Of a DNA stretch of 64,000 nucleotides, positions 1 to 64,000 are shown one piece after another. The notes under the pieces are model-generated. The model was given only the letters and a program-made list of their open reading frames with translations. It ran no database searches and had not been told where the DNA came from. The position numbers and the translations under genes are program-made. The DNA lies in the NCBI RefSeq assembly GCF_028867935.1, contig NZ_JAPQNS010000012.1, positions 62,001 through 126,000 on the forward strand, given 5' to 3'. Positions within the stretch are counted from its first letter, which is position 1; each line of letters opens with the position of its first letter. Source of the DNA: Flavobacterium sp. SUN052. Its GTDB lineage: Bacteria; Bacteroidota; Bacteroidia; Flavobacteriales; Flavobacteriaceae.

Positions 1-60
1 TTGATTTGACACTACTTGAACTAATTGCCTTTTAGTTGCCGGTTACGTTCGATCAATCCC

Positions 61-68
61 TACCTTTG
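61..68 (+). promoter_or_regulatory. Candidate -7 promoter element for the serine operon
   Basis: TACCTTTG matches the Bacteroidota -7 consensus TAnnTTTG exactly and lies 78 bases before the serA start. A GTTG at 35-38 could be the -33 element, but the 22-base gap is longer than the usual 19-21. The match is seen directly; promoter activity is inferred. Confidence 0.45.
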
Positions 69-146
69 CGGCAAGTCAACAAGCTAAGAACATACCGAAA
101 CCATCGAGTCGCCAACGGCTGCTTGTGACAATAGAACCTTGTTCTC

Positions 147-2051
147 ATGCTAACAAAACCACTTGAACAGACGTACTTCATTATCGATTTCGACAGTACG
201 TTTACCAAAGTAGAAGCCCTCGATGTACTGGGCGAAATCTCATTAGCCGGACGGCTCGACCGCGACGATGTGCTTTCTCAAATCCGTACGATTACGGATC
301 GGGGCATGGCGGGCGAATTATCCCTGGCACAATCCCTCGAACAGCGGCTTACGCTACTCAATGCTCACCGCGACCACCTGCCCGCGCTCGTGGAAACGCT
401 TATGACCAAAGTTTCCGACTCGTTTCAGCGCAACCACGCGTTTCTGGCCGAAAACGCCGATCATATTTATATCGTGTCGAGTGGATTCAAGGAATTCATT
501 GTACCTATTGTAACCTCGCTGGGTATCAGGGAAAGCCATGTTTTTGCGAACACGTTTGAATACGACGAGCAAGGCAACATTGTTGGATGCGACTGTGAGA
601 ACCCCTTAGCGAGCGACAAAGGCAAAGTCAAACTCATGCGCGACCTTCAACTTGACGGCGATGTGTACGTGATTGGCGATGGCTACACTGACTACGAGAT
701 TCGGGAATCGGGGCTGGCTAATAAATTTTACGCCTTTACCGAGAATGTTCTCCGGCCAAGCGTGGTTGCTATGGCAGACCATATCGCTCCTTCGCTGGAC
801 GAGTTTTTATACGATAATCGTTTGAGCCGTAGCCAATCATACCCCAAAAGTCGCATTAAAGTCCTGTTGCTCGAAAACGTACACCCGGTAGCGGTGCATT
901 TGTTTGAGCAGGAAGGATTTAGCGTTGAAATTCGCAAAGGAGCGTTAGACGAAGCTGAACTGGCCGAAGCCATTAAAGGTGTTCACATTTTAGGAATTCG
1001 CTCCAAAACGAACGTTACCCCCTATGTACTCGAACATGCTGACAAGCTGATGACTATTGGCGCGTTCTGCATCGGTACCAATCAAATTGATCTGACGGCC
1101 TGTTCGGAACGTGGTATTCCCGTTTTCAACGCGCCCTACAGCAATACCCGCTCAGTAGTTGAACTGGCCATTGGCGAGATCATCATGCTGATTCGTAACG
1201 TGGTGACCAAAAGCAACAAAATGCACTCGGGTAACTGGGACAAATCGGCAACGAATAGCTTTGAGGTGCGTGGTAAGAAACTTGGCCTGGTGGGTTACGG
1301 GAATATTGGTACGCAACTATCAGTAGTAGCTGAGGCTTTGGGTATGGAGGTGTATTTCTACGATGTGGTGGATAAACTGTCGCTCGGAAATGCACGGAAG
1401 TGTAAAACGCTTGATGATTTGCTGGCTGTTTCCGACATTATCAGCCTGCACACCGATGGCCGTAAAGAAAACAAAAACCTGATTGGTGCCCGCGAGTTTG
1501 GCCTGATGAAACAGGGCGTGATTTTCCTTAACCTCTCTCGTGGTCATATTGTAGACATTCCTGCTCTGGTAGATGCCATCAAGTCAGGTAAGGTCTATGG
1601 AACGGGCATCGACGTGTTTCCCTACGAGCCAAAAACCAACAACGAGGAGTTTATTAATGAGTTGCGCAACTTGCCCAATGTGATTTTAACTCCTCACATC
1701 GGCGGCAGCACCGAAGAAGCTCAGGCGAATATAGGCAGTTTTGTACCGGGTAAACTGCTCGAATACATTAACAACGGCAGCACTTACGGCTCGGTAAATT
1801 TCCCTGAACTGCAATTGCCCTTGCTAAAAGCTTCGCATCGGCTATTGCATATTCACCGGAATGTACCGGGGATTTTATCACAACTGAACCAGATTTTCGC
1901 CAAGCACCATATTAACATAAAAGGTCAGTACCTCAAAACCGATGAGAACATTGGCTACGTAATTACTGATATTGCCAAGGAATATGACGACGATGTTGTA
2001 GCTGAACTCCGAGACGTGGATAACACGATCAAGTTTAGGTTGTTGTATTAA
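147..2051 (+). CDS. serA: HAD phosphatase (SerB-like) fused to D-3-phosphoglycerate dehydrogenase
   Basis: This 634-residue protein joins two enzymes of serine synthesis. Residues 1 to about 225 form a HAD hydrolase of phosphoserine phosphatase type: motif I DFDST at 14-18, the SSG of motif II at 111-113, a lysine near 158-160 and motif IV GDGYTD at 178-183. Residues about 236-550 are the SerA dehydrogenase, with NAD motif GYGNIG at 383-388, the conserved Arg at 465 (LSRG) and the His of TPHIGG at 517. The last 75 residues look like an ACT domain, the usual serine-sensing part. SerA oxidises 3-phosphoglycerate; the HAD part would remove phosphate from phosphoserine. An SerC-like gene follows, so all three steps may sit in one operon. 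The dehydrogenase call is firm; phosphatase specificity is inferred. Confidence 0.9.
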   Translation: MLTKPLEQTYFIIDFDSTFTKVEALDVLGEISLAGRLDRDDVLSQIRTITDRGMAGELSLAQSLEQRLTLLNAHRDHLPALVETLMTKVSDSFQRNHAFLAENADHIYIVSSGFKEFIVPIVTSLGIRESHVFANTFEYDEQGNIVGCDCENPLASDKGKVKLMRDLQLDGDVYVIGDGYTDYEIRESGLANKFYAFTENVLRPSVVAMADHIAPSLDEFLYDNRLSRSQSYPKSRIKVLLLENVHPVAVHLFEQEGFSVEIRKGALDEAELAEAIKGVHILGIRSKTNVTPYVLEHADKLMTIGAFCIGTNQIDLTACSERGIPVFNAPYSNTRSVVELAIGEIIMLIRNVVTKSNKMHSGNWDKSATNSFEVRGKKLGLVGYGNIGTQLSVVAEALGMEVYFYDVVDKLSLGNARKCKTLDDLLAVSDIISLHTDGRKENKNLIGAREFGLMKQGVIFLNLSRGHIVDIPALVDAIKSGKVYGTGIDVFPYEPKTNNEEFINELRNLPNVILTPHIGGSTEEAQANIGSFVPGKLLEYINNGSTYGSVNFPELQLPLLKASHRLLHIHRNVPGILSQLNQIFAKHHINIKGQYLKTDENIGYVITDIAKEYDDDVVAELRDVDNTIKFRLLY

Positions 2052-2052
2052 T

Positions 2053-2502
2053 GTGCTGACAAAAAAGGAACGTGATGATTTAGAGAAAGGGAAGCCATCC
2101 TGGAAGATTTTCGCGATGGCTTTTTCGATTCTGCTTACCATAGTCCCAACAGGAATTCATTTTCTCTACCAGCGTGCCCAACGAAAAGCGATTAGCCAGA
2201 ACCATTCATTCGCTATAGCGGAAATAATCCAATTGGAATACCGGGGTGGAAAAGGCAGACATTATTATAAAACACGCGCAGCTTATCAGGTTAACGGCAT
2301 ATCGTTCACCTGCGTAGGTAAGGCATTCAAAACCCTCAGACCTGATCAGCAAGACTCGTTGATTGGCCTTAAGTTGCCCGTAATTTATGAGCAAACGAAG
2401 CCATCAAACGGCGAACTTATATATAGTGAAGCTCAGTTTAACCGCTTTAACCTGGAATTTCCGGACAGTTTAAGCTGGACACGATTGTACTTTTTAGAGT
2501 AA
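2053..2502 (+). CDS. Small membrane protein of unknown function
   Basis: A 149-residue protein that I do not recognise. It begins with GTG one base after the serA stop and ends three bases before the serC-like gene, so it is very probably co-transcribed and translationally coupled. One hydrophobic segment lies near residues 19-40 after a charged N-terminus; the rest is a soluble, beta-rich looking domain with no clear catalytic motif. The layout resembles DUF3592-type membrane proteins, but this is only a suggestion. Its place inside a serine operon hints at a linked role or simple hitch-hiking. Confidence 0.7.
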   Translation: MLTKKERDDLEKGKPSWKIFAMAFSILLTIVPTGIHFLYQRAQRKAISQNHSFAIAEIIQLEYRGGKGRHYYKTRAAYQVNGISFTCVGKAFKTLRPDQQDSLIGLKLPVIYEQTKPSNGELIYSEAQFNRFNLEFPDSLSWTRLYFLE

Positions 2503-2505
2503 CCG

Positions 2506-3582
2506 ATGAAAAACACCTACTTCACACCCGGCCCCGCCGAACTGTATCCAACATTCGGAACACATATGCAAGCGGCTCTGGATGAGCAAATTGGTTCTAT
2601 TTCGCACCGGAGTCAGCGGTTTCGGGATATTTACAAATATACCGACGAGCAACTGCGGATATTATTAAACATCCCGGCAACTCACGGGATTTTCTTTACC
2701 GGTTCGGCTTCTGAGGTGTGGGAGCGCATACTGCTGAATTGCGTAGAACATGAGAGTTTTCATTTGGTGAACGGCTCGTTTTCACGCAAGTTTTTCGATT
2801 ACGCACAGTCGCTGCACAAGTACGCGCATAGTCTGGAGAAGCCTTTTGGCGAAGGATTCGATTTTGCCGAGATTGACGTACCCGAATATGCAGAGTTAGT
2901 GTGTGTAACACATAACGAAACATCGTCGGGGGCTCAGATGCGACCGGTTGATATTCATAAACTCAAACGCAAATACCCTAAGAAGCTGTTTTGTGTAGAT
3001 ATGGTATCGTCGGCACCTTATCCTGATTTTGATTTTGGGCTGATCGACTCAGCATTTTTCTCTGTTCAGAAAGCTTTTGGAATGCCAGCAGGTTTGGGGG
3101 TTTGGATTGCCAACGAGGCTTGTCTTGATAAAGCCGAACGGCTCCAGAAATACGAGTCAATGACGATTGGCGCCCATAATACGCTGCCAATGCTCTGGAA
3201 AAACTACCAGACATTCGAAACTCCTGCTACACCCAATACAGTGTTTATCTATTTGTTAGGCAAGATTGCTGAAGACCTAAACCGTATTGGAATCGAGTCG
3301 GTGCGGAAACAAACCGAAGAAAAAGCCAGAATGCTGTATCGGTTCATTGAGACCGATGAGCGGTATTCGCCTTCCATAAAAGAAGAGCGGCACCGTTCAC
3401 AAACCGTTGTGGTGGCAGACACAAAAGATTCGGCAAAAGATGTACTGTCGACCGCCAAAGAAGCAGGGATAATTGTTGGGAGTGGCTACGGCAAATTCAA
3501 AGATTCTCAGATCCGGATTGCTAACTTCCCGGCTGTATCCATTGAGCAGACGGCACAATTGATCAACGTGCTAAAAAAATAA
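2506..3582 (+). CDS. serC: Phosphoserine aminotransferase-like class V aminotransferase
   Basis: A PLP-dependent fold-type I aminotransferase of 358 residues. The N-terminus TPGPAELYP is typical of class V enzymes, Asp165 (CVDMVSS) should contact the PLP ring nitrogen, and Lys189 (SVQKAFGMPAG) should form the Schiff base. Its position behind serA makes conversion of phosphohydroxypyruvate and glutamate to phosphoserine the best role. It differs from the classic E. coli SerC, so related alanine-glyoxylate type activity cannot be ruled out by sequence alone. It ends the operon, and a strong terminator follows. Confidence 0.85.
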   Translation: MKNTYFTPGPAELYPTFGTHMQAALDEQIGSISHRSQRFRDIYKYTDEQLRILLNIPATHGIFFTGSASEVWERILLNCVEHESFHLVNGSFSRKFFDYAQSLHKYAHSLEKPFGEGFDFAEIDVPEYAELVCVTHNETSSGAQMRPVDIHKLKRKYPKKLFCVDMVSSAPYPDFDFGLIDSAFFSVQKAFGMPAGLGVWIANEACLDKAERLQKYESMTIGAHNTLPMLWKNYQTFETPATPNTVFIYLLGKIAEDLNRIGIESVRKQTEEKARMLYRFIETDERYSPSIKEERHRSQTVVVADTKDSAKDVLSTAKEAGIIVGSGYGKFKDSQIRIANFPAVSIEQTAQLINVLKK

Positions 3583-3605
3583 AGTTACCCAAACAACTGG
3601 TTTCC

Positions 3606-3647
3606 ACAGTAAAAGCCCCGGAGCGCATTTGCCGGGGCTTTTACTGT
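3606..3647 (+). terminator. Terminator of the serine operon
   Basis: A 16-base perfect inverted repeat (arms 3606-3621 and 3632-3647, core AAAAGCCCCGG / CCGGGGCTTTT) with a 10-base loop, 24 bases after the serC stop. Confidence 0.85.
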
Positions 3648-3745
3648 TTTACACTCATGGTACCGCATGGGCGCACGCTCACTATTACAAACTTTTCGCT
3701 ACACCCTAAGTTTATAAAGGCAAGATTTTTACATACTCAACGACG

Positions 3746-4588
3746 ATGAAAACGATTCTTACAACCATGGGACTGTTGCTGGCACTCACTGCCGCAACCT
3801 TTGCTCAGACTGAAACTAGTCAGCCGCCCGAAAAAAAGCCGCTGATTAAAGAGGAAACCAAACAGGAAGTACGCGAGGGGGCCAGAGAAGTAAAAGAAGA
3901 TGTTCGTGAAAAGGCGCAAGAAGTAAAACAGGACGTTCGCGAGAAGGCACAAGAGGTAAAGCAGGACGTTTGTGAGGGTGTCAACCGCTTAGAGGAAAAC
4001 TCCCGTGAAACCCGACAGGAGATCAAAGAGGGGACTCAGGAGGCTGGTCAACGGGTAAAGGGTGAAGTGGAAGGCGAAGTCAATGCCGTTCGCAGCCGAA
4101 ATGATCAGTTTGGTTTACCCTGGTTTGATCAGGGGACCGTATTTGTTGGTGGCTCAGTTGGGTTTGGAATTGGCAGCAACAGCGGTACTTACTTGGTTCT
4201 GAATCCACGGATTGGTTATTTCTTTCAACCAGGTTTTATGGGTGGTATCCGTCTGGGCTACGACCGCCGGTTGTCTACCAGTTTCCGTTCTAACCAAGTG
4301 GGTGTATTTGCGCGGTATTATCCCTTTCGTACACGGGTAAGTGCTTTCGCCGGAGCCGGATATAATATTGGCCGCGAACGAGCTAGCAACATCAGCGATA
4401 ATGACAAAGCCCCCTTCAACAGCATCACGCTCGAAGCAGGAGCCATGTTCTACGCCAGTCGCAACGTAGGTATCGAAGCCTCTCTGGAAACAAATTATTA
4501 TGATCGCAGCAATCCACTGGCTGGTCGCAACCGGGGAGGTCGGGCTAAGCTTGGTATTAATTATTACTTTACACGCCGAGTGCGGTAG
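3746..4588 (+). CDS. Outer-membrane beta-barrel protein with charged 11-residue repeats
   Basis: A 280-residue exported protein. It has a Sec signal peptide (about residues 1-21, ending TFAQ), then a highly charged Lys/Glu helical segment of 11-residue repeats (about 35-115), and from about residue 120 a glycine- and aromatic-rich region with alternating strands (FVGGSVGFGIGSN, GYFFQPGFMGGIRLGYDRR) ending in NYYFTRRVR, typical of small eight-stranded OmpA/OmpW-like barrels. The charged stretch could be a periplasmic coiled coil or a LEA-like amphipathic helix. It appears to be monocistronic: terminators lie on both sides. The ligand or partner is unknown. Confidence 0.75.
   Translation: MKTILTTMGLLLALTAATFAQTETSQPPEKKPLIKEETKQEVREGAREVKEDVREKAQEVKQDVREKAQEVKQDVCEGVNRLEENSRETRQEIKEGTQEAGQRVKGEVEGEVNAVRSRNDQFGLPWFDQGTVFVGGSVGFGIGSNSGTYLVLNPRIGYFFQPGFMGGIRLGYDRRLSTSFRSNQVGVFARYYPFRTRVSAFAGAGYNIGRERASNISDNDKAPFNSITLEAGAMFYASRNVGIEASLETNYYDRSNPLAGRNRGGRAKLGINYYFTRRVR
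3869..3967 (+). repeat. 33-base in-frame tandem repeat
   Basis: Three consecutive 33-base units (3869-3901, 3902-3934, 3935-3967) encode the 11-residue unit VREKAQEVKQD and close variants; units two and three are nearly identical in DNA. The protein pattern continues more loosely on both sides. The identity suggests recent expansion, so repeat number may vary between strains. Confidence 0.8.
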
Positions 4589-4611
4589 ATGCTTATTTTT
4601 TAGTGTTGACG

Positions 4612-4643
4612 GCCCTGTAAAGCTAGACTTTACAGGGCTTTTT
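4612..4643 (+). terminator. Rho-independent terminator
   Basis: GCCCTGTAAAG and CTTTACAGGGC form an 11-base perfect stem with a 5-base loop, followed by a T-tract. It ends the barrel-protein gene. Confidence 0.85.
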
Positions 4644-4994
4644 TATTTATGCATCCCTATTTAAGCATTGTTAAACTACGGTAATAGCTCATTTTATCTA
4701 ATCAAGAATTTATAAATCTGTACCAAAGGTTAGTTTTGAAAGCTTACATACAATCTATTTATTATTCGTGCTAACAACCTGATATTCAAATAAATAAGAG
4801 AAACAAAACAAGCTCAACAAACTACCACTTAATCAACTCAATTTTTTAACTATATGCTGTCTGTTAGCTTTCGTCACTTGTTTCTACTGTCCACACTATA
4901 CGGCATAATCTGATCATACAGATTAATCCATTGAGTTTGGACCTTGGTACAACAGATCAGTTAGTTTTTACCATAATCCAAACCATTTTATTCC
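4644..4994 (+). promoter_or_regulatory. AT-rich leader before the T9SS type A protein
   Basis: About 350 bases without a gene. It holds two -7-like elements, TAGTTTTG (4731-4738) and TAGTTTTT (4962-4969, with TTTG at 4936-4939 upstream), and an operator-like palindrome TAATCTG-N6-CAGATTA at 4906-4925. Nothing else is recognisable. The long AT-rich leader suggests regulated expression of the exported protein. Confidence 0.35.
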
Positions 4995-7349
4995 ATGTTA
5001 CACATTTTCAAACCTCGACTTGCCGGTCGAATCACCGGGCTGTTTTTGTTCATAGTGCTCTGGGCGGGTTTTACTCCGTCGGCCAAAGGCCAGCAGTTTT
5101 TTGATCCTTCAAGTTCAGATCCCCAATACGAAACCCGCAAGCAAGGACTAGTAAGTGGTCAAACCACGGGACATGATCCAAACCCAAGCTCTGCGGAGGT
5201 CAACTCAATTGCGTTACCCAGTTGTTTTGAACCTTTTAGCGGTACTGGTAACGCAGGACAAACTAATGCTGATGGCTGGACATCATTGCCCCGAAACGAT
5301 GATGGTTTTGTCGGCCCAATTGCACTTGGTTTCAATTTTTCGCTGTTTGGCTCAGTTTACAACAGTGTATACATCAACAACAATGGTAATATAACTTTCA
5401 ATAATGGGGTATCGCAGTATAGTCCCGATGGTTTTCCAACTGGCACTCCAATGGTAGCTGCTTTTTGGGGCGATGTCGATACCAGAAATGCTGCCAGCGG
5501 GCTGATCTGGTACAAAGTTTACGGTGATCGGCTCGTTGTTACCTACGACCGAGTAGGGTATTTTCCTAGCCGTGTCGACAAAATAAATACGTTTCAATTA
5601 ATTATCAGAGCTAATACAGCAGCAGGTTTCACCGGAAATGATGTACAGTTTGCGTATGGCGATATGCAGTGGACCACGGGCGGGGCATCTGGAGGCACAA
5701 ATGGCTTTGGGGGCTCTCCCGCCACCGTGGGACTTAACCGGGGTAACAATGTTGACTTTATTCAAACGGGGCGTTTTGATAAAGATGGTGGTGCTGCGCC
5801 TACCTTGTCAGCTACGGGCGGAATCGATTTTCTAGATGGTAAATGTCTATCGTACCTAGCCTTGGCTTCCGGCGGAAACCTACCACCAGTTGCCACTGGA
5901 TTGCCTTCCGGAAATCTTATTACCCTTAATCAGGGACAAAGTCAAACAATAACAGTGGTTTTTGCGGGTCCTGAAACGAACCAGATCGTCAATGTAACGT
6001 CGAATCTTGGCAGTTTGTGCAACGCAACGGCTACTATTGCGGGCAATGGAACACAGAATCCAGTTTTAACCTTCGAGGTTACCGGAGGTATCTGTAATGT
6101 AGGCACAAACACAGTTATATTAACGGCCACAGACAGTGGTACACCTACAGCAGCAACAGCCTCATTTACGATAACTGTTGTTGTCAATGCACCAGGTTCC
6201 AGCACAGTTAACTTACCGCCGGTAGCCCCATCAATTCCAGACCAAACCGGCACTATATCTTCGGCTTTTTTCCAGGCGATACCAAGCTTTACCGATCCCA
6301 ATCCAGGTCAGCTCATTAGTTATTTAGCATCAGGCTTACCGCCAGGCCTCTCCTTTAGTGGTGGATCTGGTGGTATTGTAGCAGGTACACCAAACGCTAC
6401 AGGCACTTATTCGGTAACGATCACTGGAACAGACGTTCCCAACGAGACATTGACGGGTGGCTTGTCGGCCTATGCCATATATACCATTACCATTAATTCT
6501 ATAGTGATTCCACCAATTGGGGGGGCTCTACAACTGATTGCCCCGACCTACGATTGTGCAACGGGTGCCTTTACTTTTAATACGACTGGGGGGGATGGAA
6601 GCACCATTACCTATTGGGCAATAGGCATTACTGGACCAACTACCAACCCTAACGACGATGTGGATGCGGGTCTGGCACAGGATATCAGGGATGGACGACC
6701 CAATGTGGAACCACTAACATTGTATGCGCAACAAAGTGGTGTGACAGTAACATATAGCTGGAATGCATTGGCAGCATGCGCGTCCACACCACCTCTTCCA
6801 ACCACTGCTTGTGGAAGCCCAACCGGCACGATTGGCCAACCGCTTGCTCTGGTTACGCCTACGTATAGCTGCGCAACGGGTGCTATTCAGTTTAACACGA
6901 CTGGCGGAGACGGCTCACCTATTGAGTTTATGGCCATTGGCATTACGGGTTGGACATCAAGCTGTACGGATAACCTCGACCCAGGCAATACAGACAATAA
7001 TACTTACACTATTATGGCTCGTCAGAGTGGTGCTACTGTTTCGCTATCATGGACACGCCCTTGCGCCAGTCTACGGATTGCCCGCGAAGCAGGCTCGAGT
7101 CTCATAATCAACGTGCTAGGCAACCCTACCACGGCTGACCGGGTCGAGTTTGAATTGAGCGGAGCGGAAGGTCAGTCAGTCCGCCTACAGGTTGTGGAAA
7201 GCAATGGCCGCTCAGTGAGTGATTTACAGATTGAAAAGGCTGGGACTGTAGAACACCGGACAATGCCATTGGGTCGCCAGGCGGGGCTTTATCTGATCCG
7301 AGCTACTACACCCTCAGAAGTGAAGACAGTGAAAATAGTAAAACAATAA
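4995..7349 (+). CDS. Secreted protein with nidogen-like and Ig-like domains and a T9SS type A tail
   Basis: A 784-residue exported protein. A long signal peptide (about 1-33) is followed by a nidogen-like (NIDO) segment (about 90-290: GFNFSLFGSVYNSVYINNNG, WGDVDTR, QLIIRA), then Ig-like/putative cadherin-type modules (about 295-500), then two related units of about 80 residues (about 515-600 and 615-690, each beginning PTY-C-ATG and carrying NTTGGDGS and WxxC ends), and a C-terminal beta-sandwich of about 80 residues ending LYLIRATTPSEVKTVKIVKQ. That tail is a classic type A sorting signal of the type IX secretion system. It is probably a cell-surface or secreted adhesin; no catalytic site is visible. 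Confidence 0.8.
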   Translation: MLHIFKPRLAGRITGLFLFIVLWAGFTPSAKGQQFFDPSSSDPQYETRKQGLVSGQTTGHDPNPSSAEVNSIALPSCFEPFSGTGNAGQTNADGWTSLPRNDDGFVGPIALGFNFSLFGSVYNSVYINNNGNITFNNGVSQYSPDGFPTGTPMVAAFWGDVDTRNAASGLIWYKVYGDRLVVTYDRVGYFPSRVDKINTFQLIIRANTAAGFTGNDVQFAYGDMQWTTGGASGGTNGFGGSPATVGLNRGNNVDFIQTGRFDKDGGAAPTLSATGGIDFLDGKCLSYLALASGGNLPPVATGLPSGNLITLNQGQSQTITVVFAGPETNQIVNVTSNLGSLCNATATIAGNGTQNPVLTFEVTGGICNVGTNTVILTATDSGTPTAATASFTITVVVNAPGSSTVNLPPVAPSIPDQTGTISSAFFQAIPSFTDPNPGQLISYLASGLPPGLSFSGGSGGIVAGTPNATGTYSVTITGTDVPNETLTGGLSAYAIYTITINSIVIPPIGGALQLIAPTYDCATGAFTFNTTGGDGSTITYWAIGITGPTTNPNDDVDAGLAQDIRDGRPNVEPLTLYAQQSGVTVTYSWNALAACASTPPLPTTACGSPTGTIGQPLALVTPTYSCATGAIQFNTTGGDGSPIEFMAIGITGWTSSCTDNLDPGNTDNNTYTIMARQSGATVSLSWTRPCASLRIAREAGSSLIINVLGNPTTADRVEFELSGAEGQSVRLQVVESNGRSVSDLQIEKAGTVEHRTMPLGRQAGLYLIRATTPSEVKTVKIVKQ

Positions 7350-7412
7350 GCACTAGGCATAAAAAAAGCCCCGGCCATTATCGACCGGGGCTTTTTTTAT
7401 ACCTAGTGCTTA
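7348..7412. terminator. Large bidirectional terminator shared by convergent genes
   Basis: AGCCCCGG and CCGGGGCT with flanking A7 and T7 runs give a hairpin that works on both strands. The pairing continues outward (AAGCACTAGG / CCTAGTGCTT) with one mismatch into the last codons of the reverse-strand protease gene and the stop codon of the forward gene. Confidence 0.9.
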
Positions 7413-8449
7413 AACACCTTCACCATGTATACGTGCTGCTGAACCCGCTTCACTTGCTGCGTACGGGGCAAACGATTCAGAGCACTCCGACGGCCCAGTT
7501 TTAGCGGTTGCCCTTTGAGCGAATCATTTGGTATAGCCTGGATAGCACGGAAGAGGTAATCAGTTTTGATAGCAAACGAAGCGCCTTCAGTAGCCACTTG
7601 CTTACCACTGATAATACCAACCACATTACCTCTCTCGTCTAAAAGCGGACCACCTGAGTTGCCCGGATTCACGCTGATAGCTACCTGGTAAGCCGTAGAG
7701 TCATTCCGGTATCCAGTGCCACTGCTAAGGTAGCCCTCGCCATAGACTATTTCATCGCGGGGGTATCCCAACGTGAAAACACGTTCACCCAGATCAGACG
7801 GGCGGGGATCGAAACCATAAGGAACGGTTTTGAGGGGCCGAAACGTACTGTCTTCTGCAACACTCAGAATAGCTAAATCATAGCCCCGATTGGTGTAAAC
7901 CACCCGAGCTTTGTATACATCTCCCGATTGACTTTGTATATACACCGAGTCGGCGCCCTGTACAATGTGGTTATTGGTAACTAAATACCCATCAGGTGTG
8001 AGCAAAAAACTAGAGCCCACCACTTGGCCTGGATTTACCGTAATCAGTGATTTCCGGCGTACACTCAAACCATCCAAAATACGGTTCTGTGACTGTTTGA
8101 TAGCCTGGACATCCCGGCGTAACATACTGTATTGCTCCTGCTGTTGATTAGCGTTGCGGTAATACCACACTAAAAATAGCGTTGCGAACGTGGTCATAAT
8201 TGCCACGGCAGCAGCCACGGCAAAGGTAGGCCGGTACGTTTGCCAAAGTTGGCGCGTACGGCCTATGGAACGCACAGGTGTAACCTGGTCCGCTTCGAAC
8301 AGCCGGGCCTGCTCGCGCATTTCATCCATATCCATAGATGCTTGTACGCGAGCTACCTTTTCTTTAAAAACAACCCGTCGCCCATAACTCTCGAGAGCGT
8401 CGGCAATTTTCTTTTCCTCGTCCATGTTCTTGGTAGTTTCAGGTTTCAA
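7403..8449 (-). CDS. Membrane-tethered trypsin-like (HtrA/DegP-type) serine protease
   Basis: A 348-residue protein with a cytosolic N-terminus (1-74), one membrane helix (about 75-97), a short coiled-coil linker and a chymotrypsin-fold protease domain (about 135-300). The triad is visible: His161 (TNNHIVQ), Asp191 (YDLAIL) and Ser265 (GNSGGP). No PDZ domain follows, unlike DegP/DegS. The gene lies 70 bases behind an ECF sigma factor gene on the same strand, exactly where an anti-sigma factor gene usually sits, and the cytosolic tail could bind the sigma factor. That regulatory link is inferred. The protease may act in envelope stress sensing or protein quality control. Confidence 0.8.
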   Translation of the reverse strand: MKPETTKNMDEEKKIADALESYGRRVVFKEKVARVQASMDMDEMREQARLFEADQVTPVRSIGRTRQLWQTYRPTFAVAAAVAIMTTFATLFLVWYYRNANQQQEQYSMLRRDVQAIKQSQNRILDGLSVRRKSLITVNPGQVVGSSFLLTPDGYLVTNNHIVQGADSVYIQSQSGDVYKARVVYTNRGYDLAILSVAEDSTFRPLKTVPYGFDPRPSDLGERVFTLGYPRDEIVYGEGYLSSGTGYRNDSTAYQVAISVNPGNSGGPLLDERGNVVGIISGKQVATEGASFAIKTDYLFRAIQAIPNDSLKGQPLKLGRRSALNRLPRTQQVKRVQQHVYMVKVFKH

Positions 8450-8519
8450 TGCTTCACGCTTCAGATTTCACCGGTGATTGTGAAATGTAAAACAATTCAA
8501 TCTGAAAACTTTAAAACGT

Positions 8520-9107
8520 TCACTCCTGGTAGTCACTAAAAAATAGCCGTTTCAACCGCATCAAGCACTTGTACTTCTGCGTTTTGGCATTGTCGGCATT
8601 CGTATAACCAAACTTTTCCGTTATGTCCTGCATGGACAAATGGCGGATATAAAAATCTTCGAGCAACGTTCGACAGGGTTCACCAAGCTTTCCGAGCGAA
8701 ACGGCCATGTGGTCGAATTGGCTATCCCGGCGTTCGTGTTCAGCCAGGTCATCATCAATAGCCACAAAGTCATTCGACTCAATCATATCATCTGATCCCA
8801 GGGTGCCGTAGCGTCCTTTGCGGGCCAGCTGCTTCAACCATAACCGTCTGCTTACCGAATACAAGTACGTTTTCAGTTGGGCGTTCAGCACGAATTTCCC
8901 CTCCTGCACATGCTCATACAATACAACCAGCGCTTCCTGAAAAATATCTTTGGCGTCGTCCTCGCTGCCATTATTGCTCAGAATCAAGTGTAAAACCATC
9001 GGAAAATACCGACGATACAACTGATTCAGAGCCGCATCTGATCCGTTTGCCAGACCTTCCAGTAGGTCATTATCAGTCCAGTGCAACCGAATCGTCTCCC
9101 TCATCAA
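8520..9107 (-). CDS. ECF-type RNA polymerase sigma-70 factor
   Basis: A 195-residue sigma factor. Region 2 is clear (about 26-95: LYRRYFPMVLHLI, DAKDIFQEALVVLYE, LKTYLYSVSRRLWLK), followed by an acidic linker and region 4 (about 135-190: LGEPCRTLLEDFYIRHLSMQDITEKFGYTN, LMRLK). The pattern matches the sigma-70 family ECF group common in Bacteroidota. It is likely the first gene of a two-gene unit with the tethered protease. Its regulon cannot be read from this window; the small lipoprotein gene at 9249, transcribed divergently, is a possible target. Confidence 0.88.
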   Translation of the reverse strand: MMRETIRLHWTDNDLLEGLANGSDAALNQLYRRYFPMVLHLILSNNGSEDDAKDIFQEALVVLYEHVQEGKFVLNAQLKTYLYSVSRRLWLKQLARKGRYGTLGSDDMIESNDFVAIDDDLAEHERRDSQFDHMAVSLGKLGEPCRTLLEDFYIRHLSMQDITEKFGYTNADNAKTQKYKCLMRLKRLFFSDYQE

Positions 9108-9248
9108 TAGCGTTATTGGTTAATACAATTTTGTTAAAATAGTAACCCAAAAAAAAGTTTGAAAAATTTTTCAGAATTATGGGTTACCTATTTCTCTGTA
9201 GGGTATTAAGGTTGGTATTTATCGTTAACGTCAAACTACCTTACAATC

Positions 9249-9452
9249 ATGAAAAATTTCGCAAAATCTGCCCTTTTCGTAATGGCAATGATTTCTTTGG
9301 CTACTGCTTGCCAGAAGAAAGCTGAAACTACTGAGACCACTACTACGGACTCAACTGCAATGTCTATGGACACTACGTCTATGGCTACAGACAGCACAAT
9401 GGCTACTGATTCTTCAGCTATGGCTCCTATGGCTGCTGACTCAGCTAAGTAA
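9249..9452 (+). CDS. Small Ser/Thr/Met/Asp-rich lipoprotein
   Basis: A 67-residue protein with a signal peptide and lipobox ending LATAC (Cys at about 21), then a low-complexity chain dominated by repeats of the type DSTAMSMDTTSMATDS. Mature protein is almost entirely Thr, Ser, Met, Ala and Asp, so it is probably disordered. Proteins of this shape are common in Cytophagales and have no known function. It is divergent from the ECF sigma gene and has its own terminator. Confidence 0.75.
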   Translation: MKNFAKSALFVMAMISLATACQKKAETTETTTTDSTAMSMDTTSMATDSTMATDSSAMAPMAADSAK

Positions 9453-9478
9453 TTCGCAATAAGCCTATTGCATTCACA

Positions 9479-9510
9479 GAAACGGCGGCTCACAACTGAG
9501 TCGCCGTTTC
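9479..9510 (+). terminator. Hairpin after the small lipoprotein gene
   Basis: GAAACGGCG and CGCCGTTTC are perfectly complementary arms; the loop region GCTCACAACTGAGT can pair further (CTCA/TGAG). The T-tract is weak. Confidence 0.65.
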
Positions 9511-9604
9511 GCATTTAAGCTAAGTTAGTGATTGGTTATTGAGGTAAACTGGTACATGCTAGTAGCCAGTATATTTCAACCAGTTATCTAATTTACCCAG
9601 TTAC

Positions 9605-10645
9605 CTAGAATTTAGGGCAGGCCAATTGTGGATTCTTACGACGATTCCGGGCCTTACGACTTGGTTCGAGCGGATCGAAAATATACGAGAGTGATATCTC
9701 GTGTGAGCCGCCACTAGCGAACCCTAACGTTGATATGGTGGCATCGTAGCTATAACCAACAGAGAATTTGTCCTGCCGAAAGCCAACCAGAAAGGCAAGT
9801 GCATCATGATTGTTAATGCGCTGATCATACTTCTTGAACGGAAGTCCCCGATAATACATCCCCACTGTCAGCGGTGAGTAGGTAAAGTAGGCACCTATAT
9901 CCAACTGGTCGTATTTTCCCTGAAACTTATAATTGACCACGGGAGAGAAGCTAATCTCGCGTTCATCTTCGTCGCCCAAGCCAGTGAAACCCATCAGCGG
10001 AATACGCAAGCCCATTTGAAGGCTCCCTTTTATTGGTAACCGGCTATTATCTCCCGCAAAGAAACCTTGGCTAGGCCGGTTGATGTGATGAGCAGAAACA
10101 CCGAGCCAAACCCAATCGGAATAATAGAGGGCCCCGGTTGAAAAATCAACGTACTTATTACTTTTGGCTGCGGCTGCCAGCAAAGGCGCATCAGCGCTAG
10201 TGCTACCGTCGATGAAACCCCGGTTGGTGAACTGATCCCCAAAAGTCAGGCCAAAGTAACCTACACTCCGGTTTACGTACGAAGCCTGTAGACCAAGTCG
10301 CACCGCAGAGAGTTCGCTAAGTTGAATCTGATAGGCATACTGGCCAGCCACTTCAGTTGAGCGAATTTGGCCCTGTCCCTGATTATCACTGATAACCATC
10401 AAGCCAACACCGCTATTGAAACGGGGCATATAATGGTCAACACCAACCATTGATGTGACGTAGTTTGCAACGGAAGGCCATTGATTCCGGTAATTGACCG
10501 TAATGCGGGGTGCCAGCGCTGAACCGGCAAAAGCCGGATTGAGATAAAGCGGGGCCGCGTAGAATTGCGTAAACTGAGGGTCCTGTGCCCAGCCAGCCCG
10601 GCTTAACAACAGCACTAAGCCCAGTAAAAGGAAACGTTTAGTCAT
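9605..10645 (-). CDS. PorP/SprF family T9SS-associated outer membrane protein
   Basis: A 346-residue protein. I choose the ATG at 10645 (MTKRFLLLG) because it starts a normal signal peptide (to about residue 21, WAQ); an upstream ATG would add 12 residues. After the signal peptide come the family marks DPQFTQFYAAPLYLNPAFAG and a barrel-like sequence ending with a basic tail. PorP/SprF proteins help secretion or anchoring of T9SS cargo, typically the large surface protein encoded next door. Here the neighbour is the divergent 1308-residue type B cargo at 10881, which fits a SprF-SprB-like pair. Confidence 0.88.
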   Translation of the reverse strand: MTKRFLLLGLVLLLSRAGWAQDPQFTQFYAAPLYLNPAFAGSALAPRITVNYRNQWPSVANYVTSMVGVDHYMPRFNSGVGLMVISDNQGQGQIRSTEVAGQYAYQIQLSELSAVRLGLQASYVNRSVGYFGLTFGDQFTNRGFIDGSTSADAPLLAAAAKSNKYVDFSTGALYYSDWVWLGVSAHHINRPSQGFFAGDNSRLPIKGSLQMGLRIPLMGFTGLGDEDEREISFSPVVNYKFQGKYDQLDIGAYFTYSPLTVGMYYRGLPFKKYDQRINNHDALAFLVGFRQDKFSVGYSYDATISTLGFASGGSHEISLSYIFDPLEPSRKARNRRKNPQLACPKF

Positions 10646-10880
10646 GATGATCAGTATCAGCACAAAAAGCTTGCCGTTCAAAGTAAACGTTGAGTAAACA
10701 GAGCAAATTGCACCAAATGCAATGATGTAACGGATAAAAATACGCCTTTTTTATTCGTTTCGTGGCGTTTGGTTTTAGATAAAATTTTGCGGTCTGGTTT
10801 TCGTTTAACTTAACGGAACGCCCCATTACGTGGTTATGTAGGTCGAGGCCGTGCTGGTTCGGAGGAGAGGAATTGATTTT

Positions 10881-13800
10881 ATGCGCAACGCATCTGTATA
10901 TTTTCGGCTTATTGGATTGCTGCTCTGCCTGATAGGTGTGAGCAGTGTGGAATTGGCATGGGGCCAAACACAACCTCCATCCACAACAACTGGATCGGGC
11001 GGCTTGCCTTCAGGCATTAGTATCCGGCGTCCGTGTGCGCAGTTGCCAACACTGGGTGGAGGAGAACAATGTAAAGGAGAACCAACTACTTTTCGGGATG
11101 CAACACCCGGCGTAAAATCGTGGGCATGGACTTTCGATGATGCTCCCGTAAGCGGCACTGCTACCCCAGGCGCTTCTACATCAACAACCTCATACAGCGT
11201 TGTCCAGAATTTGTATACATCGCCCGGTGTGAGAACGGTTACTGTAACGAGAACTTACTCGAATAGTGCAACGCCAGCGGAGACTATCAGTTTCCCGGTC
11301 AATATTAGTGTTCCCCCCTCCCCTTTTCAGAACTGGCGACCCGACACAACCATATGTAAGGGACAGACACTGACATTAGATCCTTACCCAAACAGTCCAC
11401 CCTCAGGTTTGACTTACGAATGGGCACCTAAGGGAGAAACGACGCAAACGCTGAGTGTAACGGGGTCAGGTTGTTATTCAGTTGAAGCGACAAACCCTAT
11501 CACTGGTTGCTCGTACGAGGATAAGATAGAGGTAAAAGTTTGTCCTGACCAGCCTCAGCAGCAGGGCTCAAAATGGTATTTTGGCAACAACGCAGGTATT
11601 GAGTTTCAGGGCGGGTCGGCTAGTCCACTAACCGATGGCAAACTGAATACAATTGAAGGTACTTCGTCGATTAACGATGCTAAAGGAAACGTGTTATTTT
11701 ATACAGACGGTGTCAAAATATACGACAAAGACGGTAACCTGATGGGGGCTGTTCAGTATGATGCGAACGGTAAAATAATAATCGATCCAACCACATCGAA
11801 ACCCCTTATCTCAACAGCCTCAACAACACTAGGTGGTAGCCAAATCTCTACTCAGTCCGCTTTGATTGTACCAAAAGGGACATGCAAAGGCTGCGAGTAT
11901 CAGTATTACGTCTACACAACAGCCGAAATTAACGGCACCCGCCAGCTTACCTACAGCATTGTCGACATGCGCAAAAATGATGGTAAAGGCGCCGTTATAG
12001 AAAGCAACCTACCTGTTGCCGGCACCTCTACTACGGCTCTCAGTACCGAGCGATCGGCGGGGGTAAAAAATGAGCAGGACTCCACGTATTGGGTTATTAC
12101 ACGGGATTTTGGCAGTAACATATTCCGCATTACCCACCTGACGAAAGATGCATCTCCAACACAAACGACAGTTTCAGCGGGGGCATCACAAACGGCGCTG
12201 AGTCAGGGAGAAGGTTACTTAAAAATTGGCCCTGCCCCGCAAAGCTCCACTGCATCGTCGGGATCATCAACAACCGGCACGTCGGGCACGGCTACCAACC
12301 CCGGCAGCAGCACCGCCGACGGCGTGGAACGACCCGTAGCGATGATTGTGCCGGGGATACCACCCTCGCCCGGCAATCCTGGGACCAGTAATACCGTCGA
12401 GCTTTATACATTCAATGATAAAACCGGGAAGCTAGAATACAAACGCACAATTGATCTCGGGCCTGCCCCGCCAAAAGCGTATGGGGTCGAGTTTTCACCC
12501 GATGGGAAAAGTCTGTACGTATCACTCGTAGGCGATCCGGCCAGTGGTACGGCGGCCTCATCGTATATTCTTAGATACGACCTGACCATAACGGACCCGG
12601 AGCAACTATCGTTAGCGAGAACAGAAATTGCCACCAGCACTACCCAGCAGTTTGGTGCCCTACAGATTGGTCCCGACGGCCGTATTTACGTATCAATACC
12701 CGGCCAATCGTCATTAGGTGTGATCCAGAATCCTAATGCCAGCTTCCTCGACTCGCTTCGTTTTACGTTTGACGGCCAATCGTTGGGGGGGAAAACCGGG
12801 CAATTAGGGCTACCAAACCAAATAGCTAACTTTAATCAGCCACCCTCGAACGGAGCAGGTCTGAGTCACGAAGGAGAGTGCGTTGGAACTCCCGTTAAGT
12901 TTACCATTGGACCATACTGCCCCGACTTGAAGGAACGTTACACGGTGAATTTTGGGGATGGAACGCAGCCCTACTCAGGCACGGCTACCACAGTTCCAGA
13001 TCACGTTTACACCAGACCGGGAAGTTATACGGCTACACTAACTGTTGAGACATTCCAGAAAGGGCCTAATAATTCCTTTGGCCCCAGTTGTACAGTCGTG
13101 ACAGCCACCGACGCGCTTACGATTGCTTCGTACCCGCAAAGTGTTACGCTTAACGATCAGAACGTTTGCCGTATACCGCTGTCAACAACGCTTTCTATCG
13201 ACGTTACTGCTCAGAACTATGCCTGGGTCTTTGCGGGTCGAATAGTTGGCCGGGGCAAAACCTTTGCGGCAACCCGAAATGGTACGTATATAGCGTTTGC
13301 ATTTAATGAAAGCCCAGCTTGTTACAAAGCAGACACGGCTAACGTACTGTTCAGACAGCCGTTCCAGTTGAATCTTAGCCCCGCAGCGATTGTTTGCGAG
13401 GGAAGCAGTACTACTATTGGCGTGGTTGGTTCACCGGCATACAATAGCTTTACTTGGAGCAGTGGACAGAGTTCTAAGGTGATCACAGTTTCGCAACCGG
13501 GTAACTATTCGCTTACCGCTACGCACCCGATTCCTGGCAACAACACAGAGGTATGCACCAACACAGGCGTTATTAGTGTGTCCGCGCGACCAAACCCAAC
13601 GTTACGTATAGCCAGTGTTCAGCCAGTAAGTTGTACCTCACTTGATGGTCAGCTAACTGTTACGCCAACCGGTTCGGGGACGTTTAGTTATGCCTGGACA
13701 GGGTCAAACAACGCTCCTCTGCCGTCGACCAGTAACTCGCTTTCTGGAATTGGCGAAGGCAACTATACGGTGTGTATCACTGACGAGTTTTCCTGTTCAG

Positions 13801-14807
13801 CAACGCAACCTGCTACCCTTAAATCGCCGGTCAACAATTTGGTGATTACGCCAGCACCCCGCGATCAACTTTGCTCACGACCGGGTAGCGGCACGGTTAG
13901 TTTGACGGTTAATGGCGGTAGACAGCCTGTTCAATATTTCTGGCGCGATGCAGCAAACGTTCTTATTAGCAACGCGTCGGTGTTAACGGGTATCAACAGT
14001 GGTACTTACGCTGCTGCGGTAAGCGATGCGAACGGCTGTACAGCAGCTACCGGCAACTTCCGCGTCGGCCTTGACCCAACCGGTTTTGCCGACCTTGGGC
14101 CACCGCAGGATAAATGTGCGGGCAATACTGTGGTGTTAAGGCCGGTTAGCTCGACTGTAGCGGGTAACGTATATCAATGGAATAATGGCCTCACGTCGCC
14201 CACAATCAGCGTAACGGGCGCTGGAACGTATTCCGTACGGGTGAGCAATCCAAACGGCTGTACGGGCACCGCAAGCGTACAAATAAATGACCGGCCAGCA
14301 CCGGCTGTTACGCTGGCTCCTGAGTACCGTTTTTGCGTGGGTGATGGCCAATCGACAACGCTTACTGCCGGTGGCCCATCAAGTTTATCATTTGTCTGGT
14401 CGCGGGGCAACGAATCAGGCCGAACACTACCGGTGAGTGCAGTTGGTCCTTATTCTGTACGAGCAACCGACCCTGTTGGTTGTACCGCCATAGCCTCAAC
14501 CCGCGTCGTTGATTTTTGCGAACCACGGGTTTTTATCCCAGAAGCGTTCACCCCCAACGGTGATGGTTCAAACGATGTGTTAGATGTATACAGCGCCTAC
14601 ACATCTGGGTTTGAGATCAAGATTTTCAATCGATGGGGCGAAGTAGTATTTGTTAGTAACGAACCTGAAAATATTAAGTGGGATGGCACGTACCGGGGAC
14701 AGGTTTATCCACCCATGATGTATGCCTACGTAATCAGTTACGGCAGTGAATACGACCGCGAAATGCCACGGGTTGTCAGGCGTGGATCAGTACTGTTAAT
14801 TCGATAA
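10881..14807 (+). CDS. Giant surface protein with PKD/Ig-like domains and T9SS type B tail
   Basis: A 1308-residue exported protein. I choose the ATG at 10881, which has a purine-rich GGAGGAGAGG about 10 bases upstream and directly starts a signal peptide; an in-frame GTG at 10851 is less likely. A PKD-like module (about 50-145) and an Ig-like one are followed by a segment of beta-propeller type (about 225-600, beginning SKWYFGNNAGIEF, with SVDMRKNDG-like and GPDGRIYVS-like motifs), another PKD-type module (about 640-750) and five or more Ig-like or SprB-type repeats. The C-terminus (FIPEAFTPNGDGSNDVLDV, IFNRWGEVVF, WDGTYRG) is the gliding motility-associated type B sorting domain. It is probably a surface adhesin served by the divergent PorP/SprF protein. 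Confidence 0.85.
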   Translation: MRNASVYFRLIGLLLCLIGVSSVELAWGQTQPPSTTTGSGGLPSGISIRRPCAQLPTLGGGEQCKGEPTTFRDATPGVKSWAWTFDDAPVSGTATPGASTSTTSYSVVQNLYTSPGVRTVTVTRTYSNSATPAETISFPVNISVPPSPFQNWRPDTTICKGQTLTLDPYPNSPPSGLTYEWAPKGETTQTLSVTGSGCYSVEATNPITGCSYEDKIEVKVCPDQPQQQGSKWYFGNNAGIEFQGGSASPLTDGKLNTIEGTSSINDAKGNVLFYTDGVKIYDKDGNLMGAVQYDANGKIIIDPTTSKPLISTASTTLGGSQISTQSALIVPKGTCKGCEYQYYVYTTAEINGTRQLTYSIVDMRKNDGKGAVIESNLPVAGTSTTALSTERSAGVKNEQDSTYWVITRDFGSNIFRITHLTKDASPTQTTVSAGASQTALSQGEGYLKIGPAPQSSTASSGSSTTGTSGTATNPGSSTADGVERPVAMIVPGIPPSPGNPGTSNTVELYTFNDKTGKLEYKRTIDLGPAPPKAYGVEFSPDGKSLYVSLVGDPASGTAASSYILRYDLTITDPEQLSLARTEIATSTTQQFGALQIGPDGRIYVSIPGQSSLGVIQNPNASFLDSLRFTFDGQSLGGKTGQLGLPNQIANFNQPPSNGAGLSHEGECVGTPVKFTIGPYCPDLKERYTVNFGDGTQPYSGTATTVPDHVYTRPGSYTATLTVETFQKGPNNSFGPSCTVVTATDALTIASYPQSVTLNDQNVCRIPLSTTLSIDVTAQNYAWVFAGRIVGRGKTFAATRNGTYIAFAFNESPACYKADTANVLFRQPFQLNLSPAAIVCEGSSTTIGVVGSPAYNSFTWSSGQSSKVITVSQPGNYSLTATHPIPGNNTEVCTNTGVISVSARPNPTLRIASVQPVSCTSLDGQLTVTPTGSGTFSYAWTGSNNAPLPSTSNSLSGIGEGNYTVCITDEFSCSATQPATLKSPVNNLVITPAPRDQLCSRPGSGTVSLTVNGGRQPVQYFWRDAANVLISNASVLTGINSGTYAAAVSDANGCTAATGNFRVGLDPTGFADLGPPQDKCAGNTVVLRPVSSTVAGNVYQWNNGLTSPTISVTGAGTYSVRVSNPNGCTGTASVQINDRPAPAVTLAPEYRFCVGDGQSTTLTAGGPSSLSFVWSRGNESGRTLPVSAVGPYSVRATDPVGCTAIASTRVVDFCEPRVFIPEAFTPNGDGSNDVLDVYSAYTSGFEIKIFNRWGEVVFVSNEPENIKWDGTYRGQVYPPMMYAYVISYGSEYDREMPRVVRRGSVLLIR

Positions 14808-14847
14808 ATCCGTGTCATTAGCGTGCGGTTATTTGCCCAAAATTTCG

Positions 14848-14855
14848 TAAATTTG
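14848..14855 (+). promoter_or_regulatory. Candidate -7 element for ruvB
   Basis: TAAATTTG matches TAnnTTTG exactly, 36 bases before the ruvB start, and touches the following hairpin. No good -33 element at the right distance is visible. Confidence 0.35.
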
Positions 14856-14888
14856 AAGAGGTAGCATTAACCGCTACCTCTTCTTTTT
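14855..14888 (+). terminator. Hairpin with T-rich tail just before ruvB
   Basis: GAAGAGGTAGC and GCTACCTCTTC form an 11-base perfect stem with a 7-base loop, followed by TTTTTG. It would terminate the upstream surface-protein gene, yet the ruvB start is only a few bases downstream, so it could also act as an attenuator. Confidence 0.7.
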
Positions 14889-14891
14889 GCT

Positions 14892-15920
14892 ATGCGACAA
14901 GACTTTATGAGCGGCTCAGGCGATGGCATGACAGCCACCGACAAAGAGATCGAACGGGCACTTCGACCGCTTTCATTTGAGGACTTTACAGGACAACACA
15001 AGGTATTGGCAAACCTGTCGGTGTTTGTGCAGGCGGCTAAGCAACGGGGTGATGCACTCGACCATGTGCTCTTGCATGGGCCTCCTGGTTTGGGCAAAAC
15101 AACCCTTTCGCACATTGTAGCCAACGAACTCGGAGCCAATATCAAAATGACCTCTGGCCCCGTTCTCGATAAACCCAGTGATCTGGCAGGACTGCTCACC
15201 AACCTGCAACCCAACGATGTGCTGTTCATCGACGAGATTCACCGTCTAAACCCCATTGTGGAAGAATATTTGTATTCAGCTATGGAGGATTACAAGATTG
15301 ACATTATGCTCGATTCTGGTCCCAATGCGCGCTCGGTACAAATCAAGTTGAATCCGTTTACAATGGTAGGGGCTACAACGCGAGCAGGTATGCTTACGTC
15401 ACCTTTGCGGGCACGGTTCGGAATCAGCTGTCGACTGGAATACTATGATGCCGAATTGTTAACGACCATTGTACAACGGTCGGCGGCTATTTTGGGGACA
15501 CCCATTAATGAGAAGGGAGCTTTTGAGATTGCCCGCCGGAGCCGTGGTACACCACGTATTGCTAATAACCTGCTCCGCAGAACTCGTGATTTCGCCCAAG
15601 TCAAGGGCAATGGTACCATTACAGTTGATATTGCCGAAATAGCGCTTAGCGCTCTTGATGTCGATCTGAATGGATTAGACGATATGGACAACCGAATCTT
15701 GTCTACAATCATCGAAAAGTTTAAGGGAGGCCCTGTAGGACTAACAACTATTGCCACAGCTTGTGGTGAGGAAGCCGAGACTATCGAAGAAGTGTATGAG
15801 CCATTCCTGATTCAGGAAGGCTATTTAAAACGAACTTCTCGCGGACGCGAAGCTACTGAGAAAGCTTATATCCATCTTGGCATTGTGCCGTCATACAAGA
15901 CTGGCGACTTATTCGGATAG
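14892..15920 (+). CDS. ruvB: Holliday junction branch migration helicase RuvB
   Basis: A full-length 342-residue RuvB. Walker [10 protein letters not shown] lies at 63-71, Walker B LFIDEIH at 111-117, sensor GATTRAGML and the arginine-finger region LRARFG follow, and the C-terminal winged helix ([30 protein letters not shown]) binds DNA. RuvB hexamers drive branch migration with RuvA; ruvA is not in this window, as is usual for Bacteroidota. It stands alone between a large surface-protein gene and a convergent arsR-like gene. Confidence 0.97.
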
Positions 15921-15933
15921 GCGCTAAAAAAGT

Positions 15934-15997
15934 AATGGGTAAATTAGTAATGTTGGTACAAAGCCTCGGCTTGTAGACAATTACTAATTTACCCATT
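15934..15997. repeat. Long near-continuous intergenic hairpin
   Basis: Arms of 18 bases (15934-15951 and 15980-15997) are perfect reverse complements, built on AATGGGTAAATTAGTAAT. The loop pairs again (TACAAAGCC / GGCTTGTA, one bulge). It lies between the convergent ends of ruvB and the arsR-like gene, so it can serve as a bidirectional terminator. It belongs to the class of word-repeat inverted repeats found at many places in this window. Confidence 0.85.
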
Positions 15998-16015
15998 CAC
16001 GCTACCTATACTCGT

Positions 16016-16306
16016 TTATGCAAGGATTTTGCTCTTGTAGATGCACACAATAATCTCCGAGATGGCACTATCCACTAAGAAATAATAAATGTTTTTCCCG
16101 CTCCGGCGAATATCTAAAATTCCCTTGTCACGCATGTTGATCAGGTGATGCGAGATCAGCGACTGCTCAGCATTGAGATTTTTATAAATCGTTGAAACGT
16201 TTAACTCCTTGTTCTCATTCAGCATTTGAATGATTTTGATTCGGAGTGGGTGTGCGACTGCCTTCAGTACATAAGCGGCTTTCTCAATGCGCTTTTCTTC
16301 GTCCAT
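16016..16306 (-). CDS. ArsR-family winged-helix regulator
   Basis: A 96-residue winged-helix regulator. The order is helix AAYVLKAVAHPLRIKIIQML, recognition part NAEQSLISHHLINMRDKGIL, wing RRSGKNIYYFLV and a C-terminal dimerisation helix. No CxC metal site of the ArsR/SmtB kind is present, so it may respond to something other than a classical metal. No target operon lies beside it: its upstream side is a 531-base gene-free stretch and the next gene is moxR-like, on the same strand. Autoregulation is possible. Confidence 0.85.
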   Translation of the reverse strand: MDEEKRIEKAAYVLKAVAHPLRIKIIQMLNENKELNVSTIYKNLNAEQSLISHHLINMRDKGILDIRRSGKNIYYFLVDSAISEIIVCIYKSKILA

Positions 16307-16837
16307 GTTTTTATTTTTATCTTATGGGTTTGAACTCGGAGTTATTTGGGCGGAAAGTAAACTAAAAACGGACACCAAAAAGTTTGTAAACAATTAAAAT
16401 CCAGCAATTTTTATTAAAAGGTTGTGACAAATATACTAACAGGTATAATGTCACATTTGCCTAATAAATTTTACCTAGACAGTGTACAAAATTTTAGATT
16501 CGTATACTTACACTCTCTTGATCCCTCAGAACGACACTTGTTAATACGATTATAGTGCCAATCTATTGTTTGACGTAAATCGATTCAATGGGTAACATAC
16601 AGGTCACAGGAATAATACTAAATGGGCTGATGTTGCTTATAATTAATGAATTAACCTCATCATTTTTTTACAAAATCAGGCAGGGGTAATTATCTGCATG
16701 TAAGTAGTTCAACAAACGATATTCTATCGACAATTGTCGAAAATCTATGATTAGAATAGACGCTATTTTATATGAACGATGATTAGTAATTTTTAGGATA
16801 GAATATCGCTGAAGAATAAGGTAACGGGCTAGCGCGT
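16307..16837. other. AT-rich 531-base gene-free region with palindromes
   Basis: No convincing open frame was seen. It is clearly more AT-rich than its surroundings. It contains the perfect 14-base palindrome TCGACAATTGTCGA (16727-16740) and a 12-base inverted repeat, CGATATTCTATC (16717-16728) against GATAGAATATCG (16797-16808). It may hold the promoter region of the arsR-like gene, a decayed element, or a small RNA. Confidence 0.5.
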
Positions 16838-17806
16838 TTACCGGGGCACCTCAATTTTTTGCACAATCTGCCCGATAACCTCATCGGCTGTTCCTCCTTC
16901 CATTTCGCGTTCGGGGGTGAGTAATACGCGGTGGCGCAACACTGGACCAGCCAGTGTTTGTACATCTTCGGGAGTAACAAAATCACGGCCTCGAAGGGTG
17001 GCAAGGGCTTTGGCACTGTTTAGCAGCGCTACCGATGCACGGGGAGAAGCCCCTAAATACAATGACTTATTAGCGCGGGTATCGCGCACAATCTGAGCAA
17101 TATACTCAAATAGATTTTCTTCCACGTGTACTTGTTGCACACTAGCCCGTAGTTCGGCTAATTGATCAGCAGTCAAAATTGACGGTACCGCTTCAATGGA
17201 TTCCTTGAGATTTCGGCGCTGGTGATGACCACGCAAAATAGCTACTTCATCGGCTTGTTCTGGGTAATCAATAACCACTTTAAACAGAAAACGATCCAAC
17301 TGAGCCTCAGGAAGACGATAAGTTCCTTCCTGCTCTACTGGATTTTGGGTCGCCAGCACCATAAACGGCGCATCGAGCTGATAGGTAGTGCCGTCATTAG
17401 TGACCTGCCGCTCTTCCATTACTTCAAACAAAGCGGCCTGTGTTTTGGCCGGAGCACGGTTGATCTCGTCGATCAGTACAATGTTTGAAAATACGGGCCC
17501 CTGCCGAAAAACAAACTCTCCCGTTTTGGGCTGAAATACCGAAGTTCCCAACACATCCGAGGGCATCATGTCCGGAGTGAACTGAATACGACTAAATCCC
17601 ACCGAAATAGTACGGGCTAGCAATTTGGCTGTGAGGGTTTTGGCAACTCCTGGCACCCCTTCGAGCAGCACGTGACCGTCGGCAAGGAGGGCTGTCAGTA
17701 GTAGATCGAGCGTTTGGTGTTGCCCAACAAGGACATTTCCTATTTCGGTGCGGATAGCGGCAATGATGGCCGTCAGATTTTGTAGGTCGATGCGGGATTC
17801 AAACAT
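16838..17806 (-). CDS. MoxR-family AAA+ ATPase
   Basis: A 322-residue AAA+ ATPase. Walker A GVPGVAKT is at 50-57, Walker B LIDEINRAP near 111-119, then the family marks QAALFEVMEERQVT, FMVLATQNPVEQEGTYRLPEAQLDRFLFK and the C-terminal lid (YLGASPRASVALL). MoxR ATPases act as chaperones that mature or activate partner proteins, usually encoded next to DUF58 and VWA proteins. No such partner is present: rlmN is upstream and a gene-free region follows. The substrate is therefore unknown. Confidence 0.92.
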   Translation of the reverse strand: MFESRIDLQNLTAIIAAIRTEIGNVLVGQHQTLDLLLTALLADGHVLLEGVPGVAKTLTAKLLARTISVGFSRIQFTPDMMPSDVLGTSVFQPKTGEFVFRQGPVFSNIVLIDEINRAPAKTQAALFEVMEERQVTNDGTTYQLDAPFMVLATQNPVEQEGTYRLPEAQLDRFLFKVVIDYPEQADEVAILRGHHQRRNLKESIEAVPSILTADQLAELRASVQQVHVEENLFEYIAQIVRDTRANKSLYLGASPRASVALLNSAKALATLRGRDFVTPEDVQTLAGPVLRHRVLLTPEREMEGGTADEVIGQIVQKIEVPR

Positions 17807-17827
17807 AAACTATAAAGGGTAAGTCAG

Positions 17828-18877
17828 CTACTTTTCCTTGCCTGCCAATTGCCCGCAGGCTGCGTCGATGTCTTTACCCCGACTCCGACGAACGTTTACG
17901 ATGACACCCCGGCTGTCTAAAAATCCGGCGAATTTATCGAGAGTTTGTGGATCGGTGTTGGTAAAATTGGCCTCCGCAATAGGGTTGTATTCAATGATGT
18001 TAACCTTAGCCGGAACCCGTTTTGTGAATTCCCACAACTCCTTGGCATCCTGCAAGGTATCATTGAAATTATAAAAAACAATGTACTCAAAAGTAACTCG
18101 GGTACCGGTTTTCCGATAGAAATAATTGAGCGATTCAGCCAAATTCTGGAGCGAGTTGCTTTCGTTGATTGGCATAATCTGATCCCGTTTTAGATCATTT
18201 GCAGCGTGGAGTGAAAGTGCCAGATTGAATTTTACTTCATCGTCCCCCAACTGCTTAATCATCTTGGCGATACCGGCCGTAGAAACCGTAATTCGCTTCG
18301 GCGACATACCCAAACCATCTGGCGAGGTAATGCGGTCTACCGATTCCAATACATTTTTATAATTCAACAGGGGCTCGCCCATGCCCATATAAACGATGTT
18401 TGTAAGAGGGGCGTCGAAGGTGGTTTTGGCTTGCCGGTCAATGGCCACTACCTGATCGTAAATCTCAGCTGCGTCGAGGTTGCGTTTACGATCCATATAA
18501 CCCGTTGCACAGAATTTGCAGGTCAGCGAGCACCCCACCTGACTCGATACACAGGCCGTCATCCGGTCCTGATCATCAGACCGGAGCGATGGAATCAATA
18601 CACCCTCAACCAGATTTCCGTCGAACAACCGGAACGACGATTTGATGGTGCCGTCGTTGCTACGTTGCTCGGTCGAGACGGTTAACGGACGAATATCAAA
18701 CGCACCTTCCAGCTTCTCACGCAAGTGTAACGACAAATTGCTCATCTGCCCAAACGTGTGCGCCGACTTTTTCCAAAGCCATTCATGCACCTGTTTGGCC
18801 CGAAAGCCCTGCTCGCCATTTTGCGTGAACCAGTCTTTGAGTTGCGCGGCTGTAAGTTTACGGATGTCGGTTTTCAT
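17828..18877 (-). CDS. rlmN: Dual-specificity 23S rRNA A2503 / tRNA A37 C2-methyltransferase RlmN
   Basis: A 349-residue radical SAM methyltransferase. The 4Fe-4S cysteines are C116, C120 and C123 (CSLTCKFC), and the conserved C-terminal cysteine that takes part in methyl transfer is C341 (DAACGQLAG). SAM-binding motifs GMGEPLLN and SLHAAND are present. The start overlaps the end of the cvpA-like gene by 20 bases, which points to translational coupling. Length and motifs are normal. Confidence 0.96.
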   Translation of the reverse strand: MKTDIRKLTAAQLKDWFTQNGEQGFRAKQVHEWLWKKSAHTFGQMSNLSLHLREKLEGAFDIRPLTVSTEQRSNDGTIKSSFRLFDGNLVEGVLIPSLRSDDQDRMTACVSSQVGCSLTCKFCATGYMDRKRNLDAAEIYDQVVAIDRQAKTTFDAPLTNIVYMGMGEPLLNYKNVLESVDRITSPDGLGMSPKRITVSTAGIAKMIKQLGDDEVKFNLALSLHAANDLKRDQIMPINESNSLQNLAESLNYFYRKTGTRVTFEYIVFYNFNDTLQDAKELWEFTKRVPAKVNIIEYNPIAEANFTNTDPQTLDKFAGFLDSRGVIVNVRRSRGKDIDAACGQLAGKEK

Positions 18878-19388
18878 TAAATCTTTTTCCAGCTTCTAAT
18901 CCCTTTGGTACCCAAACAGCGGCAACGTCCATTACTTTGGGCGCAACTGGCCGAATCAGAGGATATAAGCGTGTGTCTTTTGTTTGTTGAGGGGGCATCT
19001 GAACGCCCATATAACTGAACAACCAGAGCATCACACTAATTCCAAAGACCCACGTAAAGATACCCATAGCCGCTCCCGCCAGTCGGTCGAAACTACCCAG
19101 CAACGTTTGGCGAAGTGTTTGCCGGAGTGAATAGCCCATGCGGTTGATCATGAACACAACCGGGAAGAAAATGAGTGAAAAGCCCATCCACGGCAAAAAC
19201 TTGCGGGCCAGATCGCGGCTGATATAGGGTGATAGCAAATCGATGCCGAACCCGAGAAACTTCAGCCCAACCACCATAGCCACCACAAACGCAATCACAG
19301 CTATAATCTCTACCAGCAGCCCCTTGCGGTACCCGTTCCAGGCGCCCCAAATGAGTGGTACGAGAATAAGAATGTCGAGGGTTTTCAT
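18858..19388 (-). CDS. CvpA family membrane protein
   Basis: A 176-residue protein with four predicted membrane helices (about 3-20, 24-48, 66-86 and 105-127) and the family feature DxxxxxPLxWGxxxGYRKGLL at its N-terminus. CvpA proteins are linked to colicin V production and envelope stress in E. coli; the molecular function is not settled. It is the first gene of a reverse-strand unit with rlmN and moxR-like. Confidence 0.85.
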   Translation of the reverse strand: MKTLDILILVPLIWGAWNGYRKGLLVEIIAVIAFVVAMVVGLKFLGFGIDLLSPYISRDLARKFLPWMGFSLIFFPVVFMINRMGYSLRQTLRQTLLGSFDRLAGAAMGIFTWVFGISVMLWLFSYMGVQMPPQQTKDTRLYPLIRPVAPKVMDVAAVWVPKGLEAGKRFNENRHP

Positions 19389-19390
19389 TA

Positions 19391-19466
19391 CAGTGTGCAG
19401 TGAACAGTGAGCAGCCAGCAGTGAAACAAGTAACTGTTTACTGTTGGCTGCTCACTGTTCACTGTA
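19391..19466. repeat. Inverted repeat built from CAGTGAACAGTGAGCAG words
   Basis: Left arm 19398-19417 and right arm 19445-19464 are perfect 20-base reverse complements. Each arm contains the word CAGTG(A/T) several times over (CAGTGTG, CAGTGAA, CAGTGAG, CAGTGAAA). It fills the gap between cvpA and yqeY, both on the reverse strand. Confidence 0.85.
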
Positions 19467-19911
19467 GAAGTGATTTAACCATAACCGAAACCGCCTTGCC
19501 TTCGGCCAAACCGGCGAGTTCTTTGGTAGCAACGCCCATCACTTTACCCATATCAGAGGGGGCTTTGGCTCCCACGCGGGCAATGATTTCCTGAATTTTA
19601 GCTTTGAGCTCGTCTTCGGATAACTGCTTTGGTAGGTATTTCTCGATGACGGCGATTTCGGCTTCCTCAGTAGCCAGCAGATCGGCGCGGTTTTGCTGAC
19701 GAAAAATATCAGCGGAGTCTTTACGCTGCTTAACGGCTTTGGTCAGCAGTTTCATTTCGTCTTCTGGTTTGAGACCGTCTGCTCCGGCACCTTCTTTGGT
19801 TTCTTCGAGCAGAATCATCGACTTAACAGCCCGCAAAGCGCGAAGTCGGTCGGTTTCTCTTGCCAGCATGGCCTGCTTAATATCGGCGTCGATTTGTTGT
19901 TTGAGCGACAT
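19459..19911 (-). CDS. GatB/YqeY domain protein
   Basis: A 150-residue YqeY-like protein. I place the start at 19911 (MSLKQQIDADIKQAML) since homologues begin there; the open frame runs 54 codons further upstream, but those codons are made of the intergenic repeat (HFHSFALLLFHF). The helical N-terminal domain and C-terminal YqeY domain (AKAPSDMGKVMGVATKELAG) are complete. The family shares a domain with the GatB tail, which binds tRNA; a tRNA-related role is suspected but not established. Confidence 0.9.
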   Translation of the reverse strand: MSLKQQIDADIKQAMLARETDRLRALRAVKSMILLEETKEGAGADGLKPEDEMKLLTKAVKQRKDSADIFRQQNRADLLATEEAEIAVIEKYLPKQLSEDELKAKIQEIIARVGAKAPSDMGKVMGVATKELAGLAEGKAVSVMVKSLLQ

Positions 19912-19920
19912 GGGGTAAAA

Positions 19921-20022
19921 GTGAAAGAGTAAAAGTGCGAAAGAGTGAAAGTGCGATGGTCCAGAAAACACGCAGAAAAGAGCTCTACCTTGACGACTGC
20001 TCTTCCGCACTTTCACTCTTTC
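19921..20022. repeat. Inverted repeat built from GAAAGAGTGAAAGTGCG words in a divergent promoter gap
   Basis: The left arm holds two near copies of an 18-base unit (19921-19938 and 19939-19956); the second is perfectly complementary over 17 bases (19939-19955) to 20006-20022. It separates the divergent yqeY and dinB-like genes, so it cannot be only a terminator. Confidence 0.85.
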
Positions 20023-20082
20023 CACAAAGGTACTACTTTTGATAAGGGCTTGCCAAATGGCCTTGCCGAACACTCACGAATC

Positions 20083-20622
20083 ATGCACATGGCCATTCCT
20101 GAACTTCAACAACACCTCAACGACCGGTGCAACGCATTTCTTTCGTTTGCCGAGCCTCTAACCGGTGAGCAGTTTTTTGCTCCACTGGACGGCGATAAAT
20201 GGTCTGTCGCAGAGAATCTCCAGCACCTTTACCTCAGCGCCCGGCCTGTGGCAAGGATACTGGCTGGCCCACATGAGTTTTTAGCGCAGTTTGGCAAACC
20301 CACCCAACCGTCGCGTTCTTATGGGCAATTACTGGCCGACTATAAACAAACCTTACGCGAAACGGGCATCAAAGCGCCCGTCAGTATGGTGGGCCGCGCC
20401 GAAGACCTTGCCGATCGGAGTGCGGTGATAGACCGATTTGTTCAAGCGCATCAGGGGGTGGCTTATGCTCTAAGCAATTGGACAGACGATGAACTCGAAG
20501 CCTATTACATTCCACATCCGGCGCTGGGACTACTGACCGTTCGCGAAATGGTCTATTTCACCATTCTGCACGTTGATCACCATCTGAACTTGACGAGGGA
20601 GCGGCTTACGGAACAACGATAA
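20083..20622 (+). CDS. DinB family protein
   Basis: A 179-residue protein with the DinB/YfiT four-helix bundle layout. I chose the ATG at 20083 (MHMAIPELQQHL); the frame is open for 46 more codons upstream, but these come from the intergenic repeat. Conserved family positions include the N-terminal helix ending WSVAENLQHLYLS and the C-terminal TILHVDHHLNLTRE, which carries the HxxxH metal ligands together with the first helix His. DinB-like proteins are often thiol-dependent metalloenzymes; the substrate is unknown. Confidence 0.8.
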   Translation: MHMAIPELQQHLNDRCNAFLSFAEPLTGEQFFAPLDGDKWSVAENLQHLYLSARPVARILAGPHEFLAQFGKPTQPSRSYGQLLADYKQTLRETGIKAPVSMVGRAEDLADRSAVIDRFVQAHQGVAYALSNWTDDELEAYYIPHPALGLLTVREMVYFTILHVDHHLNLTRERLTEQR

Positions 20623-20699
20623 CGGAGATACTAAGCAAGTAATTCAGCGCAAATCCGGTGCATCTCCGCAAACAACACGGTCAGCCATTGCGGTTCTAT

Positions 20700-20707
20700 T
20701 ACCTTTG
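20700..20707 (+). promoter_or_regulatory. Candidate -7 element for engB
   Basis: TACCTTTG is an exact TAnnTTTG match, 27 bases before the engB start. No clear -33 element is seen. Confidence 0.45.
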
Positions 20708-20733
20708 CAGTCAGAGTCAACCCCGAATGCGTT

Positions 20734-21366
20734 ATGCAAGTAAAATCCGCTGAATTTCTCGTTAGTAATACCGATCTGGATAAATGCCCCCGTCCCGACA
20801 AACCAGAGTATGCCTTTATTGGTCGCTCCAACGTCGGGAAATCGTCGCTGATTAATATGCTGGTGAGTCGGCATGGGCTGGCAAAAACGTCGGGGACGCC
20901 GGGAAAAACGCAGCTTATCAATCACTTTCTCATCAATAAAGAGTGGTATCTGGTCGATTTGCCGGGTTACGGATACGCACAGGTAGGCAAAGGCACCCGC
21001 GCTGGTTTCGCCCGCATGATCGACGCATACCTGACAACTCGCCCCAATCTACTCTGTACGTTTGTGCTGGTCGATGGGCGAATTGCCCCTCAGAAAATTG
21101 ACCTTGATTTCATAACCCGTCTGGGCGAGCAGGGCATTCCGTTCGTAATTGTGTTTACGAAAACTGAAAAACTCAAGTCGGGCGGATTGCAGAATATTCA
21201 GGACCGCTACAAAGAATCGCTGAAAGAAATGGGTTGGGATGAGATTCCCCAGATGTTTCTGACATCAGCCTCTTCGCGGGCCGGTCAAAAAGAACTGTTG
21301 GATTTTATCGAACCGTTGAATAGGGAGTTCGAGCCACCGAAGTTGCCGGGCGACAGACTAATTTAA
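20734..21366 (+). CDS. engB: Ribosome biogenesis GTPase EngB/YihA
   Basis: A 210-residue TRAFAC-class GTPase. G1 GRSNVGKSS is at 30-38, the switch region SGTPGKTQ at 53-60, G3 DLPGYG at 75-80 and G4 TKTEK near 151-155. The family (YsxC/YihA) takes part in late assembly of the large ribosomal subunit. Start, length and motifs are standard. It is convergent with the transglycosylase gene that follows, with only 14 bases between them. Confidence 0.95.
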   Translation: MQVKSAEFLVSNTDLDKCPRPDKPEYAFIGRSNVGKSSLINMLVSRHGLAKTSGTPGKTQLINHFLINKEWYLVDLPGYGYAQVGKGTRAGFARMIDAYLTTRPNLLCTFVLVDGRIAPQKIDLDFITRLGEQGIPFVIVFTKTEKLKSGGLQNIQDRYKESLKEMGWDEIPQMFLTSASSRAGQKELLDFIEPLNREFEPPKLPGDRLI

Positions 21367-21380
21367 GCCTTCTGTGCCGC

Positions 21381-22592
21381 TTACTGCACTTTCCAGCTCA
21401 CTTCCCAATCGGCTTTGACCGTTTTGGGAAGGGTTATACCCGCCAGACCGGTGTTAGGATTCATGGCCAAAAGCGTAACCGGAACTACCGCTTTTGAAAC
21501 CGACGAAACTAGTTTGGTTGCCCGTAGGTACACAATGCCCCGTGCGTCAACATCATCGACCAGGGCGTAGAGCACATCGCCCGCTTTGAATTCGTCTTCG
21601 GCAATGGTTACGTCCTGCGTAAGTTTAAAGGACCATCGTTCACCCACTTTGGGTTTTCCAGCCTTCAGCAAGCGGGCCGTCACGTCGGCAGCAAACTCAC
21701 CCGACGATACTTTTGTGTTTTCAGACAATAGCCGTACCAGCACACTGTCCATCACAACGGCTTCAGAGCGCGTTGTCGCAAATGGGTCGTTTCCAACGGG
21801 GCTTCCTGTCAGTTCGGGTTCGGTGTCGTTGAGCCAACCCATGCGTCGGGCCTGGGCACGTTCCTGCTCGTACGGGTTGCCTGCCGAGGCCAGTAAACCG
21901 CCATCGGCCATACCGGCGTAGTAGTTCGCCCGATTAAACAGCTCTTTCATAGCCAACGCCCGGTAGAGATAGTAGCCGGTTTCTTCGTTCAGCGTAAGCG
22001 CGTAATAATCGCGGTGGCCAGCCCGGCGTACTTTATTTTCGATCATGCCAATACCACCGTTATAAGCGGCTGCCACGAGCGTCCAAGAGCCTAGTTTTTT
22101 ATGCAGGAATTTGATGTAGCGGGCCGCTGCTTCAGTCGATTTGCGCAGGTCTTTGCGTTCATCGTTGGGTCCGTCGATTTTCAGGCCCATGTCGCGGGCG
22201 GTCTCATCCATAAACTGCCAGTATCCTACTGCGCCAGCGCTCGAAACGGCATCGGCTTTCCAGTTGCTCTCGATCAGAGGAATGAATTTGAAATCGTTGG
22301 GGACGTTGTGCTTGGCCAGAATCGGCTCAATAACGGCAAAATAAGGCTGTGAGCGTTGTTTCAGACTGTTTACATGCTTCAGGTATCCGCCATTACCCGC
22401 CAGGGCTACGGCTAACTTCAGCGAGACAGCCGCCTGCTCAGTTGGGACCATTTCACCGCTGAAGTGCATTCGCCCGGCTGAAGTTGTAACAGGGCGAGTC
22501 TTTTGAGCCTGAACTGGATTAAATACAATAAAGCAATTTATAAAAATGTTTATTGTGAGCCAGTTACAAATCTCTTTTCTTTGGTTTACCAC
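21381..22592 (-). CDS. Lytic transglycosylase (MltD/Slt-like), paralogue 1
   Basis: A 403-residue periplasmic enzyme that cleaves the MurNAc-GlcNAc bond of peptidoglycan. A signal peptide (about 1-30, ending VQAQ) precedes the SLT domain (about 85-230), with catalytic Glu108 (IPLIESNW), GAVGYWQFM and the AAYNGG motif. A C-terminal beta domain of about 100 residues (WSFKLTQDVTI to WEVSWKVQ) replaces the LysM repeats normally found in MltD; paralogue 2 has the same domain. It is the last gene of a reverse-strand block. Confidence 0.88.
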   Translation of the reverse strand: MVNQRKEICNWLTINIFINCFIVFNPVQAQKTRPVTTSAGRMHFSGEMVPTEQAAVSLKLAVALAGNGGYLKHVNSLKQRSQPYFAVIEPILAKHNVPNDFKFIPLIESNWKADAVSSAGAVGYWQFMDETARDMGLKIDGPNDERKDLRKSTEAAARYIKFLHKKLGSWTLVAAAYNGGIGMIENKVRRAGHRDYYALTLNEETGYYLYRALAMKELFNRANYYAGMADGGLLASAGNPYEQERAQARRMGWLNDTEPELTGSPVGNDPFATTRSEAVVMDSVLVRLLSENTKVSSGEFAADVTARLLKAGKPKVGERWSFKLTQDVTIAEDEFKAGDVLYALVDDVDARGIVYLRATKLVSSVSKAVVPVTLLAMNPNTGLAGITLPKTVKADWEVSWKVQ

Positions 22593-22654
22593 ACTTATTG
22601 GGTTTGGTTGAACATAGACTCAACGAGAACAAGGGGAGAGTTTGTATAGTTCGA

Positions 22655-23863
22655 TTACATTACCTTCCAGGTGGATATCCAGCCCGCTTTCACCTGTTCC
22701 ATATCAGGCAGGTAAATGCCAATGCGTCCGGTTGACGCGTCAACGGCAGCAAGCGTCAAATCATACGTTTCCCGGTTGCTTTTTGAGTACAATTTTTCTC
22801 CTCGCAGAAAAACTTTGTTGGTTTTTGGGTCAATGTCCTCCACAATCGCATAAAGCACATCGCCCTGATCAACCGATTTACCGTCGGCCATGCCGTCGAG
22901 GGTTAAATGAAATACCCAAACCTGCCCCCGCTTTAAAATACCAGCCTCCGCTAAACGAGCTTTGATACCACCCCGAAACACATCGGCAGCGTTGGGCAAT
23001 GGCATTTCCTGTGGACGTTGCGTAGCGTCTGATTTCACCACAACAGGCTCTTCAACAGCGGCTTGCGTCGCGTTTATCAAGTCCGAATCTGCCAACAGTG
23101 GTTTTTCGGGGTCGGCCGGAAGCGCTACTTTAGGGAGAGGTTCACTAAGGGTTTTCCAGACATCGAGGGGCAATACATACCGATAGCTGGTGTAATTGTC
23201 GAAGAGCTCTTTGAAGGCCAAAATCCGGTAGAGGTATTTGCCCGTTTCGGCGTTCAATCGGAGATAGTAATAGTCGCGCTCGCGTTGCCGCCGAATGCTC
23301 GATAGAAGATTACCTATTCCGTTGTTGTAAGCCGCAGCGGCCAATGTCCACGAGCCAAGTTTAGCATGCAAGAACCGAAGATACCGACAGGCGGCATCAG
23401 TTGATTTTAGCAAATGTTGCCGCTCGTCGTATTGACTCTCAACGGTCAGACCCAGTTCGCGGGCGGTTCCAGGCATCAATTGCCAGTAACCTACTGCTCC
23501 GGCCGACGACACCGCTTCGGCCCGCAACGCACTCTCCACTAAAGGTAAGTATTTGAAATCGGCCGGGATTTTGTACCGAGCCATAATTGGCTCGATCACC
23601 GGAAAGAACGCGGAAGCGCGTTGCCGAATCTCGTATAAAGCTCGATTGTAATTGGTATTTTTCACTAACGCCGACACCAGCCGACGGGCTACGGTCTCTT
23701 CATGAACAGGTACGGCTTCTCCGCAGAAATAAACGGGCGGGAGATTCGCCCAGGCCGATTTGTCATCCTCAGACACTGTAGCGTGCCCTGCACCGTCGGC
23801 AACTGCATACGACAAGCGCATGCTGGCCAGGCCGACCATCATCAACACCAAAAACTTTTTCAT
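22655..23863 (-). CDS. Lytic transglycosylase (MltD/Slt-like), paralogue 2
   Basis: A 402-residue paralogue of its neighbour. The signal peptide ends near residue 22, a short YFCGEAVPV motif follows, then the SLT domain with catalytic Glu110 (LPLVESAL), GAVGYWQLM and AAYNNG. The C-terminal domain (WVFHLTLDG to WISTWKVM) matches that of paralogue 1 and has the same GDVLYA motif. The YFCGE motif is shared with paralogue 3. Peptidoglycan cleavage is well supported; the division of labour among the three is unknown. Confidence 0.88.
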   Translation of the reverse strand: MKKFLVLMMVGLASMRLSYAVADGAGHATVSEDDKSAWANLPPVYFCGEAVPVHEETVARRLVSALVKNTNYNRALYEIRQRASAFFPVIEPIMARYKIPADFKYLPLVESALRAEAVSSAGAVGYWQLMPGTARELGLTVESQYDERQHLLKSTDAACRYLRFLHAKLGSWTLAAAAYNNGIGNLLSSIRRQRERDYYYLRLNAETGKYLYRILAFKELFDNYTSYRYVLPLDVWKTLSEPLPKVALPADPEKPLLADSDLINATQAAVEEPVVVKSDATQRPQEMPLPNAADVFRGGIKARLAEAGILKRGQVWVFHLTLDGMADGKSVDQGDVLYAIVEDIDPKTNKVFLRGEKLYSKSNRETYDLTLAAVDASTGRIGIYLPDMEQVKAGWISTWKVM

Positions 23864-24023
23864 CGTTACGGAAGATCCGTTCCTCTCTTATGGATTAGGT
23901 AGTACCCCATGAGTCGATTAAGACCCAGGAATACTCTACTAACTTAGACGATGAACAAACCGATGCGTAACAAGATGATCAGTACATAATTTGTTTTGAA
24001 CAATTTTGAGGATTACTCCAGCT

Positions 24024-26204
24024 TTATCTTGCAGAAACCGGCTTTGCATTTTCAGCAATATCCACATCCTTGGCAACCTCAGGCCGGAGTATAGCCCAAT
24101 GAAATCGGAGTTTATCGTTTTCTGCTGGTGTGCCACCTTTTTGCTCACTCAGGTGTACCAGCGGCATGTCCTTATAGATCGGACGGGTTATGGCAACAAC
24201 GGCATCCCAATGAGTAAGCGCCTGTTTTAAATGCTTCACAGCAATCTTCTTCTGATCTGCCTGGCCTGTTAAACGGTAGGTTTGCAAAGCAACAGCTCCC
24301 TTTAGTTTTTCGGCCAGGTGAAGGCCCAGATTAGCCCAAACCTGCACGTCGGCTACTTCATATTGCAAAGATCGATTCGCTGATGTTTTGATAGATTTTA
24401 TCAATTCCAGTGCTTTCCGACAATCACGCTCCAGCATACTAGCCAATATGGGTGGTGTAATTTTCCCTTTATCAAATGTCCCACCTGCTATAGTCGTTTT
24501 CACGTAATCAGCTACCGAAACATAGGTCGGGTCCAGCGTTGCCTGCGTGATCTGCTGGTTTACCGATATATACGACACATTTTTGACGGCATCGTGCGCC
24601 ATCATCCCCTCACTATAGAGCGAGAAATCCCAGGTAAAATCAAAGGCAGAGGCCAACCGAAGTGGTGTTGATGAAGCCAGCGCATAGGCTTCGAGCAGGC
24701 GAGTTGCCGACGGACCATAACGCCGGACGAACTCGGCCTTAAACACAGCGTCTGTTGTAGCTGGGTTATACAGTAACCGTCCCCAAAGCTTGTAAAATAA
24801 CCATTGCCGCTCAAAGGCGTATTTCCAATCAACGGAACCGCCGGGCGTAGTGAAGTAATCTTTGGCAGGAATGTACGTTTCAGAACCCAGAAAATACCCT
24901 CCTACATACGACTGGTTGTTGGCGGCTATGTGTGCCCTGACAAAATCGGGGACACCCCACCGTAGACAAAAGAAATCTTCGTTACGGGCCGTCCAGGTGA
25001 TTTTGTACGCTGTTGGGTCGGGTTTAAAATAGGTATCATACAGCTTTCCTCCGTGCACTTTTACCAGCGTAGGCGTTGAGTGGGCGTGCGACCAGTTGTA
25101 TTTCAGATCGGCCCAGATTGGCCCTTCAATAAAGTCCAGGGCGCCTTCGCTCTCAATGGATTTTCGGGTGAGTTTTTCGGTGTCGACGCTGGTTATACCT
25201 AGAGAGCCTGTTGTGCTGGAAAATGGAATGCGGTGAATGAGTTTGGTTTTTCGGTTAGCCTGCCGCATACCGTCAATAATAGTTGCCTTCATCCAGTCTT
25301 CACGTTGTTGCGGAGTCATACCACCCATTCCCTCGCCCAACGTCAACCCAAAACCTGTCAGGTCGGGGTATTCACGAAGAACCTGCGTAACACACTCCCG
25401 CGTGTACCGTTTGACAATTGCCGACGTATCGCCGTCGATAAAATGGCGATGCTCCAGGTTGTTCAAGGCCGGATTAACATTGTAGGCTTTCGAGAACTCA
25501 GGACTGGTGAAGATGTTGAACGGAATCAGATACGTATCAATGGCCCGCTCCTTAGCCATGCGGAAAATGGTTCTGAAAAGAGTTTGCCATTCGCGCATTT
25601 GCTGATCATTGAAAGGGGTAGCGGCCGGAAAATTGGTCGGCTTTATCATGAATGGATACGGGTGCAGGTTCCATATGCTCAGCGCGTTGAAGCGGTTAGC
25701 CACCATCATGTCCAAGAATGCCCGCCAGTACAGCGTATCCCGACAGGTTTCGTAGTGAAGATCGAGGGCGTAACTGTGCCGGTAGGTATCCCAGGGCAAG
25801 TCGAATTTGATGGCGCGCAAGGGCAGATGCGGTTTTTCACTTCGCGGGCTTATCTTCTCCAGCCCAACCCCATTCTGCAAATCCTCAACCAGCGAAAGGC
25901 AACCATAAATAAGGCCTCTGGCGTCGCCACCCGTTACCGTAAGTTGTTTACCCTGTTTGGCAATCGAATAGGCTTCGGCCCCAATTTCCTGCTTATTGGC
26001 AGCTAGCCGTATTGTGTATTGGGCAGTGGTTACCTGACTGGTCTCGACGGTATAGTTACGGGCTTCCAGTGCTTTTGTGAGCGCCTTTAGGGCGTAGATG
26101 CTTTGAGCAGAATGATCGGCTTGCTCAATCACCACTCGCTGAGCATTACTTTCAATATAAAAGCCAGCCCCAATCAACAATAGACTCAGAAGTTTCTTTT
26201 TCAT
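24024..26204 (-). CDS. Secreted glycoside hydrolase, alpha-glucuronidase-like
   Basis: A 726-residue exported protein. After a signal peptide (about 1-21, SNAQ) comes a zincin-like N-terminal domain (about 22-130, with the usual LTVTGGDARGLIYGCLSLVEDL) as seen in GH20 and GH67 families, then a TIM-barrel region (about 135-480, with SIWNLHPYPFMI, FGLTLGEGMGG, SYVGGYFLGSE) and a helical C-terminal part. The GH20 His-x-Gly-Gly-Asp-Glu motif is absent; the Glu in TLGEGMGG is a candidate acid. I favour the alpha-glucuronidase-like superfamily with uncertain substrate. The gene sits between transglycosylase paralogues 2 and 3. Confidence 0.6.
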   Translation of the reverse strand: MKKKLLSLLLIGAGFYIESNAQRVVIEQADHSAQSIYALKALTKALEARNYTVETSQVTTAQYTIRLAANKQEIGAEAYSIAKQGKQLTVTGGDARGLIYGCLSLVEDLQNGVGLEKISPRSEKPHLPLRAIKFDLPWDTYRHSYALDLHYETCRDTLYWRAFLDMMVANRFNALSIWNLHPYPFMIKPTNFPAATPFNDQQMREWQTLFRTIFRMAKERAIDTYLIPFNIFTSPEFSKAYNVNPALNNLEHRHFIDGDTSAIVKRYTRECVTQVLREYPDLTGFGLTLGEGMGGMTPQQREDWMKATIIDGMRQANRKTKLIHRIPFSSTTGSLGITSVDTEKLTRKSIESEGALDFIEGPIWADLKYNWSHAHSTPTLVKVHGGKLYDTYFKPDPTAYKITWTARNEDFFCLRWGVPDFVRAHIAANNQSYVGGYFLGSETYIPAKDYFTTPGGSVDWKYAFERQWLFYKLWGRLLYNPATTDAVFKAEFVRRYGPSATRLLEAYALASSTPLRLASAFDFTWDFSLYSEGMMAHDAVKNVSYISVNQQITQATLDPTYVSVADYVKTTIAGGTFDKGKITPPILASMLERDCRKALELIKSIKTSANRSLQYEVADVQVWANLGLHLAEKLKGAVALQTYRLTGQADQKKIAVKHLKQALTHWDAVVAITRPIYKDMPLVHLSEQKGGTPAENDKLRFHWAILRPEVAKDVDIAENAKPVSAR

Positions 26205-26258
26205 TAGCTACACTGTTGTGGTTCAATAGATGGAGGAGTCTCAGGTGCCGACCAACAA

Positions 26259-26286
26259 AAAAGCACCCGATCTCTCAAGTGCTTTT
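26259..26286 (-). terminator. Terminator after lytic transglycosylase paralogue 3
   Basis: AAAAGCAC and GTGCTTTT form the stem; an A-run at 26257-26262 supplies the T-tract on the reverse strand. Confidence 0.75.
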
Positions 26287-26304
26287 CATTCGAATATCTA
26301 CTAC

Positions 26305-27429
26305 TTAAATCCATTCCCATTCATGGATTGGCCTTAGCCCCTGCCCTTCCTCGCGTTGGAGGTAGCGCGGACGACGGAAGCGGATGGCGATCATAGCTAA
26401 TAAATTGGTGATGGGGAATTTGGCTTGCTGATTCTGGAGGTCGCCGTTCGCTTCGGGGAAGAGCGCACTAGCCAAAATCTGTTCAAAGTCCGACGGAGTA
26501 TCGGTCAGCCTTTTGTCTGGGCGTGGCCCCCATGTCGGGTTTATTGGCGTGTTGCTGACCACATCTGATTCCAGAGGTTCAGAGTAAGAAGGGACCAGGG
26601 AGCGGGAGTTACCATTACGGACTAGATTAAGTGGTATGGGCTTTATCCACTTGGGTAGCGGTTTTGTCAGTCTCGCAATGGCCGACTTCGACAAGAGCAG
26701 TTCGTATTGTTTCGGATTGGCAATCAACTCTTTGTAAGCCAGAATACGGAATAGGTAATGGCTTGTCTCGCGGTGAAGGCTTAGTTTGAAGTAATTCTTC
26801 TGACTCTGCTGGTGCATTCGTGATTGCACATGCCCTAAACCGCCGTTATAAGCAGCCGCCACCAGCGACCATGACCCTAACTGACGGTATAACTGGTGCA
26901 AATAATGGCAAACAGCTACTGTTGCCTTACGCAAATCATACCGTTCGTCTACGTTTCCGTCTACTTTCAAACCAAGTCCACGAGCGGTCTCCGGCATTAG
27001 CTGCCAATATCCCGATGCTCCTCTGGGCGATACACAGTCGTTGATCAGTTCGCTTTCGGCCAGGGGCAAATACCGGAAATCGCGGGGAATACGGTATTGC
27101 CGTAGAATGGGGTCGATGATCGGGAAAAAAGTAGTTGCCCGTTGGCGAACATCATACAAACAATCGTCTTTGCTACTGAACCCACGAAGGGTCTGAATCC
27201 ACCGACGCCATACACCCGGCTGACCTACTGGCACCTCTTCCCCACAAAAATAAACCGGGAAAGCCCGGTTGGCAGAGTCTACTACCAGCAGCGTTGGGTT
27301 ATCCAAAGCCTGGCTGGAAAAGGTCGTTCTGGTGGTGTCAAATAGTGTAGTAGACGGCTTGGCGGGCATCGCTCCGGCAACCGTTTTCCCGGCGGCCAAA
27401 AGCAGTGAAATACTGATTTCCTTTATCAA
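26305..27429 (-). CDS. Lytic transglycosylase (MltD/Slt-like), paralogue 3
   Basis: A 374-residue member of the same family. It keeps the YFCGEEVPV motif, the SLT core with catalytic Glu125 (LPLAESEL), GASGYWQLMPETARGLGL and the AAYNGG motif, but lacks the C-terminal beta domain of paralogues 1 and 2; in its place is a Pro- and Ser-rich tail with a basic end. It may have lost the domain, or the others gained it. A signal peptide is likely at the N-terminus (about 1-20), though less typical than in the other two. Confidence 0.85.
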   Translation of the reverse strand: MIKEISISLLLAAGKTVAGAMPAKPSTTLFDTTRTTFSSQALDNPTLLVVDSANRAFPVYFCGEEVPVGQPGVWRRWIQTLRGFSSKDDCLYDVRQRATTFFPIIDPILRQYRIPRDFRYLPLAESELINDCVSPRGASGYWQLMPETARGLGLKVDGNVDERYDLRKATVAVCHYLHQLYRQLGSWSLVAAAYNGGLGHVQSRMHQQSQKNYFKLSLHRETSHYLFRILAYKELIANPKQYELLLSKSAIARLTKPLPKWIKPIPLNLVRNGNSRSLVPSYSEPLESDVVSNTPINPTWGPRPDKRLTDTPSDFEQILASALFPEANGDLQNQQAKFPITNLLAMIAIRFRRPRYLQREEGQGLRPIHEWEWI

Positions 27430-27464
27430 AATGTTCGTAGTTGTTGGTACTGTTTCAGACGACG

Positions 27465-27489
27465 AAACCCGCTACGTAGTAACGGGTTT
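27465..27489 (-). terminator. Hairpin between recQ and transglycosylase paralogue 3
   Basis: AAACCCG and CGGGTTT flank the inner palindrome CTACGTAG. The stem is good but the T-tract on the reverse strand is poor. Confidence 0.5.
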
Positions 27490-27582
27490 TGCACTAATTC
27501 TGAACGAATTTACGTGATTGTCTGGTACAAACCAAACAATTTTCACGGAATTATCCAACGGTATATTTTGAAATAGGATTTT

Positions 27583-29745
27583 TTAATCATCCATCAGCCC
27601 TAAGGTTAGCCGAATCTTGTCGTAACTATGCCTACCGTTAAAATACTCGAAAATGGGCTTCACAGTGTTATTATCCACTCCAAACTGCCGAATCGCTTGT
27701 TCTATTTCGACCCGTTCCTGAGGAGAAACCAGGTCTTCCAGAGGCAGGTCATACCCCGATTTTTTGAGTGAAAGTAGATGGCCAATTATAGTGAAATTAG
27801 TAAGCTGACGCTCAGCGGCTATCTCCTCAATGGTCATTCCGCGTTCGAATAATTCGAGTGTGATTACCTGGGTAGAGCCGCGTTTACTACCACCGTCTTT
27901 GGCTTGTCCACGCACATAGTCAACAATGACATCGAGGAACCGCCGACCAAACAACTGGAGCTTGCGTTCGCCCACCCCACTGACGTTACGCAGGCCGTCG
28001 GGTGTAGTTGGGCGCTGACGAGCCATATCTTCGAGTGTGGTATCCGTAAAGATAACATAAGGCGGCACGTTTTGCTCGCCCGCAATCTCCTTCCGCAATA
28101 CATCCAGCCGGTTATACAAGTCGTCTTTGCTTTGACTGCTTCGGGTTTTGGCTTTCTCTACAACTGGCTTCGTTACATCTTCAGGTCGCACCAGGTCGAT
28201 CGTGCGGCCTTCCCGCAAAACAGCATCGCCCAGAATTCCTTTTTTCAGGGCGTAATGCTGGTCGTAGGCAATCTCGATTACGCCAATATTAATGAGCTGA
28301 TGCAGGTAATTTCGCCAGTCTTCAAATTTCAGATCTTTGCCTGCGCCGTAGGTTTTCACTTTGTCATAGCCGTACTGCAATACCATCTGGCTCCGTGAAC
28401 CACGCAGAATATCAATCAGCAGGTTCATAGGCACTCGCTCCTGTACACGGATGATGGCTGACAAGGCTTTTTGAGCCAGCACGGTCCCATCGAACGTTAC
28501 ACGGGGATTGCGGCACACATCGCAGTTGCCGCAGGGTTCGGTTAGTTCTTCAGAGAAATAGCTGAGCAGAATCCGACGGCGGCAGGTGTTGGCATCGGCA
28601 TATTGTTGAATCCGCTCCAGCTTGGCCAACTGAACGCCCAAATTAGCCGGTTTAGCCTCATTGAGCATGTCTTTGTACGTGGCTACGTCGGCAAAACTAT
28701 AAAAGAGCACCGTATCCGCAGGACCGCCATCGCGACCCGCCCGACCGATTTCCTGGTAGAAGCTCTCCATGTTTTTGGGCATATTGTAATGAATTACCCA
28801 CCGCACGTTCGACTTATCGATACCCATACCAAAGGCAATCGTAGCGCACATGATACGAATATCATCTTTTAGGAACATTTCCTGTACCATGCCCCGCTCC
28901 TGCGTACTCATTCCGGCATGATAAAATCCCGCCATAAATCCCTTCTCCTGCAATTTGGCGGCTAGCGATTCGGTCGACTTGCGGCTCAGGCAGTAAATGA
29001 TCCCGGACGAGTCGGGTTTCATCTGCAATAGTCGCACAATTTGCTGAAGCCGGTTGGTGCCGGGCAATACCTGTAAACTCAGATTGGGCCGGTTGAACGA
29101 AGCCAGAAACACCTGCGGGTCAACCATACCGAGCCGACCACCGATATCCTGCCGGGTAAGTTTGTCGGCAGTAGCCGTCAGGGCCACCATCGGTACTGCC
29201 GGAAACTGTTCCCGCAGTACATGCAATTGGGTGTATTCAGGACGAAAGTCATGCCCCCACGAAGAAATACAGTGCGCTTCGTCGATGGCGAATAGAGAGA
29301 GATTAAGTTGCTTCAGAAAGTTAAAAAACGACTCGCTTAGGAGTTTTTCGGGGGATGAATAAAGCAGTTTGATTTTTCCCGCCATGCAGTCGTCTTCAAT
29401 TTGCCGTTGCTCCCGCGATGATTGCGTACTGTTCAGAAAAACCGCTGGAACCCCATTCAGTTGCAGGGCATCTACCTGGTCTTTCATTAGGGCAATCAGA
29501 GGAGACACCACTACGGTAATACCCGGCAGCATGAGGGCCGGAATCTGGAAGCAAACCGATTTTCCGCCCCCTGTTGGCATTAAAGCCAACGTATCGCGCC
29601 CTGCCAGCACCGACCGAATAATAGCCTCCTGCATGGGTCTAAATTGATCGTAGCCATAATACCGTTTTAAGTAAGCGCCGGGGTCGCGCTCGACCTGGCT
29701 ATTGTCAGAATCATTTTCAGAGACAGATGGAGCGTTGAAAAGCAT
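27583..29745 (-). CDS. recQ: ATP-dependent DNA helicase RecQ
   Basis: A 720-residue superfamily 2 helicase. Walker A TGGGKS is at 58-63, the DEAH box (IDEAHCISSWGHDFR) near 155-170, and helicase motif VI QEIGRAGRDG near 330. A zinc cluster (CRRRILLSYF, EPCGNCDVC) and the RQC winged helix follow, then an HRDC domain (about 530-605, YVIFTDTTLEDMA, VSGVGERKLQLFG) and a C-terminal helix-turn-helix. RecQ unwinds recombination and replication intermediates. The long form with HRDC and extra HTH is common in this phylum. Confidence 0.95.
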   Translation of the reverse strand: MLFNAPSVSENDSDNSQVERDPGAYLKRYYGYDQFRPMQEAIIRSVLAGRDTLALMPTGGGKSVCFQIPALMLPGITVVVSPLIALMKDQVDALQLNGVPAVFLNSTQSSREQRQIEDDCMAGKIKLLYSSPEKLLSESFFNFLKQLNLSLFAIDEAHCISSWGHDFRPEYTQLHVLREQFPAVPMVALTATADKLTRQDIGGRLGMVDPQVFLASFNRPNLSLQVLPGTNRLQQIVRLLQMKPDSSGIIYCLSRKSTESLAAKLQEKGFMAGFYHAGMSTQERGMVQEMFLKDDIRIMCATIAFGMGIDKSNVRWVIHYNMPKNMESFYQEIGRAGRDGGPADTVLFYSFADVATYKDMLNEAKPANLGVQLAKLERIQQYADANTCRRRILLSYFSEELTEPCGNCDVCRNPRVTFDGTVLAQKALSAIIRVQERVPMNLLIDILRGSRSQMVLQYGYDKVKTYGAGKDLKFEDWRNYLHQLINIGVIEIAYDQHYALKKGILGDAVLREGRTIDLVRPEDVTKPVVEKAKTRSSQSKDDLYNRLDVLRKEIAGEQNVPPYVIFTDTTLEDMARQRPTTPDGLRNVSGVGERKLQLFGRRFLDVIVDYVRGQAKDGGSKRGSTQVITLELFERGMTIEEIAAERQLTNFTIIGHLLSLKKSGYDLPLEDLVSPQERVEIEQAIRQFGVDNNTVKPIFEYFNGRHSYDKIRLTLGLMDD

Positions 29746-29876
29746 GCGTACAGGGTAAGTGTAAACCCAAATTTAAGCAAATTTTATAGGCTTTCTCGTT
29801 GATTAATGTGATTTTCTACTCAACTTCCCGTCTCAAGTGCCTGAATACATTTCTAACTCAAAACCATTGCATTACT

Positions 29877-30464
29877 ATGAAAAATTCAGTGAAACTAGTG
29901 GCCATGCTCCTCAGCATGCTAGTGGCATTCAACAGCTTTGCTCAGGACGATAAGCCGAAAAAAGAGAAAGCAAAGAAGGAAGCGAAAGACGCAAAAGCGG
30001 ACAAAAAAGAAGCCAAAGACGACAAGAAGGAAGCTAAAGCTGACAAGAAAAAAGCGAAGGACGACGGTGATAAAGTGGCTGTAAAAGAAGCGAAAGCTGA
30101 CATAAAAAAGGCCAAGGCCGACATCGCCGACGAGAAGGCTGAAAAAAAAGAAGCTAAAGCGGAGAAGAAGGCAGATAAAGCCGACATGAAAGATAAGGCT
30201 GACAGCAAAGCAGCTAAAGCCGATATAAAGGCGGATAAAGCAATGGCCAAAGCCGAAAAAAAGGCGGATAAAGCTGATGATAAAGCGATGGTCAAAATGG
30301 ACAAGAAAGTAAAAGAGGAGAAAGCGTCGCCTGCTGACTACAAAGCCCCCGTTGATCGCTCCTCGAAAGGTCCTAATGGCGAAACCGTTTATACTGGCCC
30401 AAAGGGTGGTAAGTACTATATCAACAAGAACGGCAATAAGACCTATCTGAGCAGTTTGAAGTAA
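29877..30464 (+). CDS. Exported lysine/alanine-rich protein with PBCV-type basic adaptor tail
   Basis: A 195-residue protein. I choose the ATG at 29877 because it opens a signal peptide (MKNSVKLVAMLL to FAQ, about 23 residues); the frame is open 26 codons further upstream without a reason to start there. The middle (about 25-150) is almost only Lys, Ala, Asp and Glu in heptad-like repeats (KADKKEAK, KADIKADK) and should be a long charged helix. The last 35 residues (GPNGETVYTGPKGGKYYIN, then KNGNKTYL) match the short basic adaptor domain first described in a chlorella virus and seen in many Bacteroidota. The function is unknown; binding to an acidic polymer is possible. Confidence 0.7.
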   Translation: MKNSVKLVAMLLSMLVAFNSFAQDDKPKKEKAKKEAKDAKADKKEAKDDKKEAKADKKKAKDDGDKVAVKEAKADIKKAKADIADEKAEKKEAKAEKKADKADMKDKADSKAAKADIKADKAMAKAEKKADKADDKAMVKMDKKVKEEKASPADYKAPVDRSSKGPNGETVYTGPKGGKYYINKNGNKTYLSSLK

Positions 30465-30503
30465 GAAGAGTGTACGGCTCGTTGAGCCACTATATGCAAA
30501 AAC

Positions 30504-30613
30504 GGCCCTGTTGGGACGATATGTTTTGGCTCACCCATTTTTCATATCGCCCCGATGGGGCTTTGCTATTTGATGAACGCTTGACTTCTATTGACATATA
30601 GCCCCGCAGGGGC
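30504..30613. repeat. Cluster of three REP-like GCCCC/GGGGC palindromes
   Basis: Two units share CATAT(C/A)GCCCC-GA/GC-(T/A)GGGGC (cores 30549-30561 and 30601-30613). A third, degenerate unit (30504-30517) is in the opposite orientation and faces the first, giving an inverted pair of REPIN type. The cluster lies between the lysine-rich protein and eno. Further on (30629-30655) the words AATCCG and ATCCG recur three times. Confidence 0.7.
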
Positions 30614-30711
30614 ATAAATCGGTACCAATCCGTTTCATCCGTCTAATCCGCGTTCCTACCTTTCCCGAAAACTCCTGCTTATTTCGTTACTTTGCGCGTC
30701 GAAAGGGCTGA

Positions 30712-32058
<1,347 letters not shown>

Positions 32059-32063
32059 TTGAA

Positions 32064-32137
32064 TGATGGCTAATGTAAAATGAACGACTTACACCCGATG
32101 GGAATAATCATTCATTCTACATTAGCCATTTTACAGT
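32064..32137. repeat. Intergenic inverted repeat after eno
   Basis: GATGGCTAATGTA-AAATGAA on the left and TTCATT-CTACATTAGCCATT on the right are complementary over about 19 bases with one or two mismatches, with a second GAATGA/TCATTC pair. It fills the gap between eno and the divIC-like gene. Confidence 0.7.
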
Positions 32138-32144
32138 ATCCGTT

Positions 32145-32453
32145 TTGAAACGTCTACTCCGATACGGCCGAAATTTTTATGTCGCTACAGGCGTCGGCCT
32201 GTTGGTGTGGATGTTGGTTTTTGATGCTAATGACTTGTTTTCTCAGGCTCAAAACTGGTGGAATCTTCACGAACTAGAAGGTGAGAAGATTTATTACAAA
32301 GCCGAAATCAAGCGGGTAGAAAATCAGAGTAAGCTGGTTCTGGGTACCGATCAGCTTCGGGAAAAATACGCCCGCGAACGGTATCTGATGAAAAAGCCAA
32401 CCGAGGACGTGTACGTACTAGTTGACGAAAATAACGAACCTATTGAAAAATAG
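32145..32453 (+). CDS. Septum formation initiator (FtsB/DivIC) family protein
   Basis: A 102-residue protein with one membrane helix (about 12-29), a coiled coil (about 37-70, EGEKIYYKAEIKRVENQSK) and a conserved end (EKYARERYLMKKPTEDVYVLV). Such proteins stabilise the division complex with FtsL and FtsQ in the periplasm. The start codon is TTG, immediately after the upstream repeat; no ATG fits. It lies between eno and the LMW-PTP gene. Confidence 0.85.
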   Translation: MKRLLRYGRNFYVATGVGLLVWMLVFDANDLFSQAQNWWNLHELEGEKIYYKAEIKRVENQSKLVLGTDQLREKYARERYLMKKPTEDVYVLVDENNEPIEK

Positions 32454-32457
32454 TATG

Positions 32458-32528
32458 CCGTAAGTAGTGGCAGTGAGCAGTCCAAAATATCAGCTTATTG
32501 CCACTAATCACTGCTACTGTTTACTGCC
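32458..32528. repeat. Inverted repeat with AGTGGCAGTGAGCAGT words
   Basis: TAAGTAGTGGCAGTGAGCAGT on the left faces CACTGCTACTGTTTACTGCC on the right; pairing is imperfect (about 14 of 18). It sits between the divIC-like gene and the LMW-PTP gene and uses words close to those at 19391-19466. Confidence 0.6.
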
Positions 32529-32531
32529 ATT

Positions 32532-33023
32532 ATGATTTCCATTCTCTTCGTCTGCCTTGGAAATATTTGCCGGTCCCCGGTGGCAGAGGGTGTTTTTCGG
32601 CAGATGATTATCGACCGAAAACTGGAGAATGAAATAACGTGTGATTCGGCAGGAACATCGTCGTATCATCTGGGCGATTTGCCCGACCGCAGAACACGCC
32701 AGAATGCTCAGGAACACGGTTTGACACTGACCCATCGGGCCCGTCGGATGACCGGCGAAGACCTGGCCAAATTCACCTATTTTGTAGCAATGGACGAGGC
32801 CAACTTCGATGCCGTCCTGAAACTGAGTCAGCGAAGCGTGGGCGTTGTGAGCGACGATAACATTTTTCTGCTTCGTGAGTTCGACCCCATTGTAAGCGAT
32901 GACCCTAACGTACCGGACCCTTACTACGAAGGACCGGAAGTTTTCGAAGAAGTATACCAAATTACCCATCGCTGCTGCGAACAGCTACTTACCTATTTAA
33001 AGAGCGAAAGAGCGAAAGAGTGA
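32532..33023 (+). CDS. Low-molecular-weight protein tyrosine phosphatase
   Basis: A 163-residue phosphatase. The P-loop C8-X5-R14 (VCLGNICRSP) and the acid loop DPYYEG (general acid Asp near 137) are intact. Such enzymes remove phosphate from tyrosine and can regulate polysaccharide synthesis. The final residues KSERAKE are encoded by the first units of the downstream GAAAGAG repeat, so the natural end of the protein has probably been replaced by repeat sequence. Confidence 0.9.
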   Translation: MISILFVCLGNICRSPVAEGVFRQMIIDRKLENEITCDSAGTSSYHLGDLPDRRTRQNAQEHGLTLTHRARRMTGEDLAKFTYFVAMDEANFDAVLKLSQRSVGVVSDDNIFLLREFDPIVSDDPNVPDPYYEGPEVFEEVYQITHRCCEQLLTYLKSERAKE

Positions 33024-33110
33024 AAGAGCCATCCAGCAGAATATCTTCGCCTTTTGCACTTTCAACTCTTTTACTCTCCGGAACACCGGACTGTCGCTCT
33101 TTCACTCTTT
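33001..33110. repeat. Inverted repeat with GAAAGAG(C/T) words overlapping a gene end
   Basis: The left arm repeats AGCGAAAG and AGTGAAAG; AAAGAGTGAAAGAGC (33015-33029) is perfectly complementary to 33096-33110. A third strand-like copy (GCACTTTCAACTCTTTTACTCTC) lies between them. It overlaps the last codons of the LMW-PTP gene and ends 5 bases before gpmI. Confidence 0.8.
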
Positions 33111-33114
33111 TATC

Positions 33115-34695
33115 ATGGATAAAAACGTCATTCTCATTATTCTCGATGGTTGGGGCATTGCCACCCAGCCGGAGCGGTCGGCACTGGCGGCTGCTAAAAC
33201 GCCATTTATCAGCTCACTCTATAGCCGTTACTCGAACAGCCATCTGGAGGCTTCTGGCTTGGCGGTGGGGCTCCCGGCGGGTCAAATGGGCAACTCCGAA
33301 GTAGGCCATATGAACCTTGGCGCAGGTCGGGTTGTGTATCAGGATTTAGTAAAAGTTAATAAGGCGGTTGAAGAGCATACGCTCGATAACGAACCTGTCC
33401 TTGTTGATGCCCTGAATTATGCCAAACAAAACGGCAAGAAAGTCCATTTCATTGGCCTAGTATCCGATGGTGGCGTTCACTCACATATTGATCACCTGAA
33501 GGGCCTGCTGTCCATTGTACATGACAAAGGCCTGAGCGATGTGTATGTGCACGCGTTTACGGATGGGCGCGACACCGATCCCAAAAGCGGCCTCGGTTTT
33601 CTGACCGATCTGCAAAACCATATGGCGGCCACAACAGGCAAAATAGCCAGTGTAACCGGCCGCTTTTATGCAATGGATCGCGATAATCGCTGGGAACGTG
33701 TTCGGCAGGCATACGACGTAATGGTGCATGGATCGGGTAAGCCAGTGCCCAGTGAAGGCATTCTAGGCGCGATTCAGGCTTCCTACGATGATAATCTGAG
33801 CGACGAGTTTATCAAACCTATCGTTGTGACGCAGGAAAACGGCTCGCCAGTTGCGGTGATTGAAGAAGGCGATGTGGTGCTGTGTTTCAATTTCCGCACC
33901 GACCGGGGCCGCGAAATTACCATTGCGCTGACCCAACGCGACATTCCGGAGCAGGAGATGCATAAGCTGAACCTGTACTACCTGACCATGACGAACTACG
34001 ACAACGACTTTGCCAACGTTCACGTCATCTACGATAAAGACAACCTTAATAAGACCCTTGGCGAAGTGGTTTCAGCAGCTGGCCGGACGCAGATACGGAT
34101 TGCCGAAACGGAGAAATATCCCCACGTAACGTTTTTCTTCTCGGGTGGCCGCGAGGAGCCTTTTACGGGTGAAAAGCGGCTTTTGTGCCAGTCACCCAAG
34201 GAAATGACGGTATTTGATGAGCAGGGTAATACAACCGTTATTCCTGTAAAAACGTACGACCAAAAACCCGAAATGGCTGCCTACGACATTCGGGATGCCA
34301 TTGTACCGGAGTTGCAGAATAAGACGGCCAACTTCATTTGTCTGAACTTCGCCAACACCGATATGGTAGGCCATACGGGTGTTTTTGAAGCCGTAGTAAA
34401 GGCCGCTGAAACGGTTGATACCTGTACGCAAGCGGTTGTTGAAGCGGCTTTAGCCAGCGATTACGCCGTCATTATCATCGCCGACCACGGTAACGCCGAT
34501 TACATGGTTAACGACGACGGTACGCCTAACACAGCCCACACAACCAATCTGGTGCCCTGTATTCTGGTGGACAATGACCTGAAGCCAAAACTGAAAGATG
34601 GTAAATTGGCCGACATCGCTCCGACTATTCTGGATCTGATGGGCATTCAGCAACCGGCCGAAATGGGTGGAGTTAGTTTGATTGAACGAGCCTGA
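33115..34695 (+). CDS. gpmI: 2,3-bisphosphoglycerate-independent phosphoglycerate mutase
   Basis: A 526-residue alkaline-phosphatase superfamily enzyme. Asp11 (LILDGWG) and the phosphorylated Ser61 (MGNSEVGH) are present, with HSH and TDGRDTDP in the lid domain, NFRTDRGREI and the metal site IADHGNADYM. It interconverts 3- and 2-phosphoglycerate, one step before enolase. The arrangement with eno suggests a partly linked glycolytic cluster, although repeats lie between each gene. Confidence 0.97.
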   Translation: MDKNVILIILDGWGIATQPERSALAAAKTPFISSLYSRYSNSHLEASGLAVGLPAGQMGNSEVGHMNLGAGRVVYQDLVKVNKAVEEHTLDNEPVLVDALNYAKQNGKKVHFIGLVSDGGVHSHIDHLKGLLSIVHDKGLSDVYVHAFTDGRDTDPKSGLGFLTDLQNHMAATTGKIASVTGRFYAMDRDNRWERVRQAYDVMVHGSGKPVPSEGILGAIQASYDDNLSDEFIKPIVVTQENGSPVAVIEEGDVVLCFNFRTDRGREITIALTQRDIPEQEMHKLNLYYLTMTNYDNDFANVHVIYDKDNLNKTLGEVVSAAGRTQIRIAETEKYPHVTFFFSGGREEPFTGEKRLLCQSPKEMTVFDEQGNTTVIPVKTYDQKPEMAAYDIRDAIVPELQNKTANFICLNFANTDMVGHTGVFEAVVKAAETVDTCTQAVVEAALASDYAVIIIADHGNADYMVNDDGTPNTAHTTNLVPCILVDNDLKPKLKDGKLADIAPTILDLMGIQQPAEMGGVSLIERA

Positions 34696-34734
34696 ACGTC
34701 TTCGCCTAAAATCGCGTTTACGACTACATAAACA

Positions 34735-34768
34735 GACCCTCTGCTTTACCGGCGGAGGGTCCTTTTTT
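34735..34768 (+). terminator. Terminator after gpmI
   Basis: ACCCTCTGC and GCGGAGGGT form a stem with one G-T pair, followed by CCTTTTTT. The next gene starts only 9 bases after the T-tract. Confidence 0.8.
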
Positions 34769-34776
34769 GCCAAAAT

Positions 34777-35343
34777 ATGAAGCCTTTTATTCTTTCGCTT
34801 TTGTGCCTATTCGCGTTCTCCTGTGATAGTTCGACTACGCAAACGGCTTCTAAACCTGTTTATTTCGACGTAGCGGGCTATGTGAAAGGCCAAATCCAAA
34901 GGCTGTCGGTTCAGAAGCCAACCGTGGCTAAAAGCGCGTTTATTAATCAGAAAACGAACAACCAAACAACACAGGATATTGACTGGGAGAAGGAACTGGA
35001 GTTGTTTGTGCAGGCTGACATCAATAAACCCGCTTTTCGCTTTAGCTATACCGTTGTCCGGCCCGATTCGCTGACGTACCAATACACACTCAAACCAACG
35101 GAAGAAAAGCTAACCGTCCGGGCGTTGACAGTAAAGTTGGATTCAACAACCCGCCAGCCCGCTCAGATCACGGCAGTTTTAAAATCAGAAAACCCTTTGT
35201 ACCAATCAGAAAGGCGAATCATGCTGGCAAGTGGCGCTAATGGAGCAAAAGGCTGGGGTGTCCGGCAATACCGGGTCGAAGGGTTTCAGCAGCTAACTTA
35301 CTTTGACCGCAATGAGTTTCGGGTTCAGGGGAGCGTGAATTAA
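34777..35343 (+). CDS. Putative lipoprotein of unknown function
   Basis: A 188-residue protein with a signal peptide and lipobox LFAFSC (Cys near 16). The mature part is beta-rich and hydrophilic, with no recognisable motif. It ends 4 bases inside the convergent TPM-domain gene, so the two stops overlap. The start lies 9 bases after a terminator T-tract, so either a promoter overlaps the terminator or some read-through from gpmI serves it. Confidence 0.7.
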   Translation: MKPFILSLLCLFAFSCDSSTTQTASKPVYFDVAGYVKGQIQRLSVQKPTVAKSAFINQKTNNQTTQDIDWEKELELFVQADINKPAFRFSYTVVRPDSLTYQYTLKPTEEKLTVRALTVKLDSTTRQPAQITAVLKSENPLYQSERRIMLASGANGAKGWGVRQYRVEGFQQLTYFDRNEFRVQGSVN

Positions 35344-36164
35344 TAATCTCCCCCAGCACCGCCACCGCCGAAGCTGCCTCCGCCAAAGCCGCCGAAGTCG
35401 CTGCCTCCGCCACCACCTCCGCCACCACCCCAACTGCCGGATGAACTACCCCAGCCCGTGTAGGTTGTATACGGAATAAACCAACCTCCCATTCCACCAC
35501 CACGACGGGAGCGATTACCGCCCCCACCCCGTCGGCTTAGCCAGATAAAGACGAAAACAATGATAATGATGAGGATGATAAATCCTACACTGCCACCTCC
35601 GCCATCATTGCCTGATGAATCATCTTTGTATTCGCCCTGGGCGCGTTTAATGATCTCAGTAGTGGCAGCATCCAGACCTTCGTAGTATTGCTGCTGTTTA
35701 AAGGCAGGAACAATTATATTGTCGATGATTCGGTTGGCCACGGCATCAGGAATCGCCCCTTCGAGGCCGTAGCCGGTGGCAATATAAATTTTGCGGTCGC
35801 CGGTGGCCCAGGCCAGAACGAGACCATTATTTTTCCCTTTTTGACCCACACCCCACTTTCGCCCTACCTGAAAAGCCCAATCCCCAATTGGATATGGCTC
35901 CGTCGTTTTCACAATTACAATCGTAATCTGGGTCGAGGTCGAATCAGCGTAGCGACGTAATTTTTCTTCCAGCGTTTCTCGTGCACCTGCTTGCAGAATG
36001 CCCACAAAATCATTGACCAATCGGGGCGGGTTGGGTTTGTCAGGAATCACATCGTTAGGATTACCCGATTGTGCCTGCACAGTCATAGACACAAACGCTA
36101 GCAGTATAAACAGCCAACGAAAGCAATAGAGGGCGTTACGGTCGCGGGGGATGGAATCGTTCAC
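35340..36164 (-). CDS. TPM-domain (YgcG family) membrane protein with glycine-rich tail
   Basis: A 274-residue protein. A signal peptide (to about 32, VQAQ) is followed by a TPM domain (about 48-175; LVNDFVGILQAGARETLEEKLR, TQITIVIVKT, KGKNNGLVLAWATGDRKIYIATGYGLEG), a membrane helix (about 190-210) and a Gly/Ser-rich tail (GGGGGGGGGSDFGG and similar). TPM proteins are found with LemA and may act in envelope maintenance; the TPM fold of plants binds calcium. It is the last gene of a LemA-TPM-TPM unit. Confidence 0.88.
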   Translation of the reverse strand: MNDSIPRDRNALYCFRWLFILLAFVSMTVQAQSGNPNDVIPDKPNPPRLVNDFVGILQAGARETLEEKLRRYADSTSTQITIVIVKTTEPYPIGDWAFQVGRKWGVGQKGKNNGLVLAWATGDRKIYIATGYGLEGAIPDAVANRIIDNIIVPAFKQQQYYEGLDAATTEIIKRAQGEYKDDSSGNDGGGGSVGFIILIIIIVFVFIWLSRRGGGGNRSRRGGGMGGWFIPYTTYTGWGSSSGSWGGGGGGGGGSDFGGFGGGSFGGGGAGGDY

Positions 36165-36170
36165 GTGAGA

Positions 36171-36632
36171 TCAGCTATACGAAATATCGTCGGAAAGTTC
36201 ATTAGTGTCGTCGCTTAAGCGGGGGAAGTAAGCTTGTAGCTGCTCACCCGCCCGCGAAATGCCGTTCGACAGTCCCTCGGCATATTCGCCAAGGGCAAAA
36301 TGGTGCCGGAGCATGTCTTTGATAGAATCCCAAAAATCGGCTGGAACCCGCTGATTGATGCCTTTGTCGCCAATTACGGCAAATTTCCGGTCGTCGACAG
36401 CCACATAGAACAACACCCCGTTTTGTTCACGGGTCTTATGCATACCCAGATGTTTGAATACGGCTACAGCACGCACTACCGGGTCACCTTCCGGGCATGG
36501 CCCTTCAATGTGAACCCGAACTTCGCCCGACGTGGCTAATTCGGCGTTTTTGATGGCGTCGATAATTTGTTGTTGCTGTTCGGCGGGGAGCTTTTGCATG
36601 GCTATGGACGTTAGATTCTGGATGTTGAACAC
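36171..36632 (-). CDS. TPM-domain protein
   Basis: A 153-residue TPM-domain protein without a signal peptide or membrane helix in the annotated form. The marks are DAIKNAELATSGEVRVHIEG, RAVAVFKHLGMHKTREQNGVLFYVA and DRKFAVIGDKGIN. It lies 6 bases upstream of the longer TPM gene and follows lemA, so the three are probably one operon. A repeat (36608-36690) separates it from lemA. Another start, at the internal MQKLPAEQQ, is possible. Confidence 0.82.
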   Translation of the reverse strand: MFNIQNLTSIAMQKLPAEQQQQIIDAIKNAELATSGEVRVHIEGPCPEGDPVVRAVAVFKHLGMHKTREQNGVLFYVAVDDRKFAVIGDKGINQRVPADFWDSIKDMLRHHFALGEYAEGLSNGISRAGEQLQAYFPRLSDDTNELSDDISYS

Positions 36633-36690
36633 TGGATTTCAGACATTGGATTAAAAAGTCCAGTATCCAAAATCCAGTGCTCAATGTCGC
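36608..36690. repeat. Inverted repeat with TGGATNTTGAACACTGGAT words inside the lemA operon
   Basis: GGATGTTGAACACTGGATTT on the left matches the complement of AAATCCAGTGCTCAATGTC on the right with two mismatches. Words TGGAT and ATTGGA recur on both arms. It lies between two same-strand genes of one operon. Confidence 0.75.
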
Positions 36691-37275
36691 TTACTTAAAA
36701 TCTACCGTCGGTGCCGACTGAGCTGCCTGACTAGCCTCGAAGAAGCCTTTCACGGCAAAGCCGAATATACCGGCAAATATGTTATTCGGAAACGAGCGCA
36801 CCGACACATTATAGTCTTTTACGACGGAGTTAAAGTCATTACGAGCTACACTGATCCGGTTTTCAGTTCCTTCTAACTGGGCTTGTAAGTCCGAAAAGTT
36901 CTGAGTGGCACGCAGTTGCGGGTAGCTTTCGGCTACTGCCAACAGCCGCGACAATGAGCCAGACAGTTGATCCTGAGCGGCCTGAAATTTCTGAATATTT
37001 TCGGGAGTCAACTGGTCGGCGTTCAGGTTGATACCGGTAGCGTTGGCGCGGGCCTGAATTACGGCCTGAAGTGTACTTTTCTCAAAATTGGCGGCCCCCT
37101 GAACAGTGCGAACGAGGTTTGGAATCAGGTCGGCCCGGCGTTGGTACTGGGTTTGGACCTGCCCCCATTTTTCTTGAACACTGGCATCTTTCTGAACTAA
37201 GCCGTTGTAGGAGCTACAGCCATACATGCCCAGAAGGGCAAGTACAACGACGACAATAATTGCGGTTCTTGACAT
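36691..37275 (-). CDS. LemA family protein
   Basis: A 194-residue LemA protein: one N-terminal membrane helix (about 4-20), VQEKWGQVQTQYQRRADLIPNLV, then long helices with SLSRLLAVAESYPQLRATQNF and the final Phe-rich FPNNIFAGIFGF. LemA proteins are four-helix-bundle membrane proteins commonly encoded with TPM or M48 partners, as here. The function is not established. A perfect -7 element lies upstream. Confidence 0.92.
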   Translation of the reverse strand: MSRTAIIVVVVLALLGMYGCSSYNGLVQKDASVQEKWGQVQTQYQRRADLIPNLVRTVQGAANFEKSTLQAVIQARANATGINLNADQLTPENIQKFQAAQDQLSGSLSRLLAVAESYPQLRATQNFSDLQAQLEGTENRISVARNDFNSVVKDYNVSVRSFPNNIFAGIFGFAVKGFFEASQAAQSAPTVDFK

Positions 37276-37315
37276 GGTCTTTTGTTTGGTAAACGGGTTG
37301 ATCGGTAATCTGTGT

Positions 37316-37323
37316 CAAAGCTA
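37316..37323 (-). promoter_or_regulatory. Candidate -7 element for the lemA-TPM unit
   Basis: On the reverse strand this reads TAGCTTTG, an exact TAnnTTTG match, 40 bases before the lemA start. No good -33 element is visible. Confidence 0.4.
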
Positions 37324-37350
37324 TGAAAAAACAGATCGGTTTTGTATTGA

Positions 37351-38799
37351 CTATTTTTTCAACCACTTGTTTGGGTTGATGAGCGGCTTCGGGTAAGTAT
37401 CACCGAGCGTAACCCCATATTTTTTCTGGTCCTGATGAGAGAGGTTTGAGACGATATGAACCATCGGTGCGGGTACATCAGCCAGTTCGGGAAGCCAGTG
37501 CCTCACGTAGCGGCCCTGCTCGTCGTAACGAGTTGCTTGACTGTAAATATTGAAATATCGATCCTCGCGAGGGTCATTGCCTACACCCGCTACATAATTC
37601 CAGTTGCCCCAGTTGCTACACGGGTCATAATCGACCAGTTTGCTCTCAAACCAGGATGCTCCCCAAGTCCAGTCAATCCCGAGATCTTTCACCAGAAAAC
37701 TACCCACATTCTGCCGTCCTCGGTTCGACATAAAGCCGGTCAAGTCCAGTTCGCGCATGTTAGCGTCGATGAATGGGATCCCAGTTTCACCTTTTGTCCA
37801 CTTGGCAAACAGCTTGTGGTCGTGAAGCCAGCGCTTCTTGAGATCGTGCCGGATACCACTTTGCCTAAAAATCCGGTCACCAAACCGAAGAGCTACAAAC
37901 CGGAAGTAATCGCGCCAGAGCAACTCGAAAATAAGCCAGTACGTCGATTCGTTCTTCACTCGTTCTGCCTCGTAGCGCATCACTTCTTCGTAAATCATCC
38001 GAGGTGATATACAGCCATGAGCCAGCCAGGCCGAGAACTTGCTCGAATAGTCTTCTCCCAGCAGCTCATTACGGGTTTCTTTGTAGGTTTTGATCAATCC
38101 GCGTTCCCACAGGTAGCGCTGTAGCCGTTCGAGAGCGGTGGTTTCTCCCCCTTTAAACGGAACTGCCCGTCGGTCATCCGGGTGGTTTGAGGCTTCGATG
38201 GTTTCGGCTGAAAAACCAAACGTAGCCAAATCGGGCATATCGCCGGGGTCAATTTCGGGTACTAGCTTAACCCGCACGGGATCTTCGATAGTAGACCGAA
38301 TTTTTGCCCGATTCTCTACTAACTTTCTGAACTGGGTGAATGCCATTGGCAAACGAGCCATATCAAACGGCAAGTCGCGCACATGGTAAAGCGTTGACAT
38401 CCAGAATAATTCAAGATCAATGTTATGGGGTTTGAGAAGCTTGCTCAAGCTCGATTCTTCATCCGTTTCTTCCTGCGTAACCTCTTTGCTAGCATACACC
38501 GCATTGGCTCCGATCTGCCCGGCCATTTCGGCCAGTATTTTGGCGGGATCACCCACCCGAACAATCAGATGGGCTCCCCGGTTGCGCAACGACCGCCTAA
38601 GATCAATCACGCTCTCAATCAGAAATTTAGCTCTAAGAATGCCTGTCTTTCGGAAGCCTAATTTAGGAAGCTCAGCAAACTGGCTGGGGTCAAAAACAAA
38701 AACGGGGAGCACCTCGTCGGCATGTTGCACAGCCCGACTAAATCCCTCATTATCATACAATCGTAAATCGTTACGGAACCAATACAGGATTCGCTTCAT
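37351..38799 (-). CDS. Cryptochrome DASH / photolyase family flavoprotein
   Basis: A 482-residue protein with the photolyase alpha/beta N-terminal domain ([15 protein letters not shown]) and the FAD-binding helical domain ([59 protein letters not shown]-like, [20 protein letters not shown]). The sequence is closest to the DASH subgroup, which repairs cyclobutane dimers in single-stranded DNA and may sense blue light. The C-terminal extension is short, as in bacterial DASH proteins. Confidence 0.9.
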   Translation of the reverse strand: [482 protein letters not shown]

Positions 38800-38920
38800 C
38801 AGTAATCAGTGAACAGTTATCAGTGAGCAGTTATCAGCGACCAGCTAACAACCAATAGTTATCATTGAACGGCTCCAATCACCTTTTGTTCACTGATCGC
38901 TGTTCCTTGTTTCCTGTTTT
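38800..38920. repeat. Degenerate repeat region with ATCAGTGAACAGTTATCAGTGAGCAG words
   Basis: The left side repeats ATCAGTGA and AGCAGTTATC about four times. The right side holds TGTTCACTGAT, complementary to the first word over 11 bases. It fills the gap between cry-DASH and DUF547, both on the reverse strand. Confidence 0.7.
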
Positions 38921-39678
38921 TACTTTTGCTCGTTCAGGTTCCAGTTGTAATCCAGAAACGAAATCTTGGTGTCCTTGTTGATTTTGGTTTTTGAGTATTT
39001 ATTCACCCACTCTTCAACCGACTTACCGTTCTCGTTCCAATCAGCTTTGTACCAATCGAAATACTTGGAGAGGCTGGTTTTGTCTTTGGCAATTGAGTTT
39101 TTGGCCGGATTATTCAGGAAATCACTGCCCTGATCGTCCATTTGTGCATCCAGTTTATTAGCCATGTAAGCCTCATTCCGCAAGCGAGGGCACGAAATCG
39201 ACGCACATACCAGCGTGAAGTGAATCCGGGGGTCGTCGTACTTCTTGCGAAGAATGCCATGCTCAATGTTATCAAGGCTCATAGTCTCGTTGCCAATCTT
39301 GATAAACTTTTTGGCCCAGGGCGTCGTCACAAACGGAATCTTAATTTTGCTACCAATGTCTTTAATGCTTTCTACAGGGTAGTGATCCAGAATAAGCCGG
39401 ATTGTGTAGGCATTGTACGCATTGATCCAATATGCCATCTGATCGTTCTTACTCCATTTATCCGTCGGAGCGTTTTTACTCAGCATTTCCAGATAGCCGT
39501 TAAACTCCTTTTCGTCTTTCTTGAAGCCCTTGTAATTAACCAGCCCTTTCTCGTTCACATATTTCTTCAGCAACCGGTCGAACACGCTATGGTCCACATC
39601 GGTAGGAGCCGTTGCGAAGGTCAGAATTGACGTAAGCAGCGTCAGAACCACTGCTAGTATTGTGATTTTCTTGTTCAT
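38920..39678 (-). CDS. DUF547 domain protein
   Basis: A 252-residue exported protein with a signal peptide (to about 24) and a full DUF547 domain (about 30-235; VFDRLLKKYVNEKGLVNYKGF, MAYWINAYNAYTIRLI, DDPRIHFTLVCASISCPRL, LSKYFDWYKADW). The domain has a conserved Cys near the ISCPRL motif and a papain-like or transglutaminase-related relationship has been proposed for the family; activity is unproven. It is monocistronic as far as I can see. Confidence 0.88.
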   Translation of the reverse strand: MNKKITILAVVLTLLTSILTFATAPTDVDHSVFDRLLKKYVNEKGLVNYKGFKKDEKEFNGYLEMLSKNAPTDKWSKNDQMAYWINAYNAYTIRLILDHYPVESIKDIGSKIKIPFVTTPWAKKFIKIGNETMSLDNIEHGILRKKYDDPRIHFTLVCASISCPRLRNEAYMANKLDAQMDDQGSDFLNNPAKNSIAKDKTSLSKYFDWYKADWNENGKSVEEWVNKYSKTKINKDTKISFLDYNWNLNEQK

Positions 39679-39749
39679 AGTGAATGTAGTAATCCCTTAC
39701 TTTTGTTTGTAAAGATATACGAACGACGAGCTCGAATAGTTTTAATTTA

Positions 39750-39825
39750 GTGATTGAGTAACCAGGTAATTGGGGTAATTAGTTACCAGTTACCTAGTTA
39801 CCTCAATTACCCAATCACCCCAATC
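39750..39825. repeat. Quasi-palindrome with GGTAATTGGGGTAATTAG words in a divergent gap
   Basis: GTGATTGAGTAACCAGGTAATTGG on the left and CCTCAATTACCCAATCAC on the right form an imperfect inverted repeat; GGTAA and TTACC words recur in both arms. It lies between the starts of two divergent genes, so a terminator role alone would be odd. Confidence 0.8.
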
Positions 39826-39829
39826 ATCA

Positions 39830-40618
39830 ATGAATCTTGATTTAACTGGAAAAACCGCTCTGGTATGCGGCAGCACACAAGGTATCGGCTACGCATCGGC
39901 TATCGAACTGGCTCTTTTGGGTGCCAATATCGTACTAATGGCCCGCAATGAAGTGTCTCTCCAAAAAGCCCTTGCAGATCTAGACACGAGTCGGGGCCAA
40001 CAACATCAATACGCCGTTGCCGACTTTAGCCAGTCGGGCAGTGTGGGGGAGGCACTAACGTTGTTATTAACAAAGACGCCTGTTATTCACATACTTATTA
40101 ATAATACAGGTGGCCCAGCGGGCGGCCCTCTAATTGAAGCGCAGGCAGATGCCTTTGTGCAGACGTTCCACAATCATTTAATTAATAACCAGACGTTGGT
40201 GCAGACACTGGCACCGGGCATGCGCGAGGCTGGTTACGGGCGCATTGTCAACATCATCAGCACATCGGTCAAACAGCCTATTGTAGGGCTTGGAGTCTCT
40301 AACACAATTCGAGGAGCGGTAGCCCAATGGGCCAAAACGCTCTCATTGGAACTCGGCAGTTGGGGCATTACCGTAAACAATGTATTGCCGGGCTACACCC
40401 GTACTTCCCGCCTGGACGCTGTGTTGGCTATGAGGGCCAAGTCGTCGGGCAAGAGCGAGGATGAAGTAGCCGCTCAAATGGAAAGCGAAATTCCCATCGG
40501 GCGATTTGCCACTGCCGAAGAGGTAGCGGCTGCTGTGGCCTTTTTATGCACGCCAGCAGCCGCCAGTATCTCAGGCATTAACGTGCCTGTAGATGGTGGA
40601 AAAACGGGCGGACTGTAA
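39830..40618 (+). CDS. SDR family oxidoreductase lacking the canonical Tyr-x3-Lys
   Basis: A 262-residue Rossmann-fold SDR. The NAD(P) motif GSTQGIG (14-20) and NNTGG (91-95) are clear, and the C-terminus PVDGGKTGGL is normal. At the expected catalytic place, after STS (144-146), the sequence is SNTIR (157-161): the usual Tyr is Ser157 and the Lys is Arg161. This variant is known in a subgroup resembling 3-oxoacyl-ACP reductases, so it is probably not a mutation. The substrate is unknown. It is divergent from DUF547. Confidence 0.85.
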   Translation: MNLDLTGKTALVCGSTQGIGYASAIELALLGANIVLMARNEVSLQKALADLDTSRGQQHQYAVADFSQSGSVGEALTLLLTKTPVIHILINNTGGPAGGPLIEAQADAFVQTFHNHLINNQTLVQTLAPGMREAGYGRIVNIISTSVKQPIVGLGVSNTIRGAVAQWAKTLSLELGSWGITVNNVLPGYTRTSRLDAVLAMRAKSSGKSEDEVAAQMESEIPIGRFATAEEVAAAVAFLCTPAAASISGINVPVDGGKTGGL

Positions 40619-40639
40619 TGTAAAAGGATGCGTAATGCA

Positions 40640-41563
40640 TCACCGAAGTGCGTTCACCGTTTCCCGAACGGCTTCGGCATTGGTCGTTGGCGTGTAGTTG
40701 AACCGGTTTCGAAATTTGGATGAGTCGAAATAATAAGGCCGGTCGTACTGATACCGCATTTCGTACATTTCTTTCAGGATCGGCACGAACAAGCCCAGTG
40801 TCCACAAGCCCCAGGCCGGTAAAGTCTGGCAACCATCTTTAGTGTGCATTTCATGGGCAAATAGTTTTACCCATTCCTGACCGGTGGGGGCCTGGTCATC
40901 AACGGGCAGGTTCCAGACCGCGTTGAATGCATCGGGTGTGTTGCCTAAGATTGCCGTGCCTTTACCTAAATCAGGCGTGTAACCAGTTGAGTGTGGTACG
41001 TTGGCATTACAAAACCACTGAGCCGTCTTACCCTTGACAAGGTTATCGTAAATCAGATTCATGGTTATGCTTGTTGCTTTGACTGGTCCAAAAAAATCGG
41101 GCGAACGAGCGATAATCGCACTGATTGACCCCTTCTCAACCGCTTCCAGAATATGCCGGTCGACCGTAGCCCGAACCTCGCCTTTTTTACTGGTTGGGCT
41201 AATGGGCGATGTTTCGGTGATATGCTGCACGTTGTCGCCCCCAATAGCGTAGACATTGTCAAAAAATACCAGCTTGGCGTTGTGTTTCGCGCAGGAGGCT
41301 ACCACATTGCGAATTAGGGCAGGCCAACGTTCCTGCCAGAGTTTTGTCTTGTAGTCGAAGCCCACAGTAACATAACAGACCTCGCTACCCGCCACTGCCT
41401 GGTCAATCCGTGCTGCATCGGTAAGATCGGCCGGAAAGAGCAGATCGGTTGGGTTAACGGCTTTGGGATTGCGGCTAACTAGCCGAATATCGGTTGTGTA
41501 CGTTGTAAGTGCTTTGGCCAGTTCAATGCCAATAGCCCCTCCTGCACCTAGAATCGTTTGCAT
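40640..41563 (-). CDS. NAD(P)-dependent epimerase/dehydratase family protein
   Basis: A 307-residue protein with an extended-SDR Rossmann fold: ILGAGGAIG at 4-12, then DNVYAIGGDN, and the region around RSPDFFGP typical of epimerase-like enzymes. The classical YxxxK is not evident: the residues around ATVDRHILEAV follow. The N-terminus is close to the family norm. The substrate is unknown. It is transcribed on the reverse strand, convergent with the SDR gene. Confidence 0.78.
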   Translation of the reverse strand: MQTILGAGGAIGIELAKALTTYTTDIRLVSRNPKAVNPTDLLFPADLTDAARIDQAVAGSEVCYVTVGFDYKTKLWQERWPALIRNVVASCAKHNAKLVFFDNVYAIGGDNVQHITETSPISPTSKKGEVRATVDRHILEAVEKGSISAIIARSPDFFGPVKATSITMNLIYDNLVKGKTAQWFCNANVPHSTGYTPDLGKGTAILGNTPDAFNAVWNLPVDDQAPTGQEWVKLFAHEMHTKDGCQTLPAWGLWTLGLFVPILKEMYEMRYQYDRPYYFDSSKFRNRFNYTPTTNAEAVRETVNALR

Positions 41564-41620
41564 AACAACTTATTGATGGTTTTTAACGCAAGTATCTCAC
41601 TTTCAAAGCCAACGAACAAA

Positions 41621-41663
41621 AAAAAGCGTTCAAGTGGCTTATTAAGCCACTTGAACGCTTTTT
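41621..41663. terminator. Perfect hairpin terminator of prfA
   Basis: Arms of 20 bases (41621-41640 and 41644-41663, AAAAAGCGTTCAAGTGGCTT and its complement) flank a 3-base centre. Runs of A and T on either side make it work in both directions; it directly follows prfA. Confidence 0.9.
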
Positions 41664-41688
41664 AATTCCTATCAATAGTTTGCCTACT

Positions 41689-42762
41689 CTATGCCGTTGT
41701 TCCGTCTTTCAAACGCTCAGCATTTTCGGCAATACGCAGTTGCTCGATAAAGTCGCCAATATCGCCGTCCATCACGGCGTTGAGGTTATAAACAGTCAGT
41801 CCAATGCGGTGATCAGTCACGCGGCTTTGCGGATAGTTATACGTCCGAATTTTGTCGGAACGGTCGCCACTACCCACCATTGTTTTGCGTTGCGAGGCAA
41901 TGGCATCGTTGTGTTTCTGCAACTCAATCTCATACAGGCGCGACCGCAATACAGTTAGCGCTTTGTCGAAGTTTTTAAGCTGTGAACGTTCATCCTGGCA
42001 CTGAACCACCAAACCCGTGGGAATGTGGGTAAGCCGCACAGCCGAATACGTGGTGTTTACCGACTGGCCACCGGCTCCCGACGAGCAAAACGTATCTTTT
42101 CGGATGTCGTTCATGTTGATCTCTACGTCAACTTCTTCAGCTTCGGGAAGCACGGCTACGCTAGCCGCCGAAGTATGAATCCGGCCCTGGGTTTCGGTGG
42201 CAGGAACACGCTGCACCCGGTGAACGCCCGACTCGAACTTCATTTTCCCGTAGACATCTTCGCCCTCGACCTCGGTCACAATTTCTTTGTAGCCACCGGA
42301 GCTTCCTTCTGTAAAGTCCACAATAGACATGCGCCAGCCCTGTTTTTCGCAGAACCGCTGGTACATCCGGAAAATATCGCCTGCGAAAATAGCCGCTTCG
42401 TCGCCCCCGGTACCACCCCGAATTTCGAGGATGATGTTCTTACTATCGTTGGGGTCTTTTGGAATCAGCATTTCCTTCAACATCTCTTCCATTGGCTCAC
42501 GCTTTGGTACGAGTTCGTCGAGTTCGGCTTTGGCCATATCGCGGAAATCTTCGTCCTTTTCGGTCGCAATGATCTCCTTGGCATTGTCAATTTCAGCCAG
42601 CAATTGAGTATAAGCCTGGTACTGATTGACGATCTTCTCTAAGTCTTTATATTCTTTGCTCAGCTTCACGTACCGTTTCTGGTCCGACACGACCTCCGGC
42701 TGCACAATTTGCTGGGCAACCTCATTAAAACGCTCACGGATGGCTTCTAACTGTTCAAGCAT
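41689..42762 (-). CDS. prfA: Peptide chain release factor 1
   Basis: RF1 of 357 residues. I place the start at 42762 ([12 protein letters not shown]), the usual N-terminus; an upstream ATG would add 8 residues. The stop-codon reading motif PAT lies in [16 protein letters not shown], and the catalytic GGQ in [11 protein letters not shown]1 reads UAA and UAG. The neighbours are unrelated. Confidence 0.97.
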
Positions 42763-42861
42763 GGTATTTTGGTCATTAGCCCGCATCGGCGGTCCGACGC
42801 AAAATTACGGAAAAATAGCGGCCGAACTGTATCTTTACCATAGAACCAGACCAATGTCCTC

Positions 42862-43509
42862 ATGGAAGCTGTTGCGCTTGCCCCTAAACTACCCGAAACA
42901 CTCGACGAACTGGAAGATGGAGAAATTTTGCGGATACCGGCAACTTGGGACGAGTACCTTGACCTGTTGGAGACTACGCCGTATAACATTCAGTTTTTAG
43001 AAGACGAGATCATTGTAATGGGTCAAGCCACCGATACGCACGAACGATTAGTTGCTCGCTTAATCAGACTTTTTGGAAATTATTTTGAGGAACTTGATAC
43101 TGAGTTTCAAATCCTAGGTAGTAATGTCCGAATTGTCATTCCCAACCAGAAAGGTGATTTCAATGCCGATTTATCAGTCGTTCGGGGCAAGTCGGAATAT
43201 GGCCCAACTAGAAAGGGGCGGGACTCATCGGTTCGCATTAAAAATCCAGAGATTGTAGTGGAAGTCCTTTCGAAAGGAACTCGCCAGTTCGATCTGGGCG
43301 GCAAACTGTTGGCTTATCAGGGGATTCCCTCGCTGCACCATATTCTGTTAGTAGATCAACACACGGTTACTGCGCACATTTGCTCCCGCACTGACCGGCC
43401 TAATCAGTGGCTCACGACCACTTACAATGCCATAACTGATAGCATCCCAATCGGCGATTTCGCCTTGCCGCTGGCCGATGTGTATCGGAAGATTGAGTTG
43501 GGCGCTTAA
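42862..43509 (+). CDS. Uma2 family endonuclease-like protein
   Basis: A 215-residue protein of the DUF820/Uma2 family, which has a PD-(D/E)XK restriction-endonuclease fold. Candidate active-site residues are Asp103 (FNADLSVV), Glu134 (IVVEVLS) and Lys148 (LGGKLLAYQ). These proteins are abundant in cyanobacteria and common in Bacteroidota, are often duplicated, and their biological function is unknown. A TATCTTTA element at 42829-42836 may be its -7 promoter. Confidence 0.85.
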   Translation: MEAVALAPKLPETLDELEDGEILRIPATWDEYLDLLETTPYNIQFLEDEIIVMGQATDTHERLVARLIRLFGNYFEELDTEFQILGSNVRIVIPNQKGDFNADLSVVRGKSEYGPTRKGRDSSVRIKNPEIVVEVLSKGTRQFDLGGKLLAYQGIPSLHHILLVDQHTVTAHICSRTDRPNQWLTTTYNAITDSIPIGDFALPLADVYRKIELGA

Positions 43510-43535
43510 CGAGACAAGTACTTACAATTTTTTTC

Positions 43536-44141
43536 ATGACCTTAAAATCGCTCTTTCGCTGGATCGCCAACCCGATCTTCTCACTTTCACTCTTTCTCAC
43601 TTTCACTCTTTCACTCCTCTCCTGCAACCCTGACCGGATCAAACAGACCGATCAGCTAAAGCAGGAGATGGATGACAAGAAGATCAAGAGAATTACTAAC
43701 ATCGAACTGACCGAAACAGTGGATGCGTGGGGAGAGCAAATTGTGCAGGTGGTTCAGAATGAATTGACCAACAAATTAAAAGCAGGTGGCTCGGCTGCGG
43801 CTTTGTGCCAGTTAGAACAATTACCTAAAACAGCCGCTCTGGCCAAACGATACGCCCTCAACATTGATTTGCTTGGCGCTCAGGATGTTCAGAACACTAA
43901 GCTTTCGGCTAAAGAGCGTGAAGTGCTGGATGCATATCTCTATAATGCAGAACAAAAACTTCCTCAACAATCTAATATTCAGCGCATAGCCGACACCCTC
44001 TACGTATACAATGCGGCAGTACCAACAGAGAATTTGATCTGTAAAACTTGCTTTGGCGACCAGAAACAGCCCTTGGCTCTCTGGCGGTTGGTGTTCAGCA
44101 AGCGGGAAGTAATCAGGCGAATGAATGGGAAGAAGAAGTAA
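43536..44141 (+). CDS. Putative lipoprotein, possibly DUF3365-like
   Basis: A 201-residue lipoprotein: signal peptide with lipobox Cys30 (LSLLSC). The mature part contains helical segments and a CxxC (C169, C172) near its end, followed by RLVFSKREVIRRM. The layout resembles DUF3365/Tll0287-like heme-sensor proteins, but CxxCH is absent, so heme binding is uncertain. The signal peptide is encoded by a tandem 16-base repeat (43578-43609), which is the same word as the intergenic repeats. Confidence 0.68.
   Translation: MTLKSLFRWIANPIFSLSLFLTFTLSLLSCNPDRIKQTDQLKQEMDDKKIKRITNIELTETVDAWGEQIVQVVQNELTNKLKAGGSAAALCQLEQLPKTAALAKRYALNIDLLGAQDVQNTKLSAKEREVLDAYLYNAEQKLPQQSNIQRIADTLYVYNAAVPTENLICKTCFGDQKQPLALWRLVFSKREVIRRMNGKKK
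43578..43609 (+). repeat. 16-base tandem repeat inside a signal peptide
   Basis: Two perfect copies of TTCTCACTTTCACTCT (43578-43593 and 43594-43609) and a third partial copy encode the hydrophobic core of the lipoprotein signal peptide. The words match those in the repeats at 19921-20022 and 33001-33110. Confidence 0.85.
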
Positions 44142-45171
44142 CCGGGGCTTCGTACCCGTCAGCCCATTCAATTAACTGCCCGGCAGTTTGAGCCGGTTCA
44201 TCAGCAGTAATTTCAAGTTTATTGACCATTGCCTGATCACGTTGCGAAAGACCGTGTAAGTAGGCTTTGTCGTAATAATCTAAGGTGAGGTCAGCAACGG
44301 TTGCGTAATCGTTTTGGGTAAGGGCGTCGAGGGCATCCTTAGTCACTTTACCACCCAGCCGCTTCCTGATTCGCTCGGTGGCTTCCACTAACAACGTGTG
44401 ATCAATTCCGGTGTATTCACGCACCAGCCGCTCTACTCGCACCGACTTCGGCACGTCGACAAAGGCCACAGGGGCAGTTCTCATTTGTACCCAAAGGGCC
44501 ATTGGAATAAAGCATGACCCCACATTACGGCTTTCGTCCTCAAGCCAGATACGTTTGGTATGATCAAGCTTTCTCCATACCTCGAAAAGCACATTTTCGA
44601 ATTGCTCGGTTGAGGGTTGGGGCAGTTGTCCGATAGCGCCATACGACGATCCTTTATGATGAGCGAGAGCTTCCAGATCAATAATTTGCTCGCCCTGCTC
44701 GGCCAGTTGCTTAAGAATATCTGTTTTACCCGAGCCGGTCTTTCCGCCCAGAATAATCAGATTTCGCGGCTCGGTGAAAGCATCTAATACCGTGTTGCGG
44801 TATGCTTTGTAGCCGCCCACCAGGGTAGTTGCTTTAATGCCAGCCGTGTTCAGCAACCAGGCGAATGACCCACTACGCATACCTCCCCGCCAGCAATGCA
44901 CCAGTACCTCTTTACCCGTTGGGTTAAGCTTGCGCGACTGCCGTACAAAACCCGACATTTTGGTCCCGATGAGGTCCAGCCCCAATAGTACAGCCGCGTC
45001 TTTTCCTGCCTGTTTGTATTTAGTACCCACCAAAGCCCGTTCCTCATTATCGAACAGCGGAATATTGACCGCGCCCGGCAGATGCGCGTGGGCAAACTCT
45101 CCCGGCGACCGAACGTCGATCACAGGTAGGAATTCAGCTTGATTGAGAAAGTCGGCGACGGAGAGAGGCAT
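44113..45171 (-). CDS. mnmH: tRNA 2-selenouridine synthase / geranyltransferase MnmH
   Basis: A 352-residue protein made of a rhodanese domain (about 1-125, active Cys93 in VHCWRGGMRS) and a P-loop domain (Walker A GGKTGSGKT at 142-150, ending near residue 345). MnmH (SelU, YbbB) converts 2-thiouridine at the wobble position of some tRNAs to the 2-selenouridine form by way of a geranylated intermediate. No selenophosphate synthase gene (selD) is seen here, so selenium use cannot be inferred. It overlaps the end of the lipoprotein gene by 29 bases, convergently. Confidence 0.93.
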   Translation of the reverse strand: MPLSVADFLNQAEFLPVIDVRSPGEFAHAHLPGAVNIPLFDNEERALVGTKYKQAGKDAAVLLGLDLIGTKMSGFVRQSRKLNPTGKEVLVHCWRGGMRSGSFAWLLNTAGIKATTLVGGYKAYRNTVLDAFTEPRNLIILGGKTGSGKTDILKQLAEQGEQIIDLEALAHHKGSSYGAIGQLPQPSTEQFENVLFEVWRKLDHTKRIWLEDESRNVGSCFIPMALWVQMRTAPVAFVDVPKSVRVERLVREYTGIDHTLLVEATERIRKRLGGKVTKDALDALTQNDYATVADLTLDYYDKAYLHGLSQRDQAMVNKLEITADEPAQTAGQLIEWADGYEAPVTSSSHSFA

Positions 45172-45177
45172 AGTTTC

Positions 45178-45894
45178 TTAATGGTTCAGGCAACGTCTGT
45201 ACAACTGAATAGTATTTTCCAGTCCCAAATACAGTGCGTCGCAGATGAGCGCGTGGCCGATGGATACTTCCAGCAGACCCGGCACCTGCTCAGCAAAGTA
45301 TTGAAGGTTTTCGAGACTCAGATCGTGACCAGCGTTCAAACCTAACCCTAATTCCTGGGCTTTCTGTGCCGCCCGTACAAATGGAGCAACCGCATCGGCG
45401 CGATTCTCCGCATAATGGGCAGCATACGGTTCGGTATAAAGTTCAATACGGTCAGTGCCAACAGCTTTGGCCCCTTCGACCATTCGCTCGTCGGCATCCA
45501 CAAAAATCGACACCCGAATTCCATCGGCTTTGAATGTGTCAATCAGCTTGCGGAGGTGATCAGCGTGGCGGATCGTGTCCCAACCCGCGTTGGAGGTGAT
45601 GGCATCGGGTGCATCGGGAACGAGCGTCACCTGGTCTGGTTTTACGCGCTTTACAAGTTCAATAAATCGCTCGTCGGGATTACCCTCAATATTGAACTCA
45701 GTCGTAACAACCTCGTGTAAGTCCAGCACATCCTGATAGCGAATATGCCGTTCGTCGGGACGAGGGTGAACGGTGATACCCTGTGCGCCAAAACGCTCAC
45801 AATCGAGGGCAACTTTGACTAGATCGGGATTGTTGCCACCCCTCGCATTACGGATAGTGGCTATTTTATTGATATTGACGGATAAGCGGGTCAT
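45178..45894 (-). CDS. pdxJ: Pyridoxine 5'-phosphate synthase PdxJ
   Basis: A TIM-barrel enzyme of 238 residues that forms pyridoxine 5'-phosphate from aminoacetone phosphate and deoxyxylulose phosphate. I start at 45894 ([20 protein letters not shown]), the conserved N-terminus; the frame continues 38 codons upstream but those are encoded by a repeat (words GGTTTCA and TTTCAAG). PdxJ marks are present: [52 protein letters not shown]. It lies 6 bases behind mnmH on the same strand. Confidence 0.96.
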
Positions 45895-45897
45895 AAA

Positions 45898-45960
45898 GGT
45901 TCCAGGTTTCATTGGCTGCGCCGTTTCAAGGCTGCGCGTTTCAGGTTTCATTGGCCCGAA
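45898..45960. repeat. Direct-repeat region with CCAGGTTTCATTGG words
   Basis: The sequence CAGGTTTCATTGG occurs twice (from 45901 and 45940), with CGTTTCAAGGCTGCGC between, and faces the start of pdxJ. It resembles the other word-repeats but its inverted half is not clear. Confidence 0.6.
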
Positions 45961-46027
45961 GGACTCGATTGAGTAACTTTCAGGGAAGAAACTTGGTTCA
46001 GGATTCAAAGCCGATTAGCCAGTACTC

Positions 46028-46849
46028 ATGACCTTACAAACAACTACAACCCTTAATAACGGCGTCGAAATGCCCATGCTGGGCCTGGGCGTGTATGCTC
46101 CCAGCCACAACAATGAAGTACAACAGGCCGTAGAATGGGCGCTCGAAGCCGGGTGCCGCCTGATCGACACAGCCAGCATTTACGGCAATGAGCGGGAGGT
46201 GGCAGCAGGTATTGCTGCCAGCGGAATACCCCGCCGGGACATATTCATCACTACCAAAGTATGGAACGACGATCAGGGTTACGACGCGACCTTCCGCGCT
46301 TTTGACCAGAGCCTGGAAAAGCTCAACACCGATTACGTGGATCTGTACCTAATTCACTGGCCGATCCGCGAAAAACGGCTCGACACCTGGCGTGCTGTGG
46401 AGAAACTGTATGCCGATGAACGTGTTCGGGCCATTGGTGTGTCTAACTATTACGTACCGCATCTGGAAGAACTTTTCACCATTGCCAACATTACACCCGC
46501 GGTGAATCAGTTTGAGTTTAGTCCATACTGCAACCCCACCGAAACGCTGGCTTATTGTAAGGAAAAAGGTATTCAGGCCGAAGGTTATGCTCCCTTGGTT
46601 CGCGGCCAGAAAAACGATGATCCACGTTTGCAAGCCATCGCCCAAAAACACGGCAAAAGCACGTTTCAGGTGCTGGTCCGGTGGTCATTGCAACATGGTG
46701 CTGTAACGATTCCAAAATCGGTAAAACGCGACCGGATCAACCAGAATTTCGACGTATTCGATTTTGAATTAACTTCCGACGAAATGGCCCAAATGGACAC
46801 CTGGCACGACAATACCCGCGTAGCTGACGATCCAATGGAGTTTTTGTAG
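46028..46849 (+). CDS. Aldo/keto reductase
   Basis: A 273-residue TIM-barrel reductase with the full catalytic set Asp47 (LIDTAS), Tyr52 (IYGNE), Lys77 (TTKVW) and His110 (YLIHWP), the signature GVSNYYVPHLEEL, and the C-terminal NADPH site IPKSVKRDRINQNFDVFDFELT. Length and sequence resemble 2,5-diketo-gluconate reductases and glyoxal reductases. The substrate is unknown. It precedes the BNR-repeat gene on the same strand. Confidence 0.9.
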   Translation: MTLQTTTTLNNGVEMPMLGLGVYAPSHNNEVQQAVEWALEAGCRLIDTASIYGNEREVAAGIAASGIPRRDIFITTKVWNDDQGYDATFRAFDQSLEKLNTDYVDLYLIHWPIREKRLDTWRAVEKLYADERVRAIGVSNYYVPHLEELFTIANITPAVNQFEFSPYCNPTETLAYCKEKGIQAEGYAPLVRGQKNDDPRLQAIAQKHGKSTFQVLVRWSLQHGAVTIPKSVKRDRINQNFDVFDFELTSDEMAQMDTWHDNTRVADDPMEFL

Positions 46850-46893
46850 GGTTTCCGTATCTTCGTGGATTCCAGAAATTCTCACTGACATTC

Positions 46894-49800
46894 ATGAACA
46901 AACTACTTCTCTCGCTGGCTGCCCTCTCGCTTACTGCTGGGGCGTATGCTCAGAAGAAAACCCGTAAAGCTATACCTTCGGCCACCGAGACAGCCGCCAT
47001 TATGGCTACTCCGGCTGCCGACCGGCTGGCTCCCCAAAAGCCGACCTCGCTTATTCAAAATCTGCCGTTTAAGTCCGTCGGGCCAACGGTTATGAGCGGG
47101 CGAGTAGTCGATCTGGCGGTGAACCCCAACAACCCCAACGAGTTTTTTGTGGCCTATGCCAGTGGTGGTCTGTGGCACACAACGAACAATGGCGTGTCGT
47201 TTGAGCCGATGTTCCAGAACGAGGTTGTCATGACCATCGGGGCCGTCGCAGTCGATTGGAAACCCGCTAAGCCCACTGTTTGGCTAGGCACGGGCGAGTC
47301 TAACTCAAGCCGGTCGTCGTATCCGGGAGTTGGCTGTTTTAAAAGTACCGACGGCGGTAAAACCTGGCAGCACTTGCCGGGTATGGAAGAATCGCACCAC
47401 ATTGGCAAAATTGTGTTGCACCCCACCGACCCAAATGTAGCCTGGGTAGCGGCCGTAGGGCATTTGTATACGCCCAACAAAGAGCGAGGGCTCTACAAAA
47501 CTACCGATGGCGGCAAAACCTGGAAACAGACACTCTACATCGACGACCTGACCGGAGCGATCGATGTGGACATTGACCCCGCCAATCCGCAAATACTTTA
47601 TACAGCTATGTGGCATAAGGAGCGCCGTGCCTGGAATTTTGTGGAAGGCGGCAAAACGTCGGGACTGTATAAAAGTACCGACGGGGGCGAAACCTGGAAA
47701 CTCACAACAGGCGGCTCGTCAGGATTACCGCAGGACGAAAACACCGGCCGGATTGGGTTGAGCATCTTCCCAAAAAATTCGCAAACGCTGTACGTTATCC
47801 TCGACAACCAGTCGGCCCGGCCTGCGAAAGAGAAGAAGGTCGCTGACAACATCAAGAAATTAACCAAAGACCAGCTTCGGGTAATCTCGAAAGATGAGTT
47901 TTTGAAAGCCGAAGATTCCTTTATTGCCGACTACCTCGAAGAGCAAAACTTCCCCGAACGCTACACAGCCAAGTCGCTGAAAGAGATGGTGCGGACGGAC
48001 AAAATCAAGCCCATTGCTATTCTGGAATATACCGATGATGCCAATGCCCGGCTTATTAATGCCGACGTAATTGGGGCCGAAGTGTACCGTTCCGACGATG
48101 GCGGGCAACGCTGGCGCAAGGTTAACGCCGATTTTCTGGATGGCCTCTACAACACGTACGGCTATTACTTCGGTAACCTCTGGATTGCACCCGACAACGC
48201 CGACAAAATTGTGATTGCTGGGGTTCCGGTGATTCGCTCCGAAGACGGTGGGAAAACCTACCGCAGTATGGATCAGGGCAATGTTCACTCCGATCACCAT
48301 GCGCTCTGGATAAACCCCGCCAATAATAACCACATGATTTTGGGTAACGACGGGGGTATAAACATCACCTACGACAACGGCAAAACGTGGTTTAAGGCAA
48401 ATACACCCGCTGTTGGACAGTTCTATTCGGTGGCCATTGATATGGCAAAACCCTACAATGTGTATGGTGGCTTGCAGGACAACGGCGTGTGGTCTGGCCC
48501 CAGCACTTACAAAGCCGACTACGACTGGTACGATGGTGGCCAGTATCCGTATAAGCGATTGATGGGGGGCGACGGCATGCAAGTGCAAGTTGACTGGCGC
48601 GACAACAGCACCGTCTACACGGGCTTCCAGTTCGGTAATTATTTTCGCGTCAATAAAACGTCCGGCGAGATGAAGCGGCTTGTGGTACCAACCGAGGTGG
48701 GCGAAGGTCGCCTTCGCTGGAACTGGGAGGCACCCATTTTAATTTCGCGGCACAACCAGGACGTTATTTACTTCGGCTCCAACCGGTTCCATCGGAGCCT
48801 AAACCGGGGCGACGAGTTCAAAACGCTCTCTGGCGACCTCACGAAAGGCCCCAAAACAGGCGATGTTGGTTTTGGAACACTCACCACTATTGAGGAGTCC
48901 CCACTGAAATTTGGCCTGATTTACACCGGTAGCGACGATGGACTGGTTCATGTCTCGAAAGATGGCGGCTACAACTGGACCAATATCTCGGCGGGTTTAC
49001 CAGCTAATCTGTGGGTGAGCCAGGTATCACCTTCTGCTCACGACGAAGGCACGGTATACGTATCGCTTAATGGCTACCGCGACGATCATTTTAAGCCGTA
49101 CGTGTTTGTCTCGAAAGATTACGGTCAAACCTGGCAATCACTGGCCAATACACTCCCCAACGAGCCCGTGAACGTGGTGCGTGAGGACCCTAAAAAAGCT
49201 AACTTACTCTATGTTGGCACTGATCATGGCTTGTACGTTTCGCTTGATCGGGGACAGTCGTTTGTGCGGGCGAGTTCGGGAACATTACCCGCTGTGGCCG
49301 TGCATGACCTGATGGTTCATCCACGCGACAATGAATTGGTGGTAGGTACCCACGGCCGCTCAATTTATACCGCCAATATTGAGCCCCTTCAACTCATGGC
49401 CGACTCGGTGATGAGCAAGCCCTTGCATTTGTTTGCGATGAAACCAATCACCAACAATGCAAACTGGGGTCGCGTATTCAACAAATACGAAGATGCGCCA
49501 AAGTATGAGTATACCATGACTTACTACGCGAAGCAGGCCGGACAAACAACGGCTAAAATCACCACCGACAAAGGCCTGTTGCTCCGCACCCTCACCGACA
49601 CCACCGAAGCGGGTTTGAACTACCTGACTTTTGACTACGCTGTGGATACAACCCAGCGTGTAGCTTACGAAAAATCATTGAACGAAGCGAAAAAGAAGGA
49701 GGACAAAGCAATTGAATTGGCTGTTGCTGACGATAAAAAACTGTACATCCGCCCCGGTAAGTACAAGCTGACTCTGGAGCAAAACGGCTCAACGCTCACC

Positions 49801-49923
49801 CGCGACTTCGAGGTAAAAGCTCCCGAACGGCGCTCTCGCCGACCAGCTACGTTTGCCTCCCCCGGCGAATTTGAGCAGTGGCGGGAAGACGAAGAGCGGT
49901 CTGGCGAATCGGAAGGAAAATAA
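46894..49923 (+). CDS. Large exported sortilin-like BNR-repeat protein
   Basis: A 1009-residue exported protein with a signal peptide (about 1-19, AYAQ). The main part is a beta-propeller of VPS10/sortilin type built from BNR (Asp-box) repeats: SxDGGxTW-like motifs recur (STDGGKTW, TTDGGKTW, SDDGGQRW, SEDGGKTY, SKDGGYNW, SKDYGQTW). A beta domain follows and a charged tail (EEKKEDKAIELA) and RRSRRPA end it. Similar proteins are common in Bacteroidota and have unknown substrates; they may be glycan-binding. A -7-like TATCTTCG lies about 29 bases upstream. Confidence 0.82.
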   Translation: MNKLLLSLAALSLTAGAYAQKKTRKAIPSATETAAIMATPAADRLAPQKPTSLIQNLPFKSVGPTVMSGRVVDLAVNPNNPNEFFVAYASGGLWHTTNNGVSFEPMFQNEVVMTIGAVAVDWKPAKPTVWLGTGESNSSRSSYPGVGCFKSTDGGKTWQHLPGMEESHHIGKIVLHPTDPNVAWVAAVGHLYTPNKERGLYKTTDGGKTWKQTLYIDDLTGAIDVDIDPANPQILYTAMWHKERRAWNFVEGGKTSGLYKSTDGGETWKLTTGGSSGLPQDENTGRIGLSIFPKNSQTLYVILDNQSARPAKEKKVADNIKKLTKDQLRVISKDEFLKAEDSFIADYLEEQNFPERYTAKSLKEMVRTDKIKPIAILEYTDDANARLINADVIGAEVYRSDDGGQRWRKVNADFLDGLYNTYGYYFGNLWIAPDNADKIVIAGVPVIRSEDGGKTYRSMDQGNVHSDHHALWINPANNNHMILGNDGGINITYDNGKTWFKANTPAVGQFYSVAIDMAKPYNVYGGLQDNGVWSGPSTYKADYDWYDGGQYPYKRLMGGDGMQVQVDWRDNSTVYTGFQFGNYFRVNKTSGEMKRLVVPTEVGEGRLRWNWEAPILISRHNQDVIYFGSNRFHRSLNRGDEFKTLSGDLTKGPKTGDVGFGTLTTIEESPLKFGLIYTGSDDGLVHVSKDGGYNWTNISAGLPANLWVSQVSPSAHDEGTVYVSLNGYRDDHFKPYVFVSKDYGQTWQSLANTLPNEPVNVVREDPKKANLLYVGTDHGLYVSLDRGQSFVRASSGTLPAVAVHDLMVHPRDNELVVGTHGRSIYTANIEPLQLMADSVMSKPLHLFAMKPITNNANWGRVFNKYEDAPKYEYTMTYYAKQAGQTTAKITTDKGLLLRTLTDTTEAGLNYLTFDYAVDTTQRVAYEKSLNEAKKKEDKAIELAVADDKKLYIRPGKYKLTLEQNGSTLTRDFEVKAPERRSRRPATFASPGEFEQWREDEERSGESEGK

Positions 49924-49929
49924 ACATGC

Positions 49930-49964
49930 AAAGTGCCACAACTAATCGCTGTGGCACTTTTTTT
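49930..49964 (+). terminator. Terminator after the BNR-repeat gene
   Basis: AAAGTGCCACA and TGTGGCACTTT form an 11-base perfect stem with a 9-base loop and a T7 tail. Confidence 0.9.
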
Positions 49965-49972
49965 AAACTGCT

Positions 49973-50422
49973 ATGTCGAACTCATTAGCACAAGTAACCA
50001 TTACTGATGTCGACCAACTAATGCCGCTCGTTGGTGAATTTTATGCCCACTTCGGCTATCCATACGAACCAGTTGGGCATCAAATTCTTATTGAGAACTT
50101 TCTGAAAAATCCTCATCTGGGGTCATTATGGCTTATTCAGGCGGACAGAATCAACGCGGGTTACCTGGCCCTTACGTATGGGTTCACCTTTGAATTTCTG
50201 GGACGCGATGCCTTTGTCGACGAATTATATATCACCGAACAATACCGGAGTCAGGGTTTAGGCGAATATGCCCTGAAACAAATACAGGCGAAGGCTCCAT
50301 CGCTGGGATTGGTTGCCGTTCACCTGCAAACAGAAGCCTACAACGGACGAGCCAAACGACTTTACGAGCAGGCTGGATTTCGAGATTTGGGCCGCTCTAC
50401 GCTTACCTGGCGACCTACCTGA
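49973..50422 (+). CDS. GNAT family N-acetyltransferase
   Basis: A 149-residue acetyltransferase with the acetyl-CoA motif A (FVDELYITEQYRSQGLGEYAL; Q/RxxGxG/A as RSQGLG near 88-93) and motif B (AVHLQTEAYNGRAKRLYEQAGF). The substrate is unknown. The start follows the terminator by a few bases, so it has its own promoter or depends on read-through. Confidence 0.85.
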   Translation: MSNSLAQVTITDVDQLMPLVGEFYAHFGYPYEPVGHQILIENFLKNPHLGSLWLIQADRINAGYLALTYGFTFEFLGRDAFVDELYITEQYRSQGLGEYALKQIQAKAPSLGLVAVHLQTEAYNGRAKRLYEQAGFRDLGRSTLTWRPT

Positions 50423-50426
50423 AACA

Positions 50427-50484
50427 AAAAAGCGCCAGAAGAACGGTGTAGGCTTGTTAAGCCCACCTTCTTCTGACGCCTTTT
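50427..50484. terminator. Bidirectional terminator between convergent genes
   Basis: A long imperfect hairpin, AAAAAGCGCCAGAAGAACGG paired with CCTTCTTCTGACGCCTTTT, with flanking A- and T-runs; it separates the GNAT and TIM-barrel genes. Confidence 0.85.
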
Positions 50485-50500
50485 ATCGTAAATCAAAAAC

Positions 50501-51397
50501 CTACACGTCGCAGATCAGAACGCCCTGCTTCAGTGACTCCAGCATACCCGATTTGTCCTTAGCCGTTGGAACGTACTCCTGACCAATGAATCCTTTGTAG
50601 CCCGATGCCACAATGGCTTTTACAATAGCTGGATAGTAAATCTCCTGCGTATCGTCGATTTCCTTACGCCCGGGCATGCCTCCTGTATGGTAATGGCTGA
50701 AATACTGCCCGTATTTACGAACGTTGCGGATGTGATCGCCTTGCATACTCTGCATATGGAAAATATCATACAGCAGTTTGAAATTGGGTGATCCAACCAT
50801 TTCACAAAGTACGGCTCCCCATTGCGGATTGTCGCACTGATAATCGGGGTGGCTATCGCGAGAGCTAAGCAACTCCATGGTAATCAGTATATTGTTTTTC
50901 TCCGCCAGGGGCATGATCTTTTTCAGGCCTGCCGCGCAGTTCAACAATCCATCATACTCGCCGAGACCAGCACGGTTACCAGAAAACGTAATCAGGTTTT
51001 TGACGCCTGCATTAGCCGCTGCCGGAATCAGGTCGTTGTAGAGGGCAACCAGCGTATCGTGGTTTTTGGGCTTGTTCCAGCAATTGGGCAGTCCCAGACC
51101 TTGTGGCCAGGCATCGGGCTGGCCCATCGCCGAAGTCAGGCCGTACTTTTTGAGTACTTCCCACTCTTTGGGACCAGTTAGTTCAACCGATTCGATACCA
51201 ATAGCTTTGCATCCCTCTGCCAGTTCTTCAAGCGGAATGCTTCCGTAACACCACCGGCTTACCGAATGGCGAATGTTCCCTTTGAGCGCGGGCATAGTTG
51301 ATTTGGCAGATTCCATCGGGTTGGCGAGGGTTTCGGTTAGCGACAGCGTTAAAGCACTGCCTGTCAGGGTTTTTAGGGCACTCCGGCGGGTAGTCAT
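50501..51397 (-). CDS. Exported sugar phosphate isomerase/epimerase-like TIM-barrel protein
   Basis: A 298-residue xylose-isomerase-like TIM barrel with a Tat-type N-terminus (MTTRRSALKTLTG). Family features include SVSRWCYGSIPLEELAEGCKAIGIESVEL, MELLSSRD, KLLYDIFHMQ and YIGQEYVPT. The Glu and His residues in EL, DIFHM and QEY are the likely metal ligands. Together with the neighbouring DUF1080 gene, a role in processing 3-keto-glycosides is plausible; hydroxypyruvate isomerase-like activity is another possibility. Confidence 0.83.
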   Translation of the reverse strand: MTTRRSALKTLTGSALTLSLTETLANPMESAKSTMPALKGNIRHSVSRWCYGSIPLEELAEGCKAIGIESVELTGPKEWEVLKKYGLTSAMGQPDAWPQGLGLPNCWNKPKNHDTLVALYNDLIPAAANAGVKNLITFSGNRAGLGEYDGLLNCAAGLKKIMPLAEKNNILITMELLSSRDSHPDYQCDNPQWGAVLCEMVGSPNFKLLYDIFHMQSMQGDHIRNVRKYGQYFSHYHTGGMPGRKEIDDTQEIYYPAIVKAIVASGYKGFIGQEYVPTAKDKSGMLESLKQGVLICDV

Positions 51398-51418
51398 AAA
51401 GGGTTTATGGAGACTGAT

Positions 51419-52150
51419 TTACAATTCGCGAATCCGAATATTCTTATACCACACCTGGTTGCCATGATCCTGCAACACAATGTGGCCTTTGGCGTACTTC
51501 CCGAAGCCCTCCCAGCCTTTAAACTTGCTGTCTTCTACCATCTTATCCCACTCAGGGCCACTAGTTGGGTACTCTACAATCTTTTTGCCATTGAGATAAT
51601 GTTCCGCCCGGCCGTCTTTGATAACCAGTTTAGCTTTGTTCCACTCACCAGCTGCCTTATAAGCGGTCGGATCGCTAGGGGGTATCATATCGTACAGCGA
51701 TCCGGCAACGCGGTTGCCATTTTTACCAGCCTTTGCATCTGGATGACGCTCGTTATCAAGCACTTGCATTTCTGGACCAGTAGCGTAGGTAGCCTTGAAT
51801 TTAGGATCTTCGCTGGAGTGATAAATAATACCACTGTTACCACCCGGAGCAATTTTCCAGTCAACTTCCAATTCAAAATCACCGTACTCTTTGTCGCTTA
51901 CAAGGTCTCCACCGCCTTTTTTACCTGAACAGTGAATGGCATTATCGTCGATAAGCCACACATCAGAAACAGGCTGACCAGCTTTTTTGTAGGTATGCCA
52001 GCCGGCAAAAGATTTTCCGTCAAATAATGTTTCCCATTTTCCTTTTTTGGGTTTGGCTCCGGTCGAATGGCCCATACCAGAATCAGCGTTGGCAGCCAGC
52101 ATCAGCATCGAAGCAGCCAGTGTTAGGGTCGTGTGTTTGAAGTAGTTCAT
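51419..52150 (-). CDS. DUF1080 / 3-keto-disaccharide hydrolase family protein
   Basis: A 243-residue exported protein with a signal peptide (to about 22) and the DUF1080 jelly-roll domain (about 38-243): WETLFDGKSFAGWHTY, IHCSGKKGGGDLVSDKEYGDFELEVDWKI, GGNSGIIYH, GPEMQVLDN, WNKAKLVIKDGRAEHYLNGKKIVEY. Members of this family have been linked to cleavage of 3-keto-disaccharides. The TIM-barrel gene follows 21 bases downstream on the same strand and the two probably form an operon. Confidence 0.87.
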   Translation of the reverse strand: MNYFKHTTLTLAASMLMLAANADSGMGHSTGAKPKKGKWETLFDGKSFAGWHTYKKAGQPVSDVWLIDDNAIHCSGKKGGGDLVSDKEYGDFELEVDWKIAPGGNSGIIYHSSEDPKFKATYATGPEMQVLDNERHPDAKAGKNGNRVAGSLYDMIPPSDPTAYKAAGEWNKAKLVIKDGRAEHYLNGKKIVEYPTSGPEWDKMVEDSKFKGWEGFGKYAKGHIVLQDHGNQVWYKNIRIREL

Positions 52151-52229
52151 ACGAATTGATTTGTCTGTTTGTGAACAGGTGAAAAGTCAGCGCTATGTTT
52201 TCAATCAAAAAAGGGATGACGTCAAAAAA

Positions 52230-53093
52230 CTACTCCGCTATAATTGATTTCAGGAACGCCCGGAACGGCTCAGCGAACTCTGGGCGCTTTAGCGCAAATT
52301 CGACGGTTGTTTTCAGGAAATCTAATTTATTACCTATGTCGTGGCGCTTGCCTTCAATCCTGTGGGCATACAAATTTTCGCGCCGAAGCAACAATTGCAT
52401 CGCATCGGTTAGTTGTAGCTCGCCGTTTTTACCCATTTCGGTTTGGTCTAAAGCCGCAAAAATTCCCGGCGTTAAAATGTATCGTCCAGCAATAGCCAGG
52501 TTCGATGGGGCCTCGCCCAAAGCGGGTTTTTCTACTAGCTTGTCTAACGCCAAAATCCGGTCGCTCAGTGCGTTGCCACCCACAATTCCGTACCGGTTCA
52601 CTTTTTCATGCGGCACTTCTTCAACGGCAATCACCGTTCCCCCATACTGCTCGTAGGTGTCGATAAGTTGCTGCGTCACGGGAATCACGGCATCCATGAT
52701 TGTGTCGCCAAGCAGTACCGCAAACGGCTCGTTACCCACGTGGTGACGGGCGTAGCGGATGGCATCGCCGAGACCATTTAGTTCGCGCTGACGCACATAA
52801 TGAATGTTTGCCATATCGGACAGCCGACGCATCTCGTTGAGCAGCAACTGATCTTCTTTCTCTTCGAGCCGACCTTCCAGCTCAAAATTCCGGTCAAAAT
52901 GGTCTTCAATGGCTCGTTTACCTTTGCCGGTAATAATCAGAATATCTTCAATGCCCGAATCAACGGCTTCCTGCACCACATATTGAATGGTCGGTCGGTC
53001 GATAATCGGCAGCATTTCTTTGGGTTGCGCCTTGGTGGCTGGCAGAAATCGGGTGCCCAGTCCAGCGGCTGGAATAACAGCTTTACGAATCAT
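52230..53093 (-). CDS. galU: UTP-glucose-1-phosphate uridylyltransferase
   Basis: A 287-residue nucleotidyltransferase with the GalU N-terminus (AAGLGTRFLPATKAQPKEM at 9-27), DRPTIQYVVQEAVDSGIEDI, ITGKGKRAIEDHFD, GLGDAIRYAR and VLLGDTI. It makes UDP-glucose from glucose-1-phosphate and UTP; close homologues can accept glucuronate-1-phosphate-like substrates less well. It lies downstream of the glucuronokinase-like gene on the same strand, with a perfect hairpin between. Confidence 0.95.
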   Translation of the reverse strand: MIRKAVIPAAGLGTRFLPATKAQPKEMLPIIDRPTIQYVVQEAVDSGIEDILIITGKGKRAIEDHFDRNFELEGRLEEKEDQLLLNEMRRLSDMANIHYVRQRELNGLGDAIRYARHHVGNEPFAVLLGDTIMDAVIPVTQQLIDTYEQYGGTVIAVEEVPHEKVNRYGIVGGNALSDRILALDKLVEKPALGEAPSNLAIAGRYILTPGIFAALDQTEMGKNGELQLTDAMQLLLRRENLYAHRIEGKRHDIGNKLDFLKTTVEFALKRPEFAEPFRAFLKSIIAE

Positions 53094-53102
53094 GGTATTT
53101 TA

Positions 53103-53207
53103 TGTAGAGACCGCACCGGAGAACCGGCAAGATTATGCGTCTCGTGTGTTTCAGAGAGACAACCATTGTATCGTAGAGACGCAAGATTTTGCGTCTCTAC
53201 GATACAA
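53103..53207. repeat. Perfect 19-base hairpin GTAGAGACGCAA type with a degenerate second copy
   Basis: TTGTATCGTAGAGACGCAA (53166-53184) and its complement (53189-53207) form a stem with a 4-base loop. A decayed copy (GTAGAGACCGCA ... TGCGTCTC) precedes it at 53103-53140. Palindromes of this GTAGAGACGC kind are known to be iterated in several bacterial genomes, including cyanobacteria. It lies between the glucuronokinase-like gene and galU. Confidence 0.85.
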
Positions 53208-54264
53208 AAGGCTTTATTACGCGTGCATTTAACTTGCGAAGTTGAACAAAAAGTTGGTTGAGCATGGCATCGTCCTCATACACACCAATGATGGAACCGC
53301 CCGAACCCGTAAATGAAGCCGATGCTCCACACGCCCTTGCCGCTCCGATAAGAGCCATATTACGGTCGCTAATAGTATAGATCTGGGTGCGCAGGTCGAA
53401 GTTGCGGTTCACAAGTTCGTGGACCATGGCCGTTTGCCCATTCTGAATGGCCTCGCGGCCCTGTCGGGCAACATCGGCAATCTCGGCGAGGGTTTCTATG
53501 ACCTTTTCGTCGCCTTTGAGCCAGCGCGCCCGCACGTCGTTATGAATCCGTCCCGACTGTTTGCCAAGGTCGGTGTCGTAGGCAATGTACAGTTTGGGCA
53601 GCAAACGCGGCTCCAGAGGTTCGTAGTTACCGTGGCCTTGCTGTTCCATAATGGCACGATCGAAATCCATGTACACGCAGCCTTCGTAGCACTGAATGAC
53701 ACGGTCCTGCAAACCAGCAGTGATACCCAGCTCATCCATCTCGGACCCCAGCACCAGGTTTGGTAAAATGGGTAGCGGAATGTCAACTTTATAGAAATCC
53801 ATCAACGCCCGAAACACAGCCACAATGATGGCACTCGAGCCCGACAAGCCTACCTGACGAGGAATAGAAGTATTATACCGAACAGAAAAATTACGATTAG
53901 CTAATCGGATGCCTGCCTGGTCGCAGTAGTCTACAAAGGTTTTAATAGAAGCTTTTATCAGTGGTACACCGCCATGATATCCTAACGTGCTAACAGCATC
54001 GCGGAGGTCATACACCGACCGGAACTGATTGGTGTCCTGAGTCTGGGGTTCTATTTGCAACTCCGGCGATTCGTAGAGAGTAACCGATGCCCCGAAATTA
54101 CGGACACTGATGGAGATAGTTTTGCCAAAAAAGCCGTCCGACGGGTTGCCCATAAGGCCCGCCCGGGCGTAGGCACGGGTTTCAATAATCAAGGTTGAAA
54201 TGTTGGATTTAGGATATTGGCCGTTGGAAATTGACGGTTGCCTACTCAATAAGCCACTGCTCAT
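53197..54264 (-). CDS. GHMP kinase resembling plant glucuronokinase
   Basis: A 355-residue GHMP-family sugar kinase. The ATP-loop PRQVGLSGSSA is at 135-145 and the third motif ASFTGSGG near 315. The sequence follows, from memory, the pattern of plant glucuronokinase: ARAGLMGNPSDGFFGKTISISVRNF-like start, LGITAGLQDRVIQCYEGCVYMDF, LLPKLYIAYDT and IHNDVRARWLKGDE. Glucuronokinase makes glucuronate-1-phosphate, a precursor of UDP-glucuronate. The true start is uncertain: the first residues lie in repeat-like DNA; a TTG at 54192 (STLIIETRAYARAGL) may be the real one. The 3' end overlaps the hairpin by 11 bases. Confidence 0.8.
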   Translation of the reverse strand: MSSGLLSRQPSISNGQYPKSNISTLIIETRAYARAGLMGNPSDGFFGKTISISVRNFGASVTLYESPELQIEPQTQDTNQFRSVYDLRDAVSTLGYHGGVPLIKASIKTFVDYCDQAGIRLANRNFSVRYNTSIPRQVGLSGSSAIIVAVFRALMDFYKVDIPLPILPNLVLGSEMDELGITAGLQDRVIQCYEGCVYMDFDRAIMEQQGHGNYEPLEPRLLPKLYIAYDTDLGKQSGRIHNDVRARWLKGDEKVIETLAEIADVARQGREAIQNGQTAMVHELVNRNFDLRTQIYTISDRNMALIGAARACGASASFTGSGGSIIGVYEDDAMLNQLFVQLRKLNARVIKPFVS

Positions 54265-54290
54265 TATCCTACGCCCACTATCTAACGGCT
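54192..54290. repeat. Repeat-like region at the 5' end of the glucuronokinase-like gene
   Basis: Words GTTGGATTTAGGATATTGG, CCGTTGGAAATTGACGG and complementary-looking CTATCTAACGG occur around the start. Pairing is weak; the region is a decayed or partial member of the word-repeat family. Confidence 0.4.
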
Positions 54291-54310
54291 AATACTGCCC
54301 AAAAATACAA

Positions 54311-54345
54311 AAGCGACTGAAGACTATAATGTCCTCAGCCGCTTC
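54311..54345 (-). terminator. Hairpin after the acidic protein gene
   Basis: AAGCGACTGAAGAC and GTCCTCAGCCGCTT can pair with two mismatches; the A-run before it gives a T-tract on the reverse strand. Confidence 0.65.
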
Positions 54346-54369
54346 ATTATTAACAGCGCTCTACTTCTG

Positions 54370-54852
54370 TTATTGTCTATCGGAGCCTTGCTCCTTCGAA
54401 TTTTTGTCATATCCCTTGTTATGAGGATCATATCCCTCTCCTGGATTGTCTCCTTCTTCCAGATAAGTGGCATCATGGCGTTTAAAGAGAGCCTCATCAG
54501 ATGGGTTTTCCGAAACACTTTTCAATTTTGCGGCTGCTTCGTCAGACATCAAGTGGCCTGTCTTCTCGCCAGTCTCCATTGCTTTTGGGTCAACTTCCCA
54601 TCCCTGGGTTCCACCGTAGTTATCGCCTTTAGGCAATTCCGGCTTTCCTTCGCCAATGTTTGCTTCACGGGTGGCCTGCGTAGTTACCATATTCTCGGTA
54701 TCAGAGTCCATTCCCGATGTTGAATCTTTGTATGTATTTGTACCAACACCTTCTGATACCCGACCGTAGTCAGAATCGCCGTGCTGGTTTGGGTCGGTCG
54801 AGTAAAACTCGTTATCGACATTTTCCGGGTCAAATTGTGATTTGGTAGCCAT
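54370..54852 (-). CDS. Acidic, hydrophilic protein of unknown function
   Basis: A 160-residue protein without signal peptide, membrane helix or recognisable domain. It is rich in Asp, Glu, Gly, Ser, Thr and Asn (for example DPENVDNEFYSTDPNQHGDSDYGR and EEGDNPGEGYDPHNKGYDK), so it is likely disordered and perhaps stress-linked. It ends with a terminator and is on the same strand as the XRE gene, 54 bases downstream of it. No function is claimed. Confidence 0.65.
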   Translation of the reverse strand: MATKSQFDPENVDNEFYSTDPNQHGDSDYGRVSEGVGTNTYKDSTSGMDSDTENMVTTQATREANIGEGKPELPKGDNYGGTQGWEVDPKAMETGEKTGHLMSDEAAAKLKSVSENPSDEALFKRHDATYLEEGDNPGEGYDPHNKGYDKNSKEQGSDRQ

Positions 54853-54906
54853 AACGTTGGAGTGATTTACACATACAACTCGGTCCCGTAAATCAATGTT
54901 TGAAAT

Positions 54907-55284
54907 TTAATTAGTGTTTTCGAATCTGGCTGTTTTCAATTCGGCCCGCAAATCATCGGTAGTTTGCTGGAGAAGCCTGACTCGTTCGTTGAGCTGAAAC
55001 AGCAAAAATTCTATGTTGCGCATCCGCTCTTCGTTAGTCACCGCAGCCGACGGCGACTGGGGCATCGACCGGAACATTAAGCCCTCTCCCCGAATAAGCC
55101 AATCGCCATTGACATGGGGAAATGCGACCAAAATTTTTTCGAGTGTATCGTAGCGCGGTTTCAGACGACCGTGCAAAATATGATAAACTTTTTCGCCCCT
55201 ATGCTCGCCTAGTTGCCGAGCAAACTCCAGAACACTAATGTCGAGAGCTTCTATAAGTTGTTGCAGGCGGAGGTGGATAGTCAT
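54907..55284 (-). CDS. CI-like XRE family transcriptional regulator
   Basis: A 125-residue DNA-binding protein. Residues about 4-65 form a helix-turn-helix of phage-repressor type (LQQLIEALDISVLEFARQLGE, GEKVYHILHGRLKPRYDTLEKIL, then VNGDWLIRGEG). The C-terminal part (about 85-122) is a coiled coil (MRNIEFLLFQLNERVRLLQQTTDDLRAEL), likely for dimerisation; no peptidase (LexA/CI) domain is present. It is divergent from the RecE-like operon. Operator-like repeats with shared sequence lie by each promoter, so it probably represses both itself and the operon. Confidence 0.85.
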   Translation of the reverse strand: MTIHLRLQQLIEALDISVLEFARQLGEHRGEKVYHILHGRLKPRYDTLEKILVAFPHVNGDWLIRGEGLMFRSMPQSPSAAVTNEERMRNIEFLLFQLNERVRLLQQTTDDLRAELKTARFENTN

Positions 55285-55298
55285 GGCTTTTGGCTGTC

Positions 55299-55324
55299 AA
55301 TTTTACACAAAACTATGTAAAATT
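55299..55324. promoter_or_regulatory. Operator-like palindrome 1 in the divergent XRE promoter
   Basis: AATTTTACA-N8-TGTAAAATT is a perfect 9-base inverted repeat. On the reverse strand the site includes TAGTTTTG, a perfect -7 element for the XRE gene (start 55284). The spacer is CAAAACTA. This is a likely autoregulatory operator. Confidence 0.7.
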
Positions 55325-55467
55325 TAGAATCTGATTGAACGGCCCGGCATATCCTGGCTTTTGGGGAATAATAAGGCCCTAAAATGTGTTTATTTAAGTG
55401 GATAGAGGTTCTTTAACGGACCAATTTAGGGGTCCGTTTGGCGGCCTAAAGTTTCTATCTGAACGGG

Positions 55468-55499
55468 TTTGAAATTTACAGTAAACTATGTATTTTTAC
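55468..55499 (+). promoter_or_regulatory. Promoter with embedded operator-like site 2 for the RecE-like operon
   Basis: TTTG (55468-55471), a spacer of 19 bases and TATTTTTA (55491-55498; consensus TAnnTTTG with one mismatch) make a good Bacteroidota promoter. Between them lies TTTACA-GTAAACTA-TGTA (55475-55492), the same arrangement as site 1 with a spacer alike at six of eight positions. A repressor bound there would block the promoter directly. Confidence 0.7.
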
Positions 55500-55578
55500 T
55501 TGTTAAATCACCCCCCTGTAAAAGGCAAAAGGGACCGCAATGTGGGCCCCCTGCTTGAACAGTAAACAACAAATACTA

Positions 55579-56217
55579 ATGAACACGCAAAACAAAAACA
55601 TCGCTGAGACAAATCAAAATGGTTTGGTACTTAAAGCGTATCAAAAAATTAACGAAGTCACGGGCGAAGTGACGGCAAAATACAAATATTTGGAAGGCCA
55701 CCCCCGCCAATATCGCTTCGATGCCAAGGAAGGTGTGTTCAATATCAATGGTTCTGAGAAGCTGGGGCGCACCCTTACGTTTCAGCCTATTGCCTGGCGA
55801 ATCTTCACCGACAATATTCTGAACATGGGCACTAAAAACTGGGCAGAACTTTTTTTCATTGATGAAAAGAATTGTGTTTCGGCCGTACTGTTCCATGGCT
55901 ATTCAGTAGATAATATTTTCCGGCTGATCGAGCCACTCTACTACGACGATATGACGCTGGCCGATGTGGTGATTACAGCCGTAGCAGAGAAGAAAGAGAA
56001 CAACAAGATTCAGCCCAAAGGCGTGTACTACATTGCCAATTTCTCCTACAAACTTGGCGACCCTGTCCGTACGGCCGAACTAAAACAGTATGCTCAGGAT
56101 GTGAAGGTATTCCGCCAGGAAACACTGACTGACATCGCCAATATCAAAACGGCTTATAATTATTACAACCCCTTCGCCCACGCGATTGAAGATGCGGAAC
56201 ACACGTTGTTGAATTAA
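55579..56217 (+). CDS. Hypothetical protein, first gene of the XRE-controlled operon
   Basis: A 212-residue protein, start at the ATG at 55579 (MNTQNKNIAETNQNG); a further upstream ATG at 55540 is in a non-homologous-looking leader. No signal peptide or membrane helix is seen. Contents are beta-rich (LTFQPIAWRIFTDN, WAELFFIDEKNCVSAVLFHGYS, PKGVYYIANFSYKLG) with a helical C-terminus. I do not recognise a family. Phage RecE-like operons often carry a DNA-annealing or single-strand-binding protein beside the nuclease, so this is a candidate for such a role, by position only. It ends 9 bases before the nuclease gene. Confidence 0.7.
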   Translation: MNTQNKNIAETNQNGLVLKAYQKINEVTGEVTAKYKYLEGHPRQYRFDAKEGVFNINGSEKLGRTLTFQPIAWRIFTDNILNMGTKNWAELFFIDEKNCVSAVLFHGYSVDNIFRLIEPLYYDDMTLADVVITAVAEKKENNKIQPKGVYYIANFSYKLGDPVRTAELKQYAQDVKVFRQETLTDIANIKTAYNYYNPFAHAIEDAEHTLLN

Positions 56218-56226
56218 CCCTGTTTC

Positions 56227-56973
56227 ATGCTCACTCAACTTTCATATACAAAGCCCTCCTTGTTGTTGCCAATGGGCGACTATCGGGCTATTCCCCGCGT
56301 GTCTAATTCTGACCTTACGCGACTGAAGGAGGAACATCTTGGATACGCCAACGGTGGGCCATCGGCGCGGTTTGCTACAGAGCAGACCCGGACGTTTGGG
56401 AAAGCGTTTCATCAGCACTTGCTCGAACCCGAAACGCTTGGCACGGTAATGCAGCAATTAATGCCTGATATGCTAACTCCCGGTCAGTTAGACCCTCGCC
56501 TTGCGCCAAAACAATCGGAGCAGTTGGGTAACCTGATGGACGTGGTCCGTCAGGATGGGTTTTGTAGGCGTTACCTGAAACGGTCCGAGAAAGAGCGGGT
56601 CGTTTTATTTAATGAACCTACCAGTGGTGTTGCCTGCAAAGCCCGGCTCGATCTGGTTTACACCAGTCAGAAGCGACAGAGTGCTCTGGTATTGGACTTT
56701 AAAACCACGTCGGCACGCACGCAGTCGCAGTTTTTGCAAAGTTGTTACGACTATGATTATGACCGGCAAGCTGCTTTTTATCTCGACAGTCTCCGTTACG
56801 CAGGCAACGAATGGAGCAGTACACGCCGGTTTCGTTTTGTGTTTGTGGGTGTGATGAAACAGAGCCCCCACCGCTTGTTTGCCGTTGATGCGACCTCCAT
56901 TCCGGGTTTTCTGGACTATGGTCGCAAAAAGTACCGCTTCTGGTTACGGAAGTGGCAGGATCAACAAGACTAA
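56227..56973 (+). CDS. RecE-like PD-(D/E)XK nuclease
   Basis: A 248-residue protein of the exodeoxyribonuclease VIII / YqaJ-like PD-(D/E)XK superfamily. Marks are GKAFHQHLLEPE (conserved GxAFHxxxLxPE near 58-69), Asp142 (CKARLDLV), the core Asp157-x-Lys159 (LVLDFKTTSART) and the YDYDRQAAFYLDSLR helix. RecE digests double-stranded DNA ends to expose single strands for phage-type recombination. Here there is no recognisable RecT beside it; the adjacent unknown proteins could be partners. The gene sits inside a repressor-controlled operon. Confidence 0.82.
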   Translation: MLTQLSYTKPSLLLPMGDYRAIPRVSNSDLTRLKEEHLGYANGGPSARFATEQTRTFGKAFHQHLLEPETLGTVMQQLMPDMLTPGQLDPRLAPKQSEQLGNLMDVVRQDGFCRRYLKRSEKERVVLFNEPTSGVACKARLDLVYTSQKRQSALVLDFKTTSARTQSQFLQSCYDYDYDRQAAFYLDSLRYAGNEWSSTRRFRFVFVGVMKQSPHRLFAVDATSIPGFLDYGRKKYRFWLRKWQDQQD

Positions 56974-56979
56974 AACGCT

Positions 56980-57363
56980 ATGGAAACATTCACGATTGAA
57001 CCGCCTATTACCAGTACAATGACGGTGCTTACGGTCTCGCCCTCGGCACTGCAATACAACTGGGGGACCGATGGGCTGGTGCTTTGGATCGAAGATCTCA
57101 GCCCCGACAATAGTTTGCTTCAACAAATGCCAAACCTGCTCGAACGAATTGGCTTTGGCATTGAACTACAAACTGGCTGGGATCATCGCTACGACACTGG
57201 AACGTTGCATCCACTCTATGGCTATCGAATTCTGTTGCGCGATGCCACGGGGCTCTGGTATGCTGTACGCGTGGATGAGAACGGGCGGTTCGTCGGGACG
57301 GTACCGTTGGAAGAGCTAGATTACGAAATTGCCTACGATATGGTGATGTGGGTTGATTTGTAG
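56980..57363 (+). CDS. Hypothetical protein, third gene of the operon
   Basis: A 127-residue protein, 6 bases after the nuclease gene and therefore co-transcribed. The sequence (VLTVSPSALQYNWGTDGLVLWIEDL, GFGIELQTGWDHRYDTG, LHPLYGYRILLRDATGLWYAVRVDENG) suggests a compact alpha/beta fold. No family is recognised, no signal peptide is present, and no catalytic motif stands out. Confidence 0.65.
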   Translation: METFTIEPPITSTMTVLTVSPSALQYNWGTDGLVLWIEDLSPDNSLLQQMPNLLERIGFGIELQTGWDHRYDTGTLHPLYGYRILLRDATGLWYAVRVDENGRFVGTVPLEELDYEIAYDMVMWVDL

Positions 57364-57389
57364 AAGATTACATCAACAGAATCAAACAG

Positions 57390-57413
57390 AACGCGGGTTT
57401 CCCGCGTTTTTTG
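57390..57413 (+). terminator. Terminator of the RecE-like operon
   Basis: AACGCGGG and CCCGCGTT form a perfect 8-base stem with a 3-base loop and a T6 tail. Confidence 0.9.
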
Positions 57414-57445
57414 TTTAGTACACTCACTATCAACGTTATTTTAAT

Positions 57446-58621
57446 TTGAAACGCTCAACGAAAATCATCATCGCGCTGATTGCCCTGCTGGTTGTTGCCC
57501 GGCTGCTACTGCCCTATTTCGTGTTACGCTACGTAAATAAGGAATTAGCCGATATGGGTAGCTATACAGGACATATTGACGACGTAGATATTGCCTTACT
57601 TCGCGGGGCCTATCAGATCAATGACCTCCGAATCCGTAAGATCAACGGCAAAATTAAAGAGCCATTTGTATACATTCCCAAAACGGACTTGTCGGTGCAG
57701 TGGCAGTCATTGCTCAAAGGAAAGCTGGTGGGCGAAGTAGAAACCTACAAGCCTGAACTCAATTTCTCATTCAGCAAAAACGAGTCGGAACGGCAAACAG
57801 GGCAAGAAGTCGACTGGACTATTCTGGTGAAAGACCTCCTTCCCATAGAAATTAACCGATTTGCGGTCATTGATGGCCGTATTGACCTAACCAGCTTACT
57901 GACCCAGCCCAAAACCGATCTGTCGATGCATCGGGTAAACGGCGAAATCCGCAACATTCGCAATGTAGAGGAAAAGGCGGGTAGTTTACCGTCGCCACTC
58001 TGGGCTTCGGGCGATGTACCGGGTTATGGGGGCACTATGCGTTTTGATGCCAACACCTACTTATTAAAACCCCTCCCTGATTTTAATTACAATCTACGTT
58101 TCACCAATTTACAGATGGTGAAACTGAATACCCTTGCCCGTGAATATGCCAACGTTGACTTTGAACGGGGCACATTAAGCGTTTTCAGCGAAATGGCGAT
58201 GAACGATGGTAAGTTGAACGGTTATGTGAAGCCTCTGACAAAGGAAATGAAAGTTTTCAAGCTCGACGAAAACGAAAAGCGGTCAGTTGGAAAGTTCTTC
58301 ACAGAACTGCTGGCTCAGGGTGGTATAGCGGTACTAAAAAATCAAAAGCGCGATCAGGTAGCAACCCGAATACCACTCTCTGGTACAGTTGACAATGTTG
58401 AAACATCGCTGTGGCCAACCTTATTTGGCGTGCTACAAAACGCGTATATTGAAGCGTTCAAGGGAGAATTTGATAACGATATAACGTTTAAGGACGCCGT
58501 AAGTGATTTCAAAGCTGATTTTAAAGCAAAAAGGGCAGAGAAAAAAGAGGAGCGAAAAGAGCGTCGGGAAGAACGAAAAGAGGAACGAAAACAGCGCCGG
58601 GAAGAGCGGAATAAGAACTGA
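57446..58621 (+). CDS. AsmA/DUF748-like inner-membrane protein
   Basis: A 391-residue protein that starts at TTG (57446). One N-terminal membrane helix (about 5-27) is followed by a periplasmic beta-rich domain of DUF748/AsmA type (LRKINGKIKEPFVYIPKTDLSVQWQSLLKGKLVGEVE, and IEINRFAVIDGRIDL). The last 40 residues are a highly basic repetitive tail (KAKRAEKKEERKERREERKE). AsmA-like proteins form lipid-transfer bridges in the envelope; the role here is inferred. There is a terminator upstream and no clear one downstream. Confidence 0.75.
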   Translation: MKRSTKIIIALIALLVVARLLLPYFVLRYVNKELADMGSYTGHIDDVDIALLRGAYQINDLRIRKINGKIKEPFVYIPKTDLSVQWQSLLKGKLVGEVETYKPELNFSFSKNESERQTGQEVDWTILVKDLLPIEINRFAVIDGRIDLTSLLTQPKTDLSMHRVNGEIRNIRNVEEKAGSLPSPLWASGDVPGYGGTMRFDANTYLLKPLPDFNYNLRFTNLQMVKLNTLAREYANVDFERGTLSVFSEMAMNDGKLNGYVKPLTKEMKVFKLDENEKRSVGKFFTELLAQGGIAVLKNQKRDQVATRIPLSGTVDNVETSLWPTLFGVLQNAYIEAFKGEFDNDITFKDAVSDFKADFKAKRAEKKEERKERREERKEERKQRREERNKN

Positions 58622-58633
58622 GTTTAACTGATT

Positions 58634-58697
58634 GAGGTGACTGCCGGGCAATCCCGATCTGGTTTAGGAAGATCGAGGCCACCCAAGCGGTCATCTC
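58634..58697 (+). ncRNA. Candidate structured RNA element
   Basis: GAGGTGACTGC (58634-58644) and GCGGTCATCTC (58687-58697) form an 11-base-pair helix if G-U pairs are allowed; two of the pairs are G-U on the forward strand and would be A-C mismatches on the reverse strand. An inner stem CGATCT / AGATCG (58655-58660, 58670-58675) adds to it. There is no T-tract. It may be a regulatory or 3' untranslated structure. Confidence 0.4.
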
Positions 58698-58709
58698 TGG
58701 CCATGTGCG

Positions 58710-58717
58710 TATCTTTG
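58710..58717 (+). promoter_or_regulatory. Candidate -7 element almost touching a start codon
   Basis: TATCTTTG matches TAnnTTTG exactly and lies 4 bases before the ATG at 58722, so transcription would start at or next to the start codon. A good -33 element is not visible. Confidence 0.35.
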
Positions 58718-58721
58718 CCGC

Positions 58722-58835
58722 ATGAAATGGCTCCGTAACTTCTATAACGAGTATAAACCGTACGTTTTTTCCGACGGTTGGTATTACATTTTTATCGTAA
58801 TTTTCATTATTCTGCTATTCGTATTTTTCTCCTGA
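58722..58835 (+). CDS. 37-residue membrane microprotein
   Basis: A short frame of 37 codons with an amphipathic, charged and aromatic start (MKWLRNFYNEYKPYVFSDGW) and one strongly hydrophobic segment (about 20-37). It ends one base before the ATG of the lipid-kinase gene (TGA at 58833-58835, ATG at 58836), so the two are likely translated together. The NEYKPY and DGWYY pattern is not chance-like. I do not recognise a family; a role linked to the kinase at the membrane is possible. Confidence 0.6.
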   Translation: MKWLRNFYNEYKPYVFSDGWYYIFIVIFIILLFVFFS

Positions 58836-59714
58836 ATGGCATCCATCTCAACCCTGCTGGCCATTGTAAATCCGCTGTCGGGCACCGCTTCCGCATCGCA
58901 ACGGGAACAGTTACGCCTGTACCTGGCGCGGCAGGCCGAACAGGCAGGCTACACCGCCGATATTGTTGTGACTACCCATCCGGGACATGCCACCGAACTG
59001 GCTTCTGCTGCAGTTCGGCAAGGTATTGGGCGGATATTGGCTGTTGGGGGCGATGGCACCATTAATGAGACAGCACGAGCCTTACGACGGTCAGCTTCGG
59101 CATTGGGCATTGTGCCAATGGGATCTGGAAATGGACTGGCCCGGCACCTTGGGATTCCATTGGACCCCAAAAAAGCCATCGACAAAGCCCTAAACGGAAA
59201 ACCAGTGGTGGTCGACAGCGGTGAAATTAATGAACACCCGTTTTTTTGCACAGCAGGTCTTGGCTTTGAAGCTTTCGTTGCTCACCTGTTTGCCCAGCAG
59301 CCCATACGGGGCTTATCAACGTATATCCGAACAGCCTATAGAGCCTTCTGGACATACAAACCGGAGACGTTTGCTATCAATGGCCACGAAAAAACCTTAT
59401 TTTCGTTAACCTTTGCCAACGCAGCACAATTTGGCAATAATGCCTGGATAGCCCCGCGAGCAAACATTGCCGACGGACGATTAGATCAATGTGAAATCAG
59501 ACCTTTTTCAATGTCAGTCAGTGGCGCGTTAGCCTGGCGGCTTTTCAACCGCACGCTCGATGGATCGGCTTACTGGCAGGGTGAGCCTATCACAAAATCG
59601 GTTGTAGCAAGCAGCCAGCCATTGATGATTCATGCCGACGGCGAACCAATAATGCTGTCTGAAAGCGAGTGTGAAGTACGCGTATTACCGGGGAGTTTGC
59701 TTGTGTTGTTGTAA
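58836..59714 (+). CDS. Diacylglycerol/lipid kinase family protein (YegS-like)
   Basis: A 292-residue protein of the DAGK catalytic-domain family. The NPLSG motif (12-16), GGDGT motif (71-75) and GSGNGLARHLG (near 106-116) form the nucleotide site; the C-terminal part is the beta-rich domain of YegS-type kinases. Substrate could be diacylglycerol, phosphatidylglycerol, sphingosine-type lipid or another lipid. Bacteroidota contain sphingolipids, so a sphingoid-base kinase cannot be excluded. Confidence 0.9.
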   Translation: MASISTLLAIVNPLSGTASASQREQLRLYLARQAEQAGYTADIVVTTHPGHATELASAAVRQGIGRILAVGGDGTINETARALRRSASALGIVPMGSGNGLARHLGIPLDPKKAIDKALNGKPVVVDSGEINEHPFFCTAGLGFEAFVAHLFAQQPIRGLSTYIRTAYRAFWTYKPETFAINGHEKTLFSLTFANAAQFGNNAWIAPRANIADGRLDQCEIRPFSMSVSGALAWRLFNRTLDGSAYWQGEPITKSVVASSQPLMIHADGEPIMLSESECEVRVLPGSLLVLL

Positions 59715-59727
59715 GCACATTACTTGA

Positions 59728-60078
59728 ATGAGCAAGAAAAATCAAAAAATCAAGACTTCGGGACCATTCGTGTATTCTACCGACCCCGACTTCAAATACG
59801 AGTCTGACGACCAATCCGAAGCCCAATCGCTCCCCCCGGCCCACCAAGCGCTCAAAGTGTGGCTCGACCGCATTGGCGGGGGCAAAACAGTAACGGCTGT
59901 CCGGGGTTTTGTGGGCACTGAGGCCGACCTGAACGACTTGGCCAAACAATTAAAGGCCACCTGTGGAGCTGGCGGTTCGGCAAAAGAGGGTGATGTGCTT
60001 ATTCAGGGCGACCACCGGGAAAAGGTGATCGCCTGGCTTACGAGTAAAGGATATAAAGCAAAAAAGGCGGGTGGCTAA
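59728..60078 (+). CDS. SUI1/YciH translation initiation factor-related protein
   Basis: A 116-residue protein with a SUI1/eIF1 domain (about 40-112: LKVWLDRIGGGKTVTAVRGF, LNDLAKQLKATCGAGGSAKEGDVLIQGDHREKVIAWLTSKGYK). Bacterial YciH affects start-site fidelity or stress-time translation. The start is at 59728, 13 bases after the lipid-kinase stop. Length is normal for the family. Confidence 0.92.
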   Translation: MSKKNQKIKTSGPFVYSTDPDFKYESDDQSEAQSLPPAHQALKVWLDRIGGGKTVTAVRGFVGTEADLNDLAKQLKATCGAGGSAKEGDVLIQGDHREKVIAWLTSKGYKAKKAGG

Positions 60079-60093
60079 ACTAATGGTTGTCAG

Positions 60094-60891
60094 TTACAAT
60101 TTAGTGGCAATTCGGTTGGCGGAGTCCAGATTACTAAACGAGAAATTGCCTAGCTCCAGCAGGGACTTATCGTTTCGATATTCATCTTCGATAAAGTGTT
60201 CATAAATAACCCGCAGGTTTTTGCAGGAAGCAATAAATTGACTTGCTCCTTTAATTACCTCCGGCTCCATGCCTTCCACGTCGAGTTTCATAATCACGCG
60301 AGCATTGGGCGGCATCTTCACCGACGCCATAATGGTATCGAGTAGGTCAATATCCACATTCGGCTCTTGCTTGCTGTCGCGGGCCACGTGGCTTGAACTG
60401 GTCACACCGTCTAGTATATTGAAGAAAACCCGTTCTTTTTTTTCACCTACTCCACATGCAAATACATCAATTTTGTCGGTCAGGGCATTGATAGCAATAT
60501 TATCTCTCAGCCCCTTGAAGTTTACAGGTTCCACAGCTACGCAATGTTTTCCCTCTTTGGCCAGCCAAATACAGTATTCACCAATGCACGCACCAACGTC
60601 AATAAACACATCGAACGTGTTTAGATTTTGCCGCAGGTAATCTTTCACCGACTTTTCGTAAGCATAATTGATAAACTGAAAGTCAGTTGTATTCTTCCGA
60701 ATTAGAAATTTACCCATTCCGCTGCTTGTTTCGTAGCCTACCTGCGGAAGTTGATGAGTAAATACGTATTTCAGCGATGCTCCCAGCGATTTGAAATCAC
60801 CGTGTCTTATATATTCGAAAAAATAGCGGGCGTAAATACTATACTTACTCGCATTAGTCCAACTGGGTTTGTAAGCTTCAATTTCTGCCAT
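60094..60891 (-). CDS. FkbM family methyltransferase
   Basis: A 265-residue SAM-dependent methyltransferase. The N-terminal part (about 1-85) is typical of the family's extension; the SAM-binding core begins at DVFIDVGACIGEYCIWLAKEG, then VEPVNFKGLRDNIAINAL, VFFNILDGVTSSSHVA and IMKLDVEGMEPEVIKGA. FkbM-type enzymes O-methylate sugars or secondary metabolites. It is convergent with SUI1 and next to T9SS- and glycan-related genes, so a surface-glycan role is plausible. Confidence 0.87.
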   Translation of the reverse strand: MAEIEAYKPSWTNASKYSIYARYFFEYIRHGDFKSLGASLKYVFTHQLPQVGYETSSGMGKFLIRKNTTDFQFINYAYEKSVKDYLRQNLNTFDVFIDVGACIGEYCIWLAKEGKHCVAVEPVNFKGLRDNIAINALTDKIDVFACGVGEKKERVFFNILDGVTSSSHVARDSKQEPNVDIDLLDTIMASVKMPPNARVIMKLDVEGMEPEVIKGASQFIASCKNLRVIYEHFIEDEYRNDKSLLELGNFSFSNLDSANRIATKL

Positions 60892-60942
60892 CGTCTGGGT
60901 TAGTTAAGTGTAAGATTTGACTAAAATAGTTTGTCAGGGCAA

Positions 60943-61032
60943 TCATTTAGATGGCTCGATGGAGTAATAGGGCGAGCCAGTAATCAGAAACGTTAGGCCA
61001 ATACCAACAACCGAGAAAAGTAAGGTTTTCAT
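60943..61032 (-). CDS. Possible 29-residue hydrophobic peptide
   Basis: A 29-codon frame (MKTLLFSVVGIGLTFLITG, then SPYYSIEPSK) with a signal-like or single-helix hydrophobic segment. It lies in an otherwise gene-free 373-base gap, with no ribosome binding site or homologue known to me. Coding status is doubtful. Confidence 0.3.
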   Translation of the reverse strand: MKTLLFSVVGIGLTFLITGSPYYSIEPSK

Positions 61033-61264
61033 GGGTTAGCAACGCCCTAAAACGTGACCTAGTAAGCTATATAACATTCATTTAGACACATGTAGGCATG
61101 ACCCGTCACGGCTTATCTAATAGATAACTGTCAATTACAATTATATTTTATTTCAAAAAATGTTCTTTAAAGAGCATTCAAGCGTATGGCTATCTGTATA
61201 AAAACAAATATACATAAGATGAATTTTAGATCTATTATCTGAGAACGGCGCCTGTTTTGGACCG
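61033..61264. other. AT-rich non-coding gap
   Basis: About 230 bases of AT-rich sequence downstream of the T9SS type B gene; no gene, hairpin or promoter motif of note was seen. Confidence 0.4.
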
Positions 61265-62263
61265 TCAGCGCAGGAGGACAACGTGTCCCGAGCGAACGTA
61301 GGTAGAAGTTGTGGTGGGCGAGTCGGCGGCTTCATAGGTAACAATCCAAGTGTAGTTACCTGCCTGGCAAGGTGCTCCCTGAAATGTACCGTCCCACTGC
61401 TCGTTCAGATTATCGCTGGCATATACAACCGTTCCCCAACGGTCGAGCAATTTCACGTTCACCGATACGGCAGCGGCCAGGTAAATGGCCAATCGGTCGT
61501 TTTTGCCGTCGTTATTAGGCGTGAATGCGTCGGGCACATACACGGGCTCTGGCGGACAGGTGCTGCACCGAACCAGCTCAATATCGTCGAGTGCCAGATC
61601 GTTGCCGCAACCTCCTGCTTCAGCGTTGTTGATCAATTTAACTAATACAGGTTCATCTACGTCAGGCATAGTAAACGTAACGGCAAACCGTTGCCAGAGA
61701 GGGCGTAGCGTTTCCGGTATCGACCCAATATTGATTGTTCTGAGTGGCCGACCACTTTCAGTTTCAATCTGGATAGTGAGGTTAGGAAGCGACGAATCGG
61801 TGCAATTACCGGGCTGCAAGAGATTTAGCCCCCAAACAGAAAACTCGTAGTTAGTTCCTCCACACAGGCCCGGAATAGTTTGGCGGTAAAACTCGCCTGG
61901 CAGATTTGAGCCGTTAACGATCAACATGTTGCCTCCAACATTACCCGTATGGTCCTGAGATAGGCCGTGCCATACCGAACTAAAACATGTTCTGTCGGAG
62001 GTTGTCGAAATGGTGTATTCCCCATTATCGGGACACGATTTCATCACTAATTGATAGGATGTGCGCCCTGCGAGCGAAGGCGTACCGTCTGCTGTTCCGA
62101 AGGATTCGCGAATGAGTACCTCGGCAGTGGGCCCCGAACACGATTGGGCAACACTTCGCTGACTGACGGTACAGGCGAAAACCATAAACCCGCCAGCAAC
62201 AAAACGCAACGATTTGTAAAGTCGTTTTGCCAATGTCAATAACGTTATTAATGAGGCAGGCAT
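61265..62263 (-). CDS. Exported protein with T9SS type B (gliding-associated) C-terminal domain
   Basis: A 332-residue protein with a signal peptide (about 1-40, ending SVAQ) and a galactose-binding-like or lectin-like module (about 45-230: SLAGRTSYQLVMKSCPDNGEYTIS, NYEFSVWGLNLL, LALDDIELVRC). The C-terminus (VYVPDAFTPNNDGKNDRLAI, LLDRWGTVVYAS, WDGTFQG, VRSGHVVLLR) is the type B sorting domain that anchors or releases T9SS cargo at the cell surface. Several cysteines suggest disulfides. It is on the strand opposite the neighbouring phosphopantetheinyl transferase. Confidence 0.85.
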   Translation of the reverse strand: MPASLITLLTLAKRLYKSLRFVAGGFMVFACTVSQRSVAQSCSGPTAEVLIRESFGTADGTPSLAGRTSYQLVMKSCPDNGEYTISTTSDRTCFSSVWHGLSQDHTGNVGGNMLIVNGSNLPGEFYRQTIPGLCGGTNYEFSVWGLNLLQPGNCTDSSLPNLTIQIETESGRPLRTINIGSIPETLRPLWQRFAVTFTMPDVDEPVLVKLINNAEAGGCGNDLALDDIELVRCSTCPPEPVYVPDAFTPNNDGKNDRLAIYLAAAVSVNVKLLDRWGTVVYASDNLNEQWDGTFQGAPCQAGNYTWIVTYEAADSPTTTSTYVRSGHVVLLR

Positions 62264-62350
62264 AACGTCTATTTGGACGCGGTCATATATAAGTCGTCAC
62301 CCAACTTGTCAGGCAGATTAAGTAGTCGTTTTCTATAAAACAAATCCCAT

Positions 62351-62358
62351 TATTTTTG
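62351..62358 (+). promoter_or_regulatory. -7 element just before the Sfp-type gene
   Basis: TATTTTTG is a perfect TAnnTTTG, 4 bases before the ATG at 62363; a TTTT at 62329-62332 lies 18 bases upstream in place of the -33 TTTG. Transcription probably starts at or beside the start codon. Confidence 0.5.
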
Positions 62359-62362
62359 TCCC

Positions 62363-63127
62363 ATGCCGACTACTACCGTTACCTGTTTACCTCAGCTCAC
62401 TATTCACTGGCAACTTTGGGATAAAAGCCCGATAGAAGCCAATCGTGTAACGATTTTTCGACTCAAGCTACCCGACAATGAGCAACTGGTAAGCAACTGG
62501 CATGCGCTTCTTCAAGCTCGGGAACAGCAACGAGCCGCCAAGTTTCGCCAACTCGCCAACCGCAATGCGTTTATTCTGGGGCGCGGGTTGTTCCGAATCA
62601 TTGCGGGTCAACTTATTGGCCAACCTCCCCAACAGGTAACTATTGACACTTCTTATACCGGAAAACCATATCTGGCTCATGCCCCTAACTGGCATTTAAG
62701 CGTTTCGCACACGGGTGATTGGGTCGTGGTAGCGGTAGCTCAAGTACCGGTTGGTATTGATGTGGAGTACGTCAATCCACGGTTTATCATCGACGATCTG
62801 ATTCCCGCCGTCCTAACGCCCGATGAGCAACGAACAATGACCAAAAGTACTAATGCGCGTCTATTGTTTTATGAGCTCTGGACCAGGAAAGAAGCGCTTG
62901 TGAAAGCAACAGGTAAAGGAATGGACGACGATTTCATAAATGTTCCCGGCTTGGAGGGTCGCCATGTTGTCGACAGTGATCTGATTGGCGACATGGGGCC
63001 CTGGCAGGTACAGCCTTTCGTAATAGCCGATTCATACCAGGCTGCTCTTGCCTATGTCTACGAACCGCCCATGCAATCGCACCAATTTTACGATGTCAGC
63101 TCGGCAATTATTCCTATTTCTCAGTAA
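62363..63127 (+). CDS. 4'-phosphopantetheinyl transferase (Sfp family)
   Basis: A 254-residue Sfp/HetI-type enzyme. The marks are RGLFRIIAGQLIG, YTGKPYLA, LSVSHTGDWVVVAVA, GIDVEYVNP (Mg site near 131-139) and WTRKEALVKATGKG (173-186). It moves phosphopantetheine from CoA to carrier domains of fatty-acid, polyketide or peptide synthases. No carrier protein or synthase lies next to it. The following glycosyltransferase starts within its stop codon (TAATG overlap). Confidence 0.92.
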   Translation: MPTTTVTCLPQLTIHWQLWDKSPIEANRVTIFRLKLPDNEQLVSNWHALLQAREQQRAAKFRQLANRNAFILGRGLFRIIAGQLIGQPPQQVTIDTSYTGKPYLAHAPNWHLSVSHTGDWVVVAVAQVPVGIDVEYVNPRFIIDDLIPAVLTPDEQRTMTKSTNARLLFYELWTRKEALVKATGKGMDDDFINVPGLEGRHVVDSDLIGDMGPWQVQPFVIADSYQAALAYVYEPPMQSHQFYDVSSAIIPISQ

Positions 63128-64000
63128 TGGTGAGACGAAAAATTCGGGTACTGGAAACCATTCGGCAAGGGCAAATTGGTGGTGGCGAAACCCACCTGCT
63201 CGACTTGGTAGAACACCTGGACAAATCTGAATTTGAACCCGTTGTCCTGTCGTTTACCGATGGGCCCATGATCGATCGGTTGCAACAACTCGATATTCCC
63301 GTACATATTATTCCCACTACCTGCCCCTTTGATCTGACCAAATGGGCAACAGTGAAAGCATTTATCGAGCAACAACGCGTCGACTTGGTCCATGCGCATG
63401 GCACCAGAGCTTGTTCCAACGTTTTTTGGGCATCCCACAGACTTCATCGGCCACTCGTGTACACCATTCATGGGTGGAGCTTCCACGACGATCAAAACCC
63501 CATTGTCAGAACAATTCGGACCAAAGGCGAACAAGTACTCACCCAACGCACTGATGTCAATATTTCGGTATCGGCATCTAATCAGGCAACCGGCTATTCG
63601 AGGTTAAGCAATTTTCAGTCGGTGGTGATAAACAATGGGATTAATCTCCAGAAGTTCGATCCGTCCCGGTCATTTAGTAATCTACGGTCTGAGTTAGGCA
63701 TTTCACCTGAATCCATTGTGGTTTCGTTTGTGGCTCGGTTTACGCACCAGAAACAACCAATTACGTTACTCAATGCGTTTGCTCAGGCCGTCAAAGAGAA
63801 TCCACAATTACATCTATTGATGGTTGGCGATGGCGATCAACGCGCCGATGTTGACGCCTTGGTCAGTCAGCTTGCCTGCCAAGACCGGATTACGCTAACT
63901 TCCTTCAGGCAGGATGTGCCGGCAGTTTTAGCGGCAACTGATATTTACGTACTTCCTTCACTTTGGGAAGGTCTATCCATTGCGTTGCTGGAGGCAATGA
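63127..64000 (+). CDS. Glycosyltransferase family 4 protein (cut by window end)
   Basis: A partial gene of at least 291 codons, with no stop before the window edge. The ATG at 63127 overlaps the stop of the phosphopantetheinyl transferase gene, so translation is coupled. The N-terminus (VLETIRQGQIGGGETHLLDLVEHL) and later IGGGETHL, HAHGTRACSN, TIHGWSF, VNNGINLQKFDPS and the EGL-like motif SLWEGLSIALLEAM fit a GT-B retaining glycosyltransferase. The acceptor is unknown; polysaccharide or glycolipid synthesis is likely. Confidence 0.85.
   Translation, partial: MVRRKIRVLETIRQGQIGGGETHLLDLVEHLDKSEFEPVVLSFTDGPMIDRLQQLDIPVHIIPTTCPFDLTKWATVKAFIEQQRVDLVHAHGTRACSNVFWASHRLHRPLVYTIHGWSFHDDQNPIVRTIRTKGEQVLTQRTDVNISVSASNQATGYSRLSNFQSVVINNGINLQKFDPSRSFSNLRSELGISPESIVVSFVARFTHQKQPITLLNAFAQAVKENPQLHLLMVGDGDQRADVDALVSQLACQDRITLTSFRQDVPAVLAATDIYVLPSLWEGLSIALLEAM

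Follow-up and report, generated by a model that had tools for sequence, protein, structure and literature searches.

A RecE-like nuclease locus with a single-strand-binding-like partner, a local repressor and a conserved mRNA leader: a candidate module domesticated from mobile DNA

Gene content and genomic setting

The window, that is, the whole stretch of 64,000 nucleotides that was analysed, is part of contig C4 of an 8.1-Mb genome. Near its end a regulator gene, R, is divergent from three genes, A, B and C, which form an operon with intergenic gaps of 9 nt (A/B) and 6 nt (B/C). The features are the following:

54907..55284, minus strand: R, 125-aa putative repressor with an HTH and a coiled-coil tail (the tail by eye) and no S24 peptidase match
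55302..55321: operator 1, TTTACA-CAAAACTA-TGTAAA, covering the -7-like element of the R promoter
55468..55498, plus strand: predicted operon promoter, TTTG (55468-55471), 19 nt and TATTTTTA (55491-55498)
55475..55494: operator 2, TTTACA-GTAAACTA-TGTATT, located in the operon promoter between its -33 and its -7 element
55504..55599, plus strand: mRNA leader and first codons of A (model R1), conserved, with a hairpin at about 55524-55557
about 55558-55599, plus strand: mostly open, A-rich stretch of the leader, spanning the start codon of A
55579..56217, plus strand: A, 212 aa, OB-like model with an SSB-like reading, no Pfam, PHROG or NCBIfam family
56227..56973, plus strand: B, 248-aa RecE-like PD-(D/E)XK nuclease (PF12684 DUF3799, phrog_412)
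56980..57363, plus strand: C, 127-aa alpha/beta protein, no family and no fold match
57388..57410, plus strand: terminator-like hairpin 3' of C, closing the operon

An earlier note on this DNA, made from its letters alone, had described a regulator divergent from a tight three-gene operon, and all the parts were found where it had placed them. Regarding A, the mechanical reading frame from ATG 55540 gives 225 aa. The conserved start, however, is ATG 55579, so the 212 residues of the note are the correct length. Actually, an identical 21-nt string lies over this ATG in 50 of the 51 core loci, and the remaining locus is cut by the contig end. Here an A locus is called non-core when no B of more than 55% identity lies near it, so that the class may include loci that are not mobile, for instance L108, L113 and L115, which have a RuvB-like gene nearby.

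On the upstream flank the family scan found a GHMP-kinase-type gene and a 160-aa gene without a significant family, and downstream there are a DUF748 gene, a gene which we take to be lipid-kinase-like, and a SUI1 gene; both flanks thus consist of ordinary genes of the chromosome. Neither phage genes nor an integrase were found among the four scanned neighbours, in agreement with the note. Comparison with other genomes, which the note had proposed as a check, shows that the order R-A-B-C is mostly kept: in Rudanella paleaurantiibacter (L020) the gene order is the same as in the window through SUI1, and in other genera the flanks are kept partly, the Larkinella loci being R-A-B-C-DUF748 without the two upstream genes.

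The 160-aa neighbour (54370-54852, minus strand) is a polar protein with no significant Pfam family. It adjoins R in many core loci, across which it is 50-85% identical, and it is also found near A in Fibrella loci without R.

The regulator and its operators

The best matches of R were HTH_3 (0.027, below the cut-off) and the transcriptional regulator phrog_8 (5.2e-06), and the Pfam profiles gave only weak HTH-type matches and no S24 peptidase domain in its 125 aa. R shares with the CI/LexA-type phage repressors the HTH domain, the divergent promoter and the paired operators on both promoters, but differs from them in having no S24 peptidase match. Thus, of the CI-like regulator with a coiled-coil tail that the note proposed, the HTH and, by eye, the tail were recovered, but not the peptidase. 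A relative near another A locus (L053) has an HTH and an S24 peptidase by Pfam together with a weakly coiled-coil-like tail, and since R lacks the S24 match, it may be a shortened form of such an HTH-peptidase repressor. In another relative (L002) the S24 peptidase is seen by eye only.

In most core loci an orthologue of R is divergent and adjoins A. Two operator-like sites are present in the window, at the positions that the note gave, although 22 of 100 shuffles match this count, so the window itself is little proof. Among 49 distinct loci, however, 91 sites were found with at most 2 mismatches (overlapping matches being counted separately in two loci, L022 and L084), versus a shuffle mean of 2.5 (maximum 6 in 50 runs); at least one site is present in 48 of the 49 loci and at least two in 40. 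A spacer of 8 gave 49 sites at no more than 1 mismatch, whereas each other spacer from 2 to 15 gave 0-5. Positions 3, 17 and 18 of the consensus TTTACA-CAAAACTA-TGTAAA are invariant in all 91 sites, and the distance between the last two sites is 54 bp in 15 loci and 135-237 bp in others.

Regarding their placement, the operon-side site lies inside the spacer of a TTTG-N18-20-TAnnTTTA-like promoter, presumably of the Bacteroidota type, in 41 of the 48 loci with a site, and at one fixed place of the promoter in 39 of them, whereas random positions would give 3.6% and 0.02% respectively; part of the TA of the -7 element belongs to the operator itself. R-side sites read towards A showed this placement in 0 of 40 cases. 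Since the operon-side site fills the promoter spacer, binding of R should block the polymerase directly. In the window the R-side site contains TAGTTTTG, a -7-like element that reads towards R. Both placements described in the note, over the -7 of the regulator gene and between the -33 and -7 of the operon, are borne out.

Two sites are present in 38 of the 44 distinct loci with R, in none of the 7 core loci without an intact R call (a set that includes L026, where R is in two pieces) and in none of the 56 non-core loci. Thus, loss of R goes with loss of the operator sites. We also searched 36 Spirosoma genomes with the strict pattern (at most 2 mismatches) and obtained 41 matches in 31 genomes, of which 35 are no more than 500 nt away from the leader, 5 are at other places and 1 is in a genome (G629) for which the leader position was not obtained; with the reversed control pattern there were 3 matches. 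Because the matches are concentrated at the A locus, R looks like a local, dedicated repressor. These counts in shuffles and relatives, together with the coupling to R, support the operator idea of the note strongly, and make a strong comparative case that R is part of the circuit.

The three operon proteins

B is, by its profile matches, a RecE-like (DUF3799) nuclease, as the note had read it: it matched PF12684 with 56.4 bits (cut-off 26), phrog_412 (exonuclease VIII) at 5.6e-29 and exodeoxyribonuclease 8 (3h4r) at 0.0017. The PD-(D/E)XK nucleases of this kind carry acidic and lysine residues followed by a QxxxY motif, and H62, D142, D157, K159, Q181 and Y185 of B are invariant in 18 of 18 aligned sequences.

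A belongs to no family by Pfam, PHROG or NCBIfam, and in this sense the note was right to call its family unknown; nevertheless, it now has an OB-like predicted model. The structural matches are weak, with the core of T4 gp32 among the best, and most of the others are gp32, SSB, RPA, polymerase epsilon or RuvB-like OB-type domains. Three named ssDNA-binding proteins are among its weak viral matches. No sequence relation between A and T4 gp32 was found. To the question of the note, whether either flanking protein is an annealing or single-strand-binding protein, the model and its gp32 and SSB matches suggest for A an SSB-like reading, although no sequence family supports it. C has no fold match and only weak, scattered Pfam matches; here the label of unknown family stands.

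We compared A with two known kinds of annealing partner. A RecT-family partner, as in RecET, was not found: RecT was not among the Pfam matches of 23 A members, and its profile (PF03837) gave nothing in the window genome at E<=1, whereas it was found in 6 of 14 control genomes. Nor does A fit the gp2.5 annealing proteins, as the phrog_7011 profile matched 1 of the 23 members, at 0.073 only, and its sole match in the window genome is weak and lies on another contig, not in A.

A conserved leader upstream of A

The conserved mRNA leader of A is a new element that the earlier note had missed. In 50 of the 51 core loci it consists of AAAAGGCAAAAGGG, a hairpin, CCCCTG and then ACAGTAAACAACAAATACTAATGAAC. 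The 60 nt before the start of A are 88% identical (946 pairs among 44 loci, those of the 50 string-bearing core loci with an A stretch of equal length), versus 46% at the fourfold-degenerate sites of A; the loci were chosen by the 21-nt string across the ATG, and therefore the last 16 nt are identical by construction.

In the hairpin 92.8% of the pair cells are kept, versus 91.3% in shuffles, none of which was as high, and with the hairpin slid along the sequence no more than 60% were kept. Changes on both sides of a pair were seen for two pairs, in 11 cells (5.9 in shuffles, none as high). The number of covarying pairs, the pair types and the covariation score did not stand out from shuffles, and the folding energies of six leaders were only moderately better than those of shuffles, with z = -1.0 for the window leader. 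Thus, the constraint on the sequence is firm and the fold less so. The region from -24 to +20 of A has a mean unpaired probability of 0.77, which is above all 59 window genes tested (mean 0.48).

A covariance model of the leader, R1, had a single strong match (E<1e-16) in each of 56 genomes out of 200, although many of these are not independent finds because R1 was built from 40 core leaders; one further genome gave a weak match (0.0095). The genome of the window has one match. All 56 genomes with a strong match have A, and 54 of them have C.

The core leader was not seen before the non-core A genes in the leader listing. Actually, 11 of the 56 non-core genes have an H-type pseudoknot, which in 10 of the 11 ends 25-43 nt 5' of the start called for A. 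The called starts are not all correct, L039, L050 and L102 being examples. Dinucleotide shuffles gave 0-4 per 56 in 20 runs. Other genes of the same loci gave 23 of 664 under the open definition and 1 of 664 under a tightened one, the restricted architecture having been chosen after the first scan, before which the comparison was 11 of 56 versus 23 of 664; this single case precedes A in its own row of genes. None of the 50 core leaders has a pseudoknot, and no Rfam match at the gathering score was obtained in the 13 loci scanned.

Distribution and descent

The protein search (E<=0.001) gave 671 relatives of A, 316 of B and 98 of C, from which the best 120, the best 120 and all 98 respectively were listed. 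C is present as a single copy in 55 of the 200 genomes of the family of genome G425, in six genera, and one further genome has a weak match; the carriers by name are Spirosoma, Fibrella, Larkinella, Rudanella, Fibrisoma, Nibrella and Tellurirhabdus. It was found on no plasmid, and Arsenicibacter-type loci (L033, L104) have R, A and B without C. A is found in 83 of the 200 genomes, one of which (G479) has only a fragment with stops, and in up to 6 copies; therefore, unlike C, A has many non-core copies.

A-like genes were also found on 15 of the 72,556 plasmid records (hosts Spirosoma, Fibrella, Flammeovirga, Haliscomenobacter, Emticicia, Runella and Tunicatimonas) and on 6 viral contigs, and none were found in 50,697 phage records. 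One viral contig (L062) combines A and B with terminase genes and a NinB-type mediator, and another (L065) has a portal gene. On the Flammeovirga plasmid p2 A stands directly before a PD-(D/E)XK gene, and on Emticicia pEMTOL01 the order is A, DUF932, nuclease. Comparison thus supports a pairing of A with B outside the core: of the 56 distinct non-core loci 45 were testable for a downstream B, and 31 of these have a diverged B within 5 kb on the same strand, directly adjoining in 6 cases and with one gene between in 14. The A of the window is up to 84% identical to non-core copies, and its B about 29-41% identical to theirs.

A and the nuclease are separated by a DUF932 gene on several elements and by a DUF3846 gene on others (L106, L107, L114, L118, L159), and genes of the SLOG type are repeatedly found close to A.

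For 107 distinct A proteins, of which 51 are core and 56 non-core, a tree was built by a quick method with SH-aLRT support; it needs 3 changes of the core/non-core label, versus about 36 when labels are shuffled. The core proteins are nested inside the non-core diversity, and non-core proteins fall within the core twice: L017, L061 and L062 among Fibrella-like members, and L064 beside the Arsenicibacter-type L104. The branch joining the core proteins with these four has a support of 88. The root is the midpoint, so the direction of descent is taken from the nesting, and details are unsure owing to several long branches. The simplest account is probably one domestication followed by two returns to mobile elements.

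Proposed mechanism and alternatives

We consider it somewhat probable that the locus is a domesticated exonuclease and SSB/annealing module of phage or plasmid type, which R silences and which A may in turn limit. The note had already offered a domesticated recombination module, and the single-copy C in 55 of 200 genomes and the nesting of core A among mobile and other A proteins speak for it. R would bind the operator over its own promoter and that inside the operon promoter, so that the module is normally off and R limits its own expression. As R has no recognisable self-cleaving domain, its release would come about by something other than LexA/CI-type cleavage. A and B would then be made together. 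From what is known of their families, B would resect the 5' ends of double-stranded DNA, exposing single strands, and the OB-like A would coat these and promote annealing or hand the strand on, thus filling the place of RecT or gp2.5-type proteins in other systems. C would be an accessory, seen only with the chromosomal copy. Judging by the anatomy of the leader, spare A may bind its hairpin and open A-rich start and shut off its own translation when A exceeds the ssDNA, as T4 gp32 does. The activities of A and B, the annealing, the autoregulation and the signal are what we infer; the gene order, the operators with their coupling to R, the single copy, the nested position in the A tree, the pairing of A with B and the leader constraint come from comparing relatives.

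For the leader, we give even odds to its being an element of translation or mRNA stability for another factor or the ribosome, with A an ordinary accessory SSB: its A-rich end may be no more than an aid to initiation in Bacteroidota, the core leaders have no pseudoknot and their covariation is weak. Against this, about 60 nt including the hairpin are conserved far above fourfold sites, there is one strong match per genome and only before A, and 11 of 56 other A genes have a structured element about 30 nt upstream. It is unlikely that A is some other OB-fold protein of DNA metabolism, e.g. a directionality factor or a nuclease-loading factor, rather than a single-strand binder, given the gp32, SSB, RPA, polymerase epsilon and RuvB-like OB-type domains among its structural matches, the three ssDNA-binding proteins among the viral ones, and its pairing with a nuclease in a place with no integrase among the four scanned neighbours.

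A repressed nuclease operon whose C is seen only with core copies could also suggest a defence against phages in which either C or B is the effector and R holds the system in check, and the note had listed a defence-like system. We hold this to be improbable, because none of the four proteins matched any of the 5027 PADLOC models at E<=1 and the locus is conserved in its clade, not patchy. The phage remnant of the note has fared still worse. That a decaying prophage or plasmid piece persists here by chance seems very improbable, although the A family is also found on plasmids and viral contigs: C is kept as a single copy across six genera; gene order, operators, leader and the active-site residues of B are conserved; none of the four neighbours scanned is a phage gene, three being of the GHMP kinase, DUF748 and SUI1 kinds and the fourth without a significant family; and Rudanella has the same order through SUI1.

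A further step beyond the domesticated module is doubtful, and we offer it tentatively: A would found a new OB-fold SSB/annealing family, present in Bacteroidota on plasmids, in prophages and on chromosomes, whose translation is under its own control by a structured leader, which is a pseudoknot for part of the non-core copies and a hairpin for the chromosomal one. This chromosomal copy would be a cell-encoded counterpart of the T4 gene 32 circuit under a dedicated repressor, with C as a new partner gained in domestication.

Relation to known systems

Pairs of an exonuclease and an annealing protein, such as RecET and lambda Red, drive phage recombination and are the basis of recombineering. 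The locus resembles RecET of the Rac prophage and lambda Red in having a RecE-like nuclease beside a putative single-strand partner, but its genome has no RecT by Pfam, A matches no annealing-protein family, and the A-B-C locus occurs in six genera with its own repressor. Capture from mobile DNA, as described for RecET of the Rac prophage (PMC8987985), is a further likeness. OB-fold annealing proteins of the gp2.5/DUF2815 type are encoded near a PD-(D/E)XK nuclease in duf2800-gp2.5-polA modules (PMC8093625). The locus likewise would have an OB-fold protein, by prediction, near such a nuclease; it differs in that A misses the gp2.5 profile and the nuclease is DUF3799. Both prophage capture of RecET and OB-fold annealing proteins near such nucleases are known, and the present case differs in the partner family, the presence in six genera, the dedicated repressor and the leader. 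In the literature search we found no description of the A-B-C locus and, among the papers covered, none with both Spirosoma and DUF3799.

Regarding the leader, the T4 gene 32 operator comprises a pseudoknot of about 28 nt and, beyond it, over 40 nt that are less structured and contain the ribosome site; gp32 binds ssDNA in preference to its own operator, and the operator in preference to other RNA (PMC535899), so that translation stops once the ssDNA is covered. The leader of A similarly has a structured 5' element and then a less structured stretch with the start site. Nevertheless, the core leader has a hairpin instead of the T4 pseudoknot, and the A locus is chromosomal and also under a DNA-binding repressor. 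Pseudoknots near SSB genes are reported for the STAXI motif (RF01728; PMC2864571), and the non-core A genes recall it; STAXI, however, is made of tandem repeats in Enterobacteriales, and 13 A loci had no Rfam match at the gathering score.

Thus, an exonuclease/annealing-type pair appears to have left mobile DNA and settled permanently in the chromosome of a bacterial lineage. The locus offers a new candidate partner family (A), a third protein (C) and two layers of control that are open to simple reporters. If A does regulate its own leader, a T4-like phage circuit would recur in an unrelated protein family and in cells.

Two minor observations concern other loci. The kinship group in which the window genome (G000) was filed comprises genomes of 2.4-5.7 Mb that gave no B, although the genes of the window genome match Spirosomataceae (f82); this label looks wrong. 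The window genome has two further A-like genes, on contigs C6 (152007-152579) and C5 (54882-55379), and C6, which also has a replication-initiator-like gene, may be a plasmid. In other genera of the family (L108, L113, L115, L109, L110) a distant A has near it a small gene, a RuvB-like gene and a gene resembling R (29-43% identity); the chromosome may here have been settled a second time, independently.
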